NCBI GenBank assembly: GCA_028284065.1
Contig: JANQSJ010000014.1
Location: 186,001-250,000 of the forward strand
Origin: Parvularculaceae bacterium
Lineage (GTDB): Bacteria; Pseudomonadota; Alphaproteobacteria; Caulobacterales; Parvularculaceae
Direction: 5' to 3'
DNA length: 64,000 nt
Shown: positions 1 to 64,000 of the stretch, piece after piece
Numbering within the stretch: the first letter of the stretch is position 1
Layout: the number at the start of each line of letters is the position of its first letter
The notes under the pieces: generated by a model
Database searches by the model: none
What the model saw: only the letters and a program-made list of their open reading frames with translations
Told to the model about the DNA's origin: nothing
Made by a program: the position numbers and the translations under genes

Positions 1-1257
1 TCATGGGGCCGCTCCGACGCGCGCCCGGATGCGCTTGAGGCCTATGGGTATGCGGATTACGGGTGGGGCCCGGAGCTCATCGACAGTCAGCATGGCTGGA
101 AGTATGACGGGCGCATCGCCGAAGACGCCGCAACCTGGCTGACTGAAAGAGCGCCGACGCTCCAAAAGCCCTGGGCGCTGACCGTCAGTTTCGTCAATCC
201 GCACGACATCATGTTTTTTGACGCCACGGGGGACCAGGCGTCGACGCGCATACAGAACTCTGTTCCCGGCCCCGTGCTCCCATCGCCGGACGATCCGCTT
301 TATCGGCCTGATCCGGCGGCCGGCTTGCCGCGAAACTTTCATTCCTCCAACGATCAGGGCGAGGTCGCTGCGCATGCGGACTACCGCCTCTATATGGACT
401 ATTTCTACGGTCGCATGCCACGCGACGATGCCGAGGCGTGGATTCGGTTCAGCCAGTATTACTACAGCTGCATTCGAGACGTAGACAGGCACCTCGGAAC
501 CGTTCTCGATGCGCTGGAGATGAGCGGCCAGGCGTCGAATACCGTCATTGTCCTCGTCTCCGACCACGGAGAGATGGGCGGCGTCCACGGACTGCGCCAG
601 AAGGGTCCGTGGATGTACCGCGAGAATATCGCCGTTCCCCTAGTGATCTCGCATCCGGACGCCCGTCGCGCCCGCGAAAACACGGGCCTTGTCTCTGCGC
701 TTGATTTCACGCCGACGATGCTCGGCCTCCTCGGCATGGCGCCCGGGCCGGTGCGCGATCGCTACTCGGCGATGCGCGGGATCGACGTCTCTCGGGACAT
801 CACCGCCGCAAAAACGGATAGAAGCCGCAAGGACATGGGCGCGCTCGTCACTTATAGCGTGAGCCATCATCTTGACCCGGAATTTGCGAAGAAAACCTTT
901 GAGAAGTGGCGTCCGGAACCTCTGGCCGAGGGGAGCGCAGCAGGGCTTCTGCCGGATCTCAACGCCCGCGGCTTCATGCGGGGCGTCGTGACCGAGACGC
1001 ATAAGTTCGCCCGTTATTTTTCGCCCCGCGACCATCATCGGCCCGAAACGCTAGAGGACCTGACCGAACGAAACGATCTTGAGCTCTTCGACCTGGGCGC
1101 GGACCCGGGCGAAACGACGAACCTTGCCGCGGCCGGCGCTGCGCCGGATGAGTTGCTTGCAACCCTGAATGGGAAACTAAATGCGCTCATCGACGCTGAA
1201 ATTGGCGTTGATGATGGACGAGATATGCCGGGTCCGGCGTTTCTCTGGAAAGGGTGA
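1..1257 (+). CDS. Sulfatase family hydrolase (5' end outside window)
   Basis: The reading frame is open from base 1, so this is the C-terminal 418 residues of a longer protein. Visible sulfatase-fold signatures are FVNPHD near residue 70 and VSDHGEMGG near residue 186, followed by a MYRENIAVPLVISHPD-like segment and the C-terminal DLGADPGETTNLA block typical of arylsulfatase and choline-sulfatase relatives. The catalytic formylglycine Cys/Ser motif lies upstream of the window, so activity and export cannot be judged. Family members hydrolyse sulfate esters with a bound calcium ion. The substrate is not deducible. An exported protein gene follows after 88 bp on the same strand and may be co-transcribed. 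Confidence 0.85.
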   Translation, partial: SWGRSDARPDALEAYGYADYGWGPELIDSQHGWKYDGRIAEDAATWLTERAPTLQKPWALTVSFVNPHDIMFFDATGDQASTRIQNSVPGPVLPSPDDPLYRPDPAAGLPRNFHSSNDQGEVAAHADYRLYMDYFYGRMPRDDAEAWIRFSQYYYSCIRDVDRHLGTVLDALEMSGQASNTVIVLVSDHGEMGGVHGLRQKGPWMYRENIAVPLVISHPDARRARENTGLVSALDFTPTMLGLLGMAPGPVRDRYSAMRGIDVSRDITAAKTDRSRKDMGALVTYSVSHHLDPEFAKKTFEKWRPEPLAEGSAAGLLPDLNARGFMRGVVTETHKFARYFSPRDHHRPETLEDLTERNDLELFDLGADPGETTNLAAAGAAPDELLATLNGKLNALIDAEIGVDDGRDMPGPAFLWKG

Positions 1258-1345
1258 CGACCGGGCGCCGCGCACAGCGGACACGCACCGGCGCGCCAGA
1301 TCACTATAGGTCTCGGCGAACAGCCGACAAACCAACGGGGCGACA

Positions 1346-2113
1346 TTGGAACGAAAGCGCACGAGACGGAACCTAGGCCTGCTCACCCTGCTGCTCGCAT
1401 TTGCGGCGTACGAAGCGGATGCGGAAGACCCTGCTCCTTCGGGAGATGTGGCGGCCGCTTTGACCCAAACGGCGCCAGCCTCGCAGGCGCGGATGATCGG
1501 GTTCAAAGCCGAGGTCTGGGCCGACAACTGGTTCGCCCTCTACGTGAATGGGGAATTGGTCGGCGAGGATTCAGAGCCCATCACAAAGATGAGGTCCTTT
1601 AACGCCGACACGATCACGTTTCGCGCGACCTATCCCCTGACAATCGCCGTGGTGACGAAAGACTTCATCGAGAATGACAGCGGCCTCGAATACATCGGCT
1701 CACTGTTCGGGCTTTTCAAAGTCGGGCCGTGGTTCACGCTGACCCAGCAGATCGGCGACGGTGGGTTTATTGCGCAAATCAGGGAAAGCGAGACCGGCGA
1801 ACTTGTCGCCGCCACATCGAGCGACTGGCGCGGCTATGTCGTTCACAAAGCGCCGCTGAATCCAGATTGCGAAAAATCGCGGCGCCCCCTGGACGAGTGC
1901 GTTTCAAGGATTCTCGACGAACCGGAAGGATGGCGCATGGCCGGCTTCGATGACTCGAACTGGGTGAGGGCGACAGAGTACGACAAAGAAGAGATCGGCG
2001 CCCGGTTCGGCTACAACGATATCAAATGGGGCCCGGCGGCAAAACTGATTTGGACAAACGATATTGACGCTGACAATACCATTCTGTGGCGCAGCCAGGC
2101 GTCCAATCCGTAG
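1346..2113 (+). CDS. Exported protein of unknown function
   Basis: 255 residues from a TTG start; no better start is visible. The N-terminus is a basic stretch (MERKRTRR) followed by a short hydrophobic run and Ala-rich cleavage-like region, consistent with a signal peptide. The body is rich in aromatic and beta-strand-like sequence (WADNWFALYVNGELVGED, FRATYPLTIAV), resembling jelly-roll or galactose-binding-like modules. The phrase 'aspartate-serine-asparagine-tryptophan' near residue 207 (FDDSNW) also fits such folds. It lies 88 bp downstream of the sulfatase on the same strand, so a joint role on a sulfated or secreted substrate is possible but unproven. I do not assign a function. Confidence 0.65.
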   Translation: MERKRTRRNLGLLTLLLAFAAYEADAEDPAPSGDVAAALTQTAPASQARMIGFKAEVWADNWFALYVNGELVGEDSEPITKMRSFNADTITFRATYPLTIAVVTKDFIENDSGLEYIGSLFGLFKVGPWFTLTQQIGDGGFIAQIRESETGELVAATSSDWRGYVVHKAPLNPDCEKSRRPLDECVSRILDEPEGWRMAGFDDSNWVRATEYDKEEIGARFGYNDIKWGPAAKLIWTNDIDADNTILWRSQASNP

Positions 2114-2485
2114 GCTAACTTATTCATGCGCGATGTCACAAAGCGTTTTGGCGACGAGGCGATCCCATTCCCTGCACCGCTGACCTCATATCCGCACGAC
2201 TTGGAGCGCTTCGCGGTCAAGTGCGCGCTGTTGCCGGCGCCCTTCCATCAACTTCGTAAAAGAAGCACGGTAAAGCAAAGACCTAAAGTGGCTGAGCGAT
2301 TCCGAAGAAACGTGAGAGGCACTAGGGCGTCGATCTCAGGCCAATTGGTCCGTCCAATGCAATCGGTTCGACTCCGGCGATCGCGTTCTTGTAGGAAACG
2401 CAGGCTATCGCCTCTTCATGGAACCTGACGCGCGTTCCGGCGGCTGAACTTCCGGACGCGAGGGCCTGTCGGCAGACGAGCGGCC
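2114..2485. other. Intergenic region, no gene seen
   Basis: This 372-base gap separates the exported protein gene from the stop of the leftward VOC gene. Short open frames cross it on both strands but show no recognisable motif, ribosome-binding site or family resemblance. A stretch near 2365-2380 looks superficially like a tRNA T-arm but has no supporting acceptor or anticodon arm. Confidence 0.6.
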
Positions 2486-2971
2486 TTACGCCGCGAAAAG
2501 CTCCGCCGGGTTCGACATCGTCTTGAATTCGAGCGCGTTGCCGCTTGGGTCGCACACGAACATCACCCGCTGCTCGCCTGGCTTGCCCTCGTGCCGCAGG
2601 GTCGGCGGGATCACAATCTCCGCCTCGCCTCTCGCGCCGGCGGCCGCGAGACGCCCGGTCACCGCCTCCCACGCAGGACCGTCGAGCACGACGCCGAAAT
2701 GCCGTACCGGCACCTCTTCGCCGTCGACATGATTGCGCGCATCGCCAGCCGCTTCGCTGGAGAGATGCGTCACGAGCTGGTGGCCAAAAAAGTCGAAGTC
2801 GATCCACTCGTCGCTGCGTCGGCCGATCGGGCACTCCAAAACGCCAGCGTAGAACGCCTCAGCGGCGGCGAGATCGCGCACCGGTATCGCAAGATGAAAT
2901 GGCGGCGCCGCGGCCGCCTCGCCTGCGGACGCAGCCGCGCCATCGATCGCCTTCGAATCGCCTCTTCCCAT
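2486..2971 (-). CDS. VOC (glyoxalase/dioxygenase superfamily) protein
   Basis: 161 residues with the paired beta-alpha-beta-beta-beta modules of the vicinal oxygen chelate fold. The sequence begins FHLAIPVRDLAAAEAFYAGV, a typical first strand and helix, and ends VMFVCDPSGNALEFKTM, which supplies the usual C-terminal glutamate ligand. Metal-ligand candidates are the His in FHLAIPV, the His in VRHFGVV and the Glu in NALEFK. I chose the ATG at 2971 because GAGG sits 5 bases upstream; an upstream ATG at 3004 would add 11 residues with a poor ribosome-binding site. Small stand-alone VOC proteins of this type are usually annotated as dioxygenases, with substrate unknown. Confidence 0.8.
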   Translation of the reverse strand: MGRGDSKAIDGAAASAGEAAAAPPFHLAIPVRDLAAAEAFYAGVLECPIGRRSDEWIDFDFFGHQLVTHLSSEAAGDARNHVDGEEVPVRHFGVVLDGPAWEAVTGRLAAAGARGEAEIVIPPTLRHEGKPGEQRVMFVCDPSGNALEFKTMSNPAELFAA

Positions 2972-3156
2972 CGCCGCCTCGCTTTGTCCCGTATCGCCCG
3001 CCATTCCGCTTGCCGTGGGCCGGCCCAGGCCTTAGCTGTCAGGTGTATCGCAGGAGCGCCCGCGTCGGAAGCGACCGCGCCGCCTGGGGTCCGGATAGCC
3101 TGCGATTGCAGCCGCCCGCCGCAATTGCGTCCGATGCAAGGGAGAGAGCCCCGCCC

Positions 3157-3594
3157 ATGACCGAAACGCCTTCTTTCGCCCGCCTCTCTGAGGATTTTCT
3201 CGTCGCGCCGCAGATAACCGTGGCGGATATTGCAGGCCTGAAAGCCGCGGGCGTCGCCCTCATCATTAATAACCGACCGGACGGCGAAGAGCCGGGCCAA
3301 CCGAAGGCGGCCGACATCGAAGCCGCGGCTGCGGCGGAGGGCGTCTCCTATGCGGCCATCCCCGTGGGGCGGACAGGCGTCACGGCGAAGCACCTCGACG
3401 ACTTTGACGCCGCCACGGCGGACGGCGGCCTGACGCTGGCGTTCTGTCGCTCCGGCATGCGCTCGACCATTGTCCGGGCGATGGCGAAGGCGCGAGCGGG
3501 CGCAGAAATCGACGCCCTGGTCGCGGAGGCCGCCGGCGCAGGATACGACATCGCAGGCCAGCGCCCGCTCCTGGAGGCGGCTCGCGACGGCTGA
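3157..3594 (+). CDS. TIGR01244/DUF442 family phosphatase-like sulfur transferase
   Basis: 145 residues. The segment SEDFLVAPQITVADIAGLKAAG followed by INNRPDGEEPGQP, and the signature CRSGMRS near residue 91, are characteristic of the DUF442 'beta-lactamase hydrolase-like' family. Its fold is that of dual-specificity phosphatases and its CX5R loop is the catalytic motif. Some members act in sulfide metabolism fused to rhodanese or metallo-beta-lactamase domains, but here it stands alone. The start at 3157 is preceded by the strong ribosome-binding sequence AAGGGAGAGAG. An MBL-fold hydrolase gene lies 1.5 kb downstream, but they are not adjacent. Confidence 0.85.
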   Translation: MTETPSFARLSEDFLVAPQITVADIAGLKAAGVALIINNRPDGEEPGQPKAADIEAAAAAEGVSYAAIPVGRTGVTAKHLDDFDAATADGGLTLAFCRSGMRSTIVRAMAKARAGAEIDALVAEAAGAGYDIAGQRPLLEAARDG

Positions 3595-3626
3595 TGAGAT
3601 TTAGGCGGGCGCTTTGTTTGGGCGCG

Positions 3627-4010
3627 TCAGTAGTGAATAATCACCCGGGCGCTTTGCGAGGCGGCGGGAATGATTATCGTCTCGGTGAGCGTGACCGCGC
3701 AGGCGAGGCCGGCCACATCGCGGCCATTTGCGTCAGTGGCCCGCGCCTCGGCGCCAGCGCCGCAATCGACGAAACTGCCGGGCTCCCGCGCGACCACGTA
3801 GCGATAGTTTGGCGGCGCGACCACGAACGCGGCGTCGGTGACGCCGTCACGCGCGTCCGCCAGCGCGACGCCGCCAGCGGCCGGCGCCTCAGCGAAGCCG
3901 GGCGTTGCAAGGCCGGCGAAGACGGCGGCGAGGAGCAATCTGCGTATCGGTTTGGCGCACATGCCCAACGACATCGCAAGGCCGGCGCCGCCTTTACCCT
4001 GAGGCTTCAC
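3627..4010 (-). CDS. Small exported protein of unknown function
   Basis: Up to 127 residues, but the true start is probably one of the downstream Met codons (3974 or 3962), which give a basic N-terminus (CAKPIRR) followed by a hydrophobic segment and the cleavage-like sequence PGFAEA. The mature region has two cysteines (in FVDCGAG and GLACAV), possibly forming a disulfide, and a strand-rich tail ending SARVIIHY. No family is recognised. It is convergent with the upstream + strand gene, with 32 bases between the stops. Confidence 0.6.
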   Translation of the reverse strand: MKPQGKGGAGLAMSLGMCAKPIRRLLLAAVFAGLATPGFAEAPAAGGVALADARDGVTDAAFVVAPPNYRYVVAREPGSFVDCGAGAEARATDANGRDVAGLACAVTLTETIIIPAASQSARVIIHY

Positions 4011-4180
4011 ATTTCAGCGTTTTCGCTGTCGCCTTCAGGTCGCGACGAGTTTACTTTGTCTCCGCCGCGCACTGCGCCATTATGGCGTCGCGCCCTGAAT
4101 TAGGAATGCCCGGGACAGGGTTAATCGGCGCAGTCGAAGGTCAGGGGAGCGGCCTTCCCGTGGCAAGGGATCGGCAGGGA

Positions 4181-5131
4181 ATGTTTCGCGACTTCGAGAT
4201 ATCCGGCAACCAGCTCATTCTTAAGGAGACGGGCGCGCACATCCCGCTGACGACCGACCTCGCCAAGGAAGCGTTCCGGATCGCGAGTTTCGTCGGCCTA
4301 GTGCAGGGGGTGAGAGCAAGCCGTTTCCTGCGCGGCCGGGAGCCGCGGGCGCGGATTTCCTTTTTCCCGCGCAAGCCGCGCTCCTACTATGCGATCTGGC
4401 CCGTCTGCCAACTCGCCGACGTGAAAATCGTCGACGCCCACGAAGAAGCGGACATTCACTTTTATTTCGAGGACGTTGAGTTTCTGACCGCGCCGCGCCG
4501 CACGCCGACGAACCGGCCGGCGCTCAATGTGGGTTGCCACGACATCCGCAAGAGCGTTGTCGCCCGCGTTTTCGAAGAGACCTTCGGCTATTCCCTGACC
4601 ATCAATCCGCACGATTATCATGGCCCGGCGGTGGAAAAGTCGGAAAGCAATGGCAAGCATGACGGGCGCATCGTCGACTGCCCGATGGTCTCTCCTCGTC
4701 ATGACCGAGTCTATCAGCGCCTTATCGACAATACCTTTGATGGGGGCGACTTTGTGGACATCCGCACCCCGATCGTCGGCGGGCGCATCCCTTTCGTCTA
4801 TCTGAAGCGGCGCACCCGCTCCTTGCGTTTTTCAAACGAAAATCACCGCGTCGACCTCGTTGAGGCCGACACGATGCTCTCCCGAGAGGAACAGGAGAAG
4901 ATAAAGGCGTTCGCGCGCGCGATGCGGCTTGATTTCGGCGGGCTCGACGTCCTGCGCCATCGCGATGACGGCCGCATTTACATTGTCGACGCCAACAAGA
5001 CCGACATGGGCCCGCCAGCGGCGCTTAACGGCAAGGAAAAGTTCCGGGCGATGCGCGGCCTCGCGGACGCCTTCGCCGGCTTTGTCGACGAGCTCCTGCC
5101 CGCTTCAACCCGCCCCGCGGCGCATGGCTGA
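4181..5131 (+). CDS. ATP-grasp-like protein of unknown substrate
   Basis: 316 residues from the ATG at 4181, which has AAGGGA 10 bases upstream; in-frame ATGs at 4082 and 4106 would lengthen the protein by 33 or 25 residues. The C-terminal third (RLDFGGLDVLRHRDDGRIYIVDANKTDMGPP-type sequence, residues about 245-275) has the pattern of ATP-grasp enzymes, where acidic residues and the Asn bind the magnesium ions of ATP. The middle contains HDIRKSVVARVFEETFGYSL, recalling the lysine-bearing strand of those ligases. No substrate domain is recognised. It overlaps the next gene by 8 bp, so the two are probably co-translated. Confidence 0.6.
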   Translation: MFRDFEISGNQLILKETGAHIPLTTDLAKEAFRIASFVGLVQGVRASRFLRGREPRARISFFPRKPRSYYAIWPVCQLADVKIVDAHEEADIHFYFEDVEFLTAPRRTPTNRPALNVGCHDIRKSVVARVFEETFGYSLTINPHDYHGPAVEKSESNGKHDGRIVDCPMVSPRHDRVYQRLIDNTFDGGDFVDIRTPIVGGRIPFVYLKRRTRSLRFSNENHRVDLVEADTMLSREEQEKIKAFARAMRLDFGGLDVLRHRDDGRIYIVDANKTDMGPPAALNGKEKFRAMRGLADAFAGFVDELLPASTRPAAHG

Positions 5132-6074
5132 GGGCGACGGGCCCGCACGTCCGTCCGAGATCCCGTTCGTCAAGGACGTTGAGTTCGAATACGGCCGCCC
5201 TGACGCATTATCCCCGCTCATCCGGCGTGTGATCGCCAACAACCCGGGGCCTTTCACGTATACGGGCAGCGGGACGTATATTGTCGGGCCGGAAACAGGC
5301 CCGGTCGCCGTCATTGATCCGGGACCCGACCTTCCTGGGCATATAGACGCCCTTTGCGATGCGATCGGCGCGGCCCAGGTTTCTCATATCCTCATCACCC
5401 ATACGCACCAGGACCATTGCGGTGGGGCGCGCGCGTTCGCGGCGCGCGTTGATGCGCCGATCCTCGGATTTGGTCCGCACCCTTCGCCACAGCAGCAACC
5501 CCTCGCCAAATCGCCGGCGCTGGAGGAAGACGGCGACGGCGCCTTCGCGCCGGATGCCGAAATCGGCGACGGAACCGTGATTGAAGGCGACGGTTGGCGG
5601 CTCGAAGCGATTCACACGCCAGGCCACCTCTCGAACCATCTGTGTTTCGCGCTGCCGGAGGAGAAAGCGCTCTTCTGCGGCGATCATGTGATGGGCTGGT
5701 CGACGACCGTCGTCGCGCCGCCCGACGGCGACATGGACGCGTATATGGAGAGCCTCGACCTTCTCCTCGCCCGAGACGATGAACGCTACTACCCGACCCA
5801 TGGGGCGCCGATTGATGCGCCGCAGCGTTTCGTGCGCGCGATCCGCGCCCATCGGCGCATCAGGGACGGGCAGATCCTCGATCAACTGAAAGCCGGCAAG
5901 ACCGGCATCCCTGAGATTGTCGACGCGGTCTATCTGGGGCTCGATCCGCGCCTCAAACCCGCCGCGGCGTTGAACGTCCTGGCGCATCTCATCCGTCTAA
6001 AGAAAGTTGGCGACGTTACGTGTGACGGCGAGGCGGGGTTGGGGTCTGGATTTGCGTTGGTTGCTCGGCGGTAG
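5124..6074 (+). CDS. Metallo-beta-lactamase-fold hydrolase (LACTB2-like)
   Basis: 316 residues. The zinc motif THTHQDHCGG near residue 92 is the MBL signature HxHxDH; further ligands are the His in HTPGHLSNH, the Asp in FCGDHVMG and the His in YPTHGAP. After the MBL domain, residues about 230-300 form a winged-helix-like tail (PEIVDAVYLGLDPRL, ALNVLAHLIRLKKVG) as in LACTB2-type proteins. LACTB2 in animals is a ribonuclease; bacterial relatives are uncharacterised hydrolases, so substrate is open. The start ATG lies inside the end of the ATP-grasp-like gene. Confidence 0.88.
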   Translation: MAEGDGPARPSEIPFVKDVEFEYGRPDALSPLIRRVIANNPGPFTYTGSGTYIVGPETGPVAVIDPGPDLPGHIDALCDAIGAAQVSHILITHTHQDHCGGARAFAARVDAPILGFGPHPSPQQQPLAKSPALEEDGDGAFAPDAEIGDGTVIEGDGWRLEAIHTPGHLSNHLCFALPEEKALFCGDHVMGWSTTVVAPPDGDMDAYMESLDLLLARDDERYYPTHGAPIDAPQRFVRAIRAHRRIRDGQILDQLKAGKTGIPEIVDAVYLGLDPRLKPAAALNVLAHLIRLKKVGDVTCDGEAGLGSGFALVARR

Positions 6075-6222
6075 GTAGCTGGCGCGGGTCACGCACGTGA
6101 ACGGGCGCCAACAATCGGCCGGCAAATTTGACAATCGGACATTTTGTTTTTGAGGGCGTCGAACCCAGATATCAAGGGATAGGGCGATCGCGGTCGCGAC
6201 ATCGGCGAGCCTTAAACGACTC

Positions 6223-6993
6223 TCACCGGACCGCCTCGATTTCGGCTGCGACTAGGTTCGCCGTCGCCATGGTGCGGTCCCTCGTCGTGGGGTAGTTGAG
6301 CATCGCGACGATGTTCTGGCTGAGCGAGTATCGCAACATCCCCTTTAGGCGCAGGTCACTCTTAATCTCCTGGAGCATCCCTGCGCTATCGACGGCTTTG
6401 AGTTGTTCCGCACACCCCCGGGTCAATCGTTCACTGACAGCAGCCACGTCCACCTCCCAGCATCCGCTCCACAAAATTCGGGCCGCGTCGGGTTCGATAT
6501 ATTCCCGAACTGTCTCACGAAAGGGCGGCGACGTCTGGTTGATCAATCCGAAGCTGTCGGTCAGGTTATAGGTCGTCAAAAGCTCCTCACGCAGCACATT
6601 GTCGGACGGAAACCCGAGTTCGATCGCTTCGAGGAAAGCTGTTTGCTCGAATGTGATCGCCCAAACTTGCGAGGCGTGGAAAAAGTCAATGAGAAGCTCT
6701 TCGCAAGCCACCTCGCAGTCCTTTGACTCTTTCAAAAATACGAGCGCACGATTCCCGGCTTCCGTGACGATGGTGTAGTAATCAAGCAGAAGCGCGGACC
6801 GCTCGGCATTCTGAATCAATTCTTCGTGCAGCAGGACGAGGTAGGAACGCTCCTGCGCCTTAACCGCCCGCGCCTCGTTCCAATTGCCAAGCTGAATGCC
6901 CATGAAGACGCCGACCACGACGATAACGAAGTCAATGCCGATCGCCGTCCAGTTCTGGGTGCGGACGTGTTCGATCATGCGGCGGAGGATCAT
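6223..6993 (-). CDS. DUF6090-like membrane-anchored protein, array member 6 (last transcribed)
   Basis: 256 residues. Residues 1-40 are the array's shared anchor: a basic tip (MILRRMIEHVRTQNW), then a hydrophobic segment carrying an Asp at position 21 and ending GIQLGNWNEAR. The rest (41-256) should lie outside the inner membrane and is helical in character. The shared motif around residues 120-143 is weakly kept (FLEAIELGF, LREELLTTYN). Uniquely in the array it has four cysteines in the exported part (93, 97, 178, 194), which could form disulfides. Its ATG overlaps the preceding gene's stop by 4 bp (6990-6993). Function unknown; family assignment rests on the anchor and the motif. Confidence 0.8.
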   Translation of the reverse strand: MILRRMIEHVRTQNWTAIGIDFVIVVVGVFMGIQLGNWNEARAVKAQERSYLVLLHEELIQNAERSALLLDYYTIVTEAGNRALVFLKESKDCEVACEELLIDFFHASQVWAITFEQTAFLEAIELGFPSDNVLREELLTTYNLTDSFGLINQTSPPFRETVREYIEPDAARILWSGCWEVDVAAVSERLTRGCAEQLKAVDSAGMLQEIKSDLRLKGMLRYSLSQNIVAMLNYPTTRDRTMATANLVAAEIEAVR

Positions 6994-7730
6994 TGCTCGG
7001 CCTCGGTTTCCGGCGCGTCGCTTGCTCTGCAAGGCTCGCCCAATTCCTGCAAGATGCCGCAGACCAATTCCAGAGATCTCTGGTGCCAGTCGAGGTCGAT
7101 TTCTAGGTACAAGGACATACTGCCCAACCGAACATAAACGTCGGGAGGCGAAGCGCGCTCCGATAAAATTGCTGTAAATTCTTCGGAGCGTCGCTCCGGG
7201 GGTATCGCCGCAAGCCTGCCCACATCCCAGATGCGTCTAAAATCTTCACTTGCCTCCTGGAACAAACTGGCCCCTGCCGTGACATGGCGTACGGACGTGC
7301 TTTGAAATTCCAGAAGCAAGTCGACGAGGTCAGGGGACCCAAGCAGGTCCATATCTCCCTGATTGATGAGCTCCGCAACGGTATTGGATCCACCAGCGGG
7401 CACATGCCAACTGATCGCCAAACTGCGATCGGCGAACTCTTGGGTTTGTAAGTCTATGGCGCCGGAAAGGACATCTTCGGCCAGACCGTCAGCCAAATCA
7501 CGCCACCTTGTCACATTGCGGACATGGCGAGCCACTTGCGGTTCGATGTCGATGAACTCAGCCGCAAGGCGGGCCCTGATGCTTTCACCGCGGGCTTCTT
7601 CCGCCCGCGTCTCGTTCCAGTTGCCGAGCTGAATACCCATGAACACACCGAGCACGACGATAACGAAGTCGATGCCGATCGCCGTCCAATTCTGGGTGCG
7701 GACGTGTTCGACAATGCGGCGGAGGATCAT
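6990..7730 (-). CDS. DUF6090-like membrane-anchored protein, array member 5
   Basis: 246 residues. The anchor (residues 1-41) is nearly identical to that of the other members and differs mainly at I6/V7 and L27. The exported part is strongly diverged, with a recognisable VAELINQGDMDLLGSPDLV motif at about residues 118-136, the counterpart of the 'F-x-E-L-x-x-x-G-x-L' segment of its neighbours. Two cysteines lie near the C-terminus (LELVCGILQELGEPC). The start ATG overlaps the stop of array member 4 by 4 bp, and its own stop overlaps the start of member 6. Overlaps of this kind usually mean translational coupling. No enzymatic motif is seen. Confidence 0.8.
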   Translation of the reverse strand: MILRRIVEHVRTQNWTAIGIDFVIVVLGVFMGIQLGNWNETRAEEARGESIRARLAAEFIDIEPQVARHVRNVTRWRDLADGLAEDVLSGAIDLQTQEFADRSLAISWHVPAGGSNTVAELINQGDMDLLGSPDLVDLLLEFQSTSVRHVTAGASLFQEASEDFRRIWDVGRLAAIPPERRSEEFTAILSERASPPDVYVRLGSMSLYLEIDLDWHQRSLELVCGILQELGEPCRASDAPETEAEQ

Positions 7731-8461
7731 TCTTGGGCCTCGGTTTCAAGCGCTGTGATAAGGTTTTCCGTCGCCTGGATGAAGTCCGTAAGCGAACCTA
7801 GTTGCTGCTTCGCCTGAAGGTGTCTGAACGCTATGGCCCCATCAAGAGTTCTGTTCGCGCGAATGTCGTCGAGATCAAACTGAAAGCGCTCGGCAGACGG
7901 TATGTCGATATAGCGCGAGTCAGCCCGCGCAACGTTCGTAAAGACCATCGATTCCATGAAAATTGGGATGAGGATACTAATGCGCATATCCTCAAGGCCT
8001 TGATCAGCAGTCCTGATTGTGCTGAGGCGCGAGTCCCATTCGTGTATCATATTGCGCAAGATTTTGTCGTCCACTTTGCTGAGGACGCCGGTCATCGCCA
8101 TTTCTTCATATGCCCGAAACCGCACGGCTAAGGCCCGCCCGCGCAGGGCCGAAACCGTTAAGCGGTACAGGTCGGCTTCTGGAAACGCCTCGTCACTCTC
8201 AAGTCGGGTCTTCAGTTCAATCGCGCTCGAAATGCGGTCGCCATAGTACGCCTGCACGTCCGCCATTTCTCCTCGCGCGAGAATGAGCTCCTCCCGGAAG
8301 CTATTGAGTTGGGCGCGAATGCGCTCCTGTTCGGCGCGATGGGCGGACCACTCCTGCACCTGTAGGCCGATGAAAACACCAACAACAACGATGAGAAAGT
8401 CGAGTGCGACAGCCGTCCAGTTCTGGGTGCGGACGTGTTCAATGACGCGGCGGAGGATCAT
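7727..8461 (-). CDS. DUF6090-like membrane-anchored protein, array member 4
   Basis: 244 residues. Its membrane segment is the most diverged of the array (VALDFLIVVVGVFIGLQVQEW) but keeps Asp21, Gly28, Gly32, Gln34 and Trp38. The exported part is clearly related to that of array member 3 along its whole length: compare RAQLNSFREELILARGEM with KSQLDSFRTELIMARSDL, and the shared ERFQFDLDDIRAN / DRFEFDVDAIRAN segments near residues 190-205. This pair therefore looks like the most recent duplication. The motif YEEMAMTGVLSKVDDKILR sits at about 118-136. Four-base overlaps link it to both neighbours. Function unknown. Confidence 0.8.
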   Translation of the reverse strand: MILRRVIEHVRTQNWTAVALDFLIVVVGVFIGLQVQEWSAHRAEQERIRAQLNSFREELILARGEMADVQAYYGDRISSAIELKTRLESDEAFPEADLYRLTVSALRGRALAVRFRAYEEMAMTGVLSKVDDKILRNMIHEWDSRLSTIRTADQGLEDMRISILIPIFMESMVFTNVARADSRYIDIPSAERFQFDLDDIRANRTLDGAIAFRHLQAKQQLGSLTDFIQATENLITALETEAQE

Positions 8462-9195
8462 GGCGCGCCTTCCTCCAGCGCGGCGATCAACTCTTCGCTG
8501 GTTATGCGAAACGCCCTCAGCCGCTCAAGTTTTTGCACCATAAGCACGTGGCGCAATGCAAGCGCATTATCGAACTCAAGGTTGGCGCGGATAGCATCCA
8601 CATCAAATTCAAACCGATCGGCTCGGGTTATAATATCTTCATAGGGTTCATACTGCTGATAAGCATTCCCAAACACAGTGGTCGATGAGTAGCTGGGTAA
8701 TATTGTCGTCGCCCGGAATTCCTCGCCCGTAACATCAACATTGCGAATTGCCGCCAGTTCATTGTCCCAGCGAAAAACAAGATCTCGAAGCGCACCGTCG
8801 GAGATCCGCGCGAGGGCGCCGGACGATGATAGTTCCTCGAAATTTCGATACAGAATATTGAATTGAAAATCCCGGATTGCCGAGAATGCGAGCCGGCCAA
8901 ACGCGTCTTCCGTCAGCGGCGGCTCGTCCGTTGCGAGCCGCGTGCGCAGTTCTGCGGCGGCGTTTGATCGGGCTGTATAGTAATCTTCAAGGTCATCGAG
9001 ATCGCTGCGCGCCATGATCAGCTCAGTCCGAAAACTGTCGAGCTGCGATTTAAGCAGCTCGTCGTCGGCGCGCGCCTCGTTCCAGTTGCCAAGCTGAATG
9101 CCCATGAAGACGCCGAGCACGACGATAACGAAGTCGATGCCGATCGCCGTCCAGTTCTGAGTGCGGACGTGTTCGACAATGCGGCGGAGGATCAT
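8458..9195 (-). CDS. DUF6090-like membrane-anchored protein, array member 3
   Basis: 245 residues. It has the standard anchor (MILRRIVEHVRTQNWTAIG, then a hydrophobic stretch to residue 35), a probable coiled-coil region at about 42-90 (DELLKSQLDSFRTELIMARS) and the clearest copy of the internal motif, FEELSSSGALARISDGALRD at residues 119-138. That motif and the acidic residue inside the membrane segment are what link the family to DUF6090, whose Bacteroidota members carry an 'IGEIxLVVIGILIALQINNWNE' anchor. It is the closest relative of array member 4. Four-base overlaps link it to both flanking genes. Confidence 0.82.
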   Translation of the reverse strand: MILRRIVEHVRTQNWTAIGIDFVIVVLGVFMGIQLGNWNEARADDELLKSQLDSFRTELIMARSDLDDLEDYYTARSNAAAELRTRLATDEPPLTEDAFGRLAFSAIRDFQFNILYRNFEELSSSGALARISDGALRDLVFRWDNELAAIRNVDVTGEEFRATTILPSYSSTTVFGNAYQQYEPYEDIITRADRFEFDVDAIRANLEFDNALALRHVLMVQKLERLRAFRITSEELIAALEEGAP

Positions 9196-9944
9196 CCTTC
9201 GTCTCCGCTCGCGTCGTCCTTAAGAAGCAGACGAATGTCGTCAACACGCTGGCTGATCCGCGATCGCCAGAGAATGATGCCGCTGTGGACGAACAGTAAT
9301 TGTTCCGCTGCATTCGCGAACGCGGGATCGGCGGCCAACGCGTCGAAGTCATAAGAAACCACCGACGCCGCTTCGCTGCCGTTCGCGAACACCTCCTCAG
9401 TTAGTCGCATGTCGACATTGTAGTGGAACGCCGACGTATAGGGACCAAAAGTGTGCATCGCCATGTCTCGATAATACTCCTGCGCAAAGCCGAAGCGCTC
9501 GAGAAAATCCTCATAGTCAACAAGCGCGTCCAGAAGCTGCCGATCCCTCAAAATGCTCGCTCGCCCTGACGACATCAGCTCACGGAAACTGCCGGGGTTG
9601 TCGGCGCTTGTTTGGAATGCGAACCCCACCACGAGCGCGCGTTCGAACCCTGCGAGGTCTTCATCCTCCAGCGTGCCCACGCGAAGGGAACGAACCATGG
9701 TCCGCAAATCGGACTCCAATTGCTTGTGGTAGGCGAGGCTGCGGTCGGAATCCTCTTTAATGCGGTCGAAATCGACCCTGATCCTCTCGACCAGCGCCAC
9801 TTCCTCCTGCCGGTCGAGGCGCTCCTGGTTCCAGTTGCCAAGCTGAATACCCATGAATACGCCGACCACGACAATGACGAAGTCGAGGACAATGGCCGTC
9901 CAGTTCTGGGTACGGACGTGTTCGATGACGCGGCGCAGGATCAT
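9192..9944 (-). CDS. DUF6090-like membrane-anchored protein, array member 2
   Basis: 250 residues. Standard anchor with the variant TAIVLDFVIVVVGVFM. A charged helical region follows (QEEVALVERIRVDFDRIKED, about 47-66), and the internal motif FRELMSSGRASILRDRQLLD lies at 120-139. The exported part has no cysteines. Start and stop codons overlap those of the flanking array members by 4 bp. It is more distant from members 3 and 4 than they are from each other. No catalytic motif is visible. Confidence 0.8.
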   Translation of the reverse strand: MILRRVIEHVRTQNWTAIVLDFVIVVVGVFMGIQLGNWNQERLDRQEEVALVERIRVDFDRIKEDSDRSLAYHKQLESDLRTMVRSLRVGTLEDEDLAGFERALVVGFAFQTSADNPGSFRELMSSGRASILRDRQLLDALVDYEDFLERFGFAQEYYRDMAMHTFGPYTSAFHYNVDMRLTEEVFANGSEAASVVSYDFDALAADPAFANAAEQLLFVHSGIILWRSRISQRVDDIRLLLKDDASGDEG

Positions 9945-10717
9945 TCCTGTTGCTCCAGCTCTGCACGCAACGCCGCCTCAAGCTTCTCCGCGTCGGCGCG
10001 AAGTGTATCCATTGCCTGCCAATGGAGGACGCCGTACTCCAGCACCGTCCGGACGGCGGCTTCAAGCTCTGGGTTCGCTTGTATAAGCTTTGCCAGTTCT
10101 TCGTCTTCGACGTCCTTAAACGGGCTCAGGCCGTGTTCCTGCCCCACAAAAATGAGCCGGTCCCTAAACGGACGAAACGTGGCGTCCTGAGAATTCTCCA
10201 GCGCCTCCCAAAGCGCTGTGTACTTTTTCAGGTCGTGGACGAGCTTCTCGTCCGAGATCAGCGATAAATCTCCCGCCGCAATCAGGCCGCTGAACGCGGC
10301 GTCATTTTGCGAAGGATAATAACGAAGCGCGATCGCGGTCCATAATTGTACCGGATTTGCCTCACGCGACGCCCCATCCTCCAGGACAGGCATATCGCCC
10401 GAGTCCAAAATCGATGCGAAGATTAGCGTTTTGACCTCGGTCAGCGTTTGCAGGCCTGCGCTTTCGAGCAAACGGTTCGACGCCTGGGTGGCCAGCACAG
10501 CGGCATCCAGTGCGTCATTGAGTCCAACAAAGTCTGCTTCGACGTCGTCGAGTATCGCGGCGAGGGCGACCTGTTCCTTGGCGGCGTTCGCGCGGGCGTC
10601 GTTCCAGTTGCCAAGCTGGATACCGATGAACACGCCGACCACGACAATGACGAAGTCAATGCCGATTGCGGTCCAGTTCTGAGTGCGGACGTGTTCGATG
10701 ACGCGGCGTAGAAGCAT
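9941..10717 (-). CDS. DUF6090-like membrane-anchored protein, array member 1 (first transcribed)
   Basis: 258 residues, the longest copy. It begins MLLRRVIEHV rather than MILRR. The ATG at 10717 is preceded by AGGAAAGG about 5 bases upstream, the only strong ribosome-binding site in the array outside the overlaps, which fits its position as the lead gene. The hydrophobic anchor spans about 17-36. The internal motif FSGLIAAGDLSLISDEKLV occupies 142-160, some 22 residues later than in the others, reflecting an extra segment before it. Its stop overlaps the start of member 2 by 4 bp. Function unknown. Confidence 0.8.
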   Translation of the reverse strand: MLLRRVIEHVRTQNWTAIGIDFVIVVVGVFIGIQLGNWNDARANAAKEQVALAAILDDVEADFVGLNDALDAAVLATQASNRLLESAGLQTLTEVKTLIFASILDSGDMPVLEDGASREANPVQLWTAIALRYYPSQNDAAFSGLIAAGDLSLISDEKLVHDLKKYTALWEALENSQDATFRPFRDRLIFVGQEHGLSPFKDVEDEELAKLIQANPELEAAVRTVLEYGVLHWQAMDTLRADAEKLEAALRAELEQQE

Positions 10718-10931
10718 GCAGACCTTTCCTCGACGAAAGCCATAAAAGGGTTTTTGGCGAGGATATAGGGGTGCGTTCCGGGCTAGAAGCCTCGCGTTGC
10801 ATAACTCGATGCTTACGCAACGGCGCTCTCATCCTGTCGATTCAATGCCTAGGCTGTTGCGCAAGTCCGTTGCGCATCCGGCTTCCTAACGCAGAAAGCC
10901 CGTCCGTCTCCCAATCTCCCATCGCGTCAAA

Positions 10932-11453
10932 TCAGACGCTCCGCGCAAGCCGCCGCTTGGCCTCTTCGACAAAACGGGTTTGAGCCTCAGTCGGATCGCC
11001 TTCGGCCTGCGCCATCGTCTCCAGCATGACGAGGAAACGTCCGCGCTCCTCCTCGTCGCAATGCGCTTCGATCGGCGCCAGGAGCTTGCGCATCGCCCCG
11101 CCGGCGTCCGCCACCTGACCAACCGCCATGCGGGCGAAGGCGAAGAGCTCATTGACGGTCTGATCGTCGGCCTGAAACTCATTGCGCATCAGTGAGAGCA
11201 TCACATCGCGCTGGCGCTCAGTGACGGCGCCGGCGTAGCTGGCGATCTGGTAGAGCGCGATGGACGCCGCCTCGCGCGGGTCTTCAATCGTCTCCACGAG
11301 CCTTTGATTGGCCTTTCGCGACCACTTGCCCGATCGCCAAAGCCCTTTGGCGTCTCGCAACGCCTCCCGACCTTCATGCGCCGCGCCGACGAAGTATCGA
11401 AACGCGAAAAAGAGCGCGGCGAGCCCGCCAAGAATGGCTATAATAATGTGCAC
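10932..11453 (-). CDS. TerB-like protein with N-terminal membrane segment
   Basis: 173 residues from a GTG at 11453 with the ribosome-binding sequence AGGGGAG upstream. Residues 1-20 (IIIAILGGLAALFFAFRYF) are hydrophobic and probably membrane-inserted. Residues about 58-170 (DPREAASIALYQIASYAGAV, TERQRDVMLSLMRNEFQ, MLETMAQAEGDPTEAQ) have the helical spacing and acidic turns of TerB / DnaJ-associated TerB domains. TerB proteins are linked to membrane stress and metal-binding complexes, but single-domain versions are uncharacterised. It lies 214 bp upstream of the DUF6090-like array on the same strand; co-transcription is possible. Confidence 0.6.
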   Translation of the reverse strand: MHIIIAILGGLAALFFAFRYFVGAAHEGREALRDAKGLWRSGKWSRKANQRLVETIEDPREAASIALYQIASYAGAVTERQRDVMLSLMRNEFQADDQTVNELFAFARMAVGQVADAGGAMRKLLAPIEAHCDEEERGRFLVMLETMAQAEGDPTEAQTRFVEEAKRRLARSV

Positions 11454-11501
11454 AGATAACTCTCCCCTTTGCTAGCGCAACAGGTCTCCGGACCCCTCTG
11501 T

Positions 11502-12161
11502 CTACGGATAAAGACGGGTAGTCTCCCAAGCGCCCTCGCCTTCGCGCGCGAAAACGAGCCGGTCGTGCAGGCGATAGGGTCGGTTGACCCAGAACTCAAT
11601 GGAGGACGGACGAAGCCGGTAGCCCGTCCAGTGGGGCGGCCGCGGCACGTCCTTACCCTCGTATCGCCGCTCCAGGTCCTGAACGCTGCGCTCCAGCGCG
11701 CCTTCGCTCGGCAGGGGCCGCGACTGCTCGGACGCCCAGGCGCCGATCTGCGCGCCGCGAGCCCGCTCGGCGAAATACGCATCGGCCTCGACCGCGGAGA
11801 CTTCGGCCACTTCGCCGCGAAACCGCACCTGGCGCCGAATGGACTTCCAGTGGAAATTGATCGCCGCCCAGCCGTTCGCGGCCAGTTGCCTGCCCTTGGC
11901 GCTTTCCGCGTTGGAGAAGAACGAGACCCCGCGCGCAGAAAAATCCTTCATCAGCACCACGCGCACGTCCGGCAAGCCGGTTGCGTCGACGGTGGCGAGG
12001 CTCATGGCGTTCGGGTCGTTCGGCTCATGCTCCCGCGCGAGCGCAAACCATTCCTCGAACAGCGCGAATGGGTCGTCTTTCGTGAAGACGTCGCCCTGGT
12101 CCGCATCGACGGCGTAGGCTTCGGCGGAGGGCGTCGGGGGGATCATGTCATTGCGGGGCAT
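11502..12161 (-). CDS. pdxH: Pyridoxamine/pyridoxine 5'-phosphate oxidase
   Basis: 219 residues, matching the usual PdxH length. It catalyses FMN-dependent oxidation of PNP or PMP to pyridoxal 5'-phosphate. Diagnostic segments are [20 protein letters not shown] (FMN-binding strand), [31 protein letters not shown] and the C-terminal [11 protein letters not shown] followed by RLHDRLVF. The start at 12161 (MPRND) was preferred; a second Met at 12146 would remove five residues. It is divergent from aroC with 150 bp between the starts. Confidence 0.95.
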
Positions 12162-12311
12162 GGGTCGAAAGCTCTTCTTGTGGGCCGCCGGTTTCGGCGG
12201 CGGCGGGGCGCGACTATCGGGCGGCGTTTGCGCCGCTCCCCTGAGACATATACCTTGCGCGCTTCGATTTCGATGGGCGTCGCCGCCCCACCCTGCGCAG
12301 GACGGGCGCCA

Positions 12312-13421
12312 ATGTCCCACAACAGTTTCGGCCATCTCTTCCGCGTCACCAGCTGGGGCGAAAGCCACGGGGCTGCGATCGGCTGCGTCATTGACGGCTG
12401 CCCGCCCGGCGTTCCCATCGACGCGGCGAAGATCCAGGCGGCGCTCGACGCGCGCCGACCGGGAACCTCGCGCTTCGTCACCCAGCGCAAGGAGCCGGAC
12501 GAAGTGAAGATCCTGTCCGGCGTCTTCGAGGACGACAGGATCAAGGCGGCTCATGGCGGGCCGGTCAGCACCGGGGCGCCCATCAGCCTGCTGATCGAAA
12601 ACGTGGACCAGCGCTCGAAAGACTATTCGGAGATCCGCGACCGATACCGCCCCGGGCATGCGGATTTCACCTATGATGCCAAATACGGCCTGCGCGACTA
12701 TCGCGGCGGCGGGCGCTCCTCGGCGCGCGAAACCGCGATGCGCGTCGCCGCGGGCGCCCTCGCCGATCAGGTTCTGGCGGTCCTCGCGCCCGCCGTCGCG
12801 GTGCGCGCCGCAATGGTCGCGATGGGGCCGCACAAGATCGACCGATCGCGGTTCGACTGGACCGCGGTCGACGCCAATCCCTTCTGGTGCCCCGATCCGG
12901 CCGCGGCGAAGGAGTGGGAGGCGATCCTCGACGCGACGCGCAAGGCCGGCTCGTCCCTCGGCGCGGTCGTCGAAGTGGAGGCGACCGGCGTCCCCGCCGG
13001 CCTCGGCGCGCCGGTCTATGGCAAGATCGACGCCGACCTCGCCGCAGCGCTCATGTCCATCAACGCGGTCAAAGGCGTCGAAATCGGCGCAGGCTTCGAG
13101 GCGGCCGACCTTACCGGCGAAGAGAACGCCGACGAGATCCGTATGGAGAATGGCGCGCCGGCGTTCCAGTCGAACATGGCCGGCGGCGTCCTTGGCGGGA
13201 TCACGACGGGGCAGCCCATCGTGGCGCGCTTTGCGGTGAAGCCGACCTCATCGATCCTGACGCCGCGCAAGACCGTGACGAAGGACGGCGAAGAGACCGA
13301 CATCGTCACAAAGGGCCGGCACGACCCATGCGTCGGCATCCGCGCTGTGCCCGTCGGAAAGGCGATGATGTCCTGCGTCATCCTCGACCACGTCCTGCGC
13401 CATCGCGGTCAATGTGGGTGA
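12312..13421 (+). CDS. aroC: Chorismate synthase
   Basis: 369 residues. It converts EPSP to chorismate in the last common step of the shikimate pathway, using reduced FMN. Family signatures are [18 protein letters not shown] at residues about 14-31, [14 protein letters not shown] near 116, [17 protein letters not shown] near 134 and [17 protein letters not shown] near 336. AGGA lies about 9 bases before the ATG. Full length, with no frameshift. A CTAG-ended repeat begins 38 bases after the stop. Confidence 0.97.
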
Positions 13422-13459
13422 GTTGACGCCGTGCGCCGCCTCCCCGGCGGACGCGCAGA

Positions 13460-13577
13460 CTAGAGCGCATCGCAACGCGGCGGCGCAAACAGGTTTCGCG
13501 TCGCCACCTGCGCAATCAATAAACTAAAGTCGTTTGCGGCCTTCAGGCCGGATCGCGTGAACCGCAAACGGTTCTAG
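13460..13577. repeat. CTAG-ended intergenic repeat, copy 1
   Basis: A 118-bp element between the convergent aroC and the 13574 gene. It begins CTAGAGCG and ends GCAAACGGTTCTAG, with an internal TCGTTTGCGG that can pair with the terminal GCAAACGG to form a hairpin. The terminal CTAG provides the TAG stop of the leftward gene (13574-13576). The 3' half resembles copy 2 at 28944-29051. Such CTCTAG-ended elements recur in many alphaproteobacterial genomes (recollection, not searched). Confidence 0.65.
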
Positions 13578-14203
13578 CATTCTGAAACGCCGAACTCATC
13601 AGCCAGGCTGGCGATCGGCGACATGCCGCCGCCGTCGTCGCTGACAATTTCGGTGCTGACTTCGCCGATTCTGGTCATGACATTGAACTCGCCGATCACG
13701 CGATCAAGGATCAGGAACCCCGGTCCGATGAAGTCATCCGCCGCCGCGCCCGCATCCTTCGCATGGAATCCCAAGACAATGTTCGACAGGCCATCCTCAC
13801 CTGGCGTCAACCGATAAAAGACGTCCTCCAGGCGATACATCTCGCCATCGAGCTCCAGCAGAGGATCGCCGATCGGTTTCGGCGCGCGAAACGCCGTCAC
13901 CGTCCACTGATCAATCTTCGGCGCAACCTTAACGAGATCGGAAACCGGCTTAATCTGGTCACGAATACCGTCGGCGCTTATGACGAGGTCGTAGAGACCA
14001 TCGGGACGTTGGCCAATTTCATGGACGAGGCCTTTGTGGTACCGGTTCAGCCGTTTTTCGACAGGCGCGATTAACGGCATGGGACCCGTCTTTCCAGCGG
14101 CGAAATCATCGTAGGCGGTCGCAAGGCCGGCCGCTGAATCTTCAAACCACCGCCAGAAAGCCTCAGGATCGTTCTTGTCTTTACCGCCAAACCAAAAACC
14201 CAT
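13574..14203 (-). CDS. Conserved protein of unknown function
   Basis: 209 residues from the ATG at 14203, chosen because GGAGGAAGAG lies directly upstream; a GTG at 14215 would overlap that site. The sequence starts MGFWFGGKDKN and contains FWRWFEDSAAGL, a pattern seen in a family of soluble bacterial proteins with a WF-helix followed by strand-rich regions (HEIGQRPDGLYDLVISADG, KIDQWTVTAFRAPKPIG). No catalytic residues are recognised. The C-terminus (SPIASLADEFGVSEC) is closed by a TAG belonging to the adjacent repeat, so the original end may have been different. Confidence 0.7.
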   Translation of the reverse strand: MGFWFGGKDKNDPEAFWRWFEDSAAGLATAYDDFAAGKTGPMPLIAPVEKRLNRYHKGLVHEIGQRPDGLYDLVISADGIRDQIKPVSDLVKVAPKIDQWTVTAFRAPKPIGDPLLELDGEMYRLEDVFYRLTPGEDGLSNIVLGFHAKDAGAAADDFIGPGFLILDRVIGEFNVMTRIGEVSTEIVSDDGGGMSPIASLADEFGVSEC

Positions 14204-14333
14204 CTCTTCCTCCACGGAGTGCGTCCTCTTGGGCGACGATGGCCAGCAGCAATTGAAATCAGATTAGCGCGATCTGCGGCAATTGTAGGACCCCGCTAAA
14301 CTAAAACGTCGTTCGACGCAGACCGGGCCGCGT

Positions 14334-15449
14334 CTACGCCCCCAGGCGAAAGCAGGTCGACTTCGTCAGAAGCCCTATCGACTCGCCGGTCTTTTCAAAG
14401 CCCGCTTCGCCAAAAAGCGCCTCAAGGTCCTCTCGCGCGTAGCTGTCGAAATAGGGTTCGTGGAAGCTTCGCGGGAACGCCTCCAGAAGTGCGTCGAGGC
14501 CCGGCTCGTCGCCATACTGGATGGTGTCGGTCTGCACAAAGACGCCGCCCGGCCGCACGACGCGCGCCAGTTCCGCTGCGGCGGCGCGCCGCGCGCGGGG
14601 CGGCAGTTCGTGGAAAAGATAAACGCATGACGCTACGTCGATGGACGCTTCTTCAAGCCCCGTCGCCTCAATCGCCGCGCGCCGGTACCGAACATTCCTG
14701 AAACGGCCGAGACGCGCGCGCGCCTTCCCCAGATAGGCGGGCGAGAGATCAAGCGCGATCGCGTCCGTATCCGGAAAATTATCGAGGACCTGCTCCATAA
14801 ACCCGCCGTCCCCACAGGCGGCGTCGAGATAGCGCGCGCCGGCCCCGCGCGACGTCAGCGCTTTTGCGAGGAAAGGCAGCGCCGTCCGCCGCATCGCCAT
14901 CGCCGCGCCGGTGAAGAGCGTCTCCACCTGCATCTCGTAACGCTCCGCCGAGGCGGCGCTCATCCATCCATCCGTCTGGAAATGAAAGTTCTGCAGAAAG
15001 TAGGTCGGGAAATCGCCGGCGGCGGCGGCGTGATCGCGGGCCTCCACGCCGCCTCTCGCGAACTTGCGGCGTGCGACCCGCCGCGTGTCTGCGGCGTAAT
15101 CGCGCGAGGCGGCGAAAAGGCGCGCGGGCGACGGCGCGCGGCGCAGCTCCGGCGGCAGGCGATAAACGCCGTCGCGCACATTGCGCCAGTCCGCCGCCAT
15201 CAGCTCGAAATAGGACCGCCGCAGCCTACGGCGGTCCACCGGCGCGAACGCGCTTTTCGGCGGCGCGCCGCCCGGCTCGTCCGTCGTCCCCACAATGCGC
15301 CGCCCGGCGAGATAGTGGCCAGCGTGCCAGGCGATGCGCGCCGCCTGGCCGGCAGCGTAGAGCGGCGCCAGCGCCAGCGCGCGGCCTGCGGACGCCAAGT
15401 GACTTGTTTGTTCGAAAGCCATGCGCGCGATCTCCTCTCGCCTCGTCAA
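14334..15449 (-). CDS. Class I SAM-dependent methyltransferase
   Basis: 371 residues. The SAM-binding motif I is YLDAACGDGGFMEQVLDN at about 208-225, followed by AIALDLSPAYLGKARARLG and the motif IV/V region VASCVYLFHELPPRARRAA and VRPGGVFVQTDT. About 200 residues precede the domain; they include an Ala/Arg-rich N-terminus and the segment TYFLQNFHFQTDGWMS, often found in small-molecule methyltransferases acting on lipids or quinones. The substrate is not deducible. The ATG overlaps the stop of the upstream RNA methyltransferase by 4 bp, so the two are translationally coupled. Confidence 0.88.
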   Translation of the reverse strand: MTRREEIARMAFEQTSHLASAGRALALAPLYAAGQAARIAWHAGHYLAGRRIVGTTDEPGGAPPKSAFAPVDRRRLRRSYFELMAADWRNVRDGVYRLPPELRRAPSPARLFAASRDYAADTRRVARRKFARGGVEARDHAAAAGDFPTYFLQNFHFQTDGWMSAASAERYEMQVETLFTGAAMAMRRTALPFLAKALTSRGAGARYLDAACGDGGFMEQVLDNFPDTDAIALDLSPAYLGKARARLGRFRNVRYRRAAIEATGLEEASIDVASCVYLFHELPPRARRAAAAELARVVRPGGVFVQTDTIQYGDEPGLDALLEAFPRSFHEPYFDSYAREDLEALFGEAGFEKTGESIGLLTKSTCFRLGA

Positions 15450-16690
15450 CGCTGGAACGCCCCGACGATTTCCACATGGGAAGAATAGACGAACTGGTCG
15501 ATGGGCGTCACGTGGGTCAGCCTGTAACCCCCATCGATGAGGGTCTTCGCATCGCGCGCGAAAGTCGCGGGATTGCAGGATACGCCAACGACCGTCTTGA
15601 CGCGCGACGCCGCCAACGCGTCGGCGAGCGCCCGCGCGCCCGCCCGCGGCGGATCGAAGACGATGGCGTCGAAGTGCGCAAGCTCGTCCGGCTGCGGCGG
15701 CCGATCATCCAGATTTCGAACCTCCGCCGTCACATCGCCCTTTGCAAAGCCCATCCGTTTGGCCGCCGCCGCCGCGTCGCGCAGCGCGTCGATGCCGGCT
15801 CTATCAGCATCCGCCGCATAGACCGCCGCGCCCGCCGCCGCGAATCGCAGCGCGAAGGTTCCGCATCCGGCATGCAGGTCCGCAACGCGCCGCGCGCCGC
15901 CAACGGCGGAAAGGACCGCATCGGCGATGGCGGCTTCGCCCTCAGCGCTCGCCTGCAGAAAAGCGCCCGGCGGCGGCGCGACCGGAACCGTCCCGAAGCG
16001 GACGAACGGCATTTCCTTTACAAGAAGCGGCTCGCCGTTTAGCGACACGCGCGCGGCGGGCGCGCACGCCGCCGCAGCGGTGAGGGCCGAAAGAACCTGA
16101 TTGTCCGCACGCCGCAGGCGGCGCGCGCGGATGTCCACATCAAGGCCGTTGTCGGCGGCGGTCGCGACAATGTCGAAGGCGGGCGCAGGAACCTCCCAAG
16201 CGAGGCGCGCAAGATCAGGCAGCCGATCGCCAATGTCGGGACGCAGCACGGCGCAGCCCTCAACGCCGACGATCGACGCGCACCTACGCTCGTTAAAGCC
16301 TACAATTGCGCGCCCGCCCGCCTTAAGGACAGCGAACGTGGCGCGCCGGCGCGTCGCGGCAGGGGTCGCGACCGTCTCCGCCACCGGCGCCTCGACGCCG
16401 GCGCGGCGCAGCGCCTCCACGACGCGCGCGCGTTTCCAGTCGCGCTGGAAAGCGGCCGACATGTGCTGGAGCGCGCACCCGCCACAGCGGCCATAGTGCG
16501 GACAGGGCGGATCGGCGCGCTCCGGTCCGTAGACGGAGAGACTGGCGATGACCGCTCTTTCGCCGACGACGTCAAAAACGCCTTCATCGCCCGGCGCAGC
16601 ATAGGGCGCGAAAGCCTCCCCGCCGGCCTGCAGACGAATGACGCCGTCGCCCTTTGCGCCGATGGCGACGCAGGCGCCCGTGAGGCGCAC
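15446..16690 (-). CDS. TrmA/RlmD-family class I RNA (uracil-5-)methyltransferase
   Basis: 414 residues from a GTG at 16690. The longer open frame upstream lies inside tlyA and is probably not translated. An iron-sulfur cluster motif CPHYGRCGGCALQHM is at about 68-82, a fourth Cys follows in VEGCAVL, the SAM motif is VADLHAGCGTFALRFA near 265, and FDPPRAGA and the catalytic cysteine motif VSCNPATFARDAKTL lie near the C-terminus. These define the m5U rRNA/tRNA methyltransferase family; whether the target is 23S U747, U1939 or tRNA U54 cannot be told. It follows tlyA after 19 bp. Confidence 0.9.
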   Translation of the reverse strand: MRLTGACVAIGAKGDGVIRLQAGGEAFAPYAAPGDEGVFDVVGERAVIASLSVYGPERADPPCPHYGRCGGCALQHMSAAFQRDWKRARVVEALRRAGVEAPVAETVATPAATRRRATFAVLKAGGRAIVGFNERRCASIVGVEGCAVLRPDIGDRLPDLARLAWEVPAPAFDIVATAADNGLDVDIRARRLRRADNQVLSALTAAAACAPAARVSLNGEPLLVKEMPFVRFGTVPVAPPPGAFLQASAEGEAAIADAVLSAVGGARRVADLHAGCGTFALRFAAAGAAVYAADADRAGIDALRDAAAAAKRMGFAKGDVTAEVRNLDDRPPQPDELAHFDAIVFDPPRAGARALADALAASRVKTVVGVSCNPATFARDAKTLIDGGYRLTHVTPIDQFVYSSHVEIVGAFQR

Positions 16691-16709
16691 CGGCGCAGGC
16701 TGTCGAGGC

Positions 16710-17468
16710 CTATGCCGCTTTGATCGCGCCAAGAAGGAACTCCCGATTGCCGTCGCCGCCCGTGATCGGACTCTCAATGTATCCAAGGGAAGACCAGCCG
16801 TCCTGCGCGCCGATCCAGTCAGCCATGTCAGATGCGACGCCGAAGCTATTTGCGTAGCCCTGTTTGACGATCCCGCCCTTGCCGAGCGCGGCGCGCCCGA
16901 CTTCGAATTGCGGTTTGACGAGCGCGGCAAGGCGCGCGCGCGCGCCGCACAATTCCAGCGCCGGCGGCAGGGCCTTCTTTAGGCTGATGAAGCTGACATC
17001 GCAGACGAGCACATCGATCAGCTCGGAGATCAAGGCGTCGGCAAGGTCTTTGGCGTGGGTCTTCTCAAGATTGACGACGCGGGGATCGCCGGCGATCTCG
17101 GGCGCAAGCTGCCCCGTCCCGACATCGACGGCGTAAACCTTCGCCGCGCCTGCGCGCAGGAGAACGTCCGTGAACCCGCCTGTGGATGCGCCGAGGTCGA
17201 GACATGTCTTCCCGGCGGGATCGATGTCGAAGCGTCGCAGCGCGGCATCAAGCTTCGTTCCGCCGCGCGAGACGAAAGGATGCGCATCGCCATCGATGGA
17301 GATATTCGTATCGGGATGAACGCCTTCGGAGGGCTTCGTCGCCACCGCCCCGTTAATGCGCACGAGGCCCGCCTTGATGGCCGCCTGGGCGCGGGCGCGA
17401 CTCCTGAACGCGCCGCGATCGACGAGCGCCTGGTCGAGCCGGCGATCGGATTTGGGGGCATGCTCCAT
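16710..17468 (-). CDS. tlyA: TlyA-family rRNA 2'-O-methyltransferase
   Basis: 252 residues. An N-terminal S4 RNA-binding domain (RRLDQALVDRGAFRSRARAQ, residues about 9-28) is followed by FVSRGGTKLDAAL and an FtsJ-like methyltransferase with motif CLDLGASTGGFTDVLL near 89. The K-D-K-E catalytic set is represented by Lys in GGTKL, Asp in CDVSFISL, Lys in LVKPQFEVG and Glu near the C-terminus. TlyA methylates 16S and 23S rRNA cytidines and underlies capreomycin sensitivity in mycobacteria. The start at 17468 is favoured; an upstream ATG at 17507 adds 13 residues but no ribosome-binding site. A neighbour of dxs in many alphaproteobacteria. Confidence 0.9.
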   Translation of the reverse strand: MEHAPKSDRRLDQALVDRGAFRSRARAQAAIKAGLVRINGAVATKPSEGVHPDTNISIDGDAHPFVSRGGTKLDAALRRFDIDPAGKTCLDLGASTGGFTDVLLRAGAAKVYAVDVGTGQLAPEIAGDPRVVNLEKTHAKDLADALISELIDVLVCDVSFISLKKALPPALELCGARARLAALVKPQFEVGRAALGKGGIVKQGYANSFGVASDMADWIGAQDGWSSLGYIESPITGGDGNREFLLGAIKAA

Positions 17469-17517
17469 GCAGGCGCTATAGCGCGCCGCTGACGCCAACC
17501 GAAGCATGAAGACAAAA

Positions 17518-17547
17518 AAAGGCCGCGGCGGCTCGACCGCGGCCTTT
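17518..17547 (-). terminator. Rho-independent terminator
   Basis: A perfect 8-bp GC stem (GGCCGCGG / CCGCGGCC) extended by three A-T pairs, with an 8-base loop. Read on the minus strand it is followed by a run of seven T. It lies downstream of the lysine-rich gene (17665-17781) and upstream of tlyA, so it separates those two transcripts. The + strand reading has only a TTTCTT tail. Confidence 0.85.
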
Positions 17548-17664
17548 CTTAAATCGTCGTCGATTCAATCGGAATCGGGACGACGCTTTAAGTCTTTGTT
17601 TTCGCGCGTTCCCGAACCGCAAAGCGCACACACTTGGCCTGGGAACGCTTTAGGAAGAAGCCCC

Positions 17665-17781
17665 TTACGCGGCCTTTTTCAGGGCGCGGCGGGCCTTCTT
17701 AAGCTTTGTTTCCTGGGTCGCGATCCGCTTCTTGCGGGTCTTGATTTCCTTTTTGAGGGCCTTGACCTTTTTCTTCGCCAT
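17665..17781 (-). CDS. Lysine-rich mini-protein (38 aa)
   Basis: 38 residues, about 40% lysine, with Arg and Ala: MAKKKVKALKKEIKTRKKR and onward, ending RALKKAA. AAAGGAG lies 9 bases before the ATG, a strong ribosome-binding site, and a rho-independent terminator lies 118 bases downstream. These two signals support a genuine gene despite its size. The heptad-like pattern suggests a single positively charged helix that could bind nucleic acid, like histone-H1-like tails. No family is identified. It is the only gene between the RHH-like gene and tlyA. Confidence 0.6.
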   Translation of the reverse strand: MAKKKVKALKKEIKTRKKRIATQETKLKKARRALKKAA

Positions 17782-17818
17782 GTCGTCGAACTCCTTTGGT
17801 CGCTTGAGCGCACTTTCA

Positions 17819-18082
17819 CTAAGATGACTCAACGTCTTCATGCTGTGCGCGGAACGCGCGAATGAAGCCGCGGATTTCCCTGGCCGCGCTCGTATCCAGG
17901 CGATCGCACAGATCGACGAAACGGTCCCGCTCCTCCGCATTGATGCGGATAACGAGCTGGCTGTCCTTCGGCTTTTTCCGGCGGGACTTGCCCGACTTGC
18001 CTGTCTTGCCGGGCTTTCCGCCCGGCTCGCCGGGCTTTTCGTTGCGCCCCTTTCCGGGCGCGCGCCGCTTTTCGCCTGGCAT
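17819..18082 (-). CDS. Small basic protein with RHH-like C-terminus
   Basis: 87 residues from the ATG at 18082 (GGGAG seven bases upstream); other Met codons lie upstream at 18097 and 18133. Residues 1-40 are a low-complexity Gly/Lys/Pro/Arg tail. Residues about 41-80 (SQLVIRINAEERDRFVDLCDRLDTSAAREIR) look like a ribbon-helix-helix DNA-binding module, with a short strand, a helix beginning at AEERD and a second helix ending GFIRAF. A 12-base palindrome lies just upstream (18122-18133) and could be its operator. Function is inferred only from this shape. Confidence 0.55.
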   Translation of the reverse strand: MPGEKRRAPGKGRNEKPGEPGGKPGKTGKSGKSRRKKPKDSQLVIRINAEERDRFVDLCDRLDTSAAREIRGFIRAFRAQHEDVESS

Positions 18083-18121
18083 GAGCGGCTCCCGCATCGC
18101 CGACTGCACAATGTACAGCTT

Positions 18122-18133
18122 ATGTATATACAT
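18122..18133. promoter_or_regulatory. Palindrome ATGTATATACAT, possible operator
   Basis: A perfect 12-base palindrome in AT-rich DNA about 40 bases upstream of the RHH-like gene's start. A second palindromic hexamer, TGTACA, lies within 12 bases on the gene side. RHH repressors commonly bind short inverted repeats over their own promoters, so autoregulation is plausible. No experimental or comparative support is available here. Confidence 0.4.
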
Positions 18134-18200
18134 TTTTCAGGCGAGCGCAAGCGCATCTCGCCCGCGCGCATTCAATGCGCCCCGCCTGCGTGAAGGAAAA

Positions 18201-18231
18201 GGGCCGACGCAGGAAACGCCTGCGTCGGCCC
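18201..18231 (-). terminator. Rho-independent terminator of dxs
   Basis: A perfect 13-bp stem (GGGCCGACGCAGG and its complement) with a 5-base loop. On the minus strand it is followed by TTTTCCTT. It begins 46 bases past the dxs stop, so it is the natural end of the dxs transcript and insulates the RHH-like gene from it. Confidence 0.9.
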
Positions 18232-18277
18232 ATGAATGTGAATTGCTTTGAGAAACGACGGCTTGCAGGGGAGCGCT

Positions 18278-20191
18278 TTAACCCCTGAGGTTCACCACTT
18301 CAGCTGACACGCCAAGCGCCTCGCGCACGCGTTCGACGATGTGCGCCGCGTTGAGGCGCGCCGTCTCATACATGCTGAAGGGCGAATCCTGATCCTGGAA
18401 GACGTCCGGCAAATGCATGGTGCGGATTTTCAGCCCGCCGTCCAACACGCCCCGCGCGGCGAGGAACTGCAAGACATAGGCGCCGAAACCGCCGCGGGAG
18501 CCCTCCTCGACCGTCACCAGCACCTCATGTTCGCGCGCCAGGCGCAGGATGAGGTCGGCATCAAGCGGCTTGGCGAAGCGCGCATCGGCGAGCGTTGTCG
18601 ACAGGCCTTGCGCCTCCAGCGTCTCGGCCGCTTTCGTCGCCTCGCCGAGACGGCCGCCGAGCGACAGGATAGCCGCCTTCGTTCCCTCACGGATGATACG
18701 GCCCTTACCGATCTCCAGGACCTTGCCAATCGCCGGAAGCTCGACGCCCATGCCTTCGCCGCGCGGATAGCGCCAGGCGATTGGGCCTTCGGAGTACTCC
18801 GCGGCCGTCGTCGTCATATGGACAAGCTCCGCCTCGTCGCCGGCCGCCATCAGCACGAAATTCGGCAAACAGCCGAGATAGGCGATGTCGAACGCCCCGG
18901 CATGCGTCTGGCCGTCCGCGCCCACAAGGCCGGCGCGGTCCATGGGAATCCGCACCGGAATGTTCTGGATCGCGACGTCATGAACGACGCTGTCATAGGC
19001 GCGCTGAAGGAAGGTCGAATAGATGGCGCAGAACGGCTTCATGCCGTCCGCCGCGAGCCCTGCGGCGAACGTCACCGCGTGTTGCTCGGCGATGCCGACG
19101 TCATACATGCGGTCCGGAAAGACCTTTTCGAACATGTCGAGGCTGGTGCCGGACGGCATCGCGGCGGTGACGCCGACGATTTTGTCGTCTGTCTCCGCGA
19201 GATTGATGAGCGTCTGCGCGAAGACTTTCTGGTACGCCGGCGCATTCGGCGTACCCTTTTTCTGCTTGCCGGAGACGACGTCGAATTTCGCGACGCCGTG
19301 ATACTTGTCGGCCGCCTCCTCCGCGTACGAATAGCCCTTGCCCTTTTGCGTCACCACATGGACGAGCACCGGCCATTCCGTCATGTCACGGACGTTTTCA
19401 AGAACCGGGATGAGGTGGTCGAGATTGTGCCCGTCGATCGGGCCGACATAGTAAAAGCCAAGCTCCTCAAAGAGCGTGCCGCCAGTCACCATGCCTCGGC
19501 CGTATTCCTCGGCCTTGCCGAGGGCCTCATAGACCCGGCGGGGCAACCGCTTCGACAACTGCTTCGAGAACTTGCGGAATCCCTGATAGACGCCGGAGGA
19601 CGAGGCGCGCGCAAGATAGGCGCTCATCGCGCCCACGGGCGGGGCGATCGACATGTCGTTGTCATTCAGGATGACGACGACCTTTGAGCCCAGGTGGCCG
19701 GCATTGTTGAGGCCTTCATAGGCCATGCCGGCGGACATCGACCCGTCGCCGATAACGGCGATCGACGTCGTCCCTTTTTCCAGATGCTTTGACGCCTCCG
19801 CGAAACCTGTCGCGGCGGAAATCGACGTCGCGGCGTGGGCCGCGCCGAAGGGATCGTATTCGCTTTCCGACCGCTTGGTGAAGCCGGACAGGCCGCCGCC
19901 TTGGCGCAGGGTGCGGATACGATCGCGGCGGCCGGTGATCACCTTATGCGGGTAGCACTGATGGCCGACGTCCCAGACGAGGCGATCCTCCGGCGTGTTG
20001 AAGACATAGTGAATCGCGGTGGTCAGCTCCACAACGCCAAGGCCGGAGCCGAGATGCCCGCCGGTGACGGAGACCGCGTCGATCACCTCGGCGCGCAGTT
20101 CGTCGGCGAACTGGCGCAGTTGCCCGCGCTCCAGTTTCCGCAGGTCGGCCGGATAGGCGACGGTATCGAGGAGCGGCGTTTCGATTGCCAT
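18278..20191 (-). CDS. dxs: 1-deoxy-D-xylulose-5-phosphate synthase
   Basis: 637 residues, full length. It condenses pyruvate and glyceraldehyde 3-phosphate to DXP using thiamine diphosphate, the first step of the MEP isoprenoid pathway and also a precursor for thiamine and PLP. Motifs: [16 protein letters not shown] near 44, [11 protein letters not shown] near 73, the TPP/Mg motif [18 protein letters not shown] with NDND near 150-180, and the transketolase-type [15 protein letters not shown] with the catalytic Glu near 370. A strong terminator follows. xseB lies 227 bp upstream, a common alphaproteobacterial pairing. Confidence 0.97.
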
Positions 20192-20418
20192 GAAAGAACC
20201 TCACTCAGCGCGCCGGGGCCGCCGCCCGCGGCAGCTCGGCGCTAAAGAACACTATCTCGCGCGACCACCGTCGCTGCGTTCAGCCGCCATACCTACCGCA
20301 GCGCGGCGGCAAGGCCAAACCTTAAGGCCTGATTTCTAGGATCAATTTTTGGCCATGGGCATGGCGCCAGGACGGCCCTTCTGCGGCCGTGGCGGCGCCT
20401 GGCCGGCGCGGGCGCCGA

Positions 20419-20688
20419 CTACTCAAATCGCGCCGGCTCCGCCGCGGGCTTGCCGTCGCCGGCCTTGACGATCTTCTCGATCCGCTCCTCAGCCGCGCGC
20501 AGTTTCGCTTCGCAATGGGCCTTGAGGGACGCGCCGCGCTCATAAAGGGCAATCGACTTTTCAAGTTCGACGCCGCCGCTTTCGAGCTTCTGGATGATGT
20601 CCTCAAGCTCCGCAAGCGCCGCTTCGAACGACACGCCGCTCAAGTCCTCCGCCGTCGCCGCCTCCTTGGCCGCCGCCTGCTTCGCCAT
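20419..20688 (-). CDS. xseB: Exodeoxyribonuclease VII small subunit
   Basis: 89 residues. The core motif SFEAALAELEDIIQKLESGG followed by LEKSIALYERGASLKAHCEAKL is diagnostic of XseB, the small helical subunit that pairs with XseA to degrade single-stranded DNA. The N- and C-terminal tails (KQAAAKEAATAED; GDGKPAAEPARFE) are low-complexity. xseA is not in the window. It lies in the usual position upstream of dxs. Confidence 0.95.
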   Translation of the reverse strand: MAKQAAAKEAATAEDLSGVSFEAALAELEDIIQKLESGGVELEKSIALYERGASLKAHCEAKLRAAEERIEKIVKAGDGKPAAEPARFE

Positions 20689-20712
20689 TCTTCCGCTCCC
20701 GTCCCTTGCGCC

Positions 20713-21330
20713 TTATTCGGCGGCGAGGCGCTCCTTTGCCCCTTCAGCTTCGCCGGCTGACGGATGCTCGTACACCCGCCAGGAGAAATAGTGGTTGCGC
20801 CCGGCGTGCGCCGATTTGCGCCAGCCGACCTTGCGCAGGCGCCGGTCAAGCATCCAGTTCAGATATCCGTGCCCGCACAACATAACATCGCCGGCGGCCG
20901 ACAGATCAATCAGCCGCGAGGCGACCTGCGCGACCCGCCGCCAGGCCGCAAAATGGTTCTCCACGCGGTTCGGCGCATAACCCCAGAACCAGAAGCTGCG
21001 GGAGACGACGCCCCATGCGCCCGGCCGCAGCCGCAGAAATGGCGTCGGCGGCGGCGGCAGAGGCGCCTCTACATAAATCGGGTCATGGCGAATCTCACGG
21101 GCGCCGCGGGTCAGCATTTCCGCGGTCTCGATCGCCCGCGGAAGGGTTGACGAAACCACCGTCGCCGCCTGCGCCGCAAGATCGAACAACTCGGCCGGCG
21201 GCGTCTGGCCAGGCGCCAGACCGCTGCGGTCATAGCCCGCCCACCAGTCGCCATACTCGCGCGCTGTTATGCGCACATTCCGGTCCTGGTCCGGCAGCCC
21301 ATGCCGCACCGTGATGATCCGCCCTGACAT
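20713..21330 (-). CDS. Histidine phosphatase superfamily protein
   Basis: 205 residues. The phosphohistidine motif is IITVRHGLPDQ at residues 5-15, and the second catalytic His is in VMLCGHGYLNWML near 150. SSTLPRAIETAEML supplies the conserved Arg. The insertion APLPPPPTPFLRLRPGAWG distinguishes it from phosphoglycerate mutase. It ends 24 bp before the start of xseB. Substrate unknown; small members of this superfamily dephosphorylate sugar phosphates, nucleotides or protein His residues. Confidence 0.85.
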   Translation of the reverse strand: MSGRIITVRHGLPDQDRNVRITAREYGDWWAGYDRSGLAPGQTPPAELFDLAAQAATVVSSTLPRAIETAEMLTRGAREIRHDPIYVEAPLPPPPTPFLRLRPGAWGVVSRSFWFWGYAPNRVENHFAAWRRVAQVASRLIDLSAAGDVMLCGHGYLNWMLDRRLRKVGWRKSAHAGRNHYFSWRVYEHPSAGEAEGAKERLAAE

Positions 21331-21433
21331 TCGTCCTTCCGCGCCCGCGCCCTGTCGACCTTCAGCAGGCCCCCTCTCGCGTCGAGCTGCGCGGGGTTAT
21401 GCCGTCTTTTGAGCCGATCTATCAAGCAAGGCG

Positions 21434-22369
21434 TTACTCGGCGAAACCTGCAAGAGCGCCCACATGGGCCGCCGCGCTCGCGGCCAGGGCGTCGAGGTCA
21501 TAACCGCCTTCAAGAACCGATACGGCGCGGCCGCCTGCCTTCTCTCGGGCGACGGCGATAATCTCCCGCGTCACCCAGGCGAAGTCGTCTTCCACCAGCA
21601 AGAGCCCCCCCAGGGGATCGGCGCGATGGGCGTCGAAGCCGGCGGAAATGACGACGATGTCGGGGCCGAAATCGGAAAGCGCCGGCAGCAGCTTGTCGCC
21701 CCAGGCGCGGCGAAAGCCTTGCCCATCGGCGCCAGTCGGCAGCGGCGCATTGACGACGTTGCCGAACGCGCCGCGGTCGGTCTCCCGGCCCGTGCCAGGA
21801 TACTGCGGATGCTCGTGCGAAGAGGCGAAGAACGCGTCTTCGTCATGCCAGAAGGCGGCCTCCGTGCCGTTGCCATGGTGAACGTCGAAGTCGACGACCG
21901 CGATTCGCTGAAGCCCATGGGCGGCGCGAGCGTGGCGCGCGGCGATCGCCGCATTGTTGAAGAGGCAGAACCCCATTGCGCGCTCCGGCTCCGCATGGTG
22001 GCCGGGCGGCCGGGCCGCTACGAACGCCGTATCGGCGTCTCCGGCGACCACCGCGTCGACCGCCGCGACGGCGCCGCCGGCGGCGCGCAGGGCGGCGTCG
22101 AGACTTTCAGGACAAAGAAACGTATCGGGATCGAGCGCGACGACCCCTTCCGCCGGCGCTGCGGCCTCAATGCGATCCACATAGGCGGCTGGGTGGACAC
22201 CCTCGATCGCTGCGCGCGCCGCGCGAGGCGGCGAGCGACGCTCAATTTCCCGAAACTGCTCCGCGCCGAGCGCCGCCGCTACCGCCTCGTATCGGCCGAC
22301 CCGCTCCGGATGGCCGTCCGGCGTTGCGAGCGCCGCGAACGCGTCGTGCATGTAGAGAAGGCTTGTCAT
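21434..22369 (-). CDS. Histone deacetylase family (acetoin utilisation-like) amidohydrolase
   Basis: 311 residues. Zinc and catalytic motifs are intact: RPPGHHAEPERAMGFCLFNN near 132-151, VDFDVHHGNGTEAAF near 168, SSHEHPQYPGTG near 192, and ISAGFDAHRADPLGG near 245. This is the class II arginase/deacetylase fold also seen in acetylpolyamine amidohydrolases. Bacterial members are mostly annotated as deacetylases with unknown substrate. The ATG at 22369 (MTSLLYMHDAF) aligns with the family's first strand; the frame continues upstream but without a clear ribosome-binding site. Confidence 0.9.
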   Translation of the reverse strand: MTSLLYMHDAFAALATPDGHPERVGRYEAVAAALGAEQFREIERRSPPRAARAAIEGVHPAAYVDRIEAAAPAEGVVALDPDTFLCPESLDAALRAAGGAVAAVDAVVAGDADTAFVAARPPGHHAEPERAMGFCLFNNAAIAARHARAAHGLQRIAVVDFDVHHGNGTEAAFWHDEDAFFASSHEHPQYPGTGRETDRGAFGNVVNAPLPTGADGQGFRRAWGDKLLPALSDFGPDIVVISAGFDAHRADPLGGLLLVEDDFAWVTREIIAVAREKAGGRAVSVLEGGYDLDALAASAAAHVGALAGFAE

Positions 22370-22558
22370 GGCTGCGCCGGCTCCGAGGGCTTTTACCGCG
22401 CAGGAGAGATTGCCGGAAAGGCGCGCTGGCTCCAAGGACCTGCGGACCGCAAGGCCGAAGGCAGGGCCGTCGAGGAATGAAGGACGCGCGCGTCGTTACA
22501 AGGTGAAGGTTGGTGGCGCCGTCGACGGGTGAGGCCTCTTTCCGAGGAGGCTCGCCGG

Positions 22559-22954
22559 TTAGCTCGCTTCGAGCTGCTTTGCGGATTCGAACTTGTCGAG
22601 CTGCACCATATTGCCCGACGACCGCGAGGCGATGTCGACCTTGATCTTCAGGGCGACGCCAGCAGCCGACCCGGTCAGCGACTTCTTGCCCTGTTTAGGC
22701 AAGGGAATCCCATGGCCGCGGCAGGCGCAGATGAGCGCTCTCAGAACGTCGTCCGCGGCGATGTCGAACACCGCCGGCTGAACCCTGACGCCATAGACCA
22801 TCCGCACCTCGACGCGCACCGCGCCGTCCTTGGCGACGCCTTTGACGCCGATGTCGCCCGCGGGCAGGAAGGCCTCGTGCATGGCGCGGTAGGCCTCCAG
22901 CGCATCGATGACTTCCTGTCCGGTAAAGAAAAGATGCCGAACTTCCTGGACCAT
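22559..22954 (-). CDS. Conserved protein of unknown function
   Basis: 131 residues from the ATG at 22954, preceded by a GGAG sequence about 5 bases upstream. The protein starts MVQEVRHLFFTGQEVIDALEAYRAMHEAFL, then strand-rich sequence (VRVEVRMVYGVRVQPAVFDI) and a helix (ADDVLRALICACRGHGIPLP). It ends in a Lys/Ser-rich tail. It resembles small alphaproteobacterial proteins of unknown role; I recognise no catalytic or binding motif. Confidence 0.6.
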   Translation of the reverse strand: MVQEVRHLFFTGQEVIDALEAYRAMHEAFLPAGDIGVKGVAKDGAVRVEVRMVYGVRVQPAVFDIAADDVLRALICACRGHGIPLPKQGKKSLTGSAAGVALKIKVDIASRSSGNMVQLDKFESAKQLEAS

Positions 22955-23307
22955 CGCGCTCCGCCCCCTCGCTGTCCGCGCTTCTGCGGAAGACACATGA
23001 ACTTCCGCTCATTTTTGGGTCAGAAACCTCCCGATATTCTGAAAACCGACGGCGCAATTGTCGCTAAACGGGTTGCAGGCGGCAATTTTGATCGCGCCTC
23101 CCGTGCGCATGGAGCTTGTCCCAAAAGCCGGCGAATTTCCCTGCAATCGGACAATCAGACATGCGCCGGCCGACGCAAAGGCAGGTTCGGCGACTATTTC
23201 TTATTCACCGACAGCCTGGACCAAATCGTCGCGGGGAAACGAAGGTATGAGCATCTGTCGCCGTGTGGGCTGCGGCTATTCTCCAACAGGCGTTTGGGCG
23301 GGTCGCG
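22955..23307. other. Intergenic region, no gene seen
   Basis: A 353-base gap between the purine phosphoribosyltransferase gene and the 22559-22954 gene, both on the minus strand. Open frames exist on both strands but lack ribosome-binding sites and recognisable motifs. A minus-strand promoter for the 22954 gene is presumably here, but no clear -35/-10 pair was found. Confidence 0.5.
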
Positions 23308-23835
23308 TCATTGCGCAGCAAAAATGCCGGGGGCGCCGCGCCCAAGGCCGGCATCGTCCATGCCATAGCCGACAAGGAAGTCATCGGCGCCGGCTTCGAA
23401 ACCGACATAGTCAGGCGCAACGTCCTCCGACCGCCCCGTCGCTTTCCGCACGAGCACCGCCGTCAGCGCGCGCCGCGCCCCTCGCTCCATAACCATCGCC
23501 TTACCGAAATGCAGGCTCCTGCCGGTGTCGAGCACGTCGTCGATCAGGAGAACGTCACGACCGGCGAGATCGACGGTAAAATCCTTCAGCAGCTTCACGA
23601 CGCCGCTCGAGGCGCGCGCGCCGCCATAGCTGCCGAGCTGGACGCAGTCGACGATCGGATCGCAGCCATGGCGATAAAGCGCGCGGACGAGATCGGCGCC
23701 GAAGAAAAGCGCGCCCGTTAGAACCGGCGCTGCGACAGGCGCGGGCGCCTCGGCCTCGGCGAAATCGCGCGCTATCGCGGCGGCCAACTCGTCGACGCGC
23801 GCGCGTATGTCATCCTGATTGAACAACAACCGCAT
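23308..23835 (-). CDS. Purine (hypoxanthine-type) phosphoribosyltransferase
   Basis: 175 residues. The PRPP-binding loop is VLLIDDVLDTGRSL near 95-108, preceded by the PVLTGALFFGADLVRALY strand-helix and the flexible-loop region LGSYGGARASSG. The C-terminal VGFEAGADDFLVGYGMDD is characteristic of hypoxanthine phosphoribosyltransferases, which salvage hypoxanthine or guanine to IMP or GMP. The ATG at 23835 is preferred over a GTG one codon upstream. Gene name hpt is likely but base specificity is not certain. Confidence 0.9.
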   Translation of the reverse strand: MRLLFNQDDIRARVDELAAAIARDFAEAEAPAPVAAPVLTGALFFGADLVRALYRHGCDPIVDCVQLGSYGGARASSGVVKLLKDFTVDLAGRDVLLIDDVLDTGRSLHFGKAMVMERGARRALTAVLVRKATGRSEDVAPDYVGFEAGADDFLVGYGMDDAGLGRGAPGIFAAQ

Positions 23836-23890
23836 CACGCCGCCGGGATAGGCCCGAGCGCCGCGCGCGGCAATCCGGAATGGCGCTGTC

Positions 23891-25486
23891 TCATCCGTCG
23901 ACGCGCGCGCCCGCGGCGGGCGCGGGGCCTGCGAACGACAGCGAAACTTCCGTCACGCCGATAGGCGCCGGCTCGCGCGTCTTGAAATTAACCGCTTCGC
24001 CCTTGCGCACGCGATCCGTCTCGGCGCTGAACGTCCATGACGTCAGGAGATCGCCGCCGGCGCCGAACGCCTCGACCTTGAGGAGCGGCGCGACGACGTC
24101 ATGATCGACCGCGCTCCTCAACTTGCCGGTGATCTCAATGGTCGGCCCGCCGGTGGACATGGCGACCCGTTGGGAGACGTCTTCAATGGTGACGCCGTAA
24201 GGCGCGGCGACGAGGCCGACGGCCCCGTAAGCGTCCGCCGCTCCGGGGAAACGCGCGACAATCTGTTCGCGATAGGCGAAGCCGACGAAAAGGAGCGCCG
24301 CGAGAACCCCCGCCCAGGCGGACCAGCCGATGGCCTTCATCGGCGTCATGCGGTTCTTGTCGCGTGCTTCGGCGCGCCGTCGCGCCTTGCGGATCGCCTT
24401 TTCAAGTTCGCGCGGCTGAACGTTCAGCGCCGCGAAAAACTCGTCATTGAACAATCGCTCCGCAATCGGATCGAGGTCTTCGACCTTCATCAACGCCGTG
24501 GCGCGCCGCCGGTCTTCGCGAATTCTGCGTCCCAGCGCCCCGGCGGGCGCGGCGCGATCGGATGCGTCGAGCTCCAGGTCGTCACCGGGCTCCGGCGCGC
24601 GGCGAAAACGCGCCGCGCCGTCGTGACGGCGATCATAGTCGGACGAACGCGCTTCAGGCCTGCTGGGCTCCTCGACCTCCTCGAAGTCCGCATCGACAAT
24701 GCGCGCGCCCGGCGCGCGCGCCGGCTCGTTCTCGCGATCGTCGAAATCGTAAGCCTCAGCCCGCGCATGAGCGGCCGCCGCGCCAAAGCCGCCCCGCGAC
24801 GGCGACGCATCACGGGCCGCATAGTCCGGATGTTGATAATCCGGCCGCGCATAGCCGCTGCGCCCGCGCCTCTGCGGCCTGTCGCCGGGACGGTCGTGAA
24901 GGTCATCGTCGCGATCGCGCGCGCCATCCGCCGCGGCGGCCCGTTTCGCGAACAGGACGTCATCGGCCTCTTGTTGGTCGCCATCACTTTCGTGCTCGGG
25001 CGCGGGGTTGTCTTCCGGCGCGGACGCACCGTCCGGCCCTCTGCGGCCATCCGCTGCGGCGCCTTCGCGGGCTTCAGGCTTATCCTCCCGCACGCGGACG
25101 AACCTGCCCTTGGCGTCGCGCGGCCGGTCGTTTTCATCAGAGCGCGCGGCGTCTTTCGCCGTGTCAGACGGCCCGCTTTCGGCGTCGCGCGGCGACGCGC
25201 CAGCGTTCGCCCCGGCGAGGTCGTCTTCGAACATCGCAAAGCGCGGCGCGCCGTCGCCGACGGCCTCATCGGGCCGGTCTGCGGCGGCCGCGCGGGGCGC
25301 CTCGCGTTCCGCCGGGGCCGCCTCGGGCGGGACCCTGGCGCTCTTCGACAGGGCCTCCACCGGCTCAGGCGCAGGCACGAACCAGCTCGCGCCGCACTCG
25401 GCGCAGCGCACCGAGCGGCCGTTCGGGAGAAAACGGTCCTCTTCGACGTCGTATCGAGTGGCGCAATCGGGACAGGAGATTATCAT
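23891..25486 (-). CDS. Zinc-ribbon (MJ0042-type) / DUF3426 membrane protein
   Basis: 531 residues. The N-terminus is an MJ0042 zinc ribbon: [13 protein letters not shown] and [13 protein letters not shown], giving the C-x2-C...C-x2-C set. Residues about 50-340 are highly charged and disordered (Asp/Arg/Glu/Ala-rich). A transmembrane helix follows ([20 protein letters not shown], about 390), then a DUF3426-type domain with [21 protein letters not shown] and [19 protein letters not shown]. It is divergent from ftsE with about 146 bp between starts, a common alphaproteobacterial arrangement. Role unknown; a regulatory or scaffold role near division genes is only conjecture. Confidence 0.85.
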
Positions 25487-25632
25487 ACGCAACGAGAATC
25501 ACGGCGTGGTCGGCGCGTCAGGGTCGGCCGCGCCGTTGGTCGAAAGCTCAAGTCAGGGCGAGGGCCGTTAACGCCGGGTGAACCTCGGCGACTTAAACCG
25601 CGCGAAGCTTTAGCGAGGAACGACGCGGACCG

Positions 25633-26331
25633 ATGATCGTTGGTTTTGAGAACGTCGGCCTGACCTATGAGGATGGCGCGGATGTCCTTCGCAGCGTGAA
25701 TTTCGCGCTGAAGGACGGCGAATTCCGTTTCCTGACCGGGCCGTCCGGCGCCGGTAAGACGAGCCTTCTGAAGCTCATCTACCTGGCGCTGCAACCGAGC
25801 CGTGGCCGCCTCACCCTGTTCGGCGAGGACGTGACGAACGCGCCGCGCGACGCGTTGCCGGCCCTGCGCCGGCGCATCGGCGTCGTATTCCAGGAGTTCC
25901 GACTGCTGAACCACTTGACCGCCTTCGAGAACGTCTCGTTGCCCATGCGCATTGCGGGCGTTAACCAAGCTCACTACCGGGAAGACGTAATCGAACTCTT
26001 AACCTGGGTCGGGCTCGGCGATCGCATGGATGCGCCGCCGCAGACGCTCTCGGGGGGCGAGAAACAGCGCGTCGCCCTGGCGCGGGCCCTCGTCTCCAAG
26101 CCGGATCTCATCCTCGCGGATGAACCGACCGGCAATGTCGACCCGGAGATGGGCGAAAAGATCATGAAGCTCTTCATCGAACTTAACCGCCTGGGCGCGG
26201 CGGTCGTGATCGCGACCCACGATCTCCACCTCGTCGACGCGCTTGGGAAGAAGTCCATGCGCCTGGAGGACGGCCGGTTGATAGACGGCCCCGCAGCAGG
26301 CGACCGGGCGGGCTGGAAGGCGCGGGCGTGA
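25633..26331 (+). CDS. ftsE: Cell-division ABC transporter ATP-binding protein FtsE
   Basis: 232 residues with Walker A GPSGAGKTSLLKL near 36, signature LSGGEKQRVALARAL near 137 and Walker B LILADEPTGNVDPE near 157. FtsE with FtsX forms a transporter-like complex that activates periplasmic murein hydrolases at division rather than moving a substrate. Q-loop VVFQEFRLL is present. Its stop overlaps the start of ftsX by 4 bp, so the pair is translationally coupled. Confidence 0.96.
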   Translation: MIVGFENVGLTYEDGADVLRSVNFALKDGEFRFLTGPSGAGKTSLLKLIYLALQPSRGRLTLFGEDVTNAPRDALPALRRRIGVVFQEFRLLNHLTAFENVSLPMRIAGVNQAHYREDVIELLTWVGLGDRMDAPPQTLSGGEKQRVALARALVSKPDLILADEPTGNVDPEMGEKIMKLFIELNRLGAAVVIATHDLHLVDALGKKSMRLEDGRLIDGPAAGDRAGWKARA

Positions 26332-27386
26332 GCGCGCGGAGCGGAAGCCAGAGCGGCGGAAAGGGCGCGGGCCGGGCGCTGCCCGTGGGCGGTAAAGGGC
26401 CGGAAGGCCCCTTGCCGACGGCGGTGCGGCCGGGCGGCCCGACGCCGCAGGACCTCGCCGCGGCGCCAGGATCGCAACGCGCCGCAGGAAGCCGGCTTGG
26501 CGGCGTGTTCGTCGGCCGGGCGCCGCTTCTGCCGGACGCCGGCGCAACCGGCGCGCCCATGACGGCGGTGATCGCGGTCATGTCGGCGCTCGCCGCGATC
26601 GCGCTGGCCGGTTTCGTGGCCATCGCGGTCGCCGCGGAGCGCTGGACCGACGATCTTGAGGCGTCCATGACGGTGCAGGTGAAAGGCGCGAGCGTGGCCG
26701 AAATCGAAGCGCGCACCGAGCTTGCGCTGAAGGTGCTGGAAACGACCGAGGGCGTCTCGGAAATCGAGGTGCGTCCGCCTGCGGAGGCGGCTGAGCTTCT
26801 GACCCCGTGGCTTGGCGCGGGCGCATCGGAATATCTGAGCGTGCCGGCGCTAGTGGATATAAAGGCCGACGCGCGCGCGCGCGAAAACATCGCCTCGTTG
26901 AAGGCGCGGCTCACCGGGGCGTCGGACGGGATCGTTCTCGACGATCACGGCGACTGGAACCGCGCGCTCGCCAACGCCGCGAGGTCCGGCCAGGCGCTGA
27001 CATTCGGCGTCTTCGCGCTCATCACGGCCGCAGCGTGCGCCATCGCCGCGTTCGCCGCCCGCGCAGGGCTCGCGGCCAACGCAGACGTCGTGTCGCTTCT
27101 CCACCTTGTGGGCGCGACCGACAACTTCATCGCCAGCGAGGTGCAGAAGCGGTTTCTGTTCGTCGCCTTGCGCGGATCGCTCATCGGCCTCGTCGGCGCC
27201 GTTGCGACCATTGCGGCGATCAGCCTTATCGCCGGCGCAAGCGGCGCGCGCGGCTATTTCCTGCCGTCATTCGAGACCAATCCGCTTCTCCTTGCGCCGA
27301 TGTTGATCGTTCCGGCGGCGATCAGCGCCGCGACATCGATCACCGCGCGGCGGACCGTTCTCGCCTCGCTGAAGCAGGATCTTTAG
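26328..27386 (+). CDS. ftsX: Cell-division protein FtsX
   Basis: 352 residues from a GTG that overlaps the ftsE stop. Four hydrophobic segments are visible: about 78-100 (MTAVIAVMSALAAIALAGF), 220-250, 275-300 and 320-340. The periplasmic loop between the first two (VKGASVAEIEARTELALKVL and onward) is the region that contacts EnvC-type activators. The N-terminal 75 residues before the first helix are a Gly/Pro/Arg-rich cytoplasmic extension, longer than in many FtsX proteins. An EnvC homologue is encoded at 38250-39503 in the same window. Confidence 0.93.
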   Translation: MSARSGSQSGGKGAGRALPVGGKGPEGPLPTAVRPGGPTPQDLAAAPGSQRAAGSRLGGVFVGRAPLLPDAGATGAPMTAVIAVMSALAAIALAGFVAIAVAAERWTDDLEASMTVQVKGASVAEIEARTELALKVLETTEGVSEIEVRPPAEAAELLTPWLGAGASEYLSVPALVDIKADARARENIASLKARLTGASDGIVLDDHGDWNRALANAARSGQALTFGVFALITAAACAIAAFAARAGLAANADVVSLLHLVGATDNFIASEVQKRFLFVALRGSLIGLVGAVATIAAISLIAGASGARGYFLPSFETNPLLLAPMLIVPAAISAATSITARRTVLASLKQDL

Positions 27387-27461
27387 CGCCGGCGTCAGTT
27401 CGCCGCCTGGAAGAATACGCGCCGCATCGCACCCTCTGGCGGCGCCGCATGCTGGAGCCCT

Positions 27462-28079
27462 ATGCGACCACTATTTGCGCTTGCAGTTGCGACCGCCGCA
27501 GCGTGGACCGCCGGCCTCCTGGCCTTCGCCGACGCCGCGGCGCGTCTGGCGCAGCGAAGCCCCGATGCGACGATTTCCGCCGACGCTACGCTTTTGCGCG
27601 GCGCGGCGCTGGGCGTCGCAGTCTTCACCGGCGGCGAGGCGCGCATAGCGACAGCTATGGACCTCCTCAATGCCGGCGTCGGCGAGCGGCTTCTGATTTC
27701 CGGCGTCAATCCCGATACCAGCCGCGCGCAACTGCATGAGTTCTGGGGCGGCGACGCGTCGCGCTTTGACTGCTGCGTCGACATCGGCCGCGAGGCGGCG
27801 ACGACCGAAGGCAATGCGGCTGAGGTGCGCGACTGGGCGCAAGATCACGGGTTCGATCGGGTCCTTCTGGTCACGTCGGACTACCACATGGCGCGGGCGC
27901 TTATCGAAACGCGCCGGGCGCTTCCGCGCGCAACCGTCATTCCGCACGCGGTGGCGACGCCGGTCGCATCCGGGCCGTTCTTGAAGCGGGACTGGGCGCG
28001 GCTCGCCGGGGAATACATGAAGTATCTCGCCGTTCGAGCCGGCGCGCTCCTGCCGCCAGAGCCGGCGAAAGCGGCCTGA
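27462..28079 (+). CDS. YdcF/DUF218 family membrane-associated protein
   Basis: 205 residues. The N-terminal hydrophobic segment (LFALAVATAAAWTAGLLAFA) probably anchors the protein. The DUF218 core includes GVAVFTGGEARIATAMDLLN, RLLISGVNPDTS, TTEGNAAEVRDW and VLLVTSDYHMARALIE, the last carrying the conserved SDYH residues. Members such as ElyC and SanA affect envelope integrity. It sits between ftsX and plsC, as in many alphaproteobacteria. GGAG lies 5 bases before the ATG. Confidence 0.9.
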   Translation: MRPLFALAVATAAAWTAGLLAFADAAARLAQRSPDATISADATLLRGAALGVAVFTGGEARIATAMDLLNAGVGERLLISGVNPDTSRAQLHEFWGGDASRFDCCVDIGREAATTEGNAAEVRDWAQDHGFDRVLLVTSDYHMARALIETRRALPRATVIPHAVATPVASGPFLKRDWARLAGEYMKYLAVRAGALLPPEPAKAA

Positions 28080-28212
28080 GACAAAAAACCGGACGACAAT
28101 CGGCCGGATCGGAAAATCGACGCGCTGGCGAGCGCATTGCTGTCGGCTTACATAAGTCTTTGCGATAACTGATCGCATTCACTCTTCGCTCACCGCACGA
28201 CGAACACGACCG

Positions 28213-28947
28213 ATGAGCCTTACGCGCGGCGCCCTCTTCCGGGCCTTCATGCTTCTTGCGACGCCCTTGATGGCGATCGTCTGCGCGCCGTCTCTCCTGT
28301 TCGGCCGCGAGGGCGCGCGTGCGACGGCGAAGCTCTGGTGCCGGACGATGCTGGGCGGCCTTGCGATCATCGCCGGCGTGCGCAGCCGCATAGAAGGCCG
28401 CGAGCTTATACCCGACGGCCCCGCGATCGTCGCCGCCAACCACCAGTCCATGTGGGAGACGCTGTTTCTCTTCGCGACGCTGCCCCGCCCCGCCTTCGTC
28501 GCGAAAGAGGAACTCCTCAGGGTGCCTATTTTCGGCCATTGGCTTCGCGCAACAGGGGCGATCACGCTAGACCGCGGTGCCGGACCTTCAGCGCTCAGGC
28601 GACTGAAGGAATCGGCCGCCGCCCGGCTCGCCGCAGGCGATCAGCTTATAATCTTTCCGGAGGGCACGCGCGTGGCGCCCGGCGAACGCGCGCCGTTCCG
28701 CCCCGGCGTCGCCGGCGTTTACAACGGCGCAAACGCGATTTGCGCGCCCGTAGCGCACAATTCAGGTGCGTTCTGGCGCCACCCGGGTCCGGCGATGACG
28801 CCCGGCGTCATCACCGTACGTTTCCTTGCGCCGATCGCCGCGAACGTCGACCGCAAGGCGTTCCTGAAAGAGCTGAAAGCGCGTATTGACGCGGCGCGGC
28901 CGGACGCGCCCGCTCGTGAAGTCTCAATTGGCGAAAAACTGGATTAG
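28213..28947 (+). CDS. plsC: 1-acylglycerol-3-phosphate O-acyltransferase
   Basis: 244 residues. The catalytic motif is ANHQSMWETL near 79 (an H-x4-E variant of the usual H-x4-D) and the substrate-binding motif FPEGTRVAPGE near 153. PlsC adds the second acyl chain to lysophosphatidate in phospholipid synthesis at the inner membrane. The N-terminal hydrophobic stretch (LLATPLMAIVCAPSLLF) fits membrane association. The TAG stop coincides with the left end of CTAG-ended repeat copy 2. Confidence 0.92.
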   Translation: MSLTRGALFRAFMLLATPLMAIVCAPSLLFGREGARATAKLWCRTMLGGLAIIAGVRSRIEGRELIPDGPAIVAANHQSMWETLFLFATLPRPAFVAKEELLRVPIFGHWLRATGAITLDRGAGPSALRRLKESAAARLAAGDQLIIFPEGTRVAPGERAPFRPGVAGVYNGANAICAPVAHNSGAFWRHPGPAMTPGVITVRFLAPIAANVDRKAFLKELKARIDAARPDAPAREVSIGEKLD

Positions 28948-29051
28948 AGCGGGCCTCAGCGAAAGCGGATCGCCGTTTGCATGAATGCAGCCCACACAGT
29001 CAGGGGCGTAGCGCCGTTCGCCTTGATCGCTTCAACTGCAAACGGCTCTAG
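28944..29051. repeat. CTAG-ended intergenic repeat, copy 2
   Basis: A 108-bp element between convergent plsC and the MarR-type gene, beginning TTAGAGCGGG and ending GCAAACGGCTCTAG. Its left end carries the plsC TAG and its right end the TAG of the regulator. An internal GCCGTTTGC is complementary to the terminal GCAAACGGC and could form a hairpin acting as a terminator for both genes. It shares the pattern GATCGC..T..AAC.GCAAACGG.TCTAG with copy 1 at 13460-13577. Confidence 0.65.
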
Positions 29052-29404
29052 GCGTAGAGCGCAGCGCTCATGACCGGGTCGCTTGAGCGCTGATTGACGA
29101 GCTGGGTGAAGTCGTCGATGAAGACCGACCCTTCCGGCGTACGCTGAACGTTTACGATGCGGCGGTCTTGCTCATTGCGCACGCGGCGCACGAGCCCGAG
29201 AATCGACAAGGCGTCGAGCGCGCGCGAAATCGCGGGCTTCGGCACGTTCAGCTCCCGCGCCAGCGCCCGCACGGTATGCGGACCGGGATGCAGATATACC
29301 GTCAGCAGAATAGCCCACTGGCGCATCGAAAGGTCAGGGTTTTCCGCGCGCACCGCGTCGGCCATCACGTCTCGCCACAAAAGCAGTTGGGGAGCTTTCG
29401 CCAT
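29048..29404 (-). CDS. MarR-type winged-helix regulator
   Basis: 118 residues from the ATG at 29404 (AAGGAC 11 bases upstream). The helix-turn-helix region HTVRALARELNVPKPAISRA and the recognition helix LDALSILGLVRRVRNEQDRR, followed by the wing RRIVNVQRTPEG, match the MarR family, which usually senses small molecules or oxidants and represses adjacent genes. The ligand and target are not evident; it is separated by 228 bp from the leucyl aminopeptidase on the same strand. Confidence 0.8.
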   Translation of the reverse strand: MAKAPQLLLWRDVMADAVRAENPDLSMRQWAILLTVYLHPGPHTVRALARELNVPKPAISRALDALSILGLVRRVRNEQDRRIVNVQRTPEGSVFIDDFTQLVNQRSSDPVMSAALYA

Positions 29405-29632
29405 GTCTGCGCGCGGGTCCTTTTCATGCGTCGTCGGGTTGGACGACGCCTTGAGCGCAAGGTGCAGTGGTTCGGCTGAGATGGGCAAGGGGCGCGGCGC
29501 GGGAAAATGACGCCTCGCGCAAGCTAGCATGCGTGCGGATGATTACGCATCCGAACGGACGCAGAATGCGCATCGCGCCGATCATTTGCGGCAAAGTCCG
29601 CCGCGGGGGTTCGGCCCATTGCGCCGGCCGCG

Positions 29633-31033
29633 TCAACGCGGCGGATGCATGTCCTCAAATACGTCGAACAGGGCGCGAATCCCTTGCGCTTCGCCGCCAA
29701 CGGGGCGGCCCGGCGCCGCCGCCGCGCGCCAGCCATAAATGTCGAAATGCGCCCATGTCGCTTCGTCCGGGACAAATCGGCGCAGGAACAGCGCGGCGAG
29801 GATGGAGCCTGCGAACGGTCCGGAGGGCGCGTTATTGAGATCTGCGATCGGCGACGACAGCATGCGGTCGTATCCGCCCCATAAAGGCATGCGCCATACT
29901 GGGTCGAACGCCGCTTTCGCCGCAGCGGCGATGCGCGCGGAGAGGCTCTCGTCATCCGAATAAAAGGGCGGCACTTCGGGGCCGAGGGCGACGCGCGCGG
30001 CGCCGGTGAGAGTCGCCAGAGTCACCATGGTCTGCGGCCCGTCCTCCTCACCCGCATAGGACATCGCATCCGCCAGGACGAGACGTCCCTCCGCGTCCGT
30101 ATTGCCGATCTCGACCGTCAGTCCCTTGCGGCTCTTCAGGATATCGCCCGGCCGAAAGGACGCGCCAGAAACGGCGTTTTCGACCGCCGGGATGAGCAGG
30201 CGCAGGCGCACATTAAGGCGCGCCTCCATAATCATCTGGGCGAGCGCCAGCGCATTCGCCGCGCCGCCCATGTCTTTCTTCATGAGCGCCATGCCGCCCG
30301 ATGGCTTCAGGTTAAGGCCGCCTGAATCGAAACAGACGCCTTTGCCGACAATCGTCAGTTTGGGCGCGGACGCTTCGCCCCAGGTTAGGTCGATGAGGCG
30401 GGGCGCGACCGCCGAGGCGCGGCCGACGGCGTGAATGAGCGGGAAGTTCCGCGCAAGCAGGTCGTCGCCGACGATCGCTTCGACTTTCGCGCCAGCCGCC
30501 TCCCCTATCGCCCTGACGGAATTGTCGAGGGCGTCAGGCAGCATGTCGCTCGCAGGGGTGTTGACGAGCTCGCGGGCGAGGCCGACGGCGCCGGCCGCGC
30601 GCCGCACGGCCCCAAGCTCGGCGCCGGCGGGCGCGACGAGGCGAGCCCCGCGGGCGGGCCGCGCGCGATAGCGCGTAAACTGATAGCGGCCGAGCGCCCA
30701 GCCTAGGCAAAGCGACGACAGCGCGGCCGCGTCCTCAGGAGGGTTCACGATCCTGAACGACCCTTCGGCGATTTTCTCCGGTAAGGCCGCCACCGCGAAC
30801 GGATCGTCGCCGCCGCCGACGCCCACAAGCGCGGCGTTCTCGCCGGCGAGCGTCGACCCCAACTCCCCCTTGAAGCCGTTTGCGCGCGCAAGCCGGGCGA
30901 GCTGCTCTGGAACGCCGGCCGCGGCCAGCGCCGTATCCGGGTCGTCATCGCCCACAAGATAGAGTGGCGTCGCGCGCGCCGCCGCCGGATCGTCAAAAGA
31001 AATGAAAGGATCCAGTCCGTCGCTTGCGCGCAT
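29633..31033 (-). CDS. Leucyl aminopeptidase (peptidase family M17)
   Basis: 466 residues from the ATG at 31033; a TTG upstream would add six. The M17 signature NTDAEGRLVLADAM at about 315 is intact, together with the metal-ligand regions VGKGVCFDSGGLNLKP and MKKDMGGAANALALAQ. The family removes N-terminal residues from peptides with two bound metal ions and is usually hexameric and cytoplasmic. The N-terminal third is the variable macro-like domain. Confidence 0.93.
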   Translation of the reverse strand: MRASDGLDPFISFDDPAAARATPLYLVGDDDPDTALAAAGVPEQLARLARANGFKGELGSTLAGENAALVGVGGGDDPFAVAALPEKIAEGSFRIVNPPEDAAALSSLCLGWALGRYQFTRYRARPARGARLVAPAGAELGAVRRAAGAVGLARELVNTPASDMLPDALDNSVRAIGEAAGAKVEAIVGDDLLARNFPLIHAVGRASAVAPRLIDLTWGEASAPKLTIVGKGVCFDSGGLNLKPSGGMALMKKDMGGAANALALAQMIMEARLNVRLRLLIPAVENAVSGASFRPGDILKSRKGLTVEIGNTDAEGRLVLADAMSYAGEEDGPQTMVTLATLTGAARVALGPEVPPFYSDDESLSARIAAAAKAAFDPVWRMPLWGGYDRMLSSPIADLNNAPSGPFAGSILAALFLRRFVPDEATWAHFDIYGWRAAAAPGRPVGGEAQGIRALFDVFEDMHPPR

Positions 31034-31234
31034 TTTCCGCCTCTTAATCAACTTGCTTAAACCTTGCGCCAGCGCCGCGGGAGGAGATTGGAACGCCGCG
31101 CCGCCGGCCCGCGCGCGCAGGCGCGCCCACCCTTGAAGAGCCGACGGCCCTAAACCGAGACCGCGCGAGTTAAGCCTTTATTGAAACCATTAAGCAATGT
31201 TCGGCCCCGCTGCGTCACATCGCGCGAGGATTGA

Positions 31235-32440
31235 ATGACCCATTTCGCCCGCCCCCGCTTTCGCTCCGTTTCCGCCGGCCGCATGCTTGGCGCGTGCGCC
31301 GCATCCCTGGTTCTCGCCGCCTGCGCGACGTCCGGGAAAGACCTTAACGCCGGCGACTCGGCGCGTTACCGCGACGAAATCGGCGTCTACCCCGGCGCCG
31401 GCGAAGACCCGAGCGGCATGGACGCCGTCGCGGCGGCCGCGTTCTGGGGCGCGAAATATGAGCGCGACAAATCGGACTGGCGCGCGGCGGCGAATTACTC
31501 CGCCGCCCTTCGAAAGCTCGGCTCGCTCGACCAGGCGGTGCGCGTCATCGTCTCAGTCGCCGATCGCCACGGGGATAAGCCGGACGTCGCCTTTGAAGCG
31601 GGCAAGGCGCTGATTGAGGCCGGCCGCGCCTTCGAAGCGATCCGCCATCTTGAAAACGCCGACCGCGAGCGTCCGGACGACTGGCGCATTCTGTCGTCGT
31701 TCGGCGTCGCGCTCGACCAGATCGGCGAACACGACCTTGCGCGCGCGAAGTACCAGTATGCGCTGACATTGTCGCCGAATTCCGTCAGCATCATGAATAA
31801 TAAGGGGCTCTCGTTCGCGATGTCGGGCAATCTCGGCGAGGCGGCGCGTATCCTGCGCGGCGCGGCGGCCCGGCCGTCGGCCGACGCGCGGGTGCGCCAG
31901 AACCTGGCCCTTGTGCTCGCCATCAAGGGCGAGATGCGCGAGGCGGAGCGCCTGGCGCGCTCGGACCTGCCCCCGCAGATCGCCAACGGCAACATTGACT
32001 ATTTCCGCTCGATCGTCGCGCAGCCGAGCTATTGGACGGATTTCTCGCCGGAGAACGTTGACGCGCCGGACTTCGGCGAGGTGGCGGATGCGTCCGATGA
32101 CAGCTTCGTCCCGGATTTCGACGCCGCGCCGGCGAAATTGACGGCGTCGCCGCCGAAGACGCCGGCAAGCGCCGACAAAACGCAAACCGCGGAGACATCC
32201 CGCGCGCCGGAAACCGCGCCCGCCGCCCCGAGCGAAAAGGCGCCGCCGCCGCTGGCCCAGCCGGCAAGCGCGCCCGAAGCCGGAGAAGCGGAACCGGCCG
32301 ACGCGCCAGCGACCGCCACCAGCGCGACGCCCACCTCGGCCGTCGCGCCTGCGCCAAATTTCCGCGAAGACGCAAACGCAGAGGAAGTCGGCGACGAAGA
32401 CGCCAGCGCCCTCGCGCCGGACCTTAAGGCGCAATACTGA
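31235..32440 (+). CDS. TPR-containing lipoprotein, TadD-like
   Basis: 401 residues. A lipobox (LVLAAC) lies after a hydrophobic segment at residues about 18-29, so the protein is probably an outer-membrane lipoprotein. Three or four TPR units follow (AANYSAALRKLGSLDQAVR, AFEAGKALIEAGRAFEAIR, WRILSSFGVALDQIGEHDLA, MNNKGLSFAMSGNLGEAAR). Residues from about 290 are an Ala/Pro/Glu-rich disordered tail. The arrangement resembles TadD, the pilotin-like component of Flp/Tad pilus secretion, but no other tad genes are in the window. GAGG precedes the ATG. Confidence 0.8.
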   Translation: MTHFARPRFRSVSAGRMLGACAASLVLAACATSGKDLNAGDSARYRDEIGVYPGAGEDPSGMDAVAAAAFWGAKYERDKSDWRAAANYSAALRKLGSLDQAVRVIVSVADRHGDKPDVAFEAGKALIEAGRAFEAIRHLENADRERPDDWRILSSFGVALDQIGEHDLARAKYQYALTLSPNSVSIMNNKGLSFAMSGNLGEAARILRGAAARPSADARVRQNLALVLAIKGEMREAERLARSDLPPQIANGNIDYFRSIVAQPSYWTDFSPENVDAPDFGEVADASDDSFVPDFDAAPAKLTASPPKTPASADKTQTAETSRAPETAPAAPSEKAPPPLAQPASAPEAGEAEPADAPATATSATPTSAVAPAPNFREDANAEEVGDEDASALAPDLKAQY

Positions 32441-32494
32441 GTCCTGATCTTACGCCTATCGGCTGAAACCGGCAGGCCCTGGCGCGCCGCCAGA

Positions 32495-33160
32495 TCAGGC
32501 GTAGGCGTAGGGTCCGCCGCGCTCCAGCGCCCGTCGAAAGGCCGGCCGCGCCTGATAGCGCTCCATATAGGCGGCGATCGCCGGCGCGCCGCCGGCTGCG
32601 CCGCGCGACTTCGCCGCCTCAAGCGGAAAGCTCATCATGATGTCGGCGCCGCTGATTTCGGGCCCGGCGAACCAATCGTTCGCTTTCAGATGCGCGTCGA
32701 CAAACGCCATCTGCTCCGCGATGTTCGGATCGATATAGGCGCCGAGAACCCTGTCCGCTATTCCGTTGGCGATGGGCTTGGCGAAGAATGGCATCTTCGC
32801 CGCTTTGATCTGTGAAAAGAACAGCTTCAGCAGAAGCTGCGGCATCATCGAACCTTCGGCGAAGTGCATCCAATAGGCGTACGCTCTGCGATCGCTTTCG
32901 TCCGTACTCGGCCGAAATCCGCCGTCAGCGAAAGTATCAATGAGATACTCAACGATCGCCCCGGTCTCCGCCACGACGACGCCGTCATGCTCGACCACCG
33001 GCGACTTGCCGAGGGGGTGCACGGCTTTTAACGACGCGGGCGCGAGGCGACTCTCCTTGTCGCGCTCGTAACGCTTGATGTCGTAGCCGACGCCGAGCTC
33101 CTCAAGCAGCCACAGCACCCGCTGGGAGCGGGAATCTTCAAGATGATGAACAGTCAGCAC
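32495..33160 (-). CDS. Glutathione S-transferase family protein
   Basis: 221 residues from a GTG. The N-terminal thioredoxin-like domain (HHLEDSRSQRVLWLLEELGV, then HPLGKSPVVEHDGVVVAETGAIVEYL) carries the glutathione-binding cis-Pro and the SDAI-like 'ETGAIVE' residues. The C-terminal helical domain includes NDWFAGPEISGADIMMSFPL, which fits the N-capping box. Specificity is unknown. A related GST is encoded at 43761-44381. Confidence 0.88.
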   Translation of the reverse strand: MLTVHHLEDSRSQRVLWLLEELGVGYDIKRYERDKESRLAPASLKAVHPLGKSPVVEHDGVVVAETGAIVEYLIDTFADGGFRPSTDESDRRAYAYWMHFAEGSMMPQLLLKLFFSQIKAAKMPFFAKPIANGIADRVLGAYIDPNIAEQMAFVDAHLKANDWFAGPEISGADIMMSFPLEAAKSRGAAGGAPAIAAYMERYQARPAFRRALERGGPYAYA

Positions 33161-33259
33161 AGGGGCGGAGGTCTCCCGAATGGGTGAAAAAACACCGCCC
33201 CGCAGGGGAGTGGCGCTTTTATATACGTCCGCGAGACGCCTTTGGTTTATAAGCTACGC

Positions 33260-34390
33260 CTAATTCAGCGCGGCGAGCGCGTCCTTGGTGAACGTCATAA
33301 GTTCATCATTGCGCCCGGTACGGATTTTCTCGGCCCACTCCGCGTCCTGCAGAAGCGCGCGGCCGACGGCGATGAGATCAAATTCCCCCGCCTGCATCCG
33401 GTCGACCAGGCCGTCGAGCGAGGCGGGCTCCGAGGTTCCGTCCGGGCCGTAGATCGCCGTGAATTCGCCCGACAGGCCGACCGAGCCGACCGAGATCGAC
33501 GGCTTGCCGGTGATCTTCTTCGCCCAGCCGGCGAAGTTCAGATGCGCGTCGCCGCCGACGCCCTCGATGCCTACCTCGAATGTCGGCTCCCAGAACCGCC
33601 GCTGCGAGCAGTGGAACGCGTCGACGCCTGCCTCGGCGAGCGGCGTCAGCCATTTTTCAAGCTCAGCCGGCGTCGCTGCGGCGAGCGCCTTGAAGTCCTG
33701 CTGCTTCCACTGCGACAGGCGAATAAGGATGGGGAAATCCGCCCCGACGGCGGCGCGGGCGCGGGAGATGATCTCCACGGCCATCCGGGTACGCCCCTCC
33801 CAGGCGCCGCCCCACCGGTCGTCGCGCAGATTCGTCTTATCCCAGAAAAAACTATCGATGAGGTAGCTGTGGGCGCCGTGAATTTCCGCGCAATAAAAGC
33901 CGAGCTCCTTTGCGGAGACGATGGCGTCTACGAACTCGGTGATGGCGGTTTCGATCTCCGCTTCGTTCATCGGCTCCCAAAGCGTTTTGTCAGGCATCTT
34001 GAACCCGGAGGCGGACCAGGACGGCACCTCCGGATGTTCGGTCTTCGCCGGGTTGCGGAATGGCCCCTCGTGCCAGATTTGGAGGCCCATCTTGCCGCCA
34101 GCCGCGGTCACCGCGTCAGCGACTTTGCCCCAGCCTGCTTTCGCCTCGTCAAAGACGATATTGGGCACGTTCGGCGTCCCGGTCGCGGTCGTCGCATTAG
34201 GCGAGACACCTTCAGATAGGATGAGCCCGACGCCCGCCTCCGCCCGGCGGCGATAGTACGCGACGACATCGTCGTTCGGGACATGCCCCGGCGAGAACGA
34301 GCGCGTCATCGGCGCCATCACGATCCGGTTCGGGACCGACAGATTGCCGCTTTCGAACGGCGTGAAGAGAATGTCGACGGGTTTGGGCAT
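33260..34390 (-). CDS. NADH:flavin oxidoreductase (Old Yellow Enzyme family)
   Basis: 376 residues. FMN-binding TIM-barrel signatures are PNRIVMAPMTRSFSPGHVPN at about 20-39, the LQIWHEGP segment, the catalytic HGAHSYLIDSFFWDKTNLR near 169, and the phosphate-binding ISVGSVGLSGEF and VGRALLQDAEW. The family reduces activated C=C bonds with FMN. The usual catalytic Tyr lies in the loop after HGAH. GGAGA lies 8 bases before the ATG. Physiological substrate is not deducible. Confidence 0.9.
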   Translation of the reverse strand: MPKPVDILFTPFESGNLSVPNRIVMAPMTRSFSPGHVPNDDVVAYYRRRAEAGVGLILSEGVSPNATTATGTPNVPNIVFDEAKAGWGKVADAVTAAGGKMGLQIWHEGPFRNPAKTEHPEVPSWSASGFKMPDKTLWEPMNEAEIETAITEFVDAIVSAKELGFYCAEIHGAHSYLIDSFFWDKTNLRDDRWGGAWEGRTRMAVEIISRARAAVGADFPILIRLSQWKQQDFKALAAATPAELEKWLTPLAEAGVDAFHCSQRRFWEPTFEVGIEGVGGDAHLNFAGWAKKITGKPSISVGSVGLSGEFTAIYGPDGTSEPASLDGLVDRMQAGEFDLIAVGRALLQDAEWAEKIRTGRNDELMTFTKDALAALN

Positions 34391-34505
34391 TAGGGGTCTC
34401 CAATAAGCTCAAAGCATCTCTTAACCGCGCGGCCGAGGACGATCACCCCCTTCACCCACGCCGACGCTCAGTGGCGCGAGAGGTTTGAACGGCTATATAG
34501 CCCTC

Positions 34506-35558
34506 ATGAAATTCCTTGACCGCGCGAAGATCTATATCGCCTCCGGCGCTGGCGGCGCGGGGTGCCTCTCGTTCCGGCGGGAAAAGTTCGTGGAGTTCGG
34601 CGGCCCAAACGGCGGCGATGGCGGCCGCGGCGGCCACGTCTTCGCCGAGGCGGTCGACAATCTGAACACGCTCATCGACTTCCGCTACCAGCAGCACTAC
34701 CGCGCCAAGAACGGTCGTCCTGGCGAAGGCTCGGACAAAACAGGCGCCGACGGCGGCGATCTTGTCGTGAAGGTGCCCGTCGGCACGCAGGTTTTCGAAG
34801 AGGATGAGGAAACGCTCATCGCCGATCTCGACGTTCCGGGCGAGCGGGTTCTTCTCGCCAAGGGCGGAAACGGCGGATGGGGCAACGCCCGCTTCAAGTC
34901 GGCGACGAACCAGGCGCCCCGGCGCGCCAATCCGGGCCAATCGGCGGAGACGCGGACGATCTGGCTGCGCCTGAAACTGATCGCCGATTTCGGTCTCATC
35001 GGCCTGCCGAACGCCGGCAAATCGACCTTCCTCGCGGCGGTCTCCGCGGCGAAGCCGAAGATCGCCGATTATCCGTTTACGACGCTTCATCCGAATCTCG
35101 GCGTCGTGCGCGTCGGCGAAGGCGAAAGCTTCGTCCTCGCCGACATTCCGGGCCTTATCGAAGGCGCGCATGAGGGCGCAGGCATTGGCGACAGGTTTCT
35201 CGGCCATGTGGAGCGGTGCGCAGGGCTCTTGCACCTCGTAGATGGAACGCAAGAAGACGTCGCGGGCGCCTATGAAACCGTGCGCAAAGAGCTCTCCGCC
35301 TATGGCGGCGGCCTCGCCGGCAAGCAGGAGTTCGTCGCCCTCAACAAGGTCGACGCCCTTGACGATGAAACCCGCATGGCGCGCGCCGCAGCGCTTTCCG
35401 CGGCCGCCGGCCGGCCAGCGCTCGCGCTTTCGGGCGTGACGGGCGAGGGCGTCGCCGGCGCGTTGCGCCTGATGATGGAGGCGGCGAAGGCCGAAAAGGC
35501 GAAAGAGCGCGGCGAAGAGGACGGGGACGGGGACGGAGCGACGCCGTGGTCGCCATAG
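34506..35558 (+). CDS. obgE: GTPase ObgE/CgtA
   Basis: 350 residues from the ATG at 34506 (an upstream frame start at 34485 lies before the usual [11 protein letters not shown] start). The glycine-rich Obg fold spans 1-157 ([17 protein letters not shown]), followed by the G domain with G1 [10 protein letters not shown] near 167, G3 [12 protein letters not shown] and G4 NKVD. The C-terminus is short and charged, with no OCT domain, as in most alphaproteobacteria. Obg acts in ribosome assembly and stress response. It overlaps nadD by 13 bp. Confidence 0.95.
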
Positions 35559-36154
35559 GGGGAGCCAGCGACGAAGCTGCGTCGCCGCGCATCGGCCTCC
35601 TCGGCGGGTCCTTCAACCCCGCCCATGGCGGCCATCGCGATATTTCGCTCTCCGCGCTCAATCACTTTCAGCTTGACGCCGTTTGGTGGCTCGTCTCGCC
35701 GGGCAATCCGCTCAAGAACCCGTCCGACTACGCCCCTTATGAAGAACGCCTCATTGAGGCGGAGCGGGTCGCGGACCATCGCAAAATTGTCATATCTGAT
35801 TATGAGCGCCGGCGCGGCCTCACCTATACGGTCGACACGATCGCCGCGCTGAAGGAGGAGTTTCCGCAGACGCGGTTCGTCTGGCTTATGGGGGCGGATT
35901 CTCTGAACACGTTTCACAAATGGCGGGACTGGCGGGGCATCGCCGACGCAGTCCCGATCGCCGTCTTCAATCGGCCGGGGTCGGAGGGCGCGCATCGCAG
36001 CGCGCCAGCCGCTGAGGCGCTTCGACGCGCCGAGCTTGATATCTCGGACGCCGCCGCTATTGTCGGGGCAAAACCGCCAGCGTGGATTTTTATTCCGCAC
36101 ACAAATAATGCGACGTCGTCGACCAACATCCGGCGGCAGAAGGATCTCTCGTGA
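35546..36154 (+). CDS. nadD: Nicotinate-nucleotide adenylyltransferase
   Basis: 202 residues from a GTG inside the end of obgE. The nucleotidyltransferase motif [14 protein letters not shown] is at 17-30 and the C-terminal substrate/ATP motif [12 protein letters not shown] matches the ISSTxIR signature. It adenylates nicotinate mononucleotide in NAD synthesis. proA and proB, which often separate obgE from nadD in this order, are absent. Its stop overlaps the next gene's start by 4 bp. Confidence 0.94.
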
Positions 36155-37161
36155 CATCGAACGCCCAGGCGTCTGTCAAAGACGCGCTGACGGCTCCTTA
36201 CGGCGACCTGGCCTTCCTTCTCGATCTCGACCCGCCAATGTCGGATTTTCGCCGCGACGCCCATGCGGCGCTCGCCGCGCGGCCGCGTCGGATATCGCCG
36301 ATGTACCTCTACGACGAACGCGGATCGCAGCTCTTCGGCGAGATCACGCGGCTCCCGAGCTATTATCCGACGCAGACGGAGCGCGGAATCCTCGACGCCA
36401 ACGCCCGCGATATCGCTGAAGCGGTAGGCCCTCGCCGCGCTGTGTTCGAGTATGGCGCTGGCTCGCCGGAAAAGATCGATCGGCTGATGTCGCTGCTGAA
36501 GGCGCCGAGCGCTTATGTGGCGATGGACATCAGCCGCGATTACCTGCTGGCCGGCATGAGGGACTATGCGGCGCGCGTCGATTTTCCGGTGGGCGCGGTG
36601 TGCGCGGACTTTACGCAACCGGTAGACCTGCCGAAGGACGCAATCGGTCCCGATGCGGACTGGCTCGGCTTCTTCCCCGGCTCGACCATCGGCAATGTCA
36701 CGCGCGACGCCGCCGCAGATCTTCTGTCGAACGCGGCGCGCACGCTGGGGCCTGGCGCAGCGTTCCTGATCGGGCTCGACCTGGAAAAAGACGCCGAGAC
36801 GCTGCTCCGCGCCTATGACGAACCGGAAGGCGTAACCGCCGAGTTTATTCTCAATGTGCTGCGCCGGCTTAGGGACGAACTGCGCGCCGACCTGGATCTC
36901 AGCGCGTTCCGCTACCTCGCGGAGATTGAGGACACGCCGCAGCGGGTCGAGATGTCGGTGGCGGCGACGCGCCGGACAGAGATTTCCCTCGACGGCGAAC
37001 GGTACGCCTTCGCCGAGGGCGACCGCCTGCACGTCAGCCGGTCCCACAAATACTCGCTGCAGCGGTTCGATGCGCTCCTCGCCCGCACGCCATGGCGGCG
37101 GGCGGCCGCATGGACGGACGCAGATAGCCGCTACGCGGTCTGCCTCCTGAAACATGATTAA
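36151..37161 (+). CDS. EgtD-family SAM methyltransferase with altered substrate-site residue
   Basis: 336 residues from a GTG overlapping nadD by 4 bp. The EgtD pattern is clear: YLYDERGSQLFGEITRLP and SYYPTQTERGIL near 52-80, the SAM region FEYGAGSPEKI, GFFPGSTIGNVTRDAA near 170 and the C-terminal HVSRSHKYSLQRF. EgtD trimethylates histidine in ergothioneine synthesis. Here the 'ITExSxKY' motif reads HVSRSHKY, placing Ser296 where mycobacterial EgtD has the substrate-contacting Glu282 and keeping the following Ser (298); the 'PEYYPTR' Glu is also Ser. Substrate may therefore not be histidine. No EgtB is in the window. Position between nadD and rsfS is unusual. Confidence 0.75.
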   Translation: MTSNAQASVKDALTAPYGDLAFLLDLDPPMSDFRRDAHAALAARPRRISPMYLYDERGSQLFGEITRLPSYYPTQTERGILDANARDIAEAVGPRRAVFEYGAGSPEKIDRLMSLLKAPSAYVAMDISRDYLLAGMRDYAARVDFPVGAVCADFTQPVDLPKDAIGPDADWLGFFPGSTIGNVTRDAAADLLSNAARTLGPGAAFLIGLDLEKDAETLLRAYDEPEGVTAEFILNVLRRLRDELRADLDLSAFRYLAEIEDTPQRVEMSVAATRRTEISLDGERYAFAEGDRLHVSRSHKYSLQRFDALLARTPWRRAAAWTDADSRYAVCLLKHD

Positions 37162-37233
37162 CGGCAAAGCCGGCCTTGGCGTCGGGTCCGCACGCGATTA
37201 TGTTCCCTATGCGGCCAGGGAGGCCGCGACCTC

Positions 37234-37734
37234 ATGGAGGCGGAGCTGAACTCCGAACCTGACGCGGCATCGCAGAATGCCGCCATTAAGCTGGTGACAG
37301 GGGCCGAAGCCGGGGCCGAGAAGGCTGTATCGGGCGTGTTGGGCGCCGACGCGAAGCAAGACCTTGACGGGCTCACCCCCGACGAAAAGGCGAAGGCCCT
37401 GCTCAAGATCATTCGCCACGAACTGGCTGAGGACAAGGCCGAGGACGTCGTCACCATCGACCTTGGCGGCAAATCGGAAATCGCCGACGCCATGGTGATC
37501 GCGTCCGGCCGCTCGCAACGCCATGTTGGCGCGATCGCGGACAAGATTCTGCGCCGGCTCAAGGACGCAGGCGCGAAGGGCGTCAAATGCGAGGGCCAGC
37601 CCGCCTGCGACTGGGTATTGATCGACGCCGGCGATGTCATTCTGCACCTCTTCAGGCCGGAAGTTCGTTCCTTTTACAACCTTGAGCGGATTTGGTCGGA
37701 GACCGCGCACGCCGCATCCGGATCGGCGAATTAA
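37234..37734 (+). CDS. rsfS: Ribosome silencing factor RsfS
   Basis: 166 residues, longer than typical RsfS because of an acidic N-terminal extension of about 45 residues before the conserved LLKIIRHELAEDKAEDVVTI. Signature segments are SEIADAMVIASGRSQRHV and the C-terminal CDWVLIDAGDVILHLFRPEVRSFYNLERIW. RsfS binds ribosomal protein L14 to block subunit joining in stationary phase. AGGGAGG lies 10 bases before the ATG. It follows the EgtD-like gene after 72 bp. Confidence 0.94.
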   Translation: MEAELNSEPDAASQNAAIKLVTGAEAGAEKAVSGVLGADAKQDLDGLTPDEKAKALLKIIRHELAEDKAEDVVTIDLGGKSEIADAMVIASGRSQRHVGAIADKILRRLKDAGAKGVKCEGQPACDWVLIDAGDVILHLFRPEVRSFYNLERIWSETAHAASGSAN

Positions 37735-37770
37735 AGCCGGCGCGCGAACCGGCGACGCAGGCGCCAGCAA

Positions 37771-38253
37771 GTGAAGCTTATCATCGCCGCCATTGGCGCC
37801 AGCAAGGCGGGGCCGCTGCGCGACCTCGCCGACGATTACGCCGCTCGCGCCCGACGCGCCGGGCCGACAATAGGCTTTGACGGGCCGGTGATCTTCGAGG
37901 GAGACGCCGGAAAAGGCCTTCAGGGCGCTGCGCGTTTGAACGCTGAGTCGGCGCTCCTCGAAAAATACGCAGGCGGCGCAGATGTGCGCGTGGCGCTCGA
38001 CGAGCGCGGGCGGAATATGTCCAGCCAGGCCTTCGCGGAAAAGCTCGCCCATTGGCGCGACGACGGCCGGCGCGGCGCTGCGTTCCTGCTGGGCGGCGCC
38101 GACGGCCATGCGCAGCAGACTCGCGCCGCCGCTGACCTCGAGCTGTCATTCGGCGCGGCTACCTGGCCGCACCAGCTCGCCAGAGTAATGTTGTGTGAAC
38201 AGATTTATAGGGCGATTACGATACTCTGCGGCCACCCGTATCACAGAGAATGA
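37771..38253 (+). CDS. rlmH: 23S rRNA pseudouridine1915 N3-methyltransferase RlmH
   Basis: 160 residues from a GTG. The SPOUT-type knot carries LDERGRNMSSQAFAEKLAHW, FLLGGADGH and the C-terminal RVMLCEQIYRAITILCGHPYHRE, which is the RlmH hallmark. It methylates pseudouridine 1915 in 23S rRNA helix 69. It follows rsfS as in most bacteria, and its stop overlaps the start of envC by 4 bp. Confidence 0.95.
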   Translation: MKLIIAAIGASKAGPLRDLADDYAARARRAGPTIGFDGPVIFEGDAGKGLQGAARLNAESALLEKYAGGADVRVALDERGRNMSSQAFAEKLAHWRDDGRRGAAFLLGGADGHAQQTRAAADLELSFGAATWPHQLARVMLCEQIYRAITILCGHPYHRE

Positions 38254-39503
38254 GCGCTCGTACGTCGATGCTGAATCGCCAGGCGGCATTCCTTTCCCTA
38301 ATCGGGATGTCGGTAATCGGCATAACGTCTGTAGGCGTGTGGCCTTACGGCGATGCCGCGTTAGCGCAATCACGCGATTCGGACGCCGGCGACTTGCGCG
38401 CAATCGAGCGAGAACTGGAAGCGCGCCGTCGTGAGGAGGCGCGGCTGAAGGACGAGGCCGCAGCAAGGGCCCGCGAAGTCGCGAACCTGCGCTCCAACAT
38501 GATTGGGACCGCCGAAGCGCTGCAGACCGCAGAGCGGCGAATCAGAGAGATAAATGGGGAAATCGAGCGCCTTGAAAGCGAAGAAGCGGCTTTAAGCGCC
38601 AGCCTGCGCAAGGACAGCGAGCGACTGAGCGACATTCTCGGGGGTCTTCTGGCGCTTGAGCGATCAAGGCCGCCGGCGCTTTTCGCGGCGCCAGACGACG
38701 CGGTGGATGCGGCGCGCGCGGCCATGCTGCTCGCCGACGCGGCGCCGGAGCTAAAGGCCGAGGCCGACCAGCTTCGCGCGGCCATCGAGCGGCTAGCCGA
38801 TCTACGGGAATCGCTGGCGCAGGAACGCGACGCCCAGGAGCGCACCAATGAAGAGATCGGCGCGCGGCGGGCGGTGCTCGCCGAGCTCCTCAGCGCGAAA
38901 CAGGAAGAGCGAAGCGTCGCGGATCGCCTGGCCGAGGCGGCGCAGAGCGAGACCGCGGCGCTCGCGGCGCGCGCTTCTTCGTTGCGCGGCGTCCTAAGCG
39001 AGCTTGAACGTCTCGCCCGCTCGATCGTTCCGCGCCTAAAACCATTGAAAGGCGGGACGCGCCAAAGAAGCCCGGTCAGGGCGCCGTCGCTGCGGTTTCG
39101 CCCAAAAACAGCCTTCGACCTCGCCCGTGGCGCCCTGAAGCCGCCTGTGGTGGGAGAGATCATTGCGCGCTTCGGCGACAGGCGGCCCGAGGGCGGCTTG
39201 TCCGACGGCCTTCGTTTCGCCGCCGAGCCCAATGCCCTCGTGACCGCGCCCCATGACGCCAGCGTCGATTTTGCGCAGTTCTATCCCGCCGTCGGCAATC
39301 TCATCGTCCTCGACGTGGGCGACGGCTATCACATGCTGCTTATGGGAGTCGGCTCTTTTCTGGTGGATGAAGGCCAGACGGTCGCCGCCGGCGAGCCCAT
39401 CGGCGTGATGACGCCAGAGGCCTCTACCCTTGATTTCGAGATTCGGCGGGCCCGTGAGCCGATCGATCCAATAGACTGGCTGGCGATCAATGCGGACGGG
39501 TAA
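38250..39503 (+). CDS. EnvC-like murein hydrolase activator with degenerate LytM domain
   Basis: 417 residues. A signal peptide-like N-terminus (LSLIGMSVIGITSVGVW, then AALAQ) leads into a long coiled coil at about 45-260 (IERELEARRREEARLKDEAA and repeats). The C-terminal LytM-like domain, about 300-417, has the general pattern (VVGEIIARFGD, LIVLDVGDGYHMLLMG, LDFEIRRAREPIDP) but lacks the H-x-H and the His/Asp zinc ligands of active M23 peptidases. That fits EnvC-type activators of periplasmic amidases, which FtsEX recruits; ftsEX is present at 25633-27386. Confidence 0.9.
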   Translation: MSARTSMLNRQAAFLSLIGMSVIGITSVGVWPYGDAALAQSRDSDAGDLRAIERELEARRREEARLKDEAAARAREVANLRSNMIGTAEALQTAERRIREINGEIERLESEEAALSASLRKDSERLSDILGGLLALERSRPPALFAAPDDAVDAARAAMLLADAAPELKAEADQLRAAIERLADLRESLAQERDAQERTNEEIGARRAVLAELLSAKQEERSVADRLAEAAQSETAALAARASSLRGVLSELERLARSIVPRLKPLKGGTRQRSPVRAPSLRFRPKTAFDLARGALKPPVVGEIIARFGDRRPEGGLSDGLRFAAEPNALVTAPHDASVDFAQFYPAVGNLIVLDVGDGYHMLLMGVGSFLVDEGQTVAAGEPIGVMTPEASTLDFEIRRAREPIDPIDWLAINADG

Positions 39504-39952
39504 GCGCCCGAAGGAGCGGCGTCTGACAGCGGGGACGCCGACCGGTCTCGATAGAAACGGCGCACAGGGGCCTGCGGCCTCGCCGCACGCACGCTTGTTA
39601 TTAGACTTTTCATGCTAGATCATGCCGAATAACAGCGTGAAGCGCCCCAGGCGGTTGGCAGGGCCGCCGATCAACCCAAAGAGGCGGCGGCGGCGTAAAT
39701 TGTTCGCAAAGCCCTATATGGAGTGGAGACGTCGAGAGACATTCAGTTAGGCCGAAGCGGCGCAGGCGCCTCCAATAGCGCCGTAAGCAGCGCTCAGGAC
39801 CGGCCTTCTGACAATCAGCCCACGGGTTAGGTTGGCGCCTAATTCGCTGGCGATGGAGAAACGCTCAATTTCGGCGCCGGCGATTAGGAGCCGAACCCAG
39901 GGATCGAGCGAGAAGACGCGCGAATTCGAAAGACAAGCAGGTGCACAAGCAT
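39504..39952. other. Intergenic region between envC and ctpA
   Basis: A 449-base gap, longer than usual between these genes. No open frame with a ribosome-binding site or family resemblance was found on either strand. It should hold a promoter for the ctpA transcript, but the -35/-10-like pairs I could see (around 39595-39620) have poor spacing. Confidence 0.5.
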
Positions 39953-41479
39953 ATGAACGCAACCCGTCAGACACCGCCCCGGCAATCCGCCTCGCCCGAG
40001 CGCGACGCGCCGCAAGGTCCCGCCGCGCGCAAGCGACTTCGCTCCTACCGGGCGGCTCCTTTCGCAAGCGTCGCCGCGGCCGCCATCGCCGGATCGCTTG
40101 TGACCGGCGCGGTAATGACATCCGGCTTCGCAAGACCCGCAATATCCGCCGACACCTTTCGGCAGCTCGACCTCTTTGGCGAAGTCTTCGAGCAGGTGCA
40201 CGCCAACTATGTTGAATCGCCAGACGATGGGGAGCTCATCGACGGCGCCATCAATGGCATGATGAGCGAGCTCGATCCGCATTCGAGCTATCTGTCCTCG
40301 GAAGACTACACCCGCATGCAGGAACAGACCCGCGGCAGCTTCGCCGGGCTCGGCATCCAGGTGGTGATGGACACCGAAGGCGACGACGCCGGATACGTCA
40401 AGGTCGTCGCGCCGATTGACGAAACGCCGGCGTCGCGCGCAGGGATCCAGACGAACGACCTTATCGTGGAAATCGACGGCGAGGATGTGAAGCCGCTGAA
40501 CCTCGATGAATCAATTGCGCTCCTGAAAGGCGAGAAAGGCACCTCGGTGTCGATTAAGGTGTTGCGCGAGCGCGACCAGGAGCCGTTCCCGCTGACGCTC
40601 GTGCGCGACATTGTCCGCGTCGAAGCGGTCGTCAGCCGCATGGAGGATGATTTCGGATATATCCGTGTGCGCACTTTCTCTGAGCGCGCCGGCGCAGAGC
40701 TGAAGAAGTCCATTCGCGAGCTCGAAAAGGAGGTCGTCGGCGGGCCAAAGGGCTATGTGCTCGACCTGCGCTCGAATCCGGGCGGCCTTCTCGATCAGGC
40801 GGTTAGCATCGCCGACGTCTTCCTCGAAGGCGGCGAAATCGTCTCCACGCGGGGGCGTCACCCGAAGGACACCCTTAGGGAAATGGGCCGCCGCGGCGAC
40901 CTGACCAAGGGCAAGCCCGTCGTCGTTCTTATCAATGGCGGATCGGCGTCCGCTTCGGAAATCGTCGCCGGCGCGCTTCAGGACCGTAATCGCGCGCTTC
41001 TGCTTGGCACCAAGAGCTTCGGGAAGGGCAGCGTTCAGACCGTCATACCTCTGCGCAACGGCCTGCAAGGCGCGCTGCGGCTGACGACGGCGCGCTACTA
41101 CACGCCGTCCGGCCGCTCGATCCAGGCGCAGGGGATCATGCCGGACGTCATCATGCCGGTGATTTATCCGGGTCAGGAGCGCCCCTCCACGCGGCCGAGC
41201 GAAAGCGACCTGCCGGGCGCCCTTGATGTGCCGGAGGACGCGGAGGCTGAAGAGGTCGCGCCGGCCGAGATCGCAAGCTCCGAGGAGGCGGCGGAAGCCG
41301 ACCCGGACGCCAAGGACGAAGACGATCCGAATGGCGGCGTCGACGCCATCGAGTGCGGCTATGAGGAGGACGGCGAGACGTTCCGCGATTGCCAGCTTGA
41401 ACGCGCGATCGAGATCCTCTCAGACGCCACCGCCTACCGGGCGATGCTCGCCGATGCGGGCGCCCTGCGCACCCAGTAG
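39953..41479 (+). CDS. ctpA: Carboxy-terminal processing protease (S41 family)
   Basis: 508 residues from the ATG at 39953; a GTG four codons upstream is possible. An N-terminal transmembrane or signal segment (APFASVAAAAIAGSLVTGAV) is followed by a PDZ domain (GSFAGLGIQVVMD to KVVAPIDETPASRAGIQTND) and the S41 domain with YVLDLRSNPGGLLDQAV, the catalytic Ser in GGSASASEIVAGAL and Lys in GTKSFGKGSVQ. A 70-residue acidic tail ends the protein. CtpA proteases trim periplasmic and peptidoglycan-associated proteins. envC lies upstream after a long gap; the divergent polysaccharide deacetylase follows. Confidence 0.94.
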   Translation: MNATRQTPPRQSASPERDAPQGPAARKRLRSYRAAPFASVAAAAIAGSLVTGAVMTSGFARPAISADTFRQLDLFGEVFEQVHANYVESPDDGELIDGAINGMMSELDPHSSYLSSEDYTRMQEQTRGSFAGLGIQVVMDTEGDDAGYVKVVAPIDETPASRAGIQTNDLIVEIDGEDVKPLNLDESIALLKGEKGTSVSIKVLRERDQEPFPLTLVRDIVRVEAVVSRMEDDFGYIRVRTFSERAGAELKKSIRELEKEVVGGPKGYVLDLRSNPGGLLDQAVSIADVFLEGGEIVSTRGRHPKDTLREMGRRGDLTKGKPVVVLINGGSASASEIVAGALQDRNRALLLGTKSFGKGSVQTVIPLRNGLQGALRLTTARYYTPSGRSIQAQGIMPDVIMPVIYPGQERPSTRPSESDLPGALDVPEDAEAEEVAPAEIASSEEAAEADPDAKDEDDPNGGVDAIECGYEEDGETFRDCQLERAIEILSDATAYRAMLADAGALRTQ

Positions 41480-41753
41480 AACGGGACGCAACCGGGTTTC
41501 AGGGCGATTGATCGCGCGGGGACGGAGGTTCCCGCGCGGCGAGCGAAGGCGCCTATTCCTAGCGCGCCGGCGCGGGCGCAATTCTCGGCCGGCCGAATAT
41601 CTTCGGTCTGAGGCCTCGTCTTTAATGGTCCTGTTTCCGTTGCGTTAACTAAACGATCCCTACCTTTCGGCGACGCTCCAGCGCGTGGCGAGAAGGCAGG
41701 CGGCGGGGCGAATTACGCTCGCGCTGCGGCGCTCGTTACTGACGCAAGCACCA

Positions 41754-43124
41754 ATGCCCAACAGCCTCGTCCTCGCCAGCCATTCGCACCGCCGCAAGGC
41801 GCGCCGCGCGCCCGTATTCAGCCGGCTTGCGTTCGCATGGGTCGGCCTTTCGGCGACATTGGCGGGCATCGGCGCGGGCCTTGCGACGCTCGGACGGGAT
41901 GCGTCCCACCAGCGCTATGCGGTGAACCTGGACGACGTTGAACGACTGAGCCCAACGACGCCATCGCCGGCGCCGTCTTCGGGCGGAGAATTGCTGCAGC
42001 CGCCGCAACTTGATTCAAGCCCCGCGAACGCGGCCGCGCCTGCGCAGACCGCGGCGACGGACGAGACTGCCGCCGCGGCGCCGATCCTCGCCTCCGCGCA
42101 ACGCTTCCTGCCGTCCGCCAACGGCTTCTCCACTGGCGACGCCGGGCAGCCTGCGGAAGGCGGCCCACGGATAATCCGCATTCCATCAAGCGCCAGATTC
42201 ACAAACGCCGACGATGCCATAGACAATGCGGCGAACGGCGAAGGCGTTCTCATCACAATCGACGGCGCGCCGGCGCGCTCACGCGAAGAGATGGTGGCCG
42301 ACGCCGAACGGCGCCTGGTGGCGACGCCAGATCCCATTCCGGCCCCAGCGCCCGACATGCTGCTTTCGGGCGCGTTCGGTCCGCTGCCACGCATCTCCAA
42401 GGAGGGCGTCGCGCCGAGCGAGGCCTACGCGCACGCCTTCACGCCTGGCGATACGCCGCATGTCGCGCTCATCGTCGGCGGGCTCGGCCTCAACCCAGCG
42501 CTCACCGCGCGGGCGATCGACGAACTGCCTTCAACGGTGACGCTAGCGTTCGCCCCCTATGCGAAGGACCTGCCCTACTGGACCGAGCGCGCGCGGGAGA
42601 GCGGCCACGAAATCCTGATTGAGCTGCCCATGGAGCAGGGCGGCGGCGACGGCGACAAGGCTATCGGCCCGGCCGGCCTGAAAACGGGACGCGCGCCGCA
42701 GGATAATCTGAAGCGGCTTGAATGGCTGATGTCGCGCTTCGGCGGCTATGTGGGCGCGACCAACTATCTGGGCGCGCGGCTCGCCGGCGACAGCGAGGCC
42801 ATAAGGCCTATCCTGACGCGCCTTGACGCCGCCGGGGTTTACTTCTTCGACGACACCGGCGCCGTGCATCGCTTTAGCGCGCCGACCGCGCGTGGCGTCG
42901 CCAGCGTCTCGCGCCTCATCACGCCGGGAAGTTCAAACCCGAAAGAGGACCTGTCGGCTCTTGAGGCCGTGGCGAACCGAGACGGCGCCGCGCTCGGCAA
43001 GGCGTATCTGACGCCGGAATCTTTCGACGTCGTCCTCGCCTGGTCGAATACGCTTGACGATCGCGACTTGACGCTCGCCCCGGCGTCGGGTGTTTTCGCC
43101 CTCGCCAGCCAGGCCGACGGCTGA
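41754..43124 (+). CDS. Divergent polysaccharide deacetylase (DUF610/YibQ family)
   Basis: 456 residues from the ATG at 41754; an upstream GTG at 41685 adds 23. A membrane segment lies near residues 25-45 (LAFAWVGLSATLAGIGAGL), a Pro/Ala-rich linker follows, and the NodB-like domain starts near 240 (VALIVGGLGLNPALTARAID) with LIELPMEQ, GATNYLGARLAGD and VYFFDDTGAV. The family is placed next to envC and ctpA in many alphaproteobacteria. Catalytic zinc ligands of true NodB are not clearly preserved, so deacetylase activity is unproven. Confidence 0.88.
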   Translation: MPNSLVLASHSHRRKARRAPVFSRLAFAWVGLSATLAGIGAGLATLGRDASHQRYAVNLDDVERLSPTTPSPAPSSGGELLQPPQLDSSPANAAAPAQTAATDETAAAAPILASAQRFLPSANGFSTGDAGQPAEGGPRIIRIPSSARFTNADDAIDNAANGEGVLITIDGAPARSREEMVADAERRLVATPDPIPAPAPDMLLSGAFGPLPRISKEGVAPSEAYAHAFTPGDTPHVALIVGGLGLNPALTARAIDELPSTVTLAFAPYAKDLPYWTERARESGHEILIELPMEQGGGDGDKAIGPAGLKTGRAPQDNLKRLEWLMSRFGGYVGATNYLGARLAGDSEAIRPILTRLDAAGVYFFDDTGAVHRFSAPTARGVASVSRLITPGSSNPKEDLSALEAVANRDGAALGKAYLTPESFDVVLAWSNTLDDRDLTLAPASGVFALASQADG

Positions 43125-43176
43125 GCGGGACGCTCGGCCCGCCGGCGTCGCGGACGTAGAGGCGGCGCGGGGACGG

Positions 43177-43686
43177 ATGGAAATCGACGACATTTATGCG
43201 CGCTACCGTCCGAATGTGGGCGTTACGCTGTTCAACCGCCGCGGCGAGGTATTCCTTGGCCGGCGAGTGGGCGACTTCGCGGATGTGGGCGAGGTGAAAG
43301 GCGAGTTCCGCTGGCAGATGCCCCAGGGCGGCATCGACGCCGGCGAAGCGCCGGACGAAGCGGCGTTCCGTGAACTGAAGGAGGAGACGGGCGTCTCTTC
43401 GGCGCAATTGCTCACCGTCACGCCGGGCTGGCTCGCATATGATTTCCCGCCCGACTACCCGAAAAAGAAATGGGCCGGCCAGCGCCAGAAATGGGCGGCG
43501 ATGCTGTTCCTCGGCGACGATGCGGAGGTCGATCTTGAAGCCGACGACCATCAGGAGTTCGACGCCTGGCGCTGGGCGCCGCTGGAGGATGCGCCAAACC
43601 TCATCGTACCGTTCAAGCGCCGCGTCTATGAGCAGATGGTGCGGGCGTTCGCGCCATTGCGGGACTTCATCGCCGGATTGTCCTGA
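43177..43686 (+). CDS. rppH: RNA pyrophosphohydrolase (Nudix)
   Basis: 169 residues. The Nudix box GGIDAGEAPDEAAFRELKEE (continuing TGV) is complete, and the flanking FRWQMPQG and PPDYPKKKWAGQRQKW match RppH/NudH. RppH removes pyrophosphate from RNA 5' ends to trigger decay. It follows the polysaccharide deacetylase by 52 bp in the standard order. Confidence 0.94.
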   Translation: MEIDDIYARYRPNVGVTLFNRRGEVFLGRRVGDFADVGEVKGEFRWQMPQGGIDAGEAPDEAAFRELKEETGVSSAQLLTVTPGWLAYDFPPDYPKKKWAGQRQKWAAMLFLGDDAEVDLEADDHQEFDAWRWAPLEDAPNLIVPFKRRVYEQMVRAFAPLRDFIAGLS

Positions 43687-43760
43687 CGCCGCTTTTCAGG
43701 ATTGCGCTCAACCGCCATTCCATCAAGCACCTGTAAACCCACCACTGAAAGGCGGCCGCT

Positions 43761-44381
43761 ATGATTCTCGTTCATCACCTGCAGATCGGACGTCCGCTCT
43801 TCACCGTTTTCCTGCTGGAGGAGCTTGGCCTCGATTATGAGCTGAAGCTCTACACGCGCAACGAGCTTGGCCGCGCGCCGGCGGAGCTGAAAGAGGCGCA
43901 CCCGCTCGGCAAGTCGCCGGTAATCGAGGATGGCGACATCACGCTCGCCGAGTCCGGCGCCATCGCCTGGCACCTTGTGGAGCATTACGACGTGGAAGGA
44001 CGGTTCTCGCCGCCGCCCCTATCGCAGAAGGCGGCGCGGGCGGAGTGGTTTCAGTGGCTCCACTACACCGAAGCGTCGGCCTTTGCGCCGCTCTTGTTGA
44101 AACTCCTCCTGATGCGCGAGGCGGAGCCCAAACCGCAGCTCATCTCCATGTTCGCCGCAGGCGAGGTGGCGTTGCAGCTTGGCTACATCCAGGATTTCCT
44201 TGGCGACAAGGCCTATATTCTGGGCGCCGACCTTCAACTGCCGGATTTCGGCGTTGCTTACATAACCCAGATGGCGGATCGCCTCGGCGAGCTCGGACCC
44301 TACCCGAAGCTGAAAGCCTATCTCGACCGCGCGACGGCCCGCCCAGCCTATGCGCGCGCCCTGAAGAAAACAGGCGGCTGA
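43761..44381 (+). CDS. Glutathione S-transferase family protein
   Basis: 206 residues. The thioredoxin-like N-domain includes IGRPLFTVFLLEELGLDYEL and HPLGKSPVIEDGDITLAESG, with the cis-Pro and Glu-Ser glutathione contacts. The helical C-domain includes AYILGADLQLPDFGVAYIT. AAAGG precedes the ATG. It is convergent with the SOUL gene. It resembles the GST at 32495-33160 in the N-terminal domain. Substrate unknown. Confidence 0.88.
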   Translation: MILVHHLQIGRPLFTVFLLEELGLDYELKLYTRNELGRAPAELKEAHPLGKSPVIEDGDITLAESGAIAWHLVEHYDVEGRFSPPPLSQKAARAEWFQWLHYTEASAFAPLLLKLLLMREAEPKPQLISMFAAGEVALQLGYIQDFLGDKAYILGADLQLPDFGVAYITQMADRLGELGPYPKLKAYLDRATARPAYARALKKTGG

Positions 44382-44390
44382 GCGGTCTGA

Positions 44391-45098
44391 TCAATTCGCC
44401 AGGCGATACTGAATTTCGTTCCGGCGCATAAAGAACGGCGTAAACGGACCATTATAGTATGCGACGATCGGCGCGCCGAGGGTGGAAAGGCCGGTTTCGG
44501 CGATGGCCGCGTCGAGGCGGCCTTTGTGCTTTTCCATGTTTTCGTTTGTATACCTGCCTGAAAAACGGATCGCGACAGCGCGATAGGGATCGGTAAGGCG
44601 AATGCGTATGGACGGGTCGCTCGGCGCCGGCAGGGTCTCAAGGCTGTACTCGGACGGCATCATGAAGGCGACCGTCCAGAGCCGCTCGCCCGCCACGCCG
44701 CCCAGATTCTCAGGCGCACCGTTTTTTGATTCCGCGCTAAGCGTCACCGGCGCCGTCATGGCTATCTTCTCGCCCTCCCCGTCGCCCGCCGGTTCGTCTG
44801 CGGCCGCATCGCTTTGGGCCGCCGACGCCGTGACGGGCGCGGTCATGTCGATTTTCCGCGCGGGCGCATTGTCGCCGAAAATGAAGCCGGCGAGGACGCG
44901 GAACGCCTTGGTCGCGGCCTCTTGGCGGTCGCCGTAAACGTCGACTTCGGCGAGCAGCATCAGCGGATAGCGGCGCACCTCAATGTCGTCCGCCAGGACG
45001 TATTCGACGACATAGTCAGGAATTTCCTCGGCGGCCATCGCGGATTGCGCTCCAAGCAGGAGGGACATCGACACGATCGCCACAATAACCCGTTCCAT
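44391..45098 (-). CDS. SOUL-family heme-binding-like protein, exported
   Basis: 235 residues from the ATG at 45098 (AGGAGG seven bases upstream; a second ATG directly before it is an alternative). A signal peptide (VIVAIVSMSLLLGAQSAMA-AE) indicates export. The SOUL domain shows VEYVLADDIEVRRYPLML near 30 and two copies of the KIxMTAPV motif (KIDMTAPVTA and KIAMTAPVTL) separated by an acidic insert, then VAFMMPSEYSLETLP. SOUL proteins bind heme or related tetrapyrroles in some lineages; a role in the bacterial periplasm is unknown. Confidence 0.88.
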   Translation of the reverse strand: MERVIVAIVSMSLLLGAQSAMAAEEIPDYVVEYVLADDIEVRRYPLMLLAEVDVYGDRQEAATKAFRVLAGFIFGDNAPARKIDMTAPVTASAAQSDAAADEPAGDGEGEKIAMTAPVTLSAESKNGAPENLGGVAGERLWTVAFMMPSEYSLETLPAPSDPSIRIRLTDPYRAVAIRFSGRYTNENMEKHKGRLDAAIAETGLSTLGAPIVAYYNGPFTPFFMRRNEIQYRLAN

Positions 45099-45283
45099 CA
45101 TGCCGCCTCCTCGCCCTTCCCCGCGCATCGCCGCCGAAGCTGCGGCGGGCGCCGTAGGCTTTCGACCGCCTGAGCCACCAAACGCGCCGACGCTGTTATC
45201 GTAACGCAGGCGAGCGGGGCCGGTCATCGCACCTTCGTACGACTGCAGTTTTTGGTTTGAACCGGAGCGGTCGGAGGCGCAGC

Positions 45284-45682
45284 CTAAAGCGACGCTTCGA
45301 GCTCTTTAAGTTGACCGAGTTCAGCGGCGGCGCGCTGGCGGGTTTCCGGCTGCGCCTCATCGTCGGCCACCGCCGCCTCACAGGACTTGATCCGGCGGGC
45401 GAGCTCCTCCCGGTCGAGGTCGGCGACAAAGACGGCTTCCTCCGCGAGCACTGTGAGGCCCGCGGGCGTGACGTCCGCGAAGCCGCCGCGCACGAAAATC
45501 CGCTTCTCCTCGCCGCCATTCAGCACCCGGACGACGCCCGGGGCCATGGTCGACATAAAGGGCGCATGGTTCGGCAGGACGCCGAATACGCCCTCCGAGC
45601 CCGGCACGTCGACCTGGTCGACGTCTTCGGACACAAGCTGCCGTTCAGGCGAGACGAGATTGAAATGAAGTTTGCCAGCCAT
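45284..45682 (-). CDS. atpC: ATP synthase F1 epsilon subunit
   Basis: 132 residues. LHFNLVSPERQLVSEDVDQV followed by GSEGVFGVLPNHAPFMSTM is the typical N-terminal beta barrel, with a C-terminal helical region rich in Glu and Ala. It regulates rotation in F1. GGAGA lies 8 bases before the ATG at 45682. It is separated from atpD by two other genes and about 930 bp, which is not the usual adjacency. Confidence 0.95.
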   Translation of the reverse strand: MAGKLHFNLVSPERQLVSEDVDQVDVPGSEGVFGVLPNHAPFMSTMAPGVVRVLNGGEEKRIFVRGGFADVTPAGLTVLAEEAVFVADLDREELARRIKSCEAAVADDEAQPETRQRAAAELGQLKELEASL

Positions 45683-45791
45683 AGATTTTCTCCGCCGCAC
45701 GCGCGGCCTAATTCTGACGACGTTCCTCGCCTCAATTCGGACCTTGGTCAATCTCTCGAGACCTCTCACAAACGGCGAAAGGCGTCATGAA

Positions 45792-46397
45792 CTAGATTGA
45801 CGTTCTCCTTTTTGGCGCAGAGCACATGTCGACCGCAACTGTCGTCTCGGCTAACCCGTCCAACCTGAAACAGTCGTCAAACACCGAGCAATAGCAAATC
45901 ACCACATTCACCCGTCTCGATTGGGTTAGCTCCTGCACAGCATCAACGAGCTGCTTGGACGTGTATTTTGCATCCACGGCGAAAGCGATAACGTCCTCCG
46001 CCGGCGACAAAACCGAACCACTTACTCGAACGTTTGAAAACCTGAAGTTTCCGTCTTCAGCCAGTGGCCGAACGATGTCGGCCCAGCTGTCGATCGGCTC
46101 GCCGTCAATCAGAGCGGTCGCAGACATGATGCGGGCGGGACCAATGCCTCTATTGCCAACGACAACCTCGAACCGTTCTTCGCCGGCGATCCCATAGTTT
46201 ATGTCGCGAATGACGATGTGGGGCCAGACGGCGGCCATTTGTTGTTTGCGCACCGCGTCCGCTTCGTTCAGCGCGGCGAAGAGAGCGACGCCGCCGGTGA
46301 ACATGCCGGCTACCGCGAGGATCGTCTGCAGGATTGAGATGCGCACGAATATGCGCTCCGCCCGCGTCAGTTCCGGATGACCCTCCGCCTGCGTCAT
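45792..46397 (-). CDS. Membrane protein of unknown function within the ATP synthase locus
   Basis: 201 residues. One transmembrane helix near the N-terminus (ISILQTILAVAGMFTGGVAL, about 19-38) is followed by a strand-rich domain (PHIVIRDINYGIAGEERFEV, GPARIMSATALIDGE) and a C-terminal region with cysteines (VICYCSVFDDC). Similar architectures occur in uncharacterised bacterial proteins in which the outer part may be a beta sandwich. It starts 6 bases after the YHS-like gene and lies 109 bases before atpC. Confidence 0.65.
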   Translation of the reverse strand: MTQAEGHPELTRAERIFVRISILQTILAVAGMFTGGVALFAALNEADAVRKQQMAAVWPHIVIRDINYGIAGEERFEVVVGNRGIGPARIMSATALIDGEPIDSWADIVRPLAEDGNFRFSNVRVSGSVLSPAEDVIAFAVDAKYTSKQLVDAVQELTQSRRVNVVICYCSVFDDCFRLDGLAETTVAVDMCSAPKRRTSI

Positions 46398-46403
46398 GGC
46401 GCC

Positions 46404-46613
46404 TTATGCGCCGCCCGTCGCTGGCGGCGCGATCTCCCGATCGAACGCAGACGTTGCGCGTTCAAACTTGTCCCGGCACCCCGGATTGCAAAAGCCGACG
46501 ACCTGCCCGCGATAGCGCGTCAACGAGTCCGCGGAAACGGGGTCGCCAGACCACGGACAAATCGAGTTCACGCAATCCTCAAGCCGAAGCGTTTGAGAGC
46601 CGGCGTTGGGCAT
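46404..46613 (-). CDS. Small YHS-like zinc/cysteine protein
   Basis: 69 residues. The motif CPWSGDPVSADSLTRYRGQV and GFCNPGCRDKFERA has the C-x-C spacing and the aromatic/Cys pattern of YHS-type metal-binding modules. It follows the atpD stop after 3 bases, so it is very probably co-translated with atpD. Function unknown; YHS modules often bind copper or zinc in small sensor or chaperone proteins. Confidence 0.65.
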   Translation of the reverse strand: MPNAGSQTLRLEDCVNSICPWSGDPVSADSLTRYRGQVVGFCNPGCRDKFERATSAFDREIAPPATGGA

Positions 46614-46616
46614 CGC

Positions 46617-48337
<1,721 letters not shown>

Positions 48338-48341
48338 TCCT

Positions 48342-49223
48342 CTAAAGGGCCTCCGCGCCCGAGATGATCTCAATCAGTTCCTTGGTGATCTGCGCCTGGC
48401 GGGCGCGGTTGTATTGCAGCGTCAGCTTGTCGATCAGTTCGCCGGCGTTGCGGGTCGCGTTATCCATGGCGGTCATGGAGGCGGCTTGTTCGGAGGCGAT
48501 GTTTTCAAGCAGCGCCCGGAAGATCTGCACCGCCACATAGCGCGGCAGGAGCGTCCTCAGGATTTCTTCCTCATCCGGCTCATAGTCATAGATCGCGCCT
48601 TTGAGATCCGGCGCCTCGACCCCATCCGGCGCTTCGGCGGGAATGATCTGTTGCGCCGTCGGCACCTGGCTGACGACGTTCTTGAACTCACCGTAGAAGA
48701 GCGTTGCAACGTCGAACTCACCGGCCCGGAACATCTCCAGCACTTTCTCGGCGATCTCCTGCGCTTCATGGAAGCCGATCGATTTCGTCTCGACGAAGTT
48801 CGTCTTCCAGACGATGAGGTCCCCGTATAGACGCCTCAGTTGGTCCTCGCCCTTGCGGCCGACGCAAACGAGCTTGACGATCTTGCCCTGCGCCTGAAGC
48901 GCGACGATGCGCTCTCGCGCGAGCCGAACAATGTTGGAGTTGAACGCGCCGCAAAGGCCTTTGTCGGCGGTCGCGACGATGAGGAGCTGCGTCTCGTCCG
49001 ATCCCGTCCCGGCGAGAAGACGCGGCGCATTTGGGTTGTCCTTCGCTGCGGCGGAAAGATTGGCGAGAACGCCTTCCATCTCCACCGCATACGGACGGGC
49101 GGCCTTCGCCGCCTCTTCCGCGCGGCGCAGCTTCGCCGCGGCGACCATCTGTTTCGCCTTGGTGATCTTCTTGGTCGATTTGACCGACCCGATCCGGTTC
49201 TTCAGTTCTTTCAGTGAGGGCAT
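48342..49223 (-). CDS. atpG: ATP synthase F1 gamma subunit
   Basis: 293 residues. [20 protein letters not shown] and [20 protein letters not shown] at the N-terminus, [12 protein letters not shown] near 88 and the C-terminal [30 protein letters not shown] are diagnostic. Gamma is the rotor shaft of F1. AAGGGG lies upstream of the ATG. Its stop is 4 bases before the cupin start. Confidence 0.97.
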
Positions 49224-49224
49224 G

Positions 49225-49962
49225 TCAGCCGCGCCCCTTTTCTAGATAACGTTCCGCCGCATCCCGAAGAGGGCGCCGCGCTTCGATATATTGGTAAAAG
49301 CTGAGATGCGTTGCGTTGATCGGCCACCGCACGATTTTGACGTCTTCAAAGAAGCACTTCACGACGGCGACGATTTCAGACGCGCTGGAGACGTGCTCGT
49401 GGCGCATCAGAACGCCATAGTCCAGACGATGCTTAAGGTAATAAGACATGCCCGTCGTGCCGCGCCAGCCGAGCCACCAGAGCAATCCGCCCTCGGACGG
49501 GATTGCAGCCTGGAAAACGCCGCCATCGGACAACAGGCTGACGGACTTTGCGATTTCGCGCGGCAGATCGAGAAGATGCTCCAGGACGGCGATCGAGATG
49601 ATGCGCGCATAGGCCTTGTCGCGGATGTCGAACTGCGACGCATAGACGTCGCGAACCCTTTTCAGCTCCGGCTTCCCTTCGAACAGCGCCGTGAAGGGCT
49701 CAACCACGTCATAGGCGTCAACCGCGGCCTCATAGCGAAGGTGATTAAGCGTCCCCGCCCCGATCTCCAGGGCCGGTCCGCCGCCTGCGCGCGTCGCCAC
49801 TTGGCGATGCATCCACGCCTCCATGCGCTGAGCGAGGCCGGCCGCAGCGTCATCGCCTTCACGATTGGACTTGTACTGGGCGGCGTAGAGTTCGGCGTGC
49901 CTCGGCGGCAGATCCGCGCGCGTGCGGGGATAGCTGGCGAGCAACGAGTCTTCAGTCCTCAT
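49225..49962 (-). CDS. SAM-dependent methyltransferase-like protein inserted before atpG
   Basis: 245 residues from the ATG at 49962 (AAGGGGG upstream). A degenerate methyltransferase fold is suggested by [19 protein letters not shown] near 68, [17 protein letters not shown], the loop [23 protein letters not shown], and [13 protein letters not shown]. Such proteins methylate small molecules or sugars. It follows the inhibitor lipoprotein gene after 11 bases and ends 1 base before the atpG start, so it appears to be part of the ATP synthase transcript. Substrate unknown. Confidence 0.75.
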
Positions 49963-49973
49963 CGACGCCCCCT

Positions 49974-50315
49974 TCATCCGCATCGGACGCGCGTGATGAC
50001 GCCGTCTTCGTCAAGCAGGACGTTCAACCTGTCCGGACGGTAGTCCATGGTCGCAATTGCGCCAGGCCGCAAAATGCGCACATTCATGTCGGTCGGCAGG
50101 TCCGCCGCTGCGATGTTAGAGCCGATCAGCGCCTGATAGTCCGACGCGCCGCAGGCGTCCGGATCGTCAAGGCTGGCGGCTGTTTCTGCGGGCGGCGCGT
50201 CCGCCGGCTCGGCCTCCGCGTCAGCATTGGAGTACGACGCGCACGCGACGAGCGCGGCGAAACCCGCCGCGGCGCCAGCCAGCAAAATCGCCCGTACGCG
50301 TATCAACCGCTTCAC
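49974..50315 (-). CDS. I78-family peptidase inhibitor-like lipoprotein
   Basis: 113 residues from a GTG. A lipobox-like LVAC follows a hydrophobic segment at residues about 10-25, so the protein is probably an exported lipoprotein. The C-terminal CGASDYQALIGSNIAAADLP followed by MNVRILRPGAIATMDYRPDR and VITRVRCG matches I78-type inhibitors, whose paired Cys are conserved. It starts 50 bases after the atpA stop and is not a normal ATP synthase component. Confidence 0.75.
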   Translation of the reverse strand: MKRLIRVRAILLAGAAAGFAALVACASYSNADAEAEPADAPPAETAASLDDPDACGASDYQALIGSNIAAADLPTDMNVRILRPGAIATMDYRPDRLNVLLDEDGVITRVRCG

Positions 50316-50365
50316 CTCAGATAAAATCCGGACCGGCTTCGCGGCCGGCGATGACAGTTTGCAAC

Positions 50366-51895
50366 CTACGCGAAATTCTTGGCGAACGCGTCGAGGATAT
50401 CCGTGAGCTGCGCCTCCAGCTCATCCGTCAGCTTGCCGCCATCGCGGATGCTCGCCAGGAGGTCTGCGTGGTCACCCTTCAGCTTACGGAGGAATTCAGC
50501 TTCAAAATCGGGGACTTTGTCCTTGGCCACCTTGTCGAGATAGCCGCGCACCCCGGCGAAAATGACGCATACCTGCTCCTCGACGAGCAGCGGCGAGTAT
50601 TGCGGCTGTTTCATGAGTTCGGTGAGACGGTCGCCGCGGTTCAGAATCTGTTGCGTCGTCGCATCAAGGTCGGCGCCGAACTGGGCGAACGCGGCCAGCT
50701 CTCGGTACTGAGCAAGCTCACCCTTGATCTTGCCCGCAACCTGTTTCATCGCCTTGATCTGCGCCGAGGAGCCGACCCGGGACACGGAGAGGCCGACATT
50801 CACGGCCGGTCGGATGCCCTGGTAGAAAAGGTCTGTCTCCAGAAAGATCTGCCCGTCGGTGATCGAAATGACGTTCGTTGGAATATAGGCCGACACGTCG
50901 TTCGCCTGAGTCTCGATGATCGGCAGGGCCGTCATTGAGCCAAGGCCGTTATCCTCGTTGAGCTTGGCCGCGCGCTCAAGGAGCCGCGAGTGGAGGTAGA
51001 AGACATCGCCGGGATAGGCTTCTCGCCCCGGCGGGCGGCGCAGGAGAAGCGACATCTGCCGGTAGGCGACGGCCTGTTTCGACAGGTCGTCGTAAATGAT
51101 GAGCGAGTGCATGCCATTGTCGCGGAAGTACTCGCCCATGGCGCAGCCGGCGAACGGCGCGAGGAACTGCAACGGCGCAGGCTCGGACGCGGTCGCCGCG
51201 ACGACGATCGAATAGTCAAGCGCGCCATTGTCTTCGAGCGTCTTGACGATCTGCGCGACGGTGGAGCGTTTCTGGCCGATGGCGACATAGACGCAGTAGA
51301 GCTTCTTGGACTCGTCGTCGCCGGCGTTCGCTTCCTTCTGGTTCAGGATGGCGTCGATGCAGATCGCGGTCTTGCCGGTCTGGCGGTCGCCGATGACGAG
51401 CTCGCGCTGGCCGCGGCCGATCGGGATCATCGCGTCGATCGCCTTGATGCCGGTTTGAACCGGCTCATGCACGGACTTGCGCGGCAGGATGCCGGGCGCC
51501 TTCACATCGACGACGCTGCGCGTTTCGTAGGTGATCGGGCCTTTGCCGTCGATCGGGTTGCCAAGAGGGTCGACGACGCGTCCCAACAGGCCCTTGCCCA
51601 CCGGCACGTCGACGATTGCGTTCGTCCGCTTGACCGTGTCGCCTTCCTTGATCTCCCGGTCCTCGCCGAAGATCACGACGCCGACATTGTCGCGCTCGAG
51701 GTTGAGCGCCATGCCTTTCACGCCGTTTGCGAACTCGACCATCTCGCCCGCCTGGACGTTGTCGAGGCCGTAGACCCGCGCGATGCCGTCGCCGACCGAC
51801 AGGACCTGGCCAATCTCGGAAACTTCGGCGTCCTTGCCGAAATCCTTGATTTGCTGTTTCAGGATGGACGAGATTTCCGCCGCCTGGAGCTCCAT
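50366..51895 (-). CDS. atpA: ATP synthase F1 alpha subunit
   Basis: 509 residues. P-loop [17 protein letters not shown] near 170, the [18 protein letters not shown] segment near 357 and the signature [14 protein letters not shown] near 367 are intact. Alpha forms the hexamer with beta. The stop of atpH lies 5 bases before the ATG, in standard order. The next gene downstream is not atpG but the inhibitor lipoprotein. Confidence 0.98.
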
Positions 51896-51900
51896 GGGGA

Positions 51901-52482
51901 TTACGCCTCTTTCAGTTTTGTTTTCAGTCGATTGAGTTTCGACCGCAGGGAGGAATCGACCATCGTCGAGCCGACCTTGACGACGATGCCGCCGAGCAGG
52001 TCCGGATCGACGGAGGTCGTCAGGTTCACCGCCTTGCCGAGATAGCGCTCAATCTCGCCGCGCAGGCGCTTGGTCTGGTCGTCATTCAAGGGCGCGGCCG
52101 ATATCGCCTGCGCGGAGACTTCGCCGCGGTGGGCGGCGAGGCGCTCAAAAAACGCCGCGACCATGTCGTCGAGCGCGAACAGCCGCCGATTGGCGGCGAC
52201 GAGCTTCAGGAAATTCGTCGTCAACTGGCTGAACGAGGCCTTGTCGGCGATCGCCGCGATCGCCGCCGACTTATCCTCGGCGTCATAGACCGGGCTCTTC
52301 AGAAACGAGCGAAAGTCGCCGCCGGCTGCAATCATCGACCTCAGCGCCGCGAAATCGTCTTCGAGGACATCGACGGCGTCCTGTTCGACCGCGAGGCCGA
52401 AAAGCGCGTCAACATATCGGCTCGCGGCAGGCGAGACGCGCAACGCCCCGGGCGCCTGCGTGGTTTCAACTTCGGCGGACAT
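51901..52482 (-). CDS. atpH: ATP synthase F1 delta subunit
   Basis: 193 residues from the ATG at 52482. [20 protein letters not shown] near 22 and the C-terminal [20 protein letters not shown] followed by [11 protein letters not shown] are diagnostic. Delta joins F1 to the peripheral stalk. GGAGGAC lies upstream of the ATG, and no other atp gene precedes it in the window; F0 genes (atpB, E, F) are elsewhere, as is common in alphaproteobacteria. Confidence 0.95.
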
Positions 52483-52753
52483 GAACGTGCGGCGTCCTCC
52501 TCGAGACGAGGCTCTCATCGGTGCGCCGTGGCCGGGTCGCCCATGACCGCGGCGCAGGCGATCGGCCCTTAATCGAAGCGGCGCGCCGCCCCGCAAGAAA
52601 GGAGGCGCGTCCGACGTTTCGGACCGTTGGAAAAAACAAATGCGTCTGCAGAGCCGATCGCCGGTAATCGCGGTTCCGCGCCGCCAATCGACCCCTCGAT
52701 TCGGCGCGCGGCTTACCATGCGCCTTTCGCCGGCGCAACAACGCGGTTCGGCG

Positions 52754-53968
52754 CTATGAAAGCCGTTCGCCGGGGGGGCGGACAGCGCCGCCGCCGGGAG
52801 TGGCGACTTGCGTCGAATCAGCGCGTCCGCGCCGCGCGCCGCGCAGCATCGGCCGCTCCACCAAGCGCCAGCTAAGGACGGCGGCGATCGCAATGCCCGG
52901 CGCGGCGAAAACGAGGTTCCCGAGCCAGTCGTTCGGAGCGAGCGTCGTCTGGACAAGCTGCTGGACCGGCCATCCCCAGAGATAGACCCCGTAGGAGAAA
53001 TCGCCATACCGGCCGACGCGCGCCACAGGGCCGAGGCGCGATACCGAAACCCAAAGCACCAGGTAAACGCCGGCGATCGAGAACGCCGCGACGAAGCCGC
53101 CGACGGCGCCGAAGAAGACCAGCGCCGCCGCCGCGGCGAGCGCGCGGCCCCTGCTGAGGACAATCGCGTCTGCGGCGTATGCGGCGATCGCGCCGGCGCA
53201 GAAACTCGGCAGAACGAGGCTGAGCCGGAAGGCGAACGCCCCCGCCGCGCCGAACGCGTCGGAGGGCGGGGCGGCGTGGATAACCATCAGAATGCTGAAG
53301 ACTGTCGCGAGGGTCGGCAGGGGCGGCAGGCGGGTCACGCCGATGACGGCGATGAGCGCATAGCCGATGGCCTCAAAGAAAAGCGACCACAAGGGATAAT
53401 TCACCGCCCCGGCGAGCGGCGCGGCCTCAAAGACGCCCGGCAGCGTCCACTGGACATTGATGAGGGCGGCGCTCAGGAGGAAGCGCCATGGCGCGGGGTC
53501 GGCGAAATAGGCCGCCGGCGCCAGCCGCGAGACGAGCGGCCCGACCACGAACGCCAGAAGCGCCACATTCACCGTAAGCGCCGGAAGCAAGCGGCGCGCG
53601 CGGCGATCGATGAAATGGCCGGCTTCGGGACGCCGCCGCCAGCTGTTGGCGATCAAAAACCCGCTGGTGGCGAAGAAAACAAGGACCCCGAGTTCGCCCA
53701 GCGAAATCTGCCCCGTCAAACGCGACAGCGGTTCTGCGGACCGACCGCCGGCGACGATTTCGAATGCGTGGGAGAGAACGACCGCGCTTGCCGCGGCGAG
53801 CCTGATTGCGTCGAAATTGTTCTCGCCGCGCCCCGAGGCGTCACGCCAGGCGGCGCCCAGCGTGCGGACGCGGGGCGTGGCGTCATTCCTTGCTTTGGGC
53901 GGGTGGGCCATGGCGATCGAGTTAACCGCCGCCGCGTTAACGAAACGTCGCAGATCGCCGCGCCCCAT
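52754..53968 (-). CDS. Acyltransferase 3 (OafA/YrhL-type) membrane protein
   Basis: 404 residues with about ten hydrophobic segments. Motifs: NNFDAIRLAAASAVVLSHAF near 50 (with the catalytic His), GELGVLVFFATSGFLIANSW near 91, YPLWSLFFEAIGYAL near 190 and YGVYLWGWPVQQLV near 335. The family transfers acyl groups to cell-surface sugars. GGGGGGAG lies 5 bases before the ATG at 53968. It is separated from atpH by about 270 bp. Confidence 0.9.
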   Translation of the reverse strand: MGRGDLRRFVNAAAVNSIAMAHPPKARNDATPRVRTLGAAWRDASGRGENNFDAIRLAAASAVVLSHAFEIVAGGRSAEPLSRLTGQISLGELGVLVFFATSGFLIANSWRRRPEAGHFIDRRARRLLPALTVNVALLAFVVGPLVSRLAPAAYFADPAPWRFLLSAALINVQWTLPGVFEAAPLAGAVNYPLWSLFFEAIGYALIAVIGVTRLPPLPTLATVFSILMVIHAAPPSDAFGAAGAFAFRLSLVLPSFCAGAIAAYAADAIVLSRGRALAAAAALVFFGAVGGFVAAFSIAGVYLVLWVSVSRLGPVARVGRYGDFSYGVYLWGWPVQQLVQTTLAPNDWLGNLVFAAPGIAIAAVLSWRLVERPMLRGARRGRADSTQVATPGGGAVRPPGERLS

Positions 53969-54164
53969 GTCGCTCCCCCCTGCGCCAGCCGGCCCTCAGT
54001 CGATCGATCCTTTCGGCCAGTCGCTTCGGAGACTAATCAGCGGGCGGGCGCAAATCGGCAGGAAGAGCGTCGCCACACTGGAATTCAGGCCATTAATATT
54101 AGTTTGATAGATTTCTTCTTTGGCACTAAAATAAAAGGAATATATTGTTTTGGGAAAATTCTCC

Positions 54165-56177
54165 ATGCTTCAAAGACTGAGAATTAGGCGCGTCGCGGCG
54201 GCTTTATTCGCGTCGTGTGCGCTTTTCGGCGCGAAAGCCAGCGCGGCCGACGCGGCAAGTCCTGAGGTATATGGGGCGCTCCCTACGATTTCAGACGCGG
54301 AAATTTCGCCGAACGGCGAAACAGTCGCGATGCTGCAATATGTCGGCGGACGGACCTTGCTCGTCCTTTACAGCCTTAAAGACGCTGGCGGACAACCGCT
54401 CGGAATCGAAATCGGGGACCTTAAACCGCGGCGCCTTTACTGGGCCGGCGACGACTATGTGTTGGTTCTAGTTTCAGTGACGAGAAGCGAGCAGTTAAAC
54501 ACCGGTCGGCAGGCCTTCGAGTTCTACCGCTGGATTTCCTACTCGCTTAAAAGCGGCAAAAGCACAGGACTCTTCTCGACTGACACAGGCTTCGTGATCA
54601 CCAGTTCCGGCAACCTTATACACACGTTGCCCGAGTCGCCCGACGCAGCGCTATTTGCTCGATGGATTGGGCGCGCACAGGTGGGCAACAGAGGGCCAAG
54701 CCGTCTTTCGAGCAGCGAACCATCCGCCGGCTATTCGCTCCTCCGCGTGAACCTCAAGAACGGCCGAGGACGCGTCACCAACGCGGGAACGCCGGACTCA
54801 TACGATTGGGCGGTCGACGATTCCGGCGAGGCGATTATGCTTGGCGAGTTCGACGGACGCGAATTCAGATTGAGTGCGCGACAACCCAACGACGCAAGAA
54901 TGAAGGTCGTCAGGCGGATGGAGCTGCCGACCGGCTCACTTTCGCCGTACATCCTATACGGCCGGCTGGCGGGCGCAGCACCCAATAGCGTGGAAGTGGC
55001 GGCCTTGAAAAGACGTCCGGGGCAAACGGACGTTCTCGTGGGCCTCAGTCTTGTTGACGGGGAGGAAACGCGCATTATCGCGAGCGACGATGCGAGAGAC
55101 GTCACAGGCGTCTGGTACAATAGCGACAGCGCCCGCGTGGAGGCCGCCTATTTCAGGTCCGCGCCCGAAAAGGCCGTGTTCTTCGATAACGCCCTCGGCA
55201 AAAAATCCCGCCAGCTCGACAAAGCGTTGCCGGGCGCGCTGGCGTCAGTCAGCTCCATCTCAACTGACAAAAAGACCATGATCGTCAGGGCGCTGTATTC
55301 AGATCGCCCTGCCGAGCTATTGATCTATGACGACAACAAAAAGACGCTCGACTTCTTCTCTTCCATCCGGCCGGAGCTTGCCGATGACGTCACGGATAGG
55401 CGACGTTTTGACTATGTCGCGCCGGACGGCCTCACAATCGAGGGTTACCTGACGACGCCGGCGGGCCGATGGGGCGATCGGCTGCCCCTCGTCGCCTTAC
55501 CCCACGGCGGGCCGGCCGGCAGGGACACGCTCAATTATGATTGGTGGGCGGCATTTTACGCCGCCAACGGATACGCCGTCTACCAACCGAATTTCCGTGG
55601 CTCGTCGGGTTATGGCGAAGCATTTAAGCGCGCCGGCTACGGCGAATGGGGGCGCAAGATGCAAGATGACATAACGAATGGCGTGGAAGCGCTCATCGCC
55701 AAGGGCGCGGCTGACCCTGGCCGCGTCTGTATTGTAGGCGCGAGCTATGGCGGCTACGCGGCGCTCGCCGGCGCGACGCTGACGCCCGACATCTACAAGT
55801 GCGCGGTCAGCGTCAACGGCGTGTCGAACCTGCCGAAGATGATCGGGCACGCGGCGACAAGCGAAGGCGACTATGCGGCCGACTACTGGGAAAGCCGGAT
55901 AGGCAGTCGTTTTCGCGACGAAGAAGACCTTATTGCAGTGAGCCCGGAACGCATCGCCGACCGCGCAGGACCGCCAATCATGCTTATCCATGGCGAGGAC
56001 GACACGGTCGTGCCCTTCTACCAGAGCGAAAACATGGCCAAAGCGCTTCAGAGCGCCGGGAAGGAATGGGAGCTCGTCCGGCTAAAGGGCGAGGACCACT
56101 GGCTGTCGAGCGGCGAGACCCGGACCGCCATGTTGAGGGAATCCTTGAGGTTCATTAACGCGCACATCGGCGAATAG
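54165..56177 (+). CDS. S9-family prolyl oligopeptidase-like peptidase, exported
   Basis: 670 residues from the ATG at 54165; a TTG at 54150 with AAAGGAA upstream is also possible. A signal peptide (AAALFASCALFGAKASA) precedes a beta-propeller-like region and the C-terminal hydrolase domain. The catalytic Ser is in CIVGASYGGYAALAG near 528, the Asp in HGEDDTVVP near 616 and the His in GEDHWLSSGE near 648. Such enzymes cleave oligopeptides after Pro or basic residues. The leader region is unusually AT-rich. Confidence 0.92.
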   Translation: MLQRLRIRRVAAALFASCALFGAKASAADAASPEVYGALPTISDAEISPNGETVAMLQYVGGRTLLVLYSLKDAGGQPLGIEIGDLKPRRLYWAGDDYVLVLVSVTRSEQLNTGRQAFEFYRWISYSLKSGKSTGLFSTDTGFVITSSGNLIHTLPESPDAALFARWIGRAQVGNRGPSRLSSSEPSAGYSLLRVNLKNGRGRVTNAGTPDSYDWAVDDSGEAIMLGEFDGREFRLSARQPNDARMKVVRRMELPTGSLSPYILYGRLAGAAPNSVEVAALKRRPGQTDVLVGLSLVDGEETRIIASDDARDVTGVWYNSDSARVEAAYFRSAPEKAVFFDNALGKKSRQLDKALPGALASVSSISTDKKTMIVRALYSDRPAELLIYDDNKKTLDFFSSIRPELADDVTDRRRFDYVAPDGLTIEGYLTTPAGRWGDRLPLVALPHGGPAGRDTLNYDWWAAFYAANGYAVYQPNFRGSSGYGEAFKRAGYGEWGRKMQDDITNGVEALIAKGAADPGRVCIVGASYGGYAALAGATLTPDIYKCAVSVNGVSNLPKMIGHAATSEGDYAADYWESRIGSRFRDEEDLIAVSPERIADRAGPPIMLIHGEDDTVVPFYQSENMAKALQSAGKEWELVRLKGEDHWLSSGETRTAMLRESLRFINAHIGE

Positions 56178-56196
56178 GCGGTCGGTCGAGCGCGAA

Positions 56197-58410
56197 CTAA
56201 AGAAACGAATACGGGTCAATGTCGATCGTCCGGCGCACGGCGTTCGGCGTCTTTGCGCCGTCGAGCCAGGCGGCGAGAAACGCCTGCACGTTAACGTCAC
56301 GCCGCGCCTTGATGAGGAACCGCATCCGCGCCTCGCCGCGGTACCGATAGATCGGCGCCGGCGCCGGGCCCATCACCTCGACGCCGTCGGCGGGAAACAG
56401 CGCGCGCCGGTGGGCTTCCGCCGTCGCCTTCAAGGCGCTCTCGTCCTTGGACCGCAGAATGACGGCGGCGAGGCGCCCATAAGGTGGAAATCCAAGCGCC
56501 TGGCGGCCGTCGGCCTCGGCGGCGAGAAACGCGTCGCGATCGGCCGCCTTCAGCGCCTGGAAGACCGGCGCGCCGGGCTGATGCGTCTGCAGGAGCGCCC
56601 GTCCCGGCTTCTCCGCACGTCCCGCCCGACCCGCCACCTGGCTGAGGAGCTGGAAGGTCTTTTCGCCGGCGCGCAAATCGCCGCCAGCGAGCCCCATATC
56701 GGCGTCGACGACCACCACGAGCGTCAGATTGGGAAAATGGTGGCCCTTTGCGACCACTTGAGTCGCCACCAGAAGGTCGATGTCGCCGCCCGCCATTCGG
56801 TCGAGGACGTCGCGCATCGCCGGCGCGGTGGGGGCGGTGTCAGAAGACAGAATCGCCTGTCGCGCCCGGGGCCAGCGCGCCAGCGCCTCTTCGGCGATGC
56901 GTTCGACGCCCGGCCCGCAAGGGTGAAGGGAGTCGACCGCCTTGCACGACGGACATGCGGACGGCTTGGGCATTGAAAACCCGGTGTGGTGGCAGACGAG
57001 CCGGTTTTCAAAGCGATGCTCAACGAGCCAGGTATCGGACTTCGGGGATTTCATCCGTTCGCCGCATTTCCGGCAGATCGTCACCGGCGCGTAGCCGCGG
57101 CGATTGAGGAATAAAAGCGCCTGCTCCCCGGCGTCAAGCGCGCGCGTTACTTCCTGGACGGCGATGGGCGACAGCCACGCGTCTTTCTCCGGCGGATCGC
57201 GCCGCATGTCGACGAGGCCGACATGCGGGGCCGCAGCGCCGCCAAAGCGGGCGCGAAGGCGCGCAAGGCCATAGCGCCCCTGATCCACATTTACGACGCT
57301 TTCAAGCGAGGGCGTCGCCGAGACAAGAATGACCGGGAAGCGCCCTCGCGCGCCGCGCGCCACGGCGAGGTCGCGTCCCTGATAGATGACGCCGTCTTCT
57401 TGCTTATAGGCGGTCTCGTGCTCTTCATCGACGATGATCAGGCGCAAATTTTTGTACGGAAGAAAAAGCGCCGACCGGGCGCCGACTACAATGCGCGCGT
57501 TGCCGTCAGCGACGCGCCGCCATGCGCGCCGTCGCGCGGCGGCGCCGAGTTCGGAGTGCCACGCGGCGGGCGCTGCGCCAAAACGGTCCGCAACGCGCGC
57601 CAGGAACGGCAGCGTCAGCGCGATTTCCGGTATCATGATAAGGACCTGTGCGGACGGATCGGCGTTTAGCGCGGCCGCGACCGCCTCAAGATAGACTTCG
57701 GTCTTGCCGGCGCCGGTGACCCCGTCAAGGAGCATCGCCCCCGCCCCTTGCGCCACATGGCCGCGCAGCTTCTCAGCCGCCGTCGCCTGCTCCGGCGAGA
57801 GCGGCGCGCCGGGGCGAGCGATGTCAGGCGGCGCGAAGGGAGGGTCGGGGTCCATTTCGACGCGACGAAGCGCGCCCGCCTTTATCAGCCCCCTGACGAC
57901 GCCTTCGCCGACATTGGCCGCCGCGGCGATATCGGCGACCGGCGCCGGCGGGTCCGCGGCGACGAGCGCCCGACGGCGAGCGTCCGTTAACTTGGCTGCC
58001 AATAAATCGGCTGCGTCCGGCGCCGCGGCGTAGGCGTTCCGCGCCGCTGGCGGGACCGCAAAATCGCCGCTCCTGACGACAAGCCGGAGCGCGGCGCCCA
58101 GCGGCGCCATCGTGTAGTCCGCGGTCCAGCGCACGAAGCCGAGCACATCCATTGCGAGCGGCGGCGCATCGAGCGCGCGCGCGACGCGCTTCAGTTTTTC
58201 CACTGGCGGCGAGCCCTCCCCCGCCGATCCGAGATCGGGCGACCAAACGACGCCGATTCGATCTCGCCCGCCGAATGGCGCGACGACGAATGCGCCGGGC
58301 GGCGGCGCGTCGGCGCCATCAGGGGGCAGATAGTCGAACGCGCGGTCGAGCGGCGTCGGAAAAAGAACCTTAATTCGCCGCGCGTCGCCGCTTTGATGAA
58401 GATTAGTCAC
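56197..58410 (-). CDS. priA: Primosomal replication-restart helicase PriA
   Basis: 737 residues from a GTG. N-terminal DNA-binding domain (VLFPTPLDRAFDYLPPDGAD), Walker A GVTGAGKTEVYLEAVAAAL near 227, DEEHETAYKQE near 324, the zinc-binding cysteines CRKCGERMKSP and CPSCKAVDSLHPCGPG, and helicase motifs VVAKGHHFPNLTLV and VAGRAGRAEKPG. It reloads the replisome at stalled forks. Converges with the S9 peptidase. Confidence 0.96.
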   Translation of the reverse strand: MTNLHQSGDARRIKVLFPTPLDRAFDYLPPDGADAPPPGAFVVAPFGGRDRIGVVWSPDLGSAGEGSPPVEKLKRVARALDAPPLAMDVLGFVRWTADYTMAPLGAALRLVVRSGDFAVPPAARNAYAAAPDAADLLAAKLTDARRRALVAADPPAPVADIAAAANVGEGVVRGLIKAGALRRVEMDPDPPFAPPDIARPGAPLSPEQATAAEKLRGHVAQGAGAMLLDGVTGAGKTEVYLEAVAAALNADPSAQVLIMIPEIALTLPFLARVADRFGAAPAAWHSELGAAARRRAWRRVADGNARIVVGARSALFLPYKNLRLIIVDEEHETAYKQEDGVIYQGRDLAVARGARGRFPVILVSATPSLESVVNVDQGRYGLARLRARFGGAAAPHVGLVDMRRDPPEKDAWLSPIAVQEVTRALDAGEQALLFLNRRGYAPVTICRKCGERMKSPKSDTWLVEHRFENRLVCHHTGFSMPKPSACPSCKAVDSLHPCGPGVERIAEEALARWPRARQAILSSDTAPTAPAMRDVLDRMAGGDIDLLVATQVVAKGHHFPNLTLVVVVDADMGLAGGDLRAGEKTFQLLSQVAGRAGRAEKPGRALLQTHQPGAPVFQALKAADRDAFLAAEADGRQALGFPPYGRLAAVILRSKDESALKATAEAHRRALFPADGVEVMGPAPAPIYRYRGEARMRFLIKARRDVNVQAFLAAWLDGAKTPNAVRRTIDIDPYSFL

Positions 58411-58530
58411 GGCTGCTTGATCGTCGCCTCGGTTTCGGCTGAATTACGCCCCGTCGGGCCAGCCTTCTCGCGCCCCCCCGTATCGACTAATTGGCCGTTT
58501 GGCACGCCCGCGCATAGGAGCGCCAGCTGA

Positions 58531-59580
58531 ATGTCGAGACCGTTTACTGGAGCCGCACGCGTCATTCTCCCCATCCTCGCGGCGGCGCTTGGGCTTATCG
58601 GCGGCGCGGAGGCGAAATACAGCCTCTGCAACAAGACAAGCTACGTCGTCTCGGCGGCGATCGCCTATGTGGACGGCGACCGGCTGGCGACGCGCGGCTG
58701 GTGGCGCCTCAATCCGGGCCAATGCAAGGTCGTGCTTACCGAGCCGACGAATCCCGGGCGTTACTTCGTTTATGGGGAGGCGATCCCGGGACACCTTGGC
58801 CCCTTAAGGTCCTGGTCGGGCGACACAGCGCTATGCGTCGAGCCGGACGGGTATTTTAACCTGCGCAATCAGGATGTCTGCAAAGGCGACCCATCGAGGC
58901 GGCGGGACTTTTTCACGGTCGACGTCACCGACGAGGCCAAGGGCAGTTGGCGCACCGACTTCGTGGAAGCCAAGAATTACAGCGTCTTCAGCGCCGAGGT
59001 CGCCGGAATCCAGCGCCTGCTGAGCGATGTCGGCGCCGCAGACATGCGCATTGACGGGTCCCTCGGCCGCAACACCCAGCGCGCATTGGCCAATTACCGC
59101 AAAGAGAAGGGTCTCGGCGACGGGCCGGTGATCGACGACGCGACAATTTCATCGCTGGTGGACGAGGCGAACGCGAGAGAGACGAAGCTCGGCTTCCATT
59201 TATGCAACAAGGCCGATGCGCCTGTCTGGTCGGCCTTCGCAGAGCCGGAAGGCGACACCTATCGCTCCCGCGGCTGGTGGCTTATCGAGGCGGGGGATTG
59301 CCTCAAAGTCCTCAAGGGCGCGCTGAAGAGCGATCATTATTATGTGTACGGCCTGATCGACGATAACGATGAGGAAGCCGCGGAACGTCGCCTCGCCGGC
59401 GGCGACAGGCCATTCTGCGTCAATGCGGTCAAGTTCAATGTCCTGAACGACGCCTCCTGCGCCGACCAGGAGCTCGACAGCGCGCAGTTTCGGCGCGTGG
59501 ACATTGGCGACGCGCGATCAACGACGTTCGAGTTCCGCGTCGACGGCTTCGCCAAGGCGGTTGCGAGCGCGAGCCGCTGA
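58531..59580 (+). CDS. Exported protein with two DUF1036 domains flanking a peptidoglycan-binding-like domain
   Basis: 349 residues. A signal peptide (ILPILAAALGLIGGAEA) is followed by a DUF1036 unit (YSLCNKTSYVVSAAIAYVDG, RGWWRLNPGQCKVVL), a PG-binding-1-like helix bundle at about 152-215 (AGIQRLLSDVGAADMRIDGS, RNTQRALANYRKEKG) and a second DUF1036 unit (GFHLCNKADAPVWSAFAE, RGWWLIEAGDCLKVL). DUF1036 proteins are common in alphaproteobacteria and their role is unknown; a cell-wall link is suggested by the middle domain. Confidence 0.88.
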   Translation: MSRPFTGAARVILPILAAALGLIGGAEAKYSLCNKTSYVVSAAIAYVDGDRLATRGWWRLNPGQCKVVLTEPTNPGRYFVYGEAIPGHLGPLRSWSGDTALCVEPDGYFNLRNQDVCKGDPSRRRDFFTVDVTDEAKGSWRTDFVEAKNYSVFSAEVAGIQRLLSDVGAADMRIDGSLGRNTQRALANYRKEKGLGDGPVIDDATISSLVDEANARETKLGFHLCNKADAPVWSAFAEPEGDTYRSRGWWLIEAGDCLKVLKGALKSDHYYVYGLIDDNDEEAAERRLAGGDRPFCVNAVKFNVLNDASCADQELDSAQFRRVDIGDARSTTFEFRVDGFAKAVASASR

Positions 59581-59651
59581 CCTTCGACGCCACTGGCGCG
59601 GCAAGCCGCCGCGCCGCATCGCCGGCGAATTGAAAACCAAGCAAAGGCGCC

Positions 59652-60416
59652 ATGAGCGAAGACCAAGCCGCGACCCGGGACGCCCCCCTGAAAAGCGCTT
59701 TCGCCGATGTCGATCTCTGGATCTTTGACCTCGACAACACGCTTTATCCCGCCGAATGCAATCTCTTCCGCCAAATTGACGCGCGCATGGCGGCGTTCAT
59801 TGAGGCGCGCCTCAACCTCGCCCACGCCGATGCCCGCAAGCTCCAGAAAGACTATTACGTGCGCTACGGCACGACGCTCAGCGGCCTGATGCGCGAGCAC
59901 GGCGTCGCGCCCGGCGACTTTCTCGATTTTGTGCATGACATCGACGCGTCGGTGGTGCCCCGCAATCCGACCCTGCGGGCGAACATCGACGCCCTGCCGG
60001 GACGCAAGTTCGTCTTCACGAACGGCACCGTCGCGCACGCGGAGAACGTGCTCGCCCGCATCGGGCTCACCGACCTTTTCGCTGACATCTTCGACATCGA
60101 GGCGGCCGCCTATACGCCGAAGCCGCATCGGGAAGCCTATGACCGATTCCTTGGCCGCGCCGGGGCGGCGCCTGAGCGCGCGGCGATGTTCGAAGACATC
60201 GCCCACAATCTCGCCGAGCCCCACGCCCGCGGCATGACGACGGTCCTCGTCGCGTCGGACGCGCCATGGATGGACGACGAACCGCCGGAAAAGCGGCCTG
60301 CACATCGCGCCGAGGCGATTGATGCCGACCACGTTCATCATGTAACGGACGACCTGACTGACTTTCTGCGACGCATCGCGCCTGGGGCGGAAGCAACGGA
60401 TCGGCCGGACAAGTGA
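59652..60416 (+). CDS. HAD-family pyrimidine 5'-nucleotidase-like phosphatase
   Basis: 254 residues. The HAD motif I is WIFDLDNTLYPAECNLF at about 23, motif II FTNGTVAHAENVL near 117, and the Lys/Asp region YTPKPHREAYDRF and AMFEDIAHNLAEP. This is the SDT1/pyrimidine 5'-nucleotidase-like subfamily in which the first Asp is phosphorylated. It lies directly upstream of dapD on the same strand, as in many alphaproteobacteria. Confidence 0.9.
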   Translation: MSEDQAATRDAPLKSAFADVDLWIFDLDNTLYPAECNLFRQIDARMAAFIEARLNLAHADARKLQKDYYVRYGTTLSGLMREHGVAPGDFLDFVHDIDASVVPRNPTLRANIDALPGRKFVFTNGTVAHAENVLARIGLTDLFADIFDIEAAAYTPKPHREAYDRFLGRAGAAPERAAMFEDIAHNLAEPHARGMTTVLVASDAPWMDDEPPEKRPAHRAEAIDADHVHHVTDDLTDFLRRIAPGAEATDRPDK

Positions 60417-60470
60417 ATTCAAAGCGCCGCGCCCTTGAGCAGCGCACGAGCGCCCGTAAAGGAGGCCAAC

Positions 60471-61337
60471 ATGGCGAGCGACGGCATGCCACTTGACGAA
60501 GCGAGACCGGTCATTGAGGCCGCGTGGGAGGCCCGCGACGCGCTTGATCCTGACAAGGATAGAAAGACCGGCGAGGCCGTCGACGCCGCCATTGCGGCGC
60601 TTGACGAGGGGACCGCGCGCGTCGCCGAGCCGGCGAAGGCCGAGGCGGGCCTTAAGCAATGGACGGTCAATGAATGGCTGAAAAAGGCCGTTCTGCTGTC
60701 GTTCAGACTTAATCCGAACAAGGTCATCGATGGCGGGCCGGGCGGTCGCGTCGGTCCCGGCGCCTGGTGGGACAAGGTCCCCTCAAAGATTGCCGGTTGG
60801 CATACGGAGGAATTTGAAGAGGCGGGGTTCCGCGCCGTGCCGCCCTGCGCGATCCGGCGCGGCGCCTACATCGCGCCAGGCGCGGTGCTGATGCCGTCCT
60901 ATGTCAATATAGGCGCCTATGTGGGCGCGGGCGCGATGATCGACACATGGGCGACCGTCGGGTCCTGCGCGCAGATCGGCGCGAACTGCCATATCTCCGG
61001 CGGCGTCGGAATCGGCGGCGTTCTGGAGCCCATACAAGCCGCCCCGGTCGTCATTGAGGACAATGTCTTCATCGGCGCGCGCTCAGAAGTCGCCGAAGGG
61101 GTCATCGTCCGCGAGGGATCGGTGCTCTCCATGGGCGTCTTTCTGGGCGCGTCGACGAAGATCGTCGACCGCGAAACCGGCGACGTCCTTTTCGGCGAGG
61201 TTCCGCCCTACTCGGTCGTCGTCCCGGGCTCGCTGCCGTCCGACAAGGGCGGGCCAATTCTCTACTGCGCGGTCATCGTCAAGCGGGTCGACGAGAAGAC
61301 CCGCGCGAAGACGTCGATCAACGATCTGCTTCGGTAG
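60471..61337 (+). CDS. dapD: 2,3,4,5-tetrahydropyridine-2,6-dicarboxylate N-succinyltransferase
   Basis: 288 residues from the ATG at 60471, chosen because AAAGGAGG lies 5 bases upstream. Left-handed beta-helix hexapeptides are clear ([60 protein letters not shown]). It succinylates tetrahydrodipicolinate in the lysine/diaminopimelate pathway. A DUF1801-like gene starts 5 bases after its stop. Confidence 0.96.
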
Positions 61338-61342
61338 ACGCC

Positions 61343-61723
61343 TTGGCGGCGCTAACGAACCTGCCCGACGAGGTCGCCACCTATTTCGACAAGCAGACGG
61401 GCGCGGTGCGCGACATCGCACACGCCCTCGGCGAGGTCGTCGCCGGCGCGGCGCCGGATGCCGCGGTCAAACTCGCCTGGGGGTTTCCCTGCTGGATCGG
61501 CGCAGAGCGGATCGCGTCCGTCATCGCCCATTCAGAGCATTGCAACCTGCAGCTCTGGTCCGGGGCCCGCCTTTCGGCCGATTTTCCGAACCGGATCGAA
61601 GGGACCGGCAAGGATCTGCGCCACGTGAAAGTCCGAAAGCTGAGCGATATAGACGCTGAGCTGAAGGAGATTGTCTCTACTGCCGTCGCGCTCGACCAAA
61701 CCGCGCCCCGACGGGTCCGGTGA
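61343..61723 (+). CDS. DUF1801-like protein
   Basis: 126 residues from a TTG 5 bases after the dapD stop, so probably co-transcribed. The pattern AAPDAAVKLAWGFPCWIGAE followed by IASVIAHSEHCNLQLWSGARL and TGKDLRHVKVRKLSDID matches DUF1801, a small domain related to the frataxin/YdhG fold. Function unknown. Confidence 0.75.
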   Translation: MAALTNLPDEVATYFDKQTGAVRDIAHALGEVVAGAAPDAAVKLAWGFPCWIGAERIASVIAHSEHCNLQLWSGARLSADFPNRIEGTGKDLRHVKVRKLSDIDAELKEIVSTAVALDQTAPRRVR

Positions 61724-61741
61724 CAGCCCGGCAAGGCTGCG

Positions 61742-62752
61742 TCAGACGCTCTGCCGGACGCGCTGGTCAATCCGCCCAAAGACGTTCGCGCCGCCTTCAT
61801 CCAGCATTTCAATTTCGACCCTGGCGCCGAATTTCATGAACGGCGTTGACGGCGCGCCGTTTTCTATCGTCTCGATCATGCGGATCTCGGCGATGCAGGA
61901 ATAGCCGACGCCGCCGGCCGCGATTGGCCTGCCCGGGCCGCCGTCGAGCTTGTTGGACACCGTCCCCGACCCGATGACCGAGCCGGCGGCCAAAGGCCGC
62001 GTCTTGGCGGCGTGGGCGATGAGGCGGCCGAAATCGAACGTCATGTCGACGCCGGCGTTGGCTGCGCCGAAAGGTTCGCCATTATAGCGCACGAGCAGCG
62101 GCAGATGCAGCTTGCCGTCACGCCACGCCGCCCCCAGTTCATCGGGCGTCACGGCGCACGGGCTGAACGCGCTTGACGGCTTCGACTGGAAGAAACCGAA
62201 ACCTTTCGCCAACTCGCCCGGAATCAGTCCGCGTAAAGACACATCATTGACGAGCATGATGAGACGGATGCGCTCGCGCGCCGCGTCCGGCGCGACGCCC
62301 ATGGGCGTGTCATCTACGATGACGGCGACCTCCGCCTCCATATCGATGCCGAAGCCGTCATCCTGTGGCATCAGGATATCATCGCGGGGGGCCAGAAAGC
62401 TGTCCGATCCCCCTTGATACATCAAGGGGTCGGTCCAGAAGCTCTCCGGCATTTCCGCATTGCGCGCCTTGCGGACAAGCTCCACATGATTGACATAGGC
62501 CGAGCCATCCGCCCACTGATAGGCGCGCGGCAAAGGCGAGGCGCACGCCGTCTCGTGAAAGGGCTCGCCGAACGACGGGTCCGCGGCCAGCCGCTCGGCG
62601 ATGGCGCGCAGCGCCATTTCAGCGCGCGGCCAGTCGTCAAGCGCCGCCTGCAGGGTCGCGGCGGCATCCGCGGCCGGGGCGCACCGGGCAAGATCGCTTG
62701 AGACGACGACGAGGCGGCCATCGCGGCCGCTTTTGAGGCTTGCGAGTTTCAT
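61742..62752 (-). CDS. Fumarylacetoacetate hydrolase family protein
   Basis: 336 residues. FAH metal ligands are represented by IDMEAEVAVIVDDTPMGV near 138 and VNDVSLRGLIPGELAKGFGF near 167, with the substrate region GSVIGSGTVSNKLDGGPGRP near 258. FAH cleaves fumarylacetoacetate to fumarate and acetoacetate, the last step of tyrosine breakdown. Placement next to a VOC gene and hppD supports that role, though many FAH-fold enzymes act on other ketoacids. Confidence 0.9.
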   Translation of the reverse strand: MKLASLKSGRDGRLVVVSSDLARCAPAADAAATLQAALDDWPRAEMALRAIAERLAADPSFGEPFHETACASPLPRAYQWADGSAYVNHVELVRKARNAEMPESFWTDPLMYQGGSDSFLAPRDDILMPQDDGFGIDMEAEVAVIVDDTPMGVAPDAARERIRLIMLVNDVSLRGLIPGELAKGFGFFQSKPSSAFSPCAVTPDELGAAWRDGKLHLPLLVRYNGEPFGAANAGVDMTFDFGRLIAHAAKTRPLAAGSVIGSGTVSNKLDGGPGRPIAAGGVGYSCIAEIRMIETIENGAPSTPFMKFGARVEIEMLDEGGANVFGRIDQRVRQSV

Positions 62753-62772
62753 TCGCTATCGCTTCCCCGACC

Positions 62773-63306
62773 TTAAGTCGCTTCGTGCAGCCAAGCGGCG
62801 TGGCGCGGGGCGCGTTTGGTCCTCGACCATTCCTCAAGCATCGCCGGCGCGACTTTCCGAAGCTCCGCCATCTGATCCGGTCGCCCCGTATTGGCGGCGA
62901 GTTCAATGCGGTGGCCGTTCGGATCGAAGAAATAGATGGACTTGAAGACCCCGTGATTGACGGGCCCGAGCACATCAAGGCCCTCGCCCTCAATGTGCGT
63001 CTTCGCCGCCATCAGATCGTCAAGCGTTTCCACTTCGAAAGCGATGTGCTGCACCCATTCCGGCGTGCTGCGGTCGCGGTCCATGGGCTCTTTCGTCGGC
63101 AGCTCGAAAAAGGCGAGGACATTTCCCATGCCGGCGTCCAGAAAGACATGCATGTAAGGGTCCGGCTCCTTCGTGGACGGAACTTCGTCCTCGGCGATCG
63201 CAAGCTGGAAATCCATGTTCAGCATGCGCTGGTAAAACTCCACCGTCTCCTTTGCGTCGCGGCACCGGTAGGCGACGTGATGGATGCGTTTCAACTGGAC
63301 AGTCAT
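62773..63306 (-). CDS. VOC-family protein in the tyrosine-degradation cluster
   Basis: 177 residues from the ATG at 63306 (GAGGAGG upstream). The VOC fold is clear: HHVAYRCRDAKETVEFYQRM at the N-terminus, WVQHIAFEVETLDDLM near 88 and YFFDPNGHRIELAAN near 140. The His, His, Glu metal triad is present. It lies between hppD and the FAH gene, 10 bp after hppD, so it probably acts on an aromatic intermediate, but the exact substrate is not deducible. Confidence 0.85.
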   Translation of the reverse strand: MTVQLKRIHHVAYRCRDAKETVEFYQRMLNMDFQLAIAEDEVPSTKEPDPYMHVFLDAGMGNVLAFFELPTKEPMDRDRSTPEWVQHIAFEVETLDDLMAAKTHIEGEGLDVLGPVNHGVFKSIYFFDPNGHRIELAANTGRPDQMAELRKVAPAMLEEWSRTKRAPRHAAWLHEAT

Positions 63307-63316
63307 CGCCGCCTCC

Positions 63317-64000
63317 TCACGCCGCGCCGGCGTTTTCGCCAAGGACGCCCCTGGCGATCTGGTCGCGCTCAATCGATTCGAATAGCGCCTTGAAGTTGCC
63401 TTCGCCGAACCCGTCGTCCTTCTTGCGCTGAATGAACTCGAAAAAGATCGGCCCCACCTGCGTATCCGAGAAGATCTGCAGGAGCAGCCGCGGATCGCCG
63501 TCCTCCGTTGACCCGTCGAGCAAGATGCCGCGCTCCTTCAGCTCGCTGACCGGTTCGCCATGGCCCGGCAGTCGTTCGTCCAGCATCTCATAGTACGTGT
63601 CCGGCGGCGCCGTCATGAACGGCACGCCGCGCGCCTTCAGCCGGTCCCAGCAAGCAAGCAGATCGTCGCAGGAGAAAGCGATATGCTGAATGCCTTCGCC
63701 ATTATACTGCATCAGAAACTCTTCGATCTGGCCTTTGCCGCCGCCGCCCTCTTCATTGAGCGGAATACGGATTTTTCCGTCCGGCGCGGTCATCGCGCGC
63801 GACAGGAGCCCGGTATATTCGCCCTTGATGTCAAAATAGCGGATCTCCTTGAAGTTAAAGAGCCGCTCGTAAAAATTCGCCCAATAGTCCATACGCCCGC
63901 GATAGACATTGTGCGTCAGGTGATCGATCACCTTGAAACCGCAGCCCTCCGGATGCCGGTCGACGCCTTCCAGATACTCAAAGTCGATATCGTAAATCGA
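63317..64000 (-). CDS. hppD: 4-hydroxyphenylpyruvate dioxygenase (5' end outside window)
   Basis: The last 227 residues of the protein; the N-terminal third lies beyond base 64000. The C-terminal VOC half is intact: [80 protein letters not shown] and the final [20 protein letters not shown], which supplies the iron-binding Glu. HPPD converts 4-hydroxyphenylpyruvate to homogentisate. It heads the tyrosine-degradation segment with the VOC and FAH genes downstream. Confidence 0.95.

What the first reader, a model, noticed from the sequence alone, without database searches (positions are those of the whole stretch)
6223..10717. Six-gene tandem array of DUF6090-like membrane-anchored proteins with 4-bp overlaps
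Seen: six consecutive minus-strand genes of 244-258 codons, each start overlapping the previous stop by exactly 4 bp. All share residues R4-R5, E8-A17, D21-F22, I24-V26, G28-F30, G32, Q34 and W38, while the exported parts differ greatly. Known: DUF6090 has a similar anchor with an acidic residue in the membrane segment and is uncharacterised. Inference: a multi-subunit or variable set of envelope proteins in which identical anchors let different exported domains assemble together. Arrays of this depth are not something I know to be described.
Basis: partly seen in the sequence, partly recalled or inferred. Interest (0 to 1): 0.8.

Follow-up and report, generated by a model that had tools for sequence, protein, structure and literature searches.

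The report
Shared-anchor, swappable-body membrane gene array
Six overlapping bacterial genes encode proteins that share a closely similar, predicted membrane anchor but mostly unrelated remainders, and in related genomes anchors tend to match neighbours in the same array while the remainders recur in other species, so recombination at the anchor-coding DNA likely swaps the predicted exported parts in and out of sets that would sit together in the inner membrane.

Summary
In detail: six minus-strand genes (244-258 aa), every junction a 4-bp ATGA overlap, all stated residues shared. The genome has 14 copies at four sites; genomes of its family have 0-38, and unbroken runs reach 12. The new point is how anchors and exported parts evolve. 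Anchors (about 40 codons) resemble array neighbours, silent sites included. Exported parts (about 200 residues) form 62 sequence clusters (27 with more than one gene); the larger ones recur across genomes in different order. In 187 of 246 non-independent tests a gene's anchor was closer to its different-body neighbours than to its body relative elsewhere. In one genome an unrelated secreted gene inside an array starts with 11 anchor codons (up to 94% DNA identity), then diverges at once. Bodies are predicted helical bundles, mostly with even cysteine counts and under purifying selection; 12 of 13 tested body types link to others by profile, but 0 of 90 bodies match DUF6090 without the anchor. 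Most likely these are recombination-built operons of single-pass inner-membrane proteins showing different periplasmic heads.

The parts
9941..10717 (-). gene 1 (258 aa), first gene of the array; body cluster 2
   Evidence: DUF6090 22.8 bits, cut-off 23.5
9192..9944 (-). gene 2 (250 aa); body cluster 4, body 80% identical to that of L052 gene 4 (an alphaproteobacterial MAG)
   Evidence: DUF6090 22.3 bits
8458..9195 (-). gene 3 (245 aa); body cluster 17; AlphaFold model pLDDT 85.1, all helical
7727..8461 (-). gene 4 (244 aa); body cluster 17 like gene 3, but the least similar anchor of the array
6990..7730 (-). gene 5 (246 aa); body a singleton cluster (61)
6223..6993 (-). gene 6 (256 aa, ATG start at 6993); body cluster 0, the commonest type; four conserved cysteines and an HASQ motif; AlphaFold model pLDDT 90.7
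10592..10717 (-). anchor-coding segment of gene 1 (codons 1-42)
9819..9944 (-). anchor-coding segment of gene 2
9070..9195 (-). anchor-coding segment of gene 3; 95% identical in DNA to those of genes 5 and 6
8336..8461 (-). anchor-coding segment of gene 4; nearest anchor lies in another array of the same genome (83%)
7605..7730 (-). anchor-coding segment of gene 5
6868..6993 (-). anchor-coding segment of gene 6
10932..11453 (-). flank: TerB-domain gene, upstream edge of the variable site
   Evidence: Pfam TerB 28.8 bits; synteny in relatives
5100..6074 (+). flank: metallo-hydrolase-like gene (name from reading, not from a profile search), downstream edge of the variable site; start codon not fixed
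   Evidence: synteny in relatives

Best explanation
The six genes encode proteins with a closely similar N-terminal segment, predicted to be a membrane anchor, and mostly unrelated remainders, and they likely form a single operon whose remainders, predicted to be exported, are swapped in frame by recombination within the roughly 120-bp anchor-coding repeats, with products that would pack side by side in the inner membrane. Shown: anchors tend to follow the array and the genome while bodies follow their own families across species; stop-start overlaps of 4 bp or 1 bp are kept at most junctions; the closest body pairs are under purifying selection; copy number differs widely between relatives. 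Inferred from sequence: N-in/C-out topology (arginine-rich N-terminus, one hydrophobic stretch at about residues 18-37), a periplasmic body (even cysteine counts), a helical-bundle fold (AlphaFold). Mechanism proposed: each anchor-coding segment is a direct repeat about 750 bp from the next, so unequal crossing-over or gene conversion between them adds, removes or replaces one body with its stop codon, keeping frame and overlap; incoming bodies thereby take on the local anchor. At protein level the invariant G28, small residue 32 and acidic residue 21 likely let anchors pack with each other or with one common partner, so that one cell displays several different periplasmic binding heads on one kind of membrane stalk. 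The recombination part I hold at about 0.8, the mixed packing at about 0.4, and the binding role of the heads as the least certain step.
For: Array here means same-strand family genes with gaps up to 2.5 kb. Anchor DNA identity is 0.761 for same-array pairs with different bodies, 0.737 between arrays of one genome, 0.689 for the same body type in other genomes and 0.667 for different bodies in other genomes (286 of 305 genes in register). Silent-codon identity at shared residues: same array 0.645 (expected from codon usage 0.402), other array of the same genome 0.559 (0.387), between genomes 0.507 (0.374); window array 0.711 (0.384). The excess of same-array over other-array codon identity (0.088) was not reached in any of 2000 label shuffles (mean 0.052). 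Nearest anchor lies in the same array for 91 of 209 genes (5.1 expected), nearest body for 13 of 208. In 187 of 246 non-independent tests the mean different-body sibling anchor beats the anchor of the gene's own body relative elsewhere. Of 8 cross-genome pairs with bodies 80-93% identical, the anchor differs more than the body on both silent and replacement measures in 3, on one in 4, on neither in 1; e.g. L062_2/L116_2: body dS 0.21, dN 0.03, anchor pS 0.47, pN 0.10. Capture of an unrelated gene: L039:1156-2055 begins with 11 of 11 anchor residues (E 2.1e-4 among 3593 neighbouring ORFs of 80 aa or more, many spurious), with up to 94% DNA identity over 33 nt and then background. Of 239 adjacent same-strand pairs, 144 overlap by 4 bp and 48 by 1 bp. 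Export: of 305 bodies 96 have no cysteine, 198 an even number and 11 an odd number. Fold: models of genes 3 and 6, whose bodies do not match each other directly by profile, have the same order of helices and share their best structural matches. Residue 21 acidic (230 D, 56 E), G28, and G or A at 32, each in 286 of 286. Turnover: 0-38 copies in 62 genomes of the family; no array at the window's site in G001, G003, G007 and G008.
Against: Amino-acid identity of anchors is almost the same within an array (0.739) and between arrays of one genome (0.734), so at protein level the anchor is a genome trait more than an array trait; only the silent sites separate arrays. The anchor keeps more silent identity than codon usage predicts even between genomes, so some constraint unrelated to within-array recombination exists. 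In 59 of 246 tests the body relative's anchor was as close or closer; L117_3/L118_4 (anchor 0.92) and L053_3/L092_1 (0.91) look as if whole genes moved. In 2 of the 11 genomes listed (JALHM, JAAWWS) the silent-site trend is reversed. Gene 4's anchor is closer to an anchor of another array than to its siblings. No data on transcription, localisation or interaction exist here. The promoter scan was uninformative (2 found, 1.6 expected). No known fold is matched above what the aligner reports for helical bundles in general.
Confidence: 0.6

Rival explanations
1. Lineage-specific duplication only: whole genes duplicate in tandem, the anchor stays conserved by selection on its protein function and the bodies diverge fast; no recombination is needed.
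For: Anchor residues are under strong constraint; anchor similarity at protein level is the same within and between arrays of one genome.
Against: Sibling bodies are mostly unrelated to each other (90 of 845 same-locus pairs have a body hit) while the larger body clusters recur in other genomes; several bodies that are 80-93% identical across genomes carry anchors that differ more than the bodies do (both measures in 3 of 8 pairs, one measure in 4, neither in 1); silent sites are more alike within arrays.
Confidence: 0.15
2. Immunity or exclusion repertoire: each periplasmic body neutralises one class of incoming toxin, phage component or conjugation factor, and the array is a stock of such shields.
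For: Copy number varies 0-38 within one family; the window's array sits at a site with variable content and lower G+C (56-59% against 60-71%); body types recur across distant taxa.
Against: No PADLOC match for the six genes, no plasmid or phage match for gene 2, the only one searched, bodies under purifying rather than diversifying selection (omega 0.08-0.33 in 39 of the 40 closest pairs, one not computable, many with near-saturated silent sites); none of the eight neighbouring proteins that I annotated is a defence or toxin family, other neighbours were not annotated.
Confidence: 0.2
3. Interchangeable rods of an ExbD/TolR-like proton-driven motor: the acidic residue near the cytoplasmic end of the membrane helix would couple to a shared channel protein and the different bodies would be alternative tools.
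For: An acidic residue at position 21 in 286 of 286 anchors, a single predicted N-terminal membrane helix and a periplasmic body; the comparison with ExbD, TolR and MotB is recalled, not computed.
Against: No ExbD profile match at E<=1 for the six genes; no channel-type protein among the eight annotated neighbours (not searched otherwise); aspartate and glutamate both occur (230 and 56), which is unusual for such motors (recalled).
Confidence: 0.05

Closest known systems
DUF6090 (Pfam PF19578)
   Same: Anchor and start of the following helix match the profile's first part (profile 2-52 for gene 1, 2-138 for gene 2); some relatives are named 'DUF6090 family protein' by NCBI
   Different: 0 of 6 window genes reach the cut-off in hmmscan; 0 of 90 exported parts match without the anchor; no paper in the library holds the name or the accession
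Gene families with conserved ends and exchanged segments, such as Helicobacter bab genes and the 3' domain exchange of meningococcal TpsA (seen only as search listings, PMC4552749 and PMC3848433; details recalled)
   Same: A conserved coding end serves as recombination substrate and different segments attach to it
   Different: Here the shared part is a predicted inner-membrane anchor of about 40 residues, the genes lie head to tail with overlaps, and each member is a complete protein rather than a silent cassette
Periplasmic four-helix-bundle sensor domains (Tar, NarQ, PilJ, MCP2201)

Membership tests
DUF6090 (PF19578) | full-length protein reaches the curated Pfam cut-off of 23.5 bits | tested here: inconclusive
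   hmmscan: 0 of 6 window genes (best 22.8), 1 of 8 other family genes of the same genome (L005:9677-10444, 23.7); whole-genome search: that gene (24.5) and gene 1 (23.8 with neighbouring matches counted) are over it
DUF6090 (PF19578) | exported part matches the profile without the anchor | tested here: not met
   0 of 90 body-only pieces at E<=0.01 (90 chosen from 285)
Shared-anchor family described here | N-terminal anchor with W15, acidic 21, G28, small 32 | tested here: met
   all six window genes and all 14 copies of the genome; W15 was used to select the 286 genes
Shared-anchor family described here | exported parts are mutually related | tested here: met
   13 body types tested, the largest of the 62 clusters plus the gene 3 type: 93 of 156 ordered pairs at probability 80 or more; 24 of 24 reversed controls at 20.4 or less; cluster 5 links to none; the gene 3 and gene 6 types link only through other clusters
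ExbD/TolR (recalled model) | match to the ExbD/TolR profile | tested here: not met
   no such family among Pfam hits up to E=1 for the six genes
Chemoreceptor-type sensor | second membrane helix followed by a cytoplasmic signalling domain | tested here: not met
   in both models the last long helix runs to the C-terminus (residues 206-243 of 245; 215-255 of 256) with nothing after it
Chemoreceptor-type sensor | four-helix-bundle sensor fold | tested here: inconclusive
Known anti-phage defence proteins | match to a PADLOC model | tested here: not met
   none at E<=0.1 for the six genes

The most novel reading that the evidence does not exclude
Bacteria of this family keep a recombination-driven repertoire of periplasmic receptors: whole binding domains are imported and shuffled between species, are given the local membrane anchor as they enter an array, and because the anchors match, the products assemble at random into mixed complexes whose composition, and so what the envelope recognises, changes with each recombination event; the anchor-coding 5' end can even capture genes of unrelated secreted enzymes.
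Probability: 0.2. Interest if true: 0.85.

Novelty: new variant of a known kind. Interest (0 to 1): 0.62.

Why it matters
Gene families with a shared end and exchangeable remainder are known for surface adhesins and toxins (recalled). Here the same logic appears to act on complete, overlapping genes for predicted inner-membrane proteins, with up to 38 copies per genome, in a family for which the searches of the paper library found no description. It gives a testable explanation for how overlapping operons can grow and shrink without breaking translational coupling (the repeat boundary is the start codon), and it turns an anonymous DUF-like family into a system with clear predictions about membrane packing and exchange.
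Full report
What is there. The six genes are real and placed as described. Each junction is an ATGA overlap, so there is no spacer between genes. Upstream there are 214 bp to a TerB-domain gene; downstream lies a convergent metallo-hydrolase-like gene. The array's G+C is 56-59% against 60-71% in the other kilobases of the first 20 kb.

Copies. The genome (3.74 Mb, 19 contigs) has 14 copies with the full anchor: the window array, four overlapping genes on contig 18 (L005:7433-10444), three on contig 9 (L020:5350-8786, with a hydrolase gene between the second and third) and a single gene on contig 14 (L021:6298-7056). Of 41 genomes in a relatives search, own included, 24 have matches; of 62 genomes of the same family, own included, 46 have them, with 0-38 copies (for three genomes only 45 candidates were scored); of 398 genomes drawn from the phylum 14 do (at most seven candidates per genome scored). 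Named loci (111 confirmed of 124 stretches, best 80 kept as 74 loci) are nearly half Parvularculaceae by record title (34 of 74, counting Marinicaulis, Parvularcula and Aquisalinus), with others in Hyphomonas and Henriciella, Lysobacterales, Woeseiaceae, Alteromonadales, Erythrobacter, Sphingomonas and unnamed MAGs, and single contigs labelled Opitutales and Gemmatimonadota.

Arrays. From 118 loci and the window I called 443 anchor ORFs and kept 305 complete, non-duplicate genes. Of 239 adjacent same-strand pairs 144 overlap by 4 bp and 48 by 1 bp. Unbroken runs reach 12 (L107) and 11 (L040). So six is not exceptional depth in this family.

Anchors follow the array or genome, bodies follow their type. 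Bodies (residues 46 to end) fall into 62 clusters, 27 of them with more than one gene. The larger clusters recur in many genomes in different order; within a locus only 90 of 845 gene pairs have any body match. Listing the anchors array by array shows it: in L040 nine of eleven genes, with several body types, begin MIL[RQ]RLT and continue to RKQDW; all eight L109 genes begin MLLRRITEHV; all nine L106 genes have EF at 21-22. Numbers: anchor DNA identity 0.761 for same-array pairs with different bodies, 0.737 between arrays of one genome, 0.689 and 0.667 between genomes with same and different bodies. At protein level same-array and other-array values are nearly equal (0.739 and 0.734); at silent sites they differ (0.646 and 0.559; 0.645 and 0.559, against codon-usage expectations 0.402 and 0.387). 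Shuffling array labels inside genomes never reached the observed difference (0 of 2000, observed 0.088, shuffled mean 0.052); the trend is reversed in 2 of the 11 genomes listed there. The nearest anchor is in the same array for 91 of 209 genes, the nearest body for 13 of 208. In 187 of 246 comparisons, which are not independent, different-body siblings have on average the closer anchor than the body relative in another genome; in 59 they do not. In the window, gene 6's body is 58% identical to a gene of Glaciecola, whose anchor DNA matches at only 64%, while gene 6's anchor is 95% identical to that of gene 3, which has an unrelated body.

A captured gene. Among 3593 neighbouring ORFs (80 aa or more, many spurious, some loci overlapping), an anchor profile (residues 1-17) has one clear match outside the family: a secreted protein in L039, seen again in the overlapping locus L054. 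It begins with 11 of 11 anchor residues; DNA identity to siblings is up to 94% (median 85%) over 33 nt and at best 62% over 60 nt. A relative of it in L042 begins MIPWRLTEHVKVQYWIAVGV (E 0.069; up to 73% over 60 nt), and a third in L038 has no anchor start as called. The three proteins are 54-65% identical; the L042 copy has a weak SprT-like match (21.8 bits, cut-off 25.6) and all three an HEMKH stretch. This is a direct picture of an anchor start joined to an unrelated gene.

Bodies. Of 305 bodies 96 have no cysteine, 198 an even number and 11 an odd number, which points to disulphides and so to the periplasm. The gene 6 type has invariant C93, C97, H106, A107, S108, Q109, W175, C178 and C194. 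AlphaFold models of genes 3 and 6 (pLDDT 85.1 and 90.7) have the same plan: amphipathic helix 2-12, one helix from 15 to 88, two short helices, a return helix and a last long helix; the gene 6 model adds a short two-strand insert. Body-only profile comparison of 13 body types links 12 of them (93 of 156 ordered pairs at probability 80 or more, reversed controls 24 of 24 at 20.4 or less), cluster 5 with none; gene 3 and gene 6 types connect only through other clusters, such as 1, 2, 3 and 8. The 40 closest pairs show dN/dS of 0.08-0.33 in 39, one not computable; silent sites are near saturation in many. Bodies thus look like conserved families, not hypervariable ones.

The site. ATP-grasp-like, metallo-hydrolase-like, TerB, PdxH-like and AroC-like genes (names from reading, apart from TerB) lie together in relatives, as far as the fetched stretches show. 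In G008 the matched parts of the hydrolase and TerB genes are 58 bp apart; in G003 and G007 other genes occupy about 2.3 and 1.9 kb there; G001, of the same genus, lacks the TerB gene. None of these four stretches shows a match to genes 1, 2 or 6. The fifth stretch, of G006, had only the hydrolase and ATP-grasp genes and is not informative. The array is thus a lineage-specific occupant of a variable site.

How it most likely works. Shown are the modular pattern, the overlaps, the selection and the copy-number differences. Inferred are the single transcript, the topology, recombination as the cause, and packing through the anchors. The anchor segment begins exactly at the start codon that overlaps the previous stop, so a crossover inside it exchanges a complete body together with its stop and leaves frame and overlap intact. 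That protein-level anchor identity is genome-wide, not array-wide, suggests selection for anchors to match one another or one common partner, beyond conversion alone. I therefore read these as operons for a set of periplasmic heads on a common stalk, with mixed packing likely and binding or sensing as the most probable use of the heads; the weak resemblance to four-helix sensor domains is a lead only.

Membership. I do not file the genes as DUF6090: the whole-protein cut-off is at best borderline and the exported parts do not match. The anchor region is DUF6090-like.

Noticed in passing
L020:4820-5353 (own genome, contig 9) and L039:9462-10004: Small single-pass-looking proteins (177 and 180 aa, '...EVRQN' and '...QVRQN' after the hydrophobic stretch, no Pfam match above cut-off) recur beside the arrays on the same strand: 10 members in 9 genomes (5 within 20 bp) and 14 members in 8 genomes (9 within 20 bp). 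Possible partner or sister family.
   Followed up: partly
L074:2153-4012 and similar: Proteins with another repeated anchor start (FFSELKRRNVIRMAGLYLV...; TPR repeats in the one annotated) recur in 13 genomes near these arrays (28 members, 7 within 200 bp).
   Followed up: partly
L039:1156-2055, L042:7314-8180, L038:10246-11103: Secreted SprT-like gene embedded in arrays, two of three copies starting with anchor-like codons.
   Followed up: yes
L107:13336-13848: DUF4440/SnoaL-like, lipoprotein-like gene recurs in 7 genomes (8 members, 6 within 200 bp of an array gene).
   Followed up: no
window 5100-11453: Variable site between a metallo-hydrolase-like gene and a TerB gene: empty in G008, other cargo in G003 and G007.
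   Followed up: partly
anchor codons of all array genes: Silent-codon identity of the anchor exceeds codon-usage expectation even between genomes (0.507 against 0.374), which within-array conversion alone does not explain.
   Followed up: no
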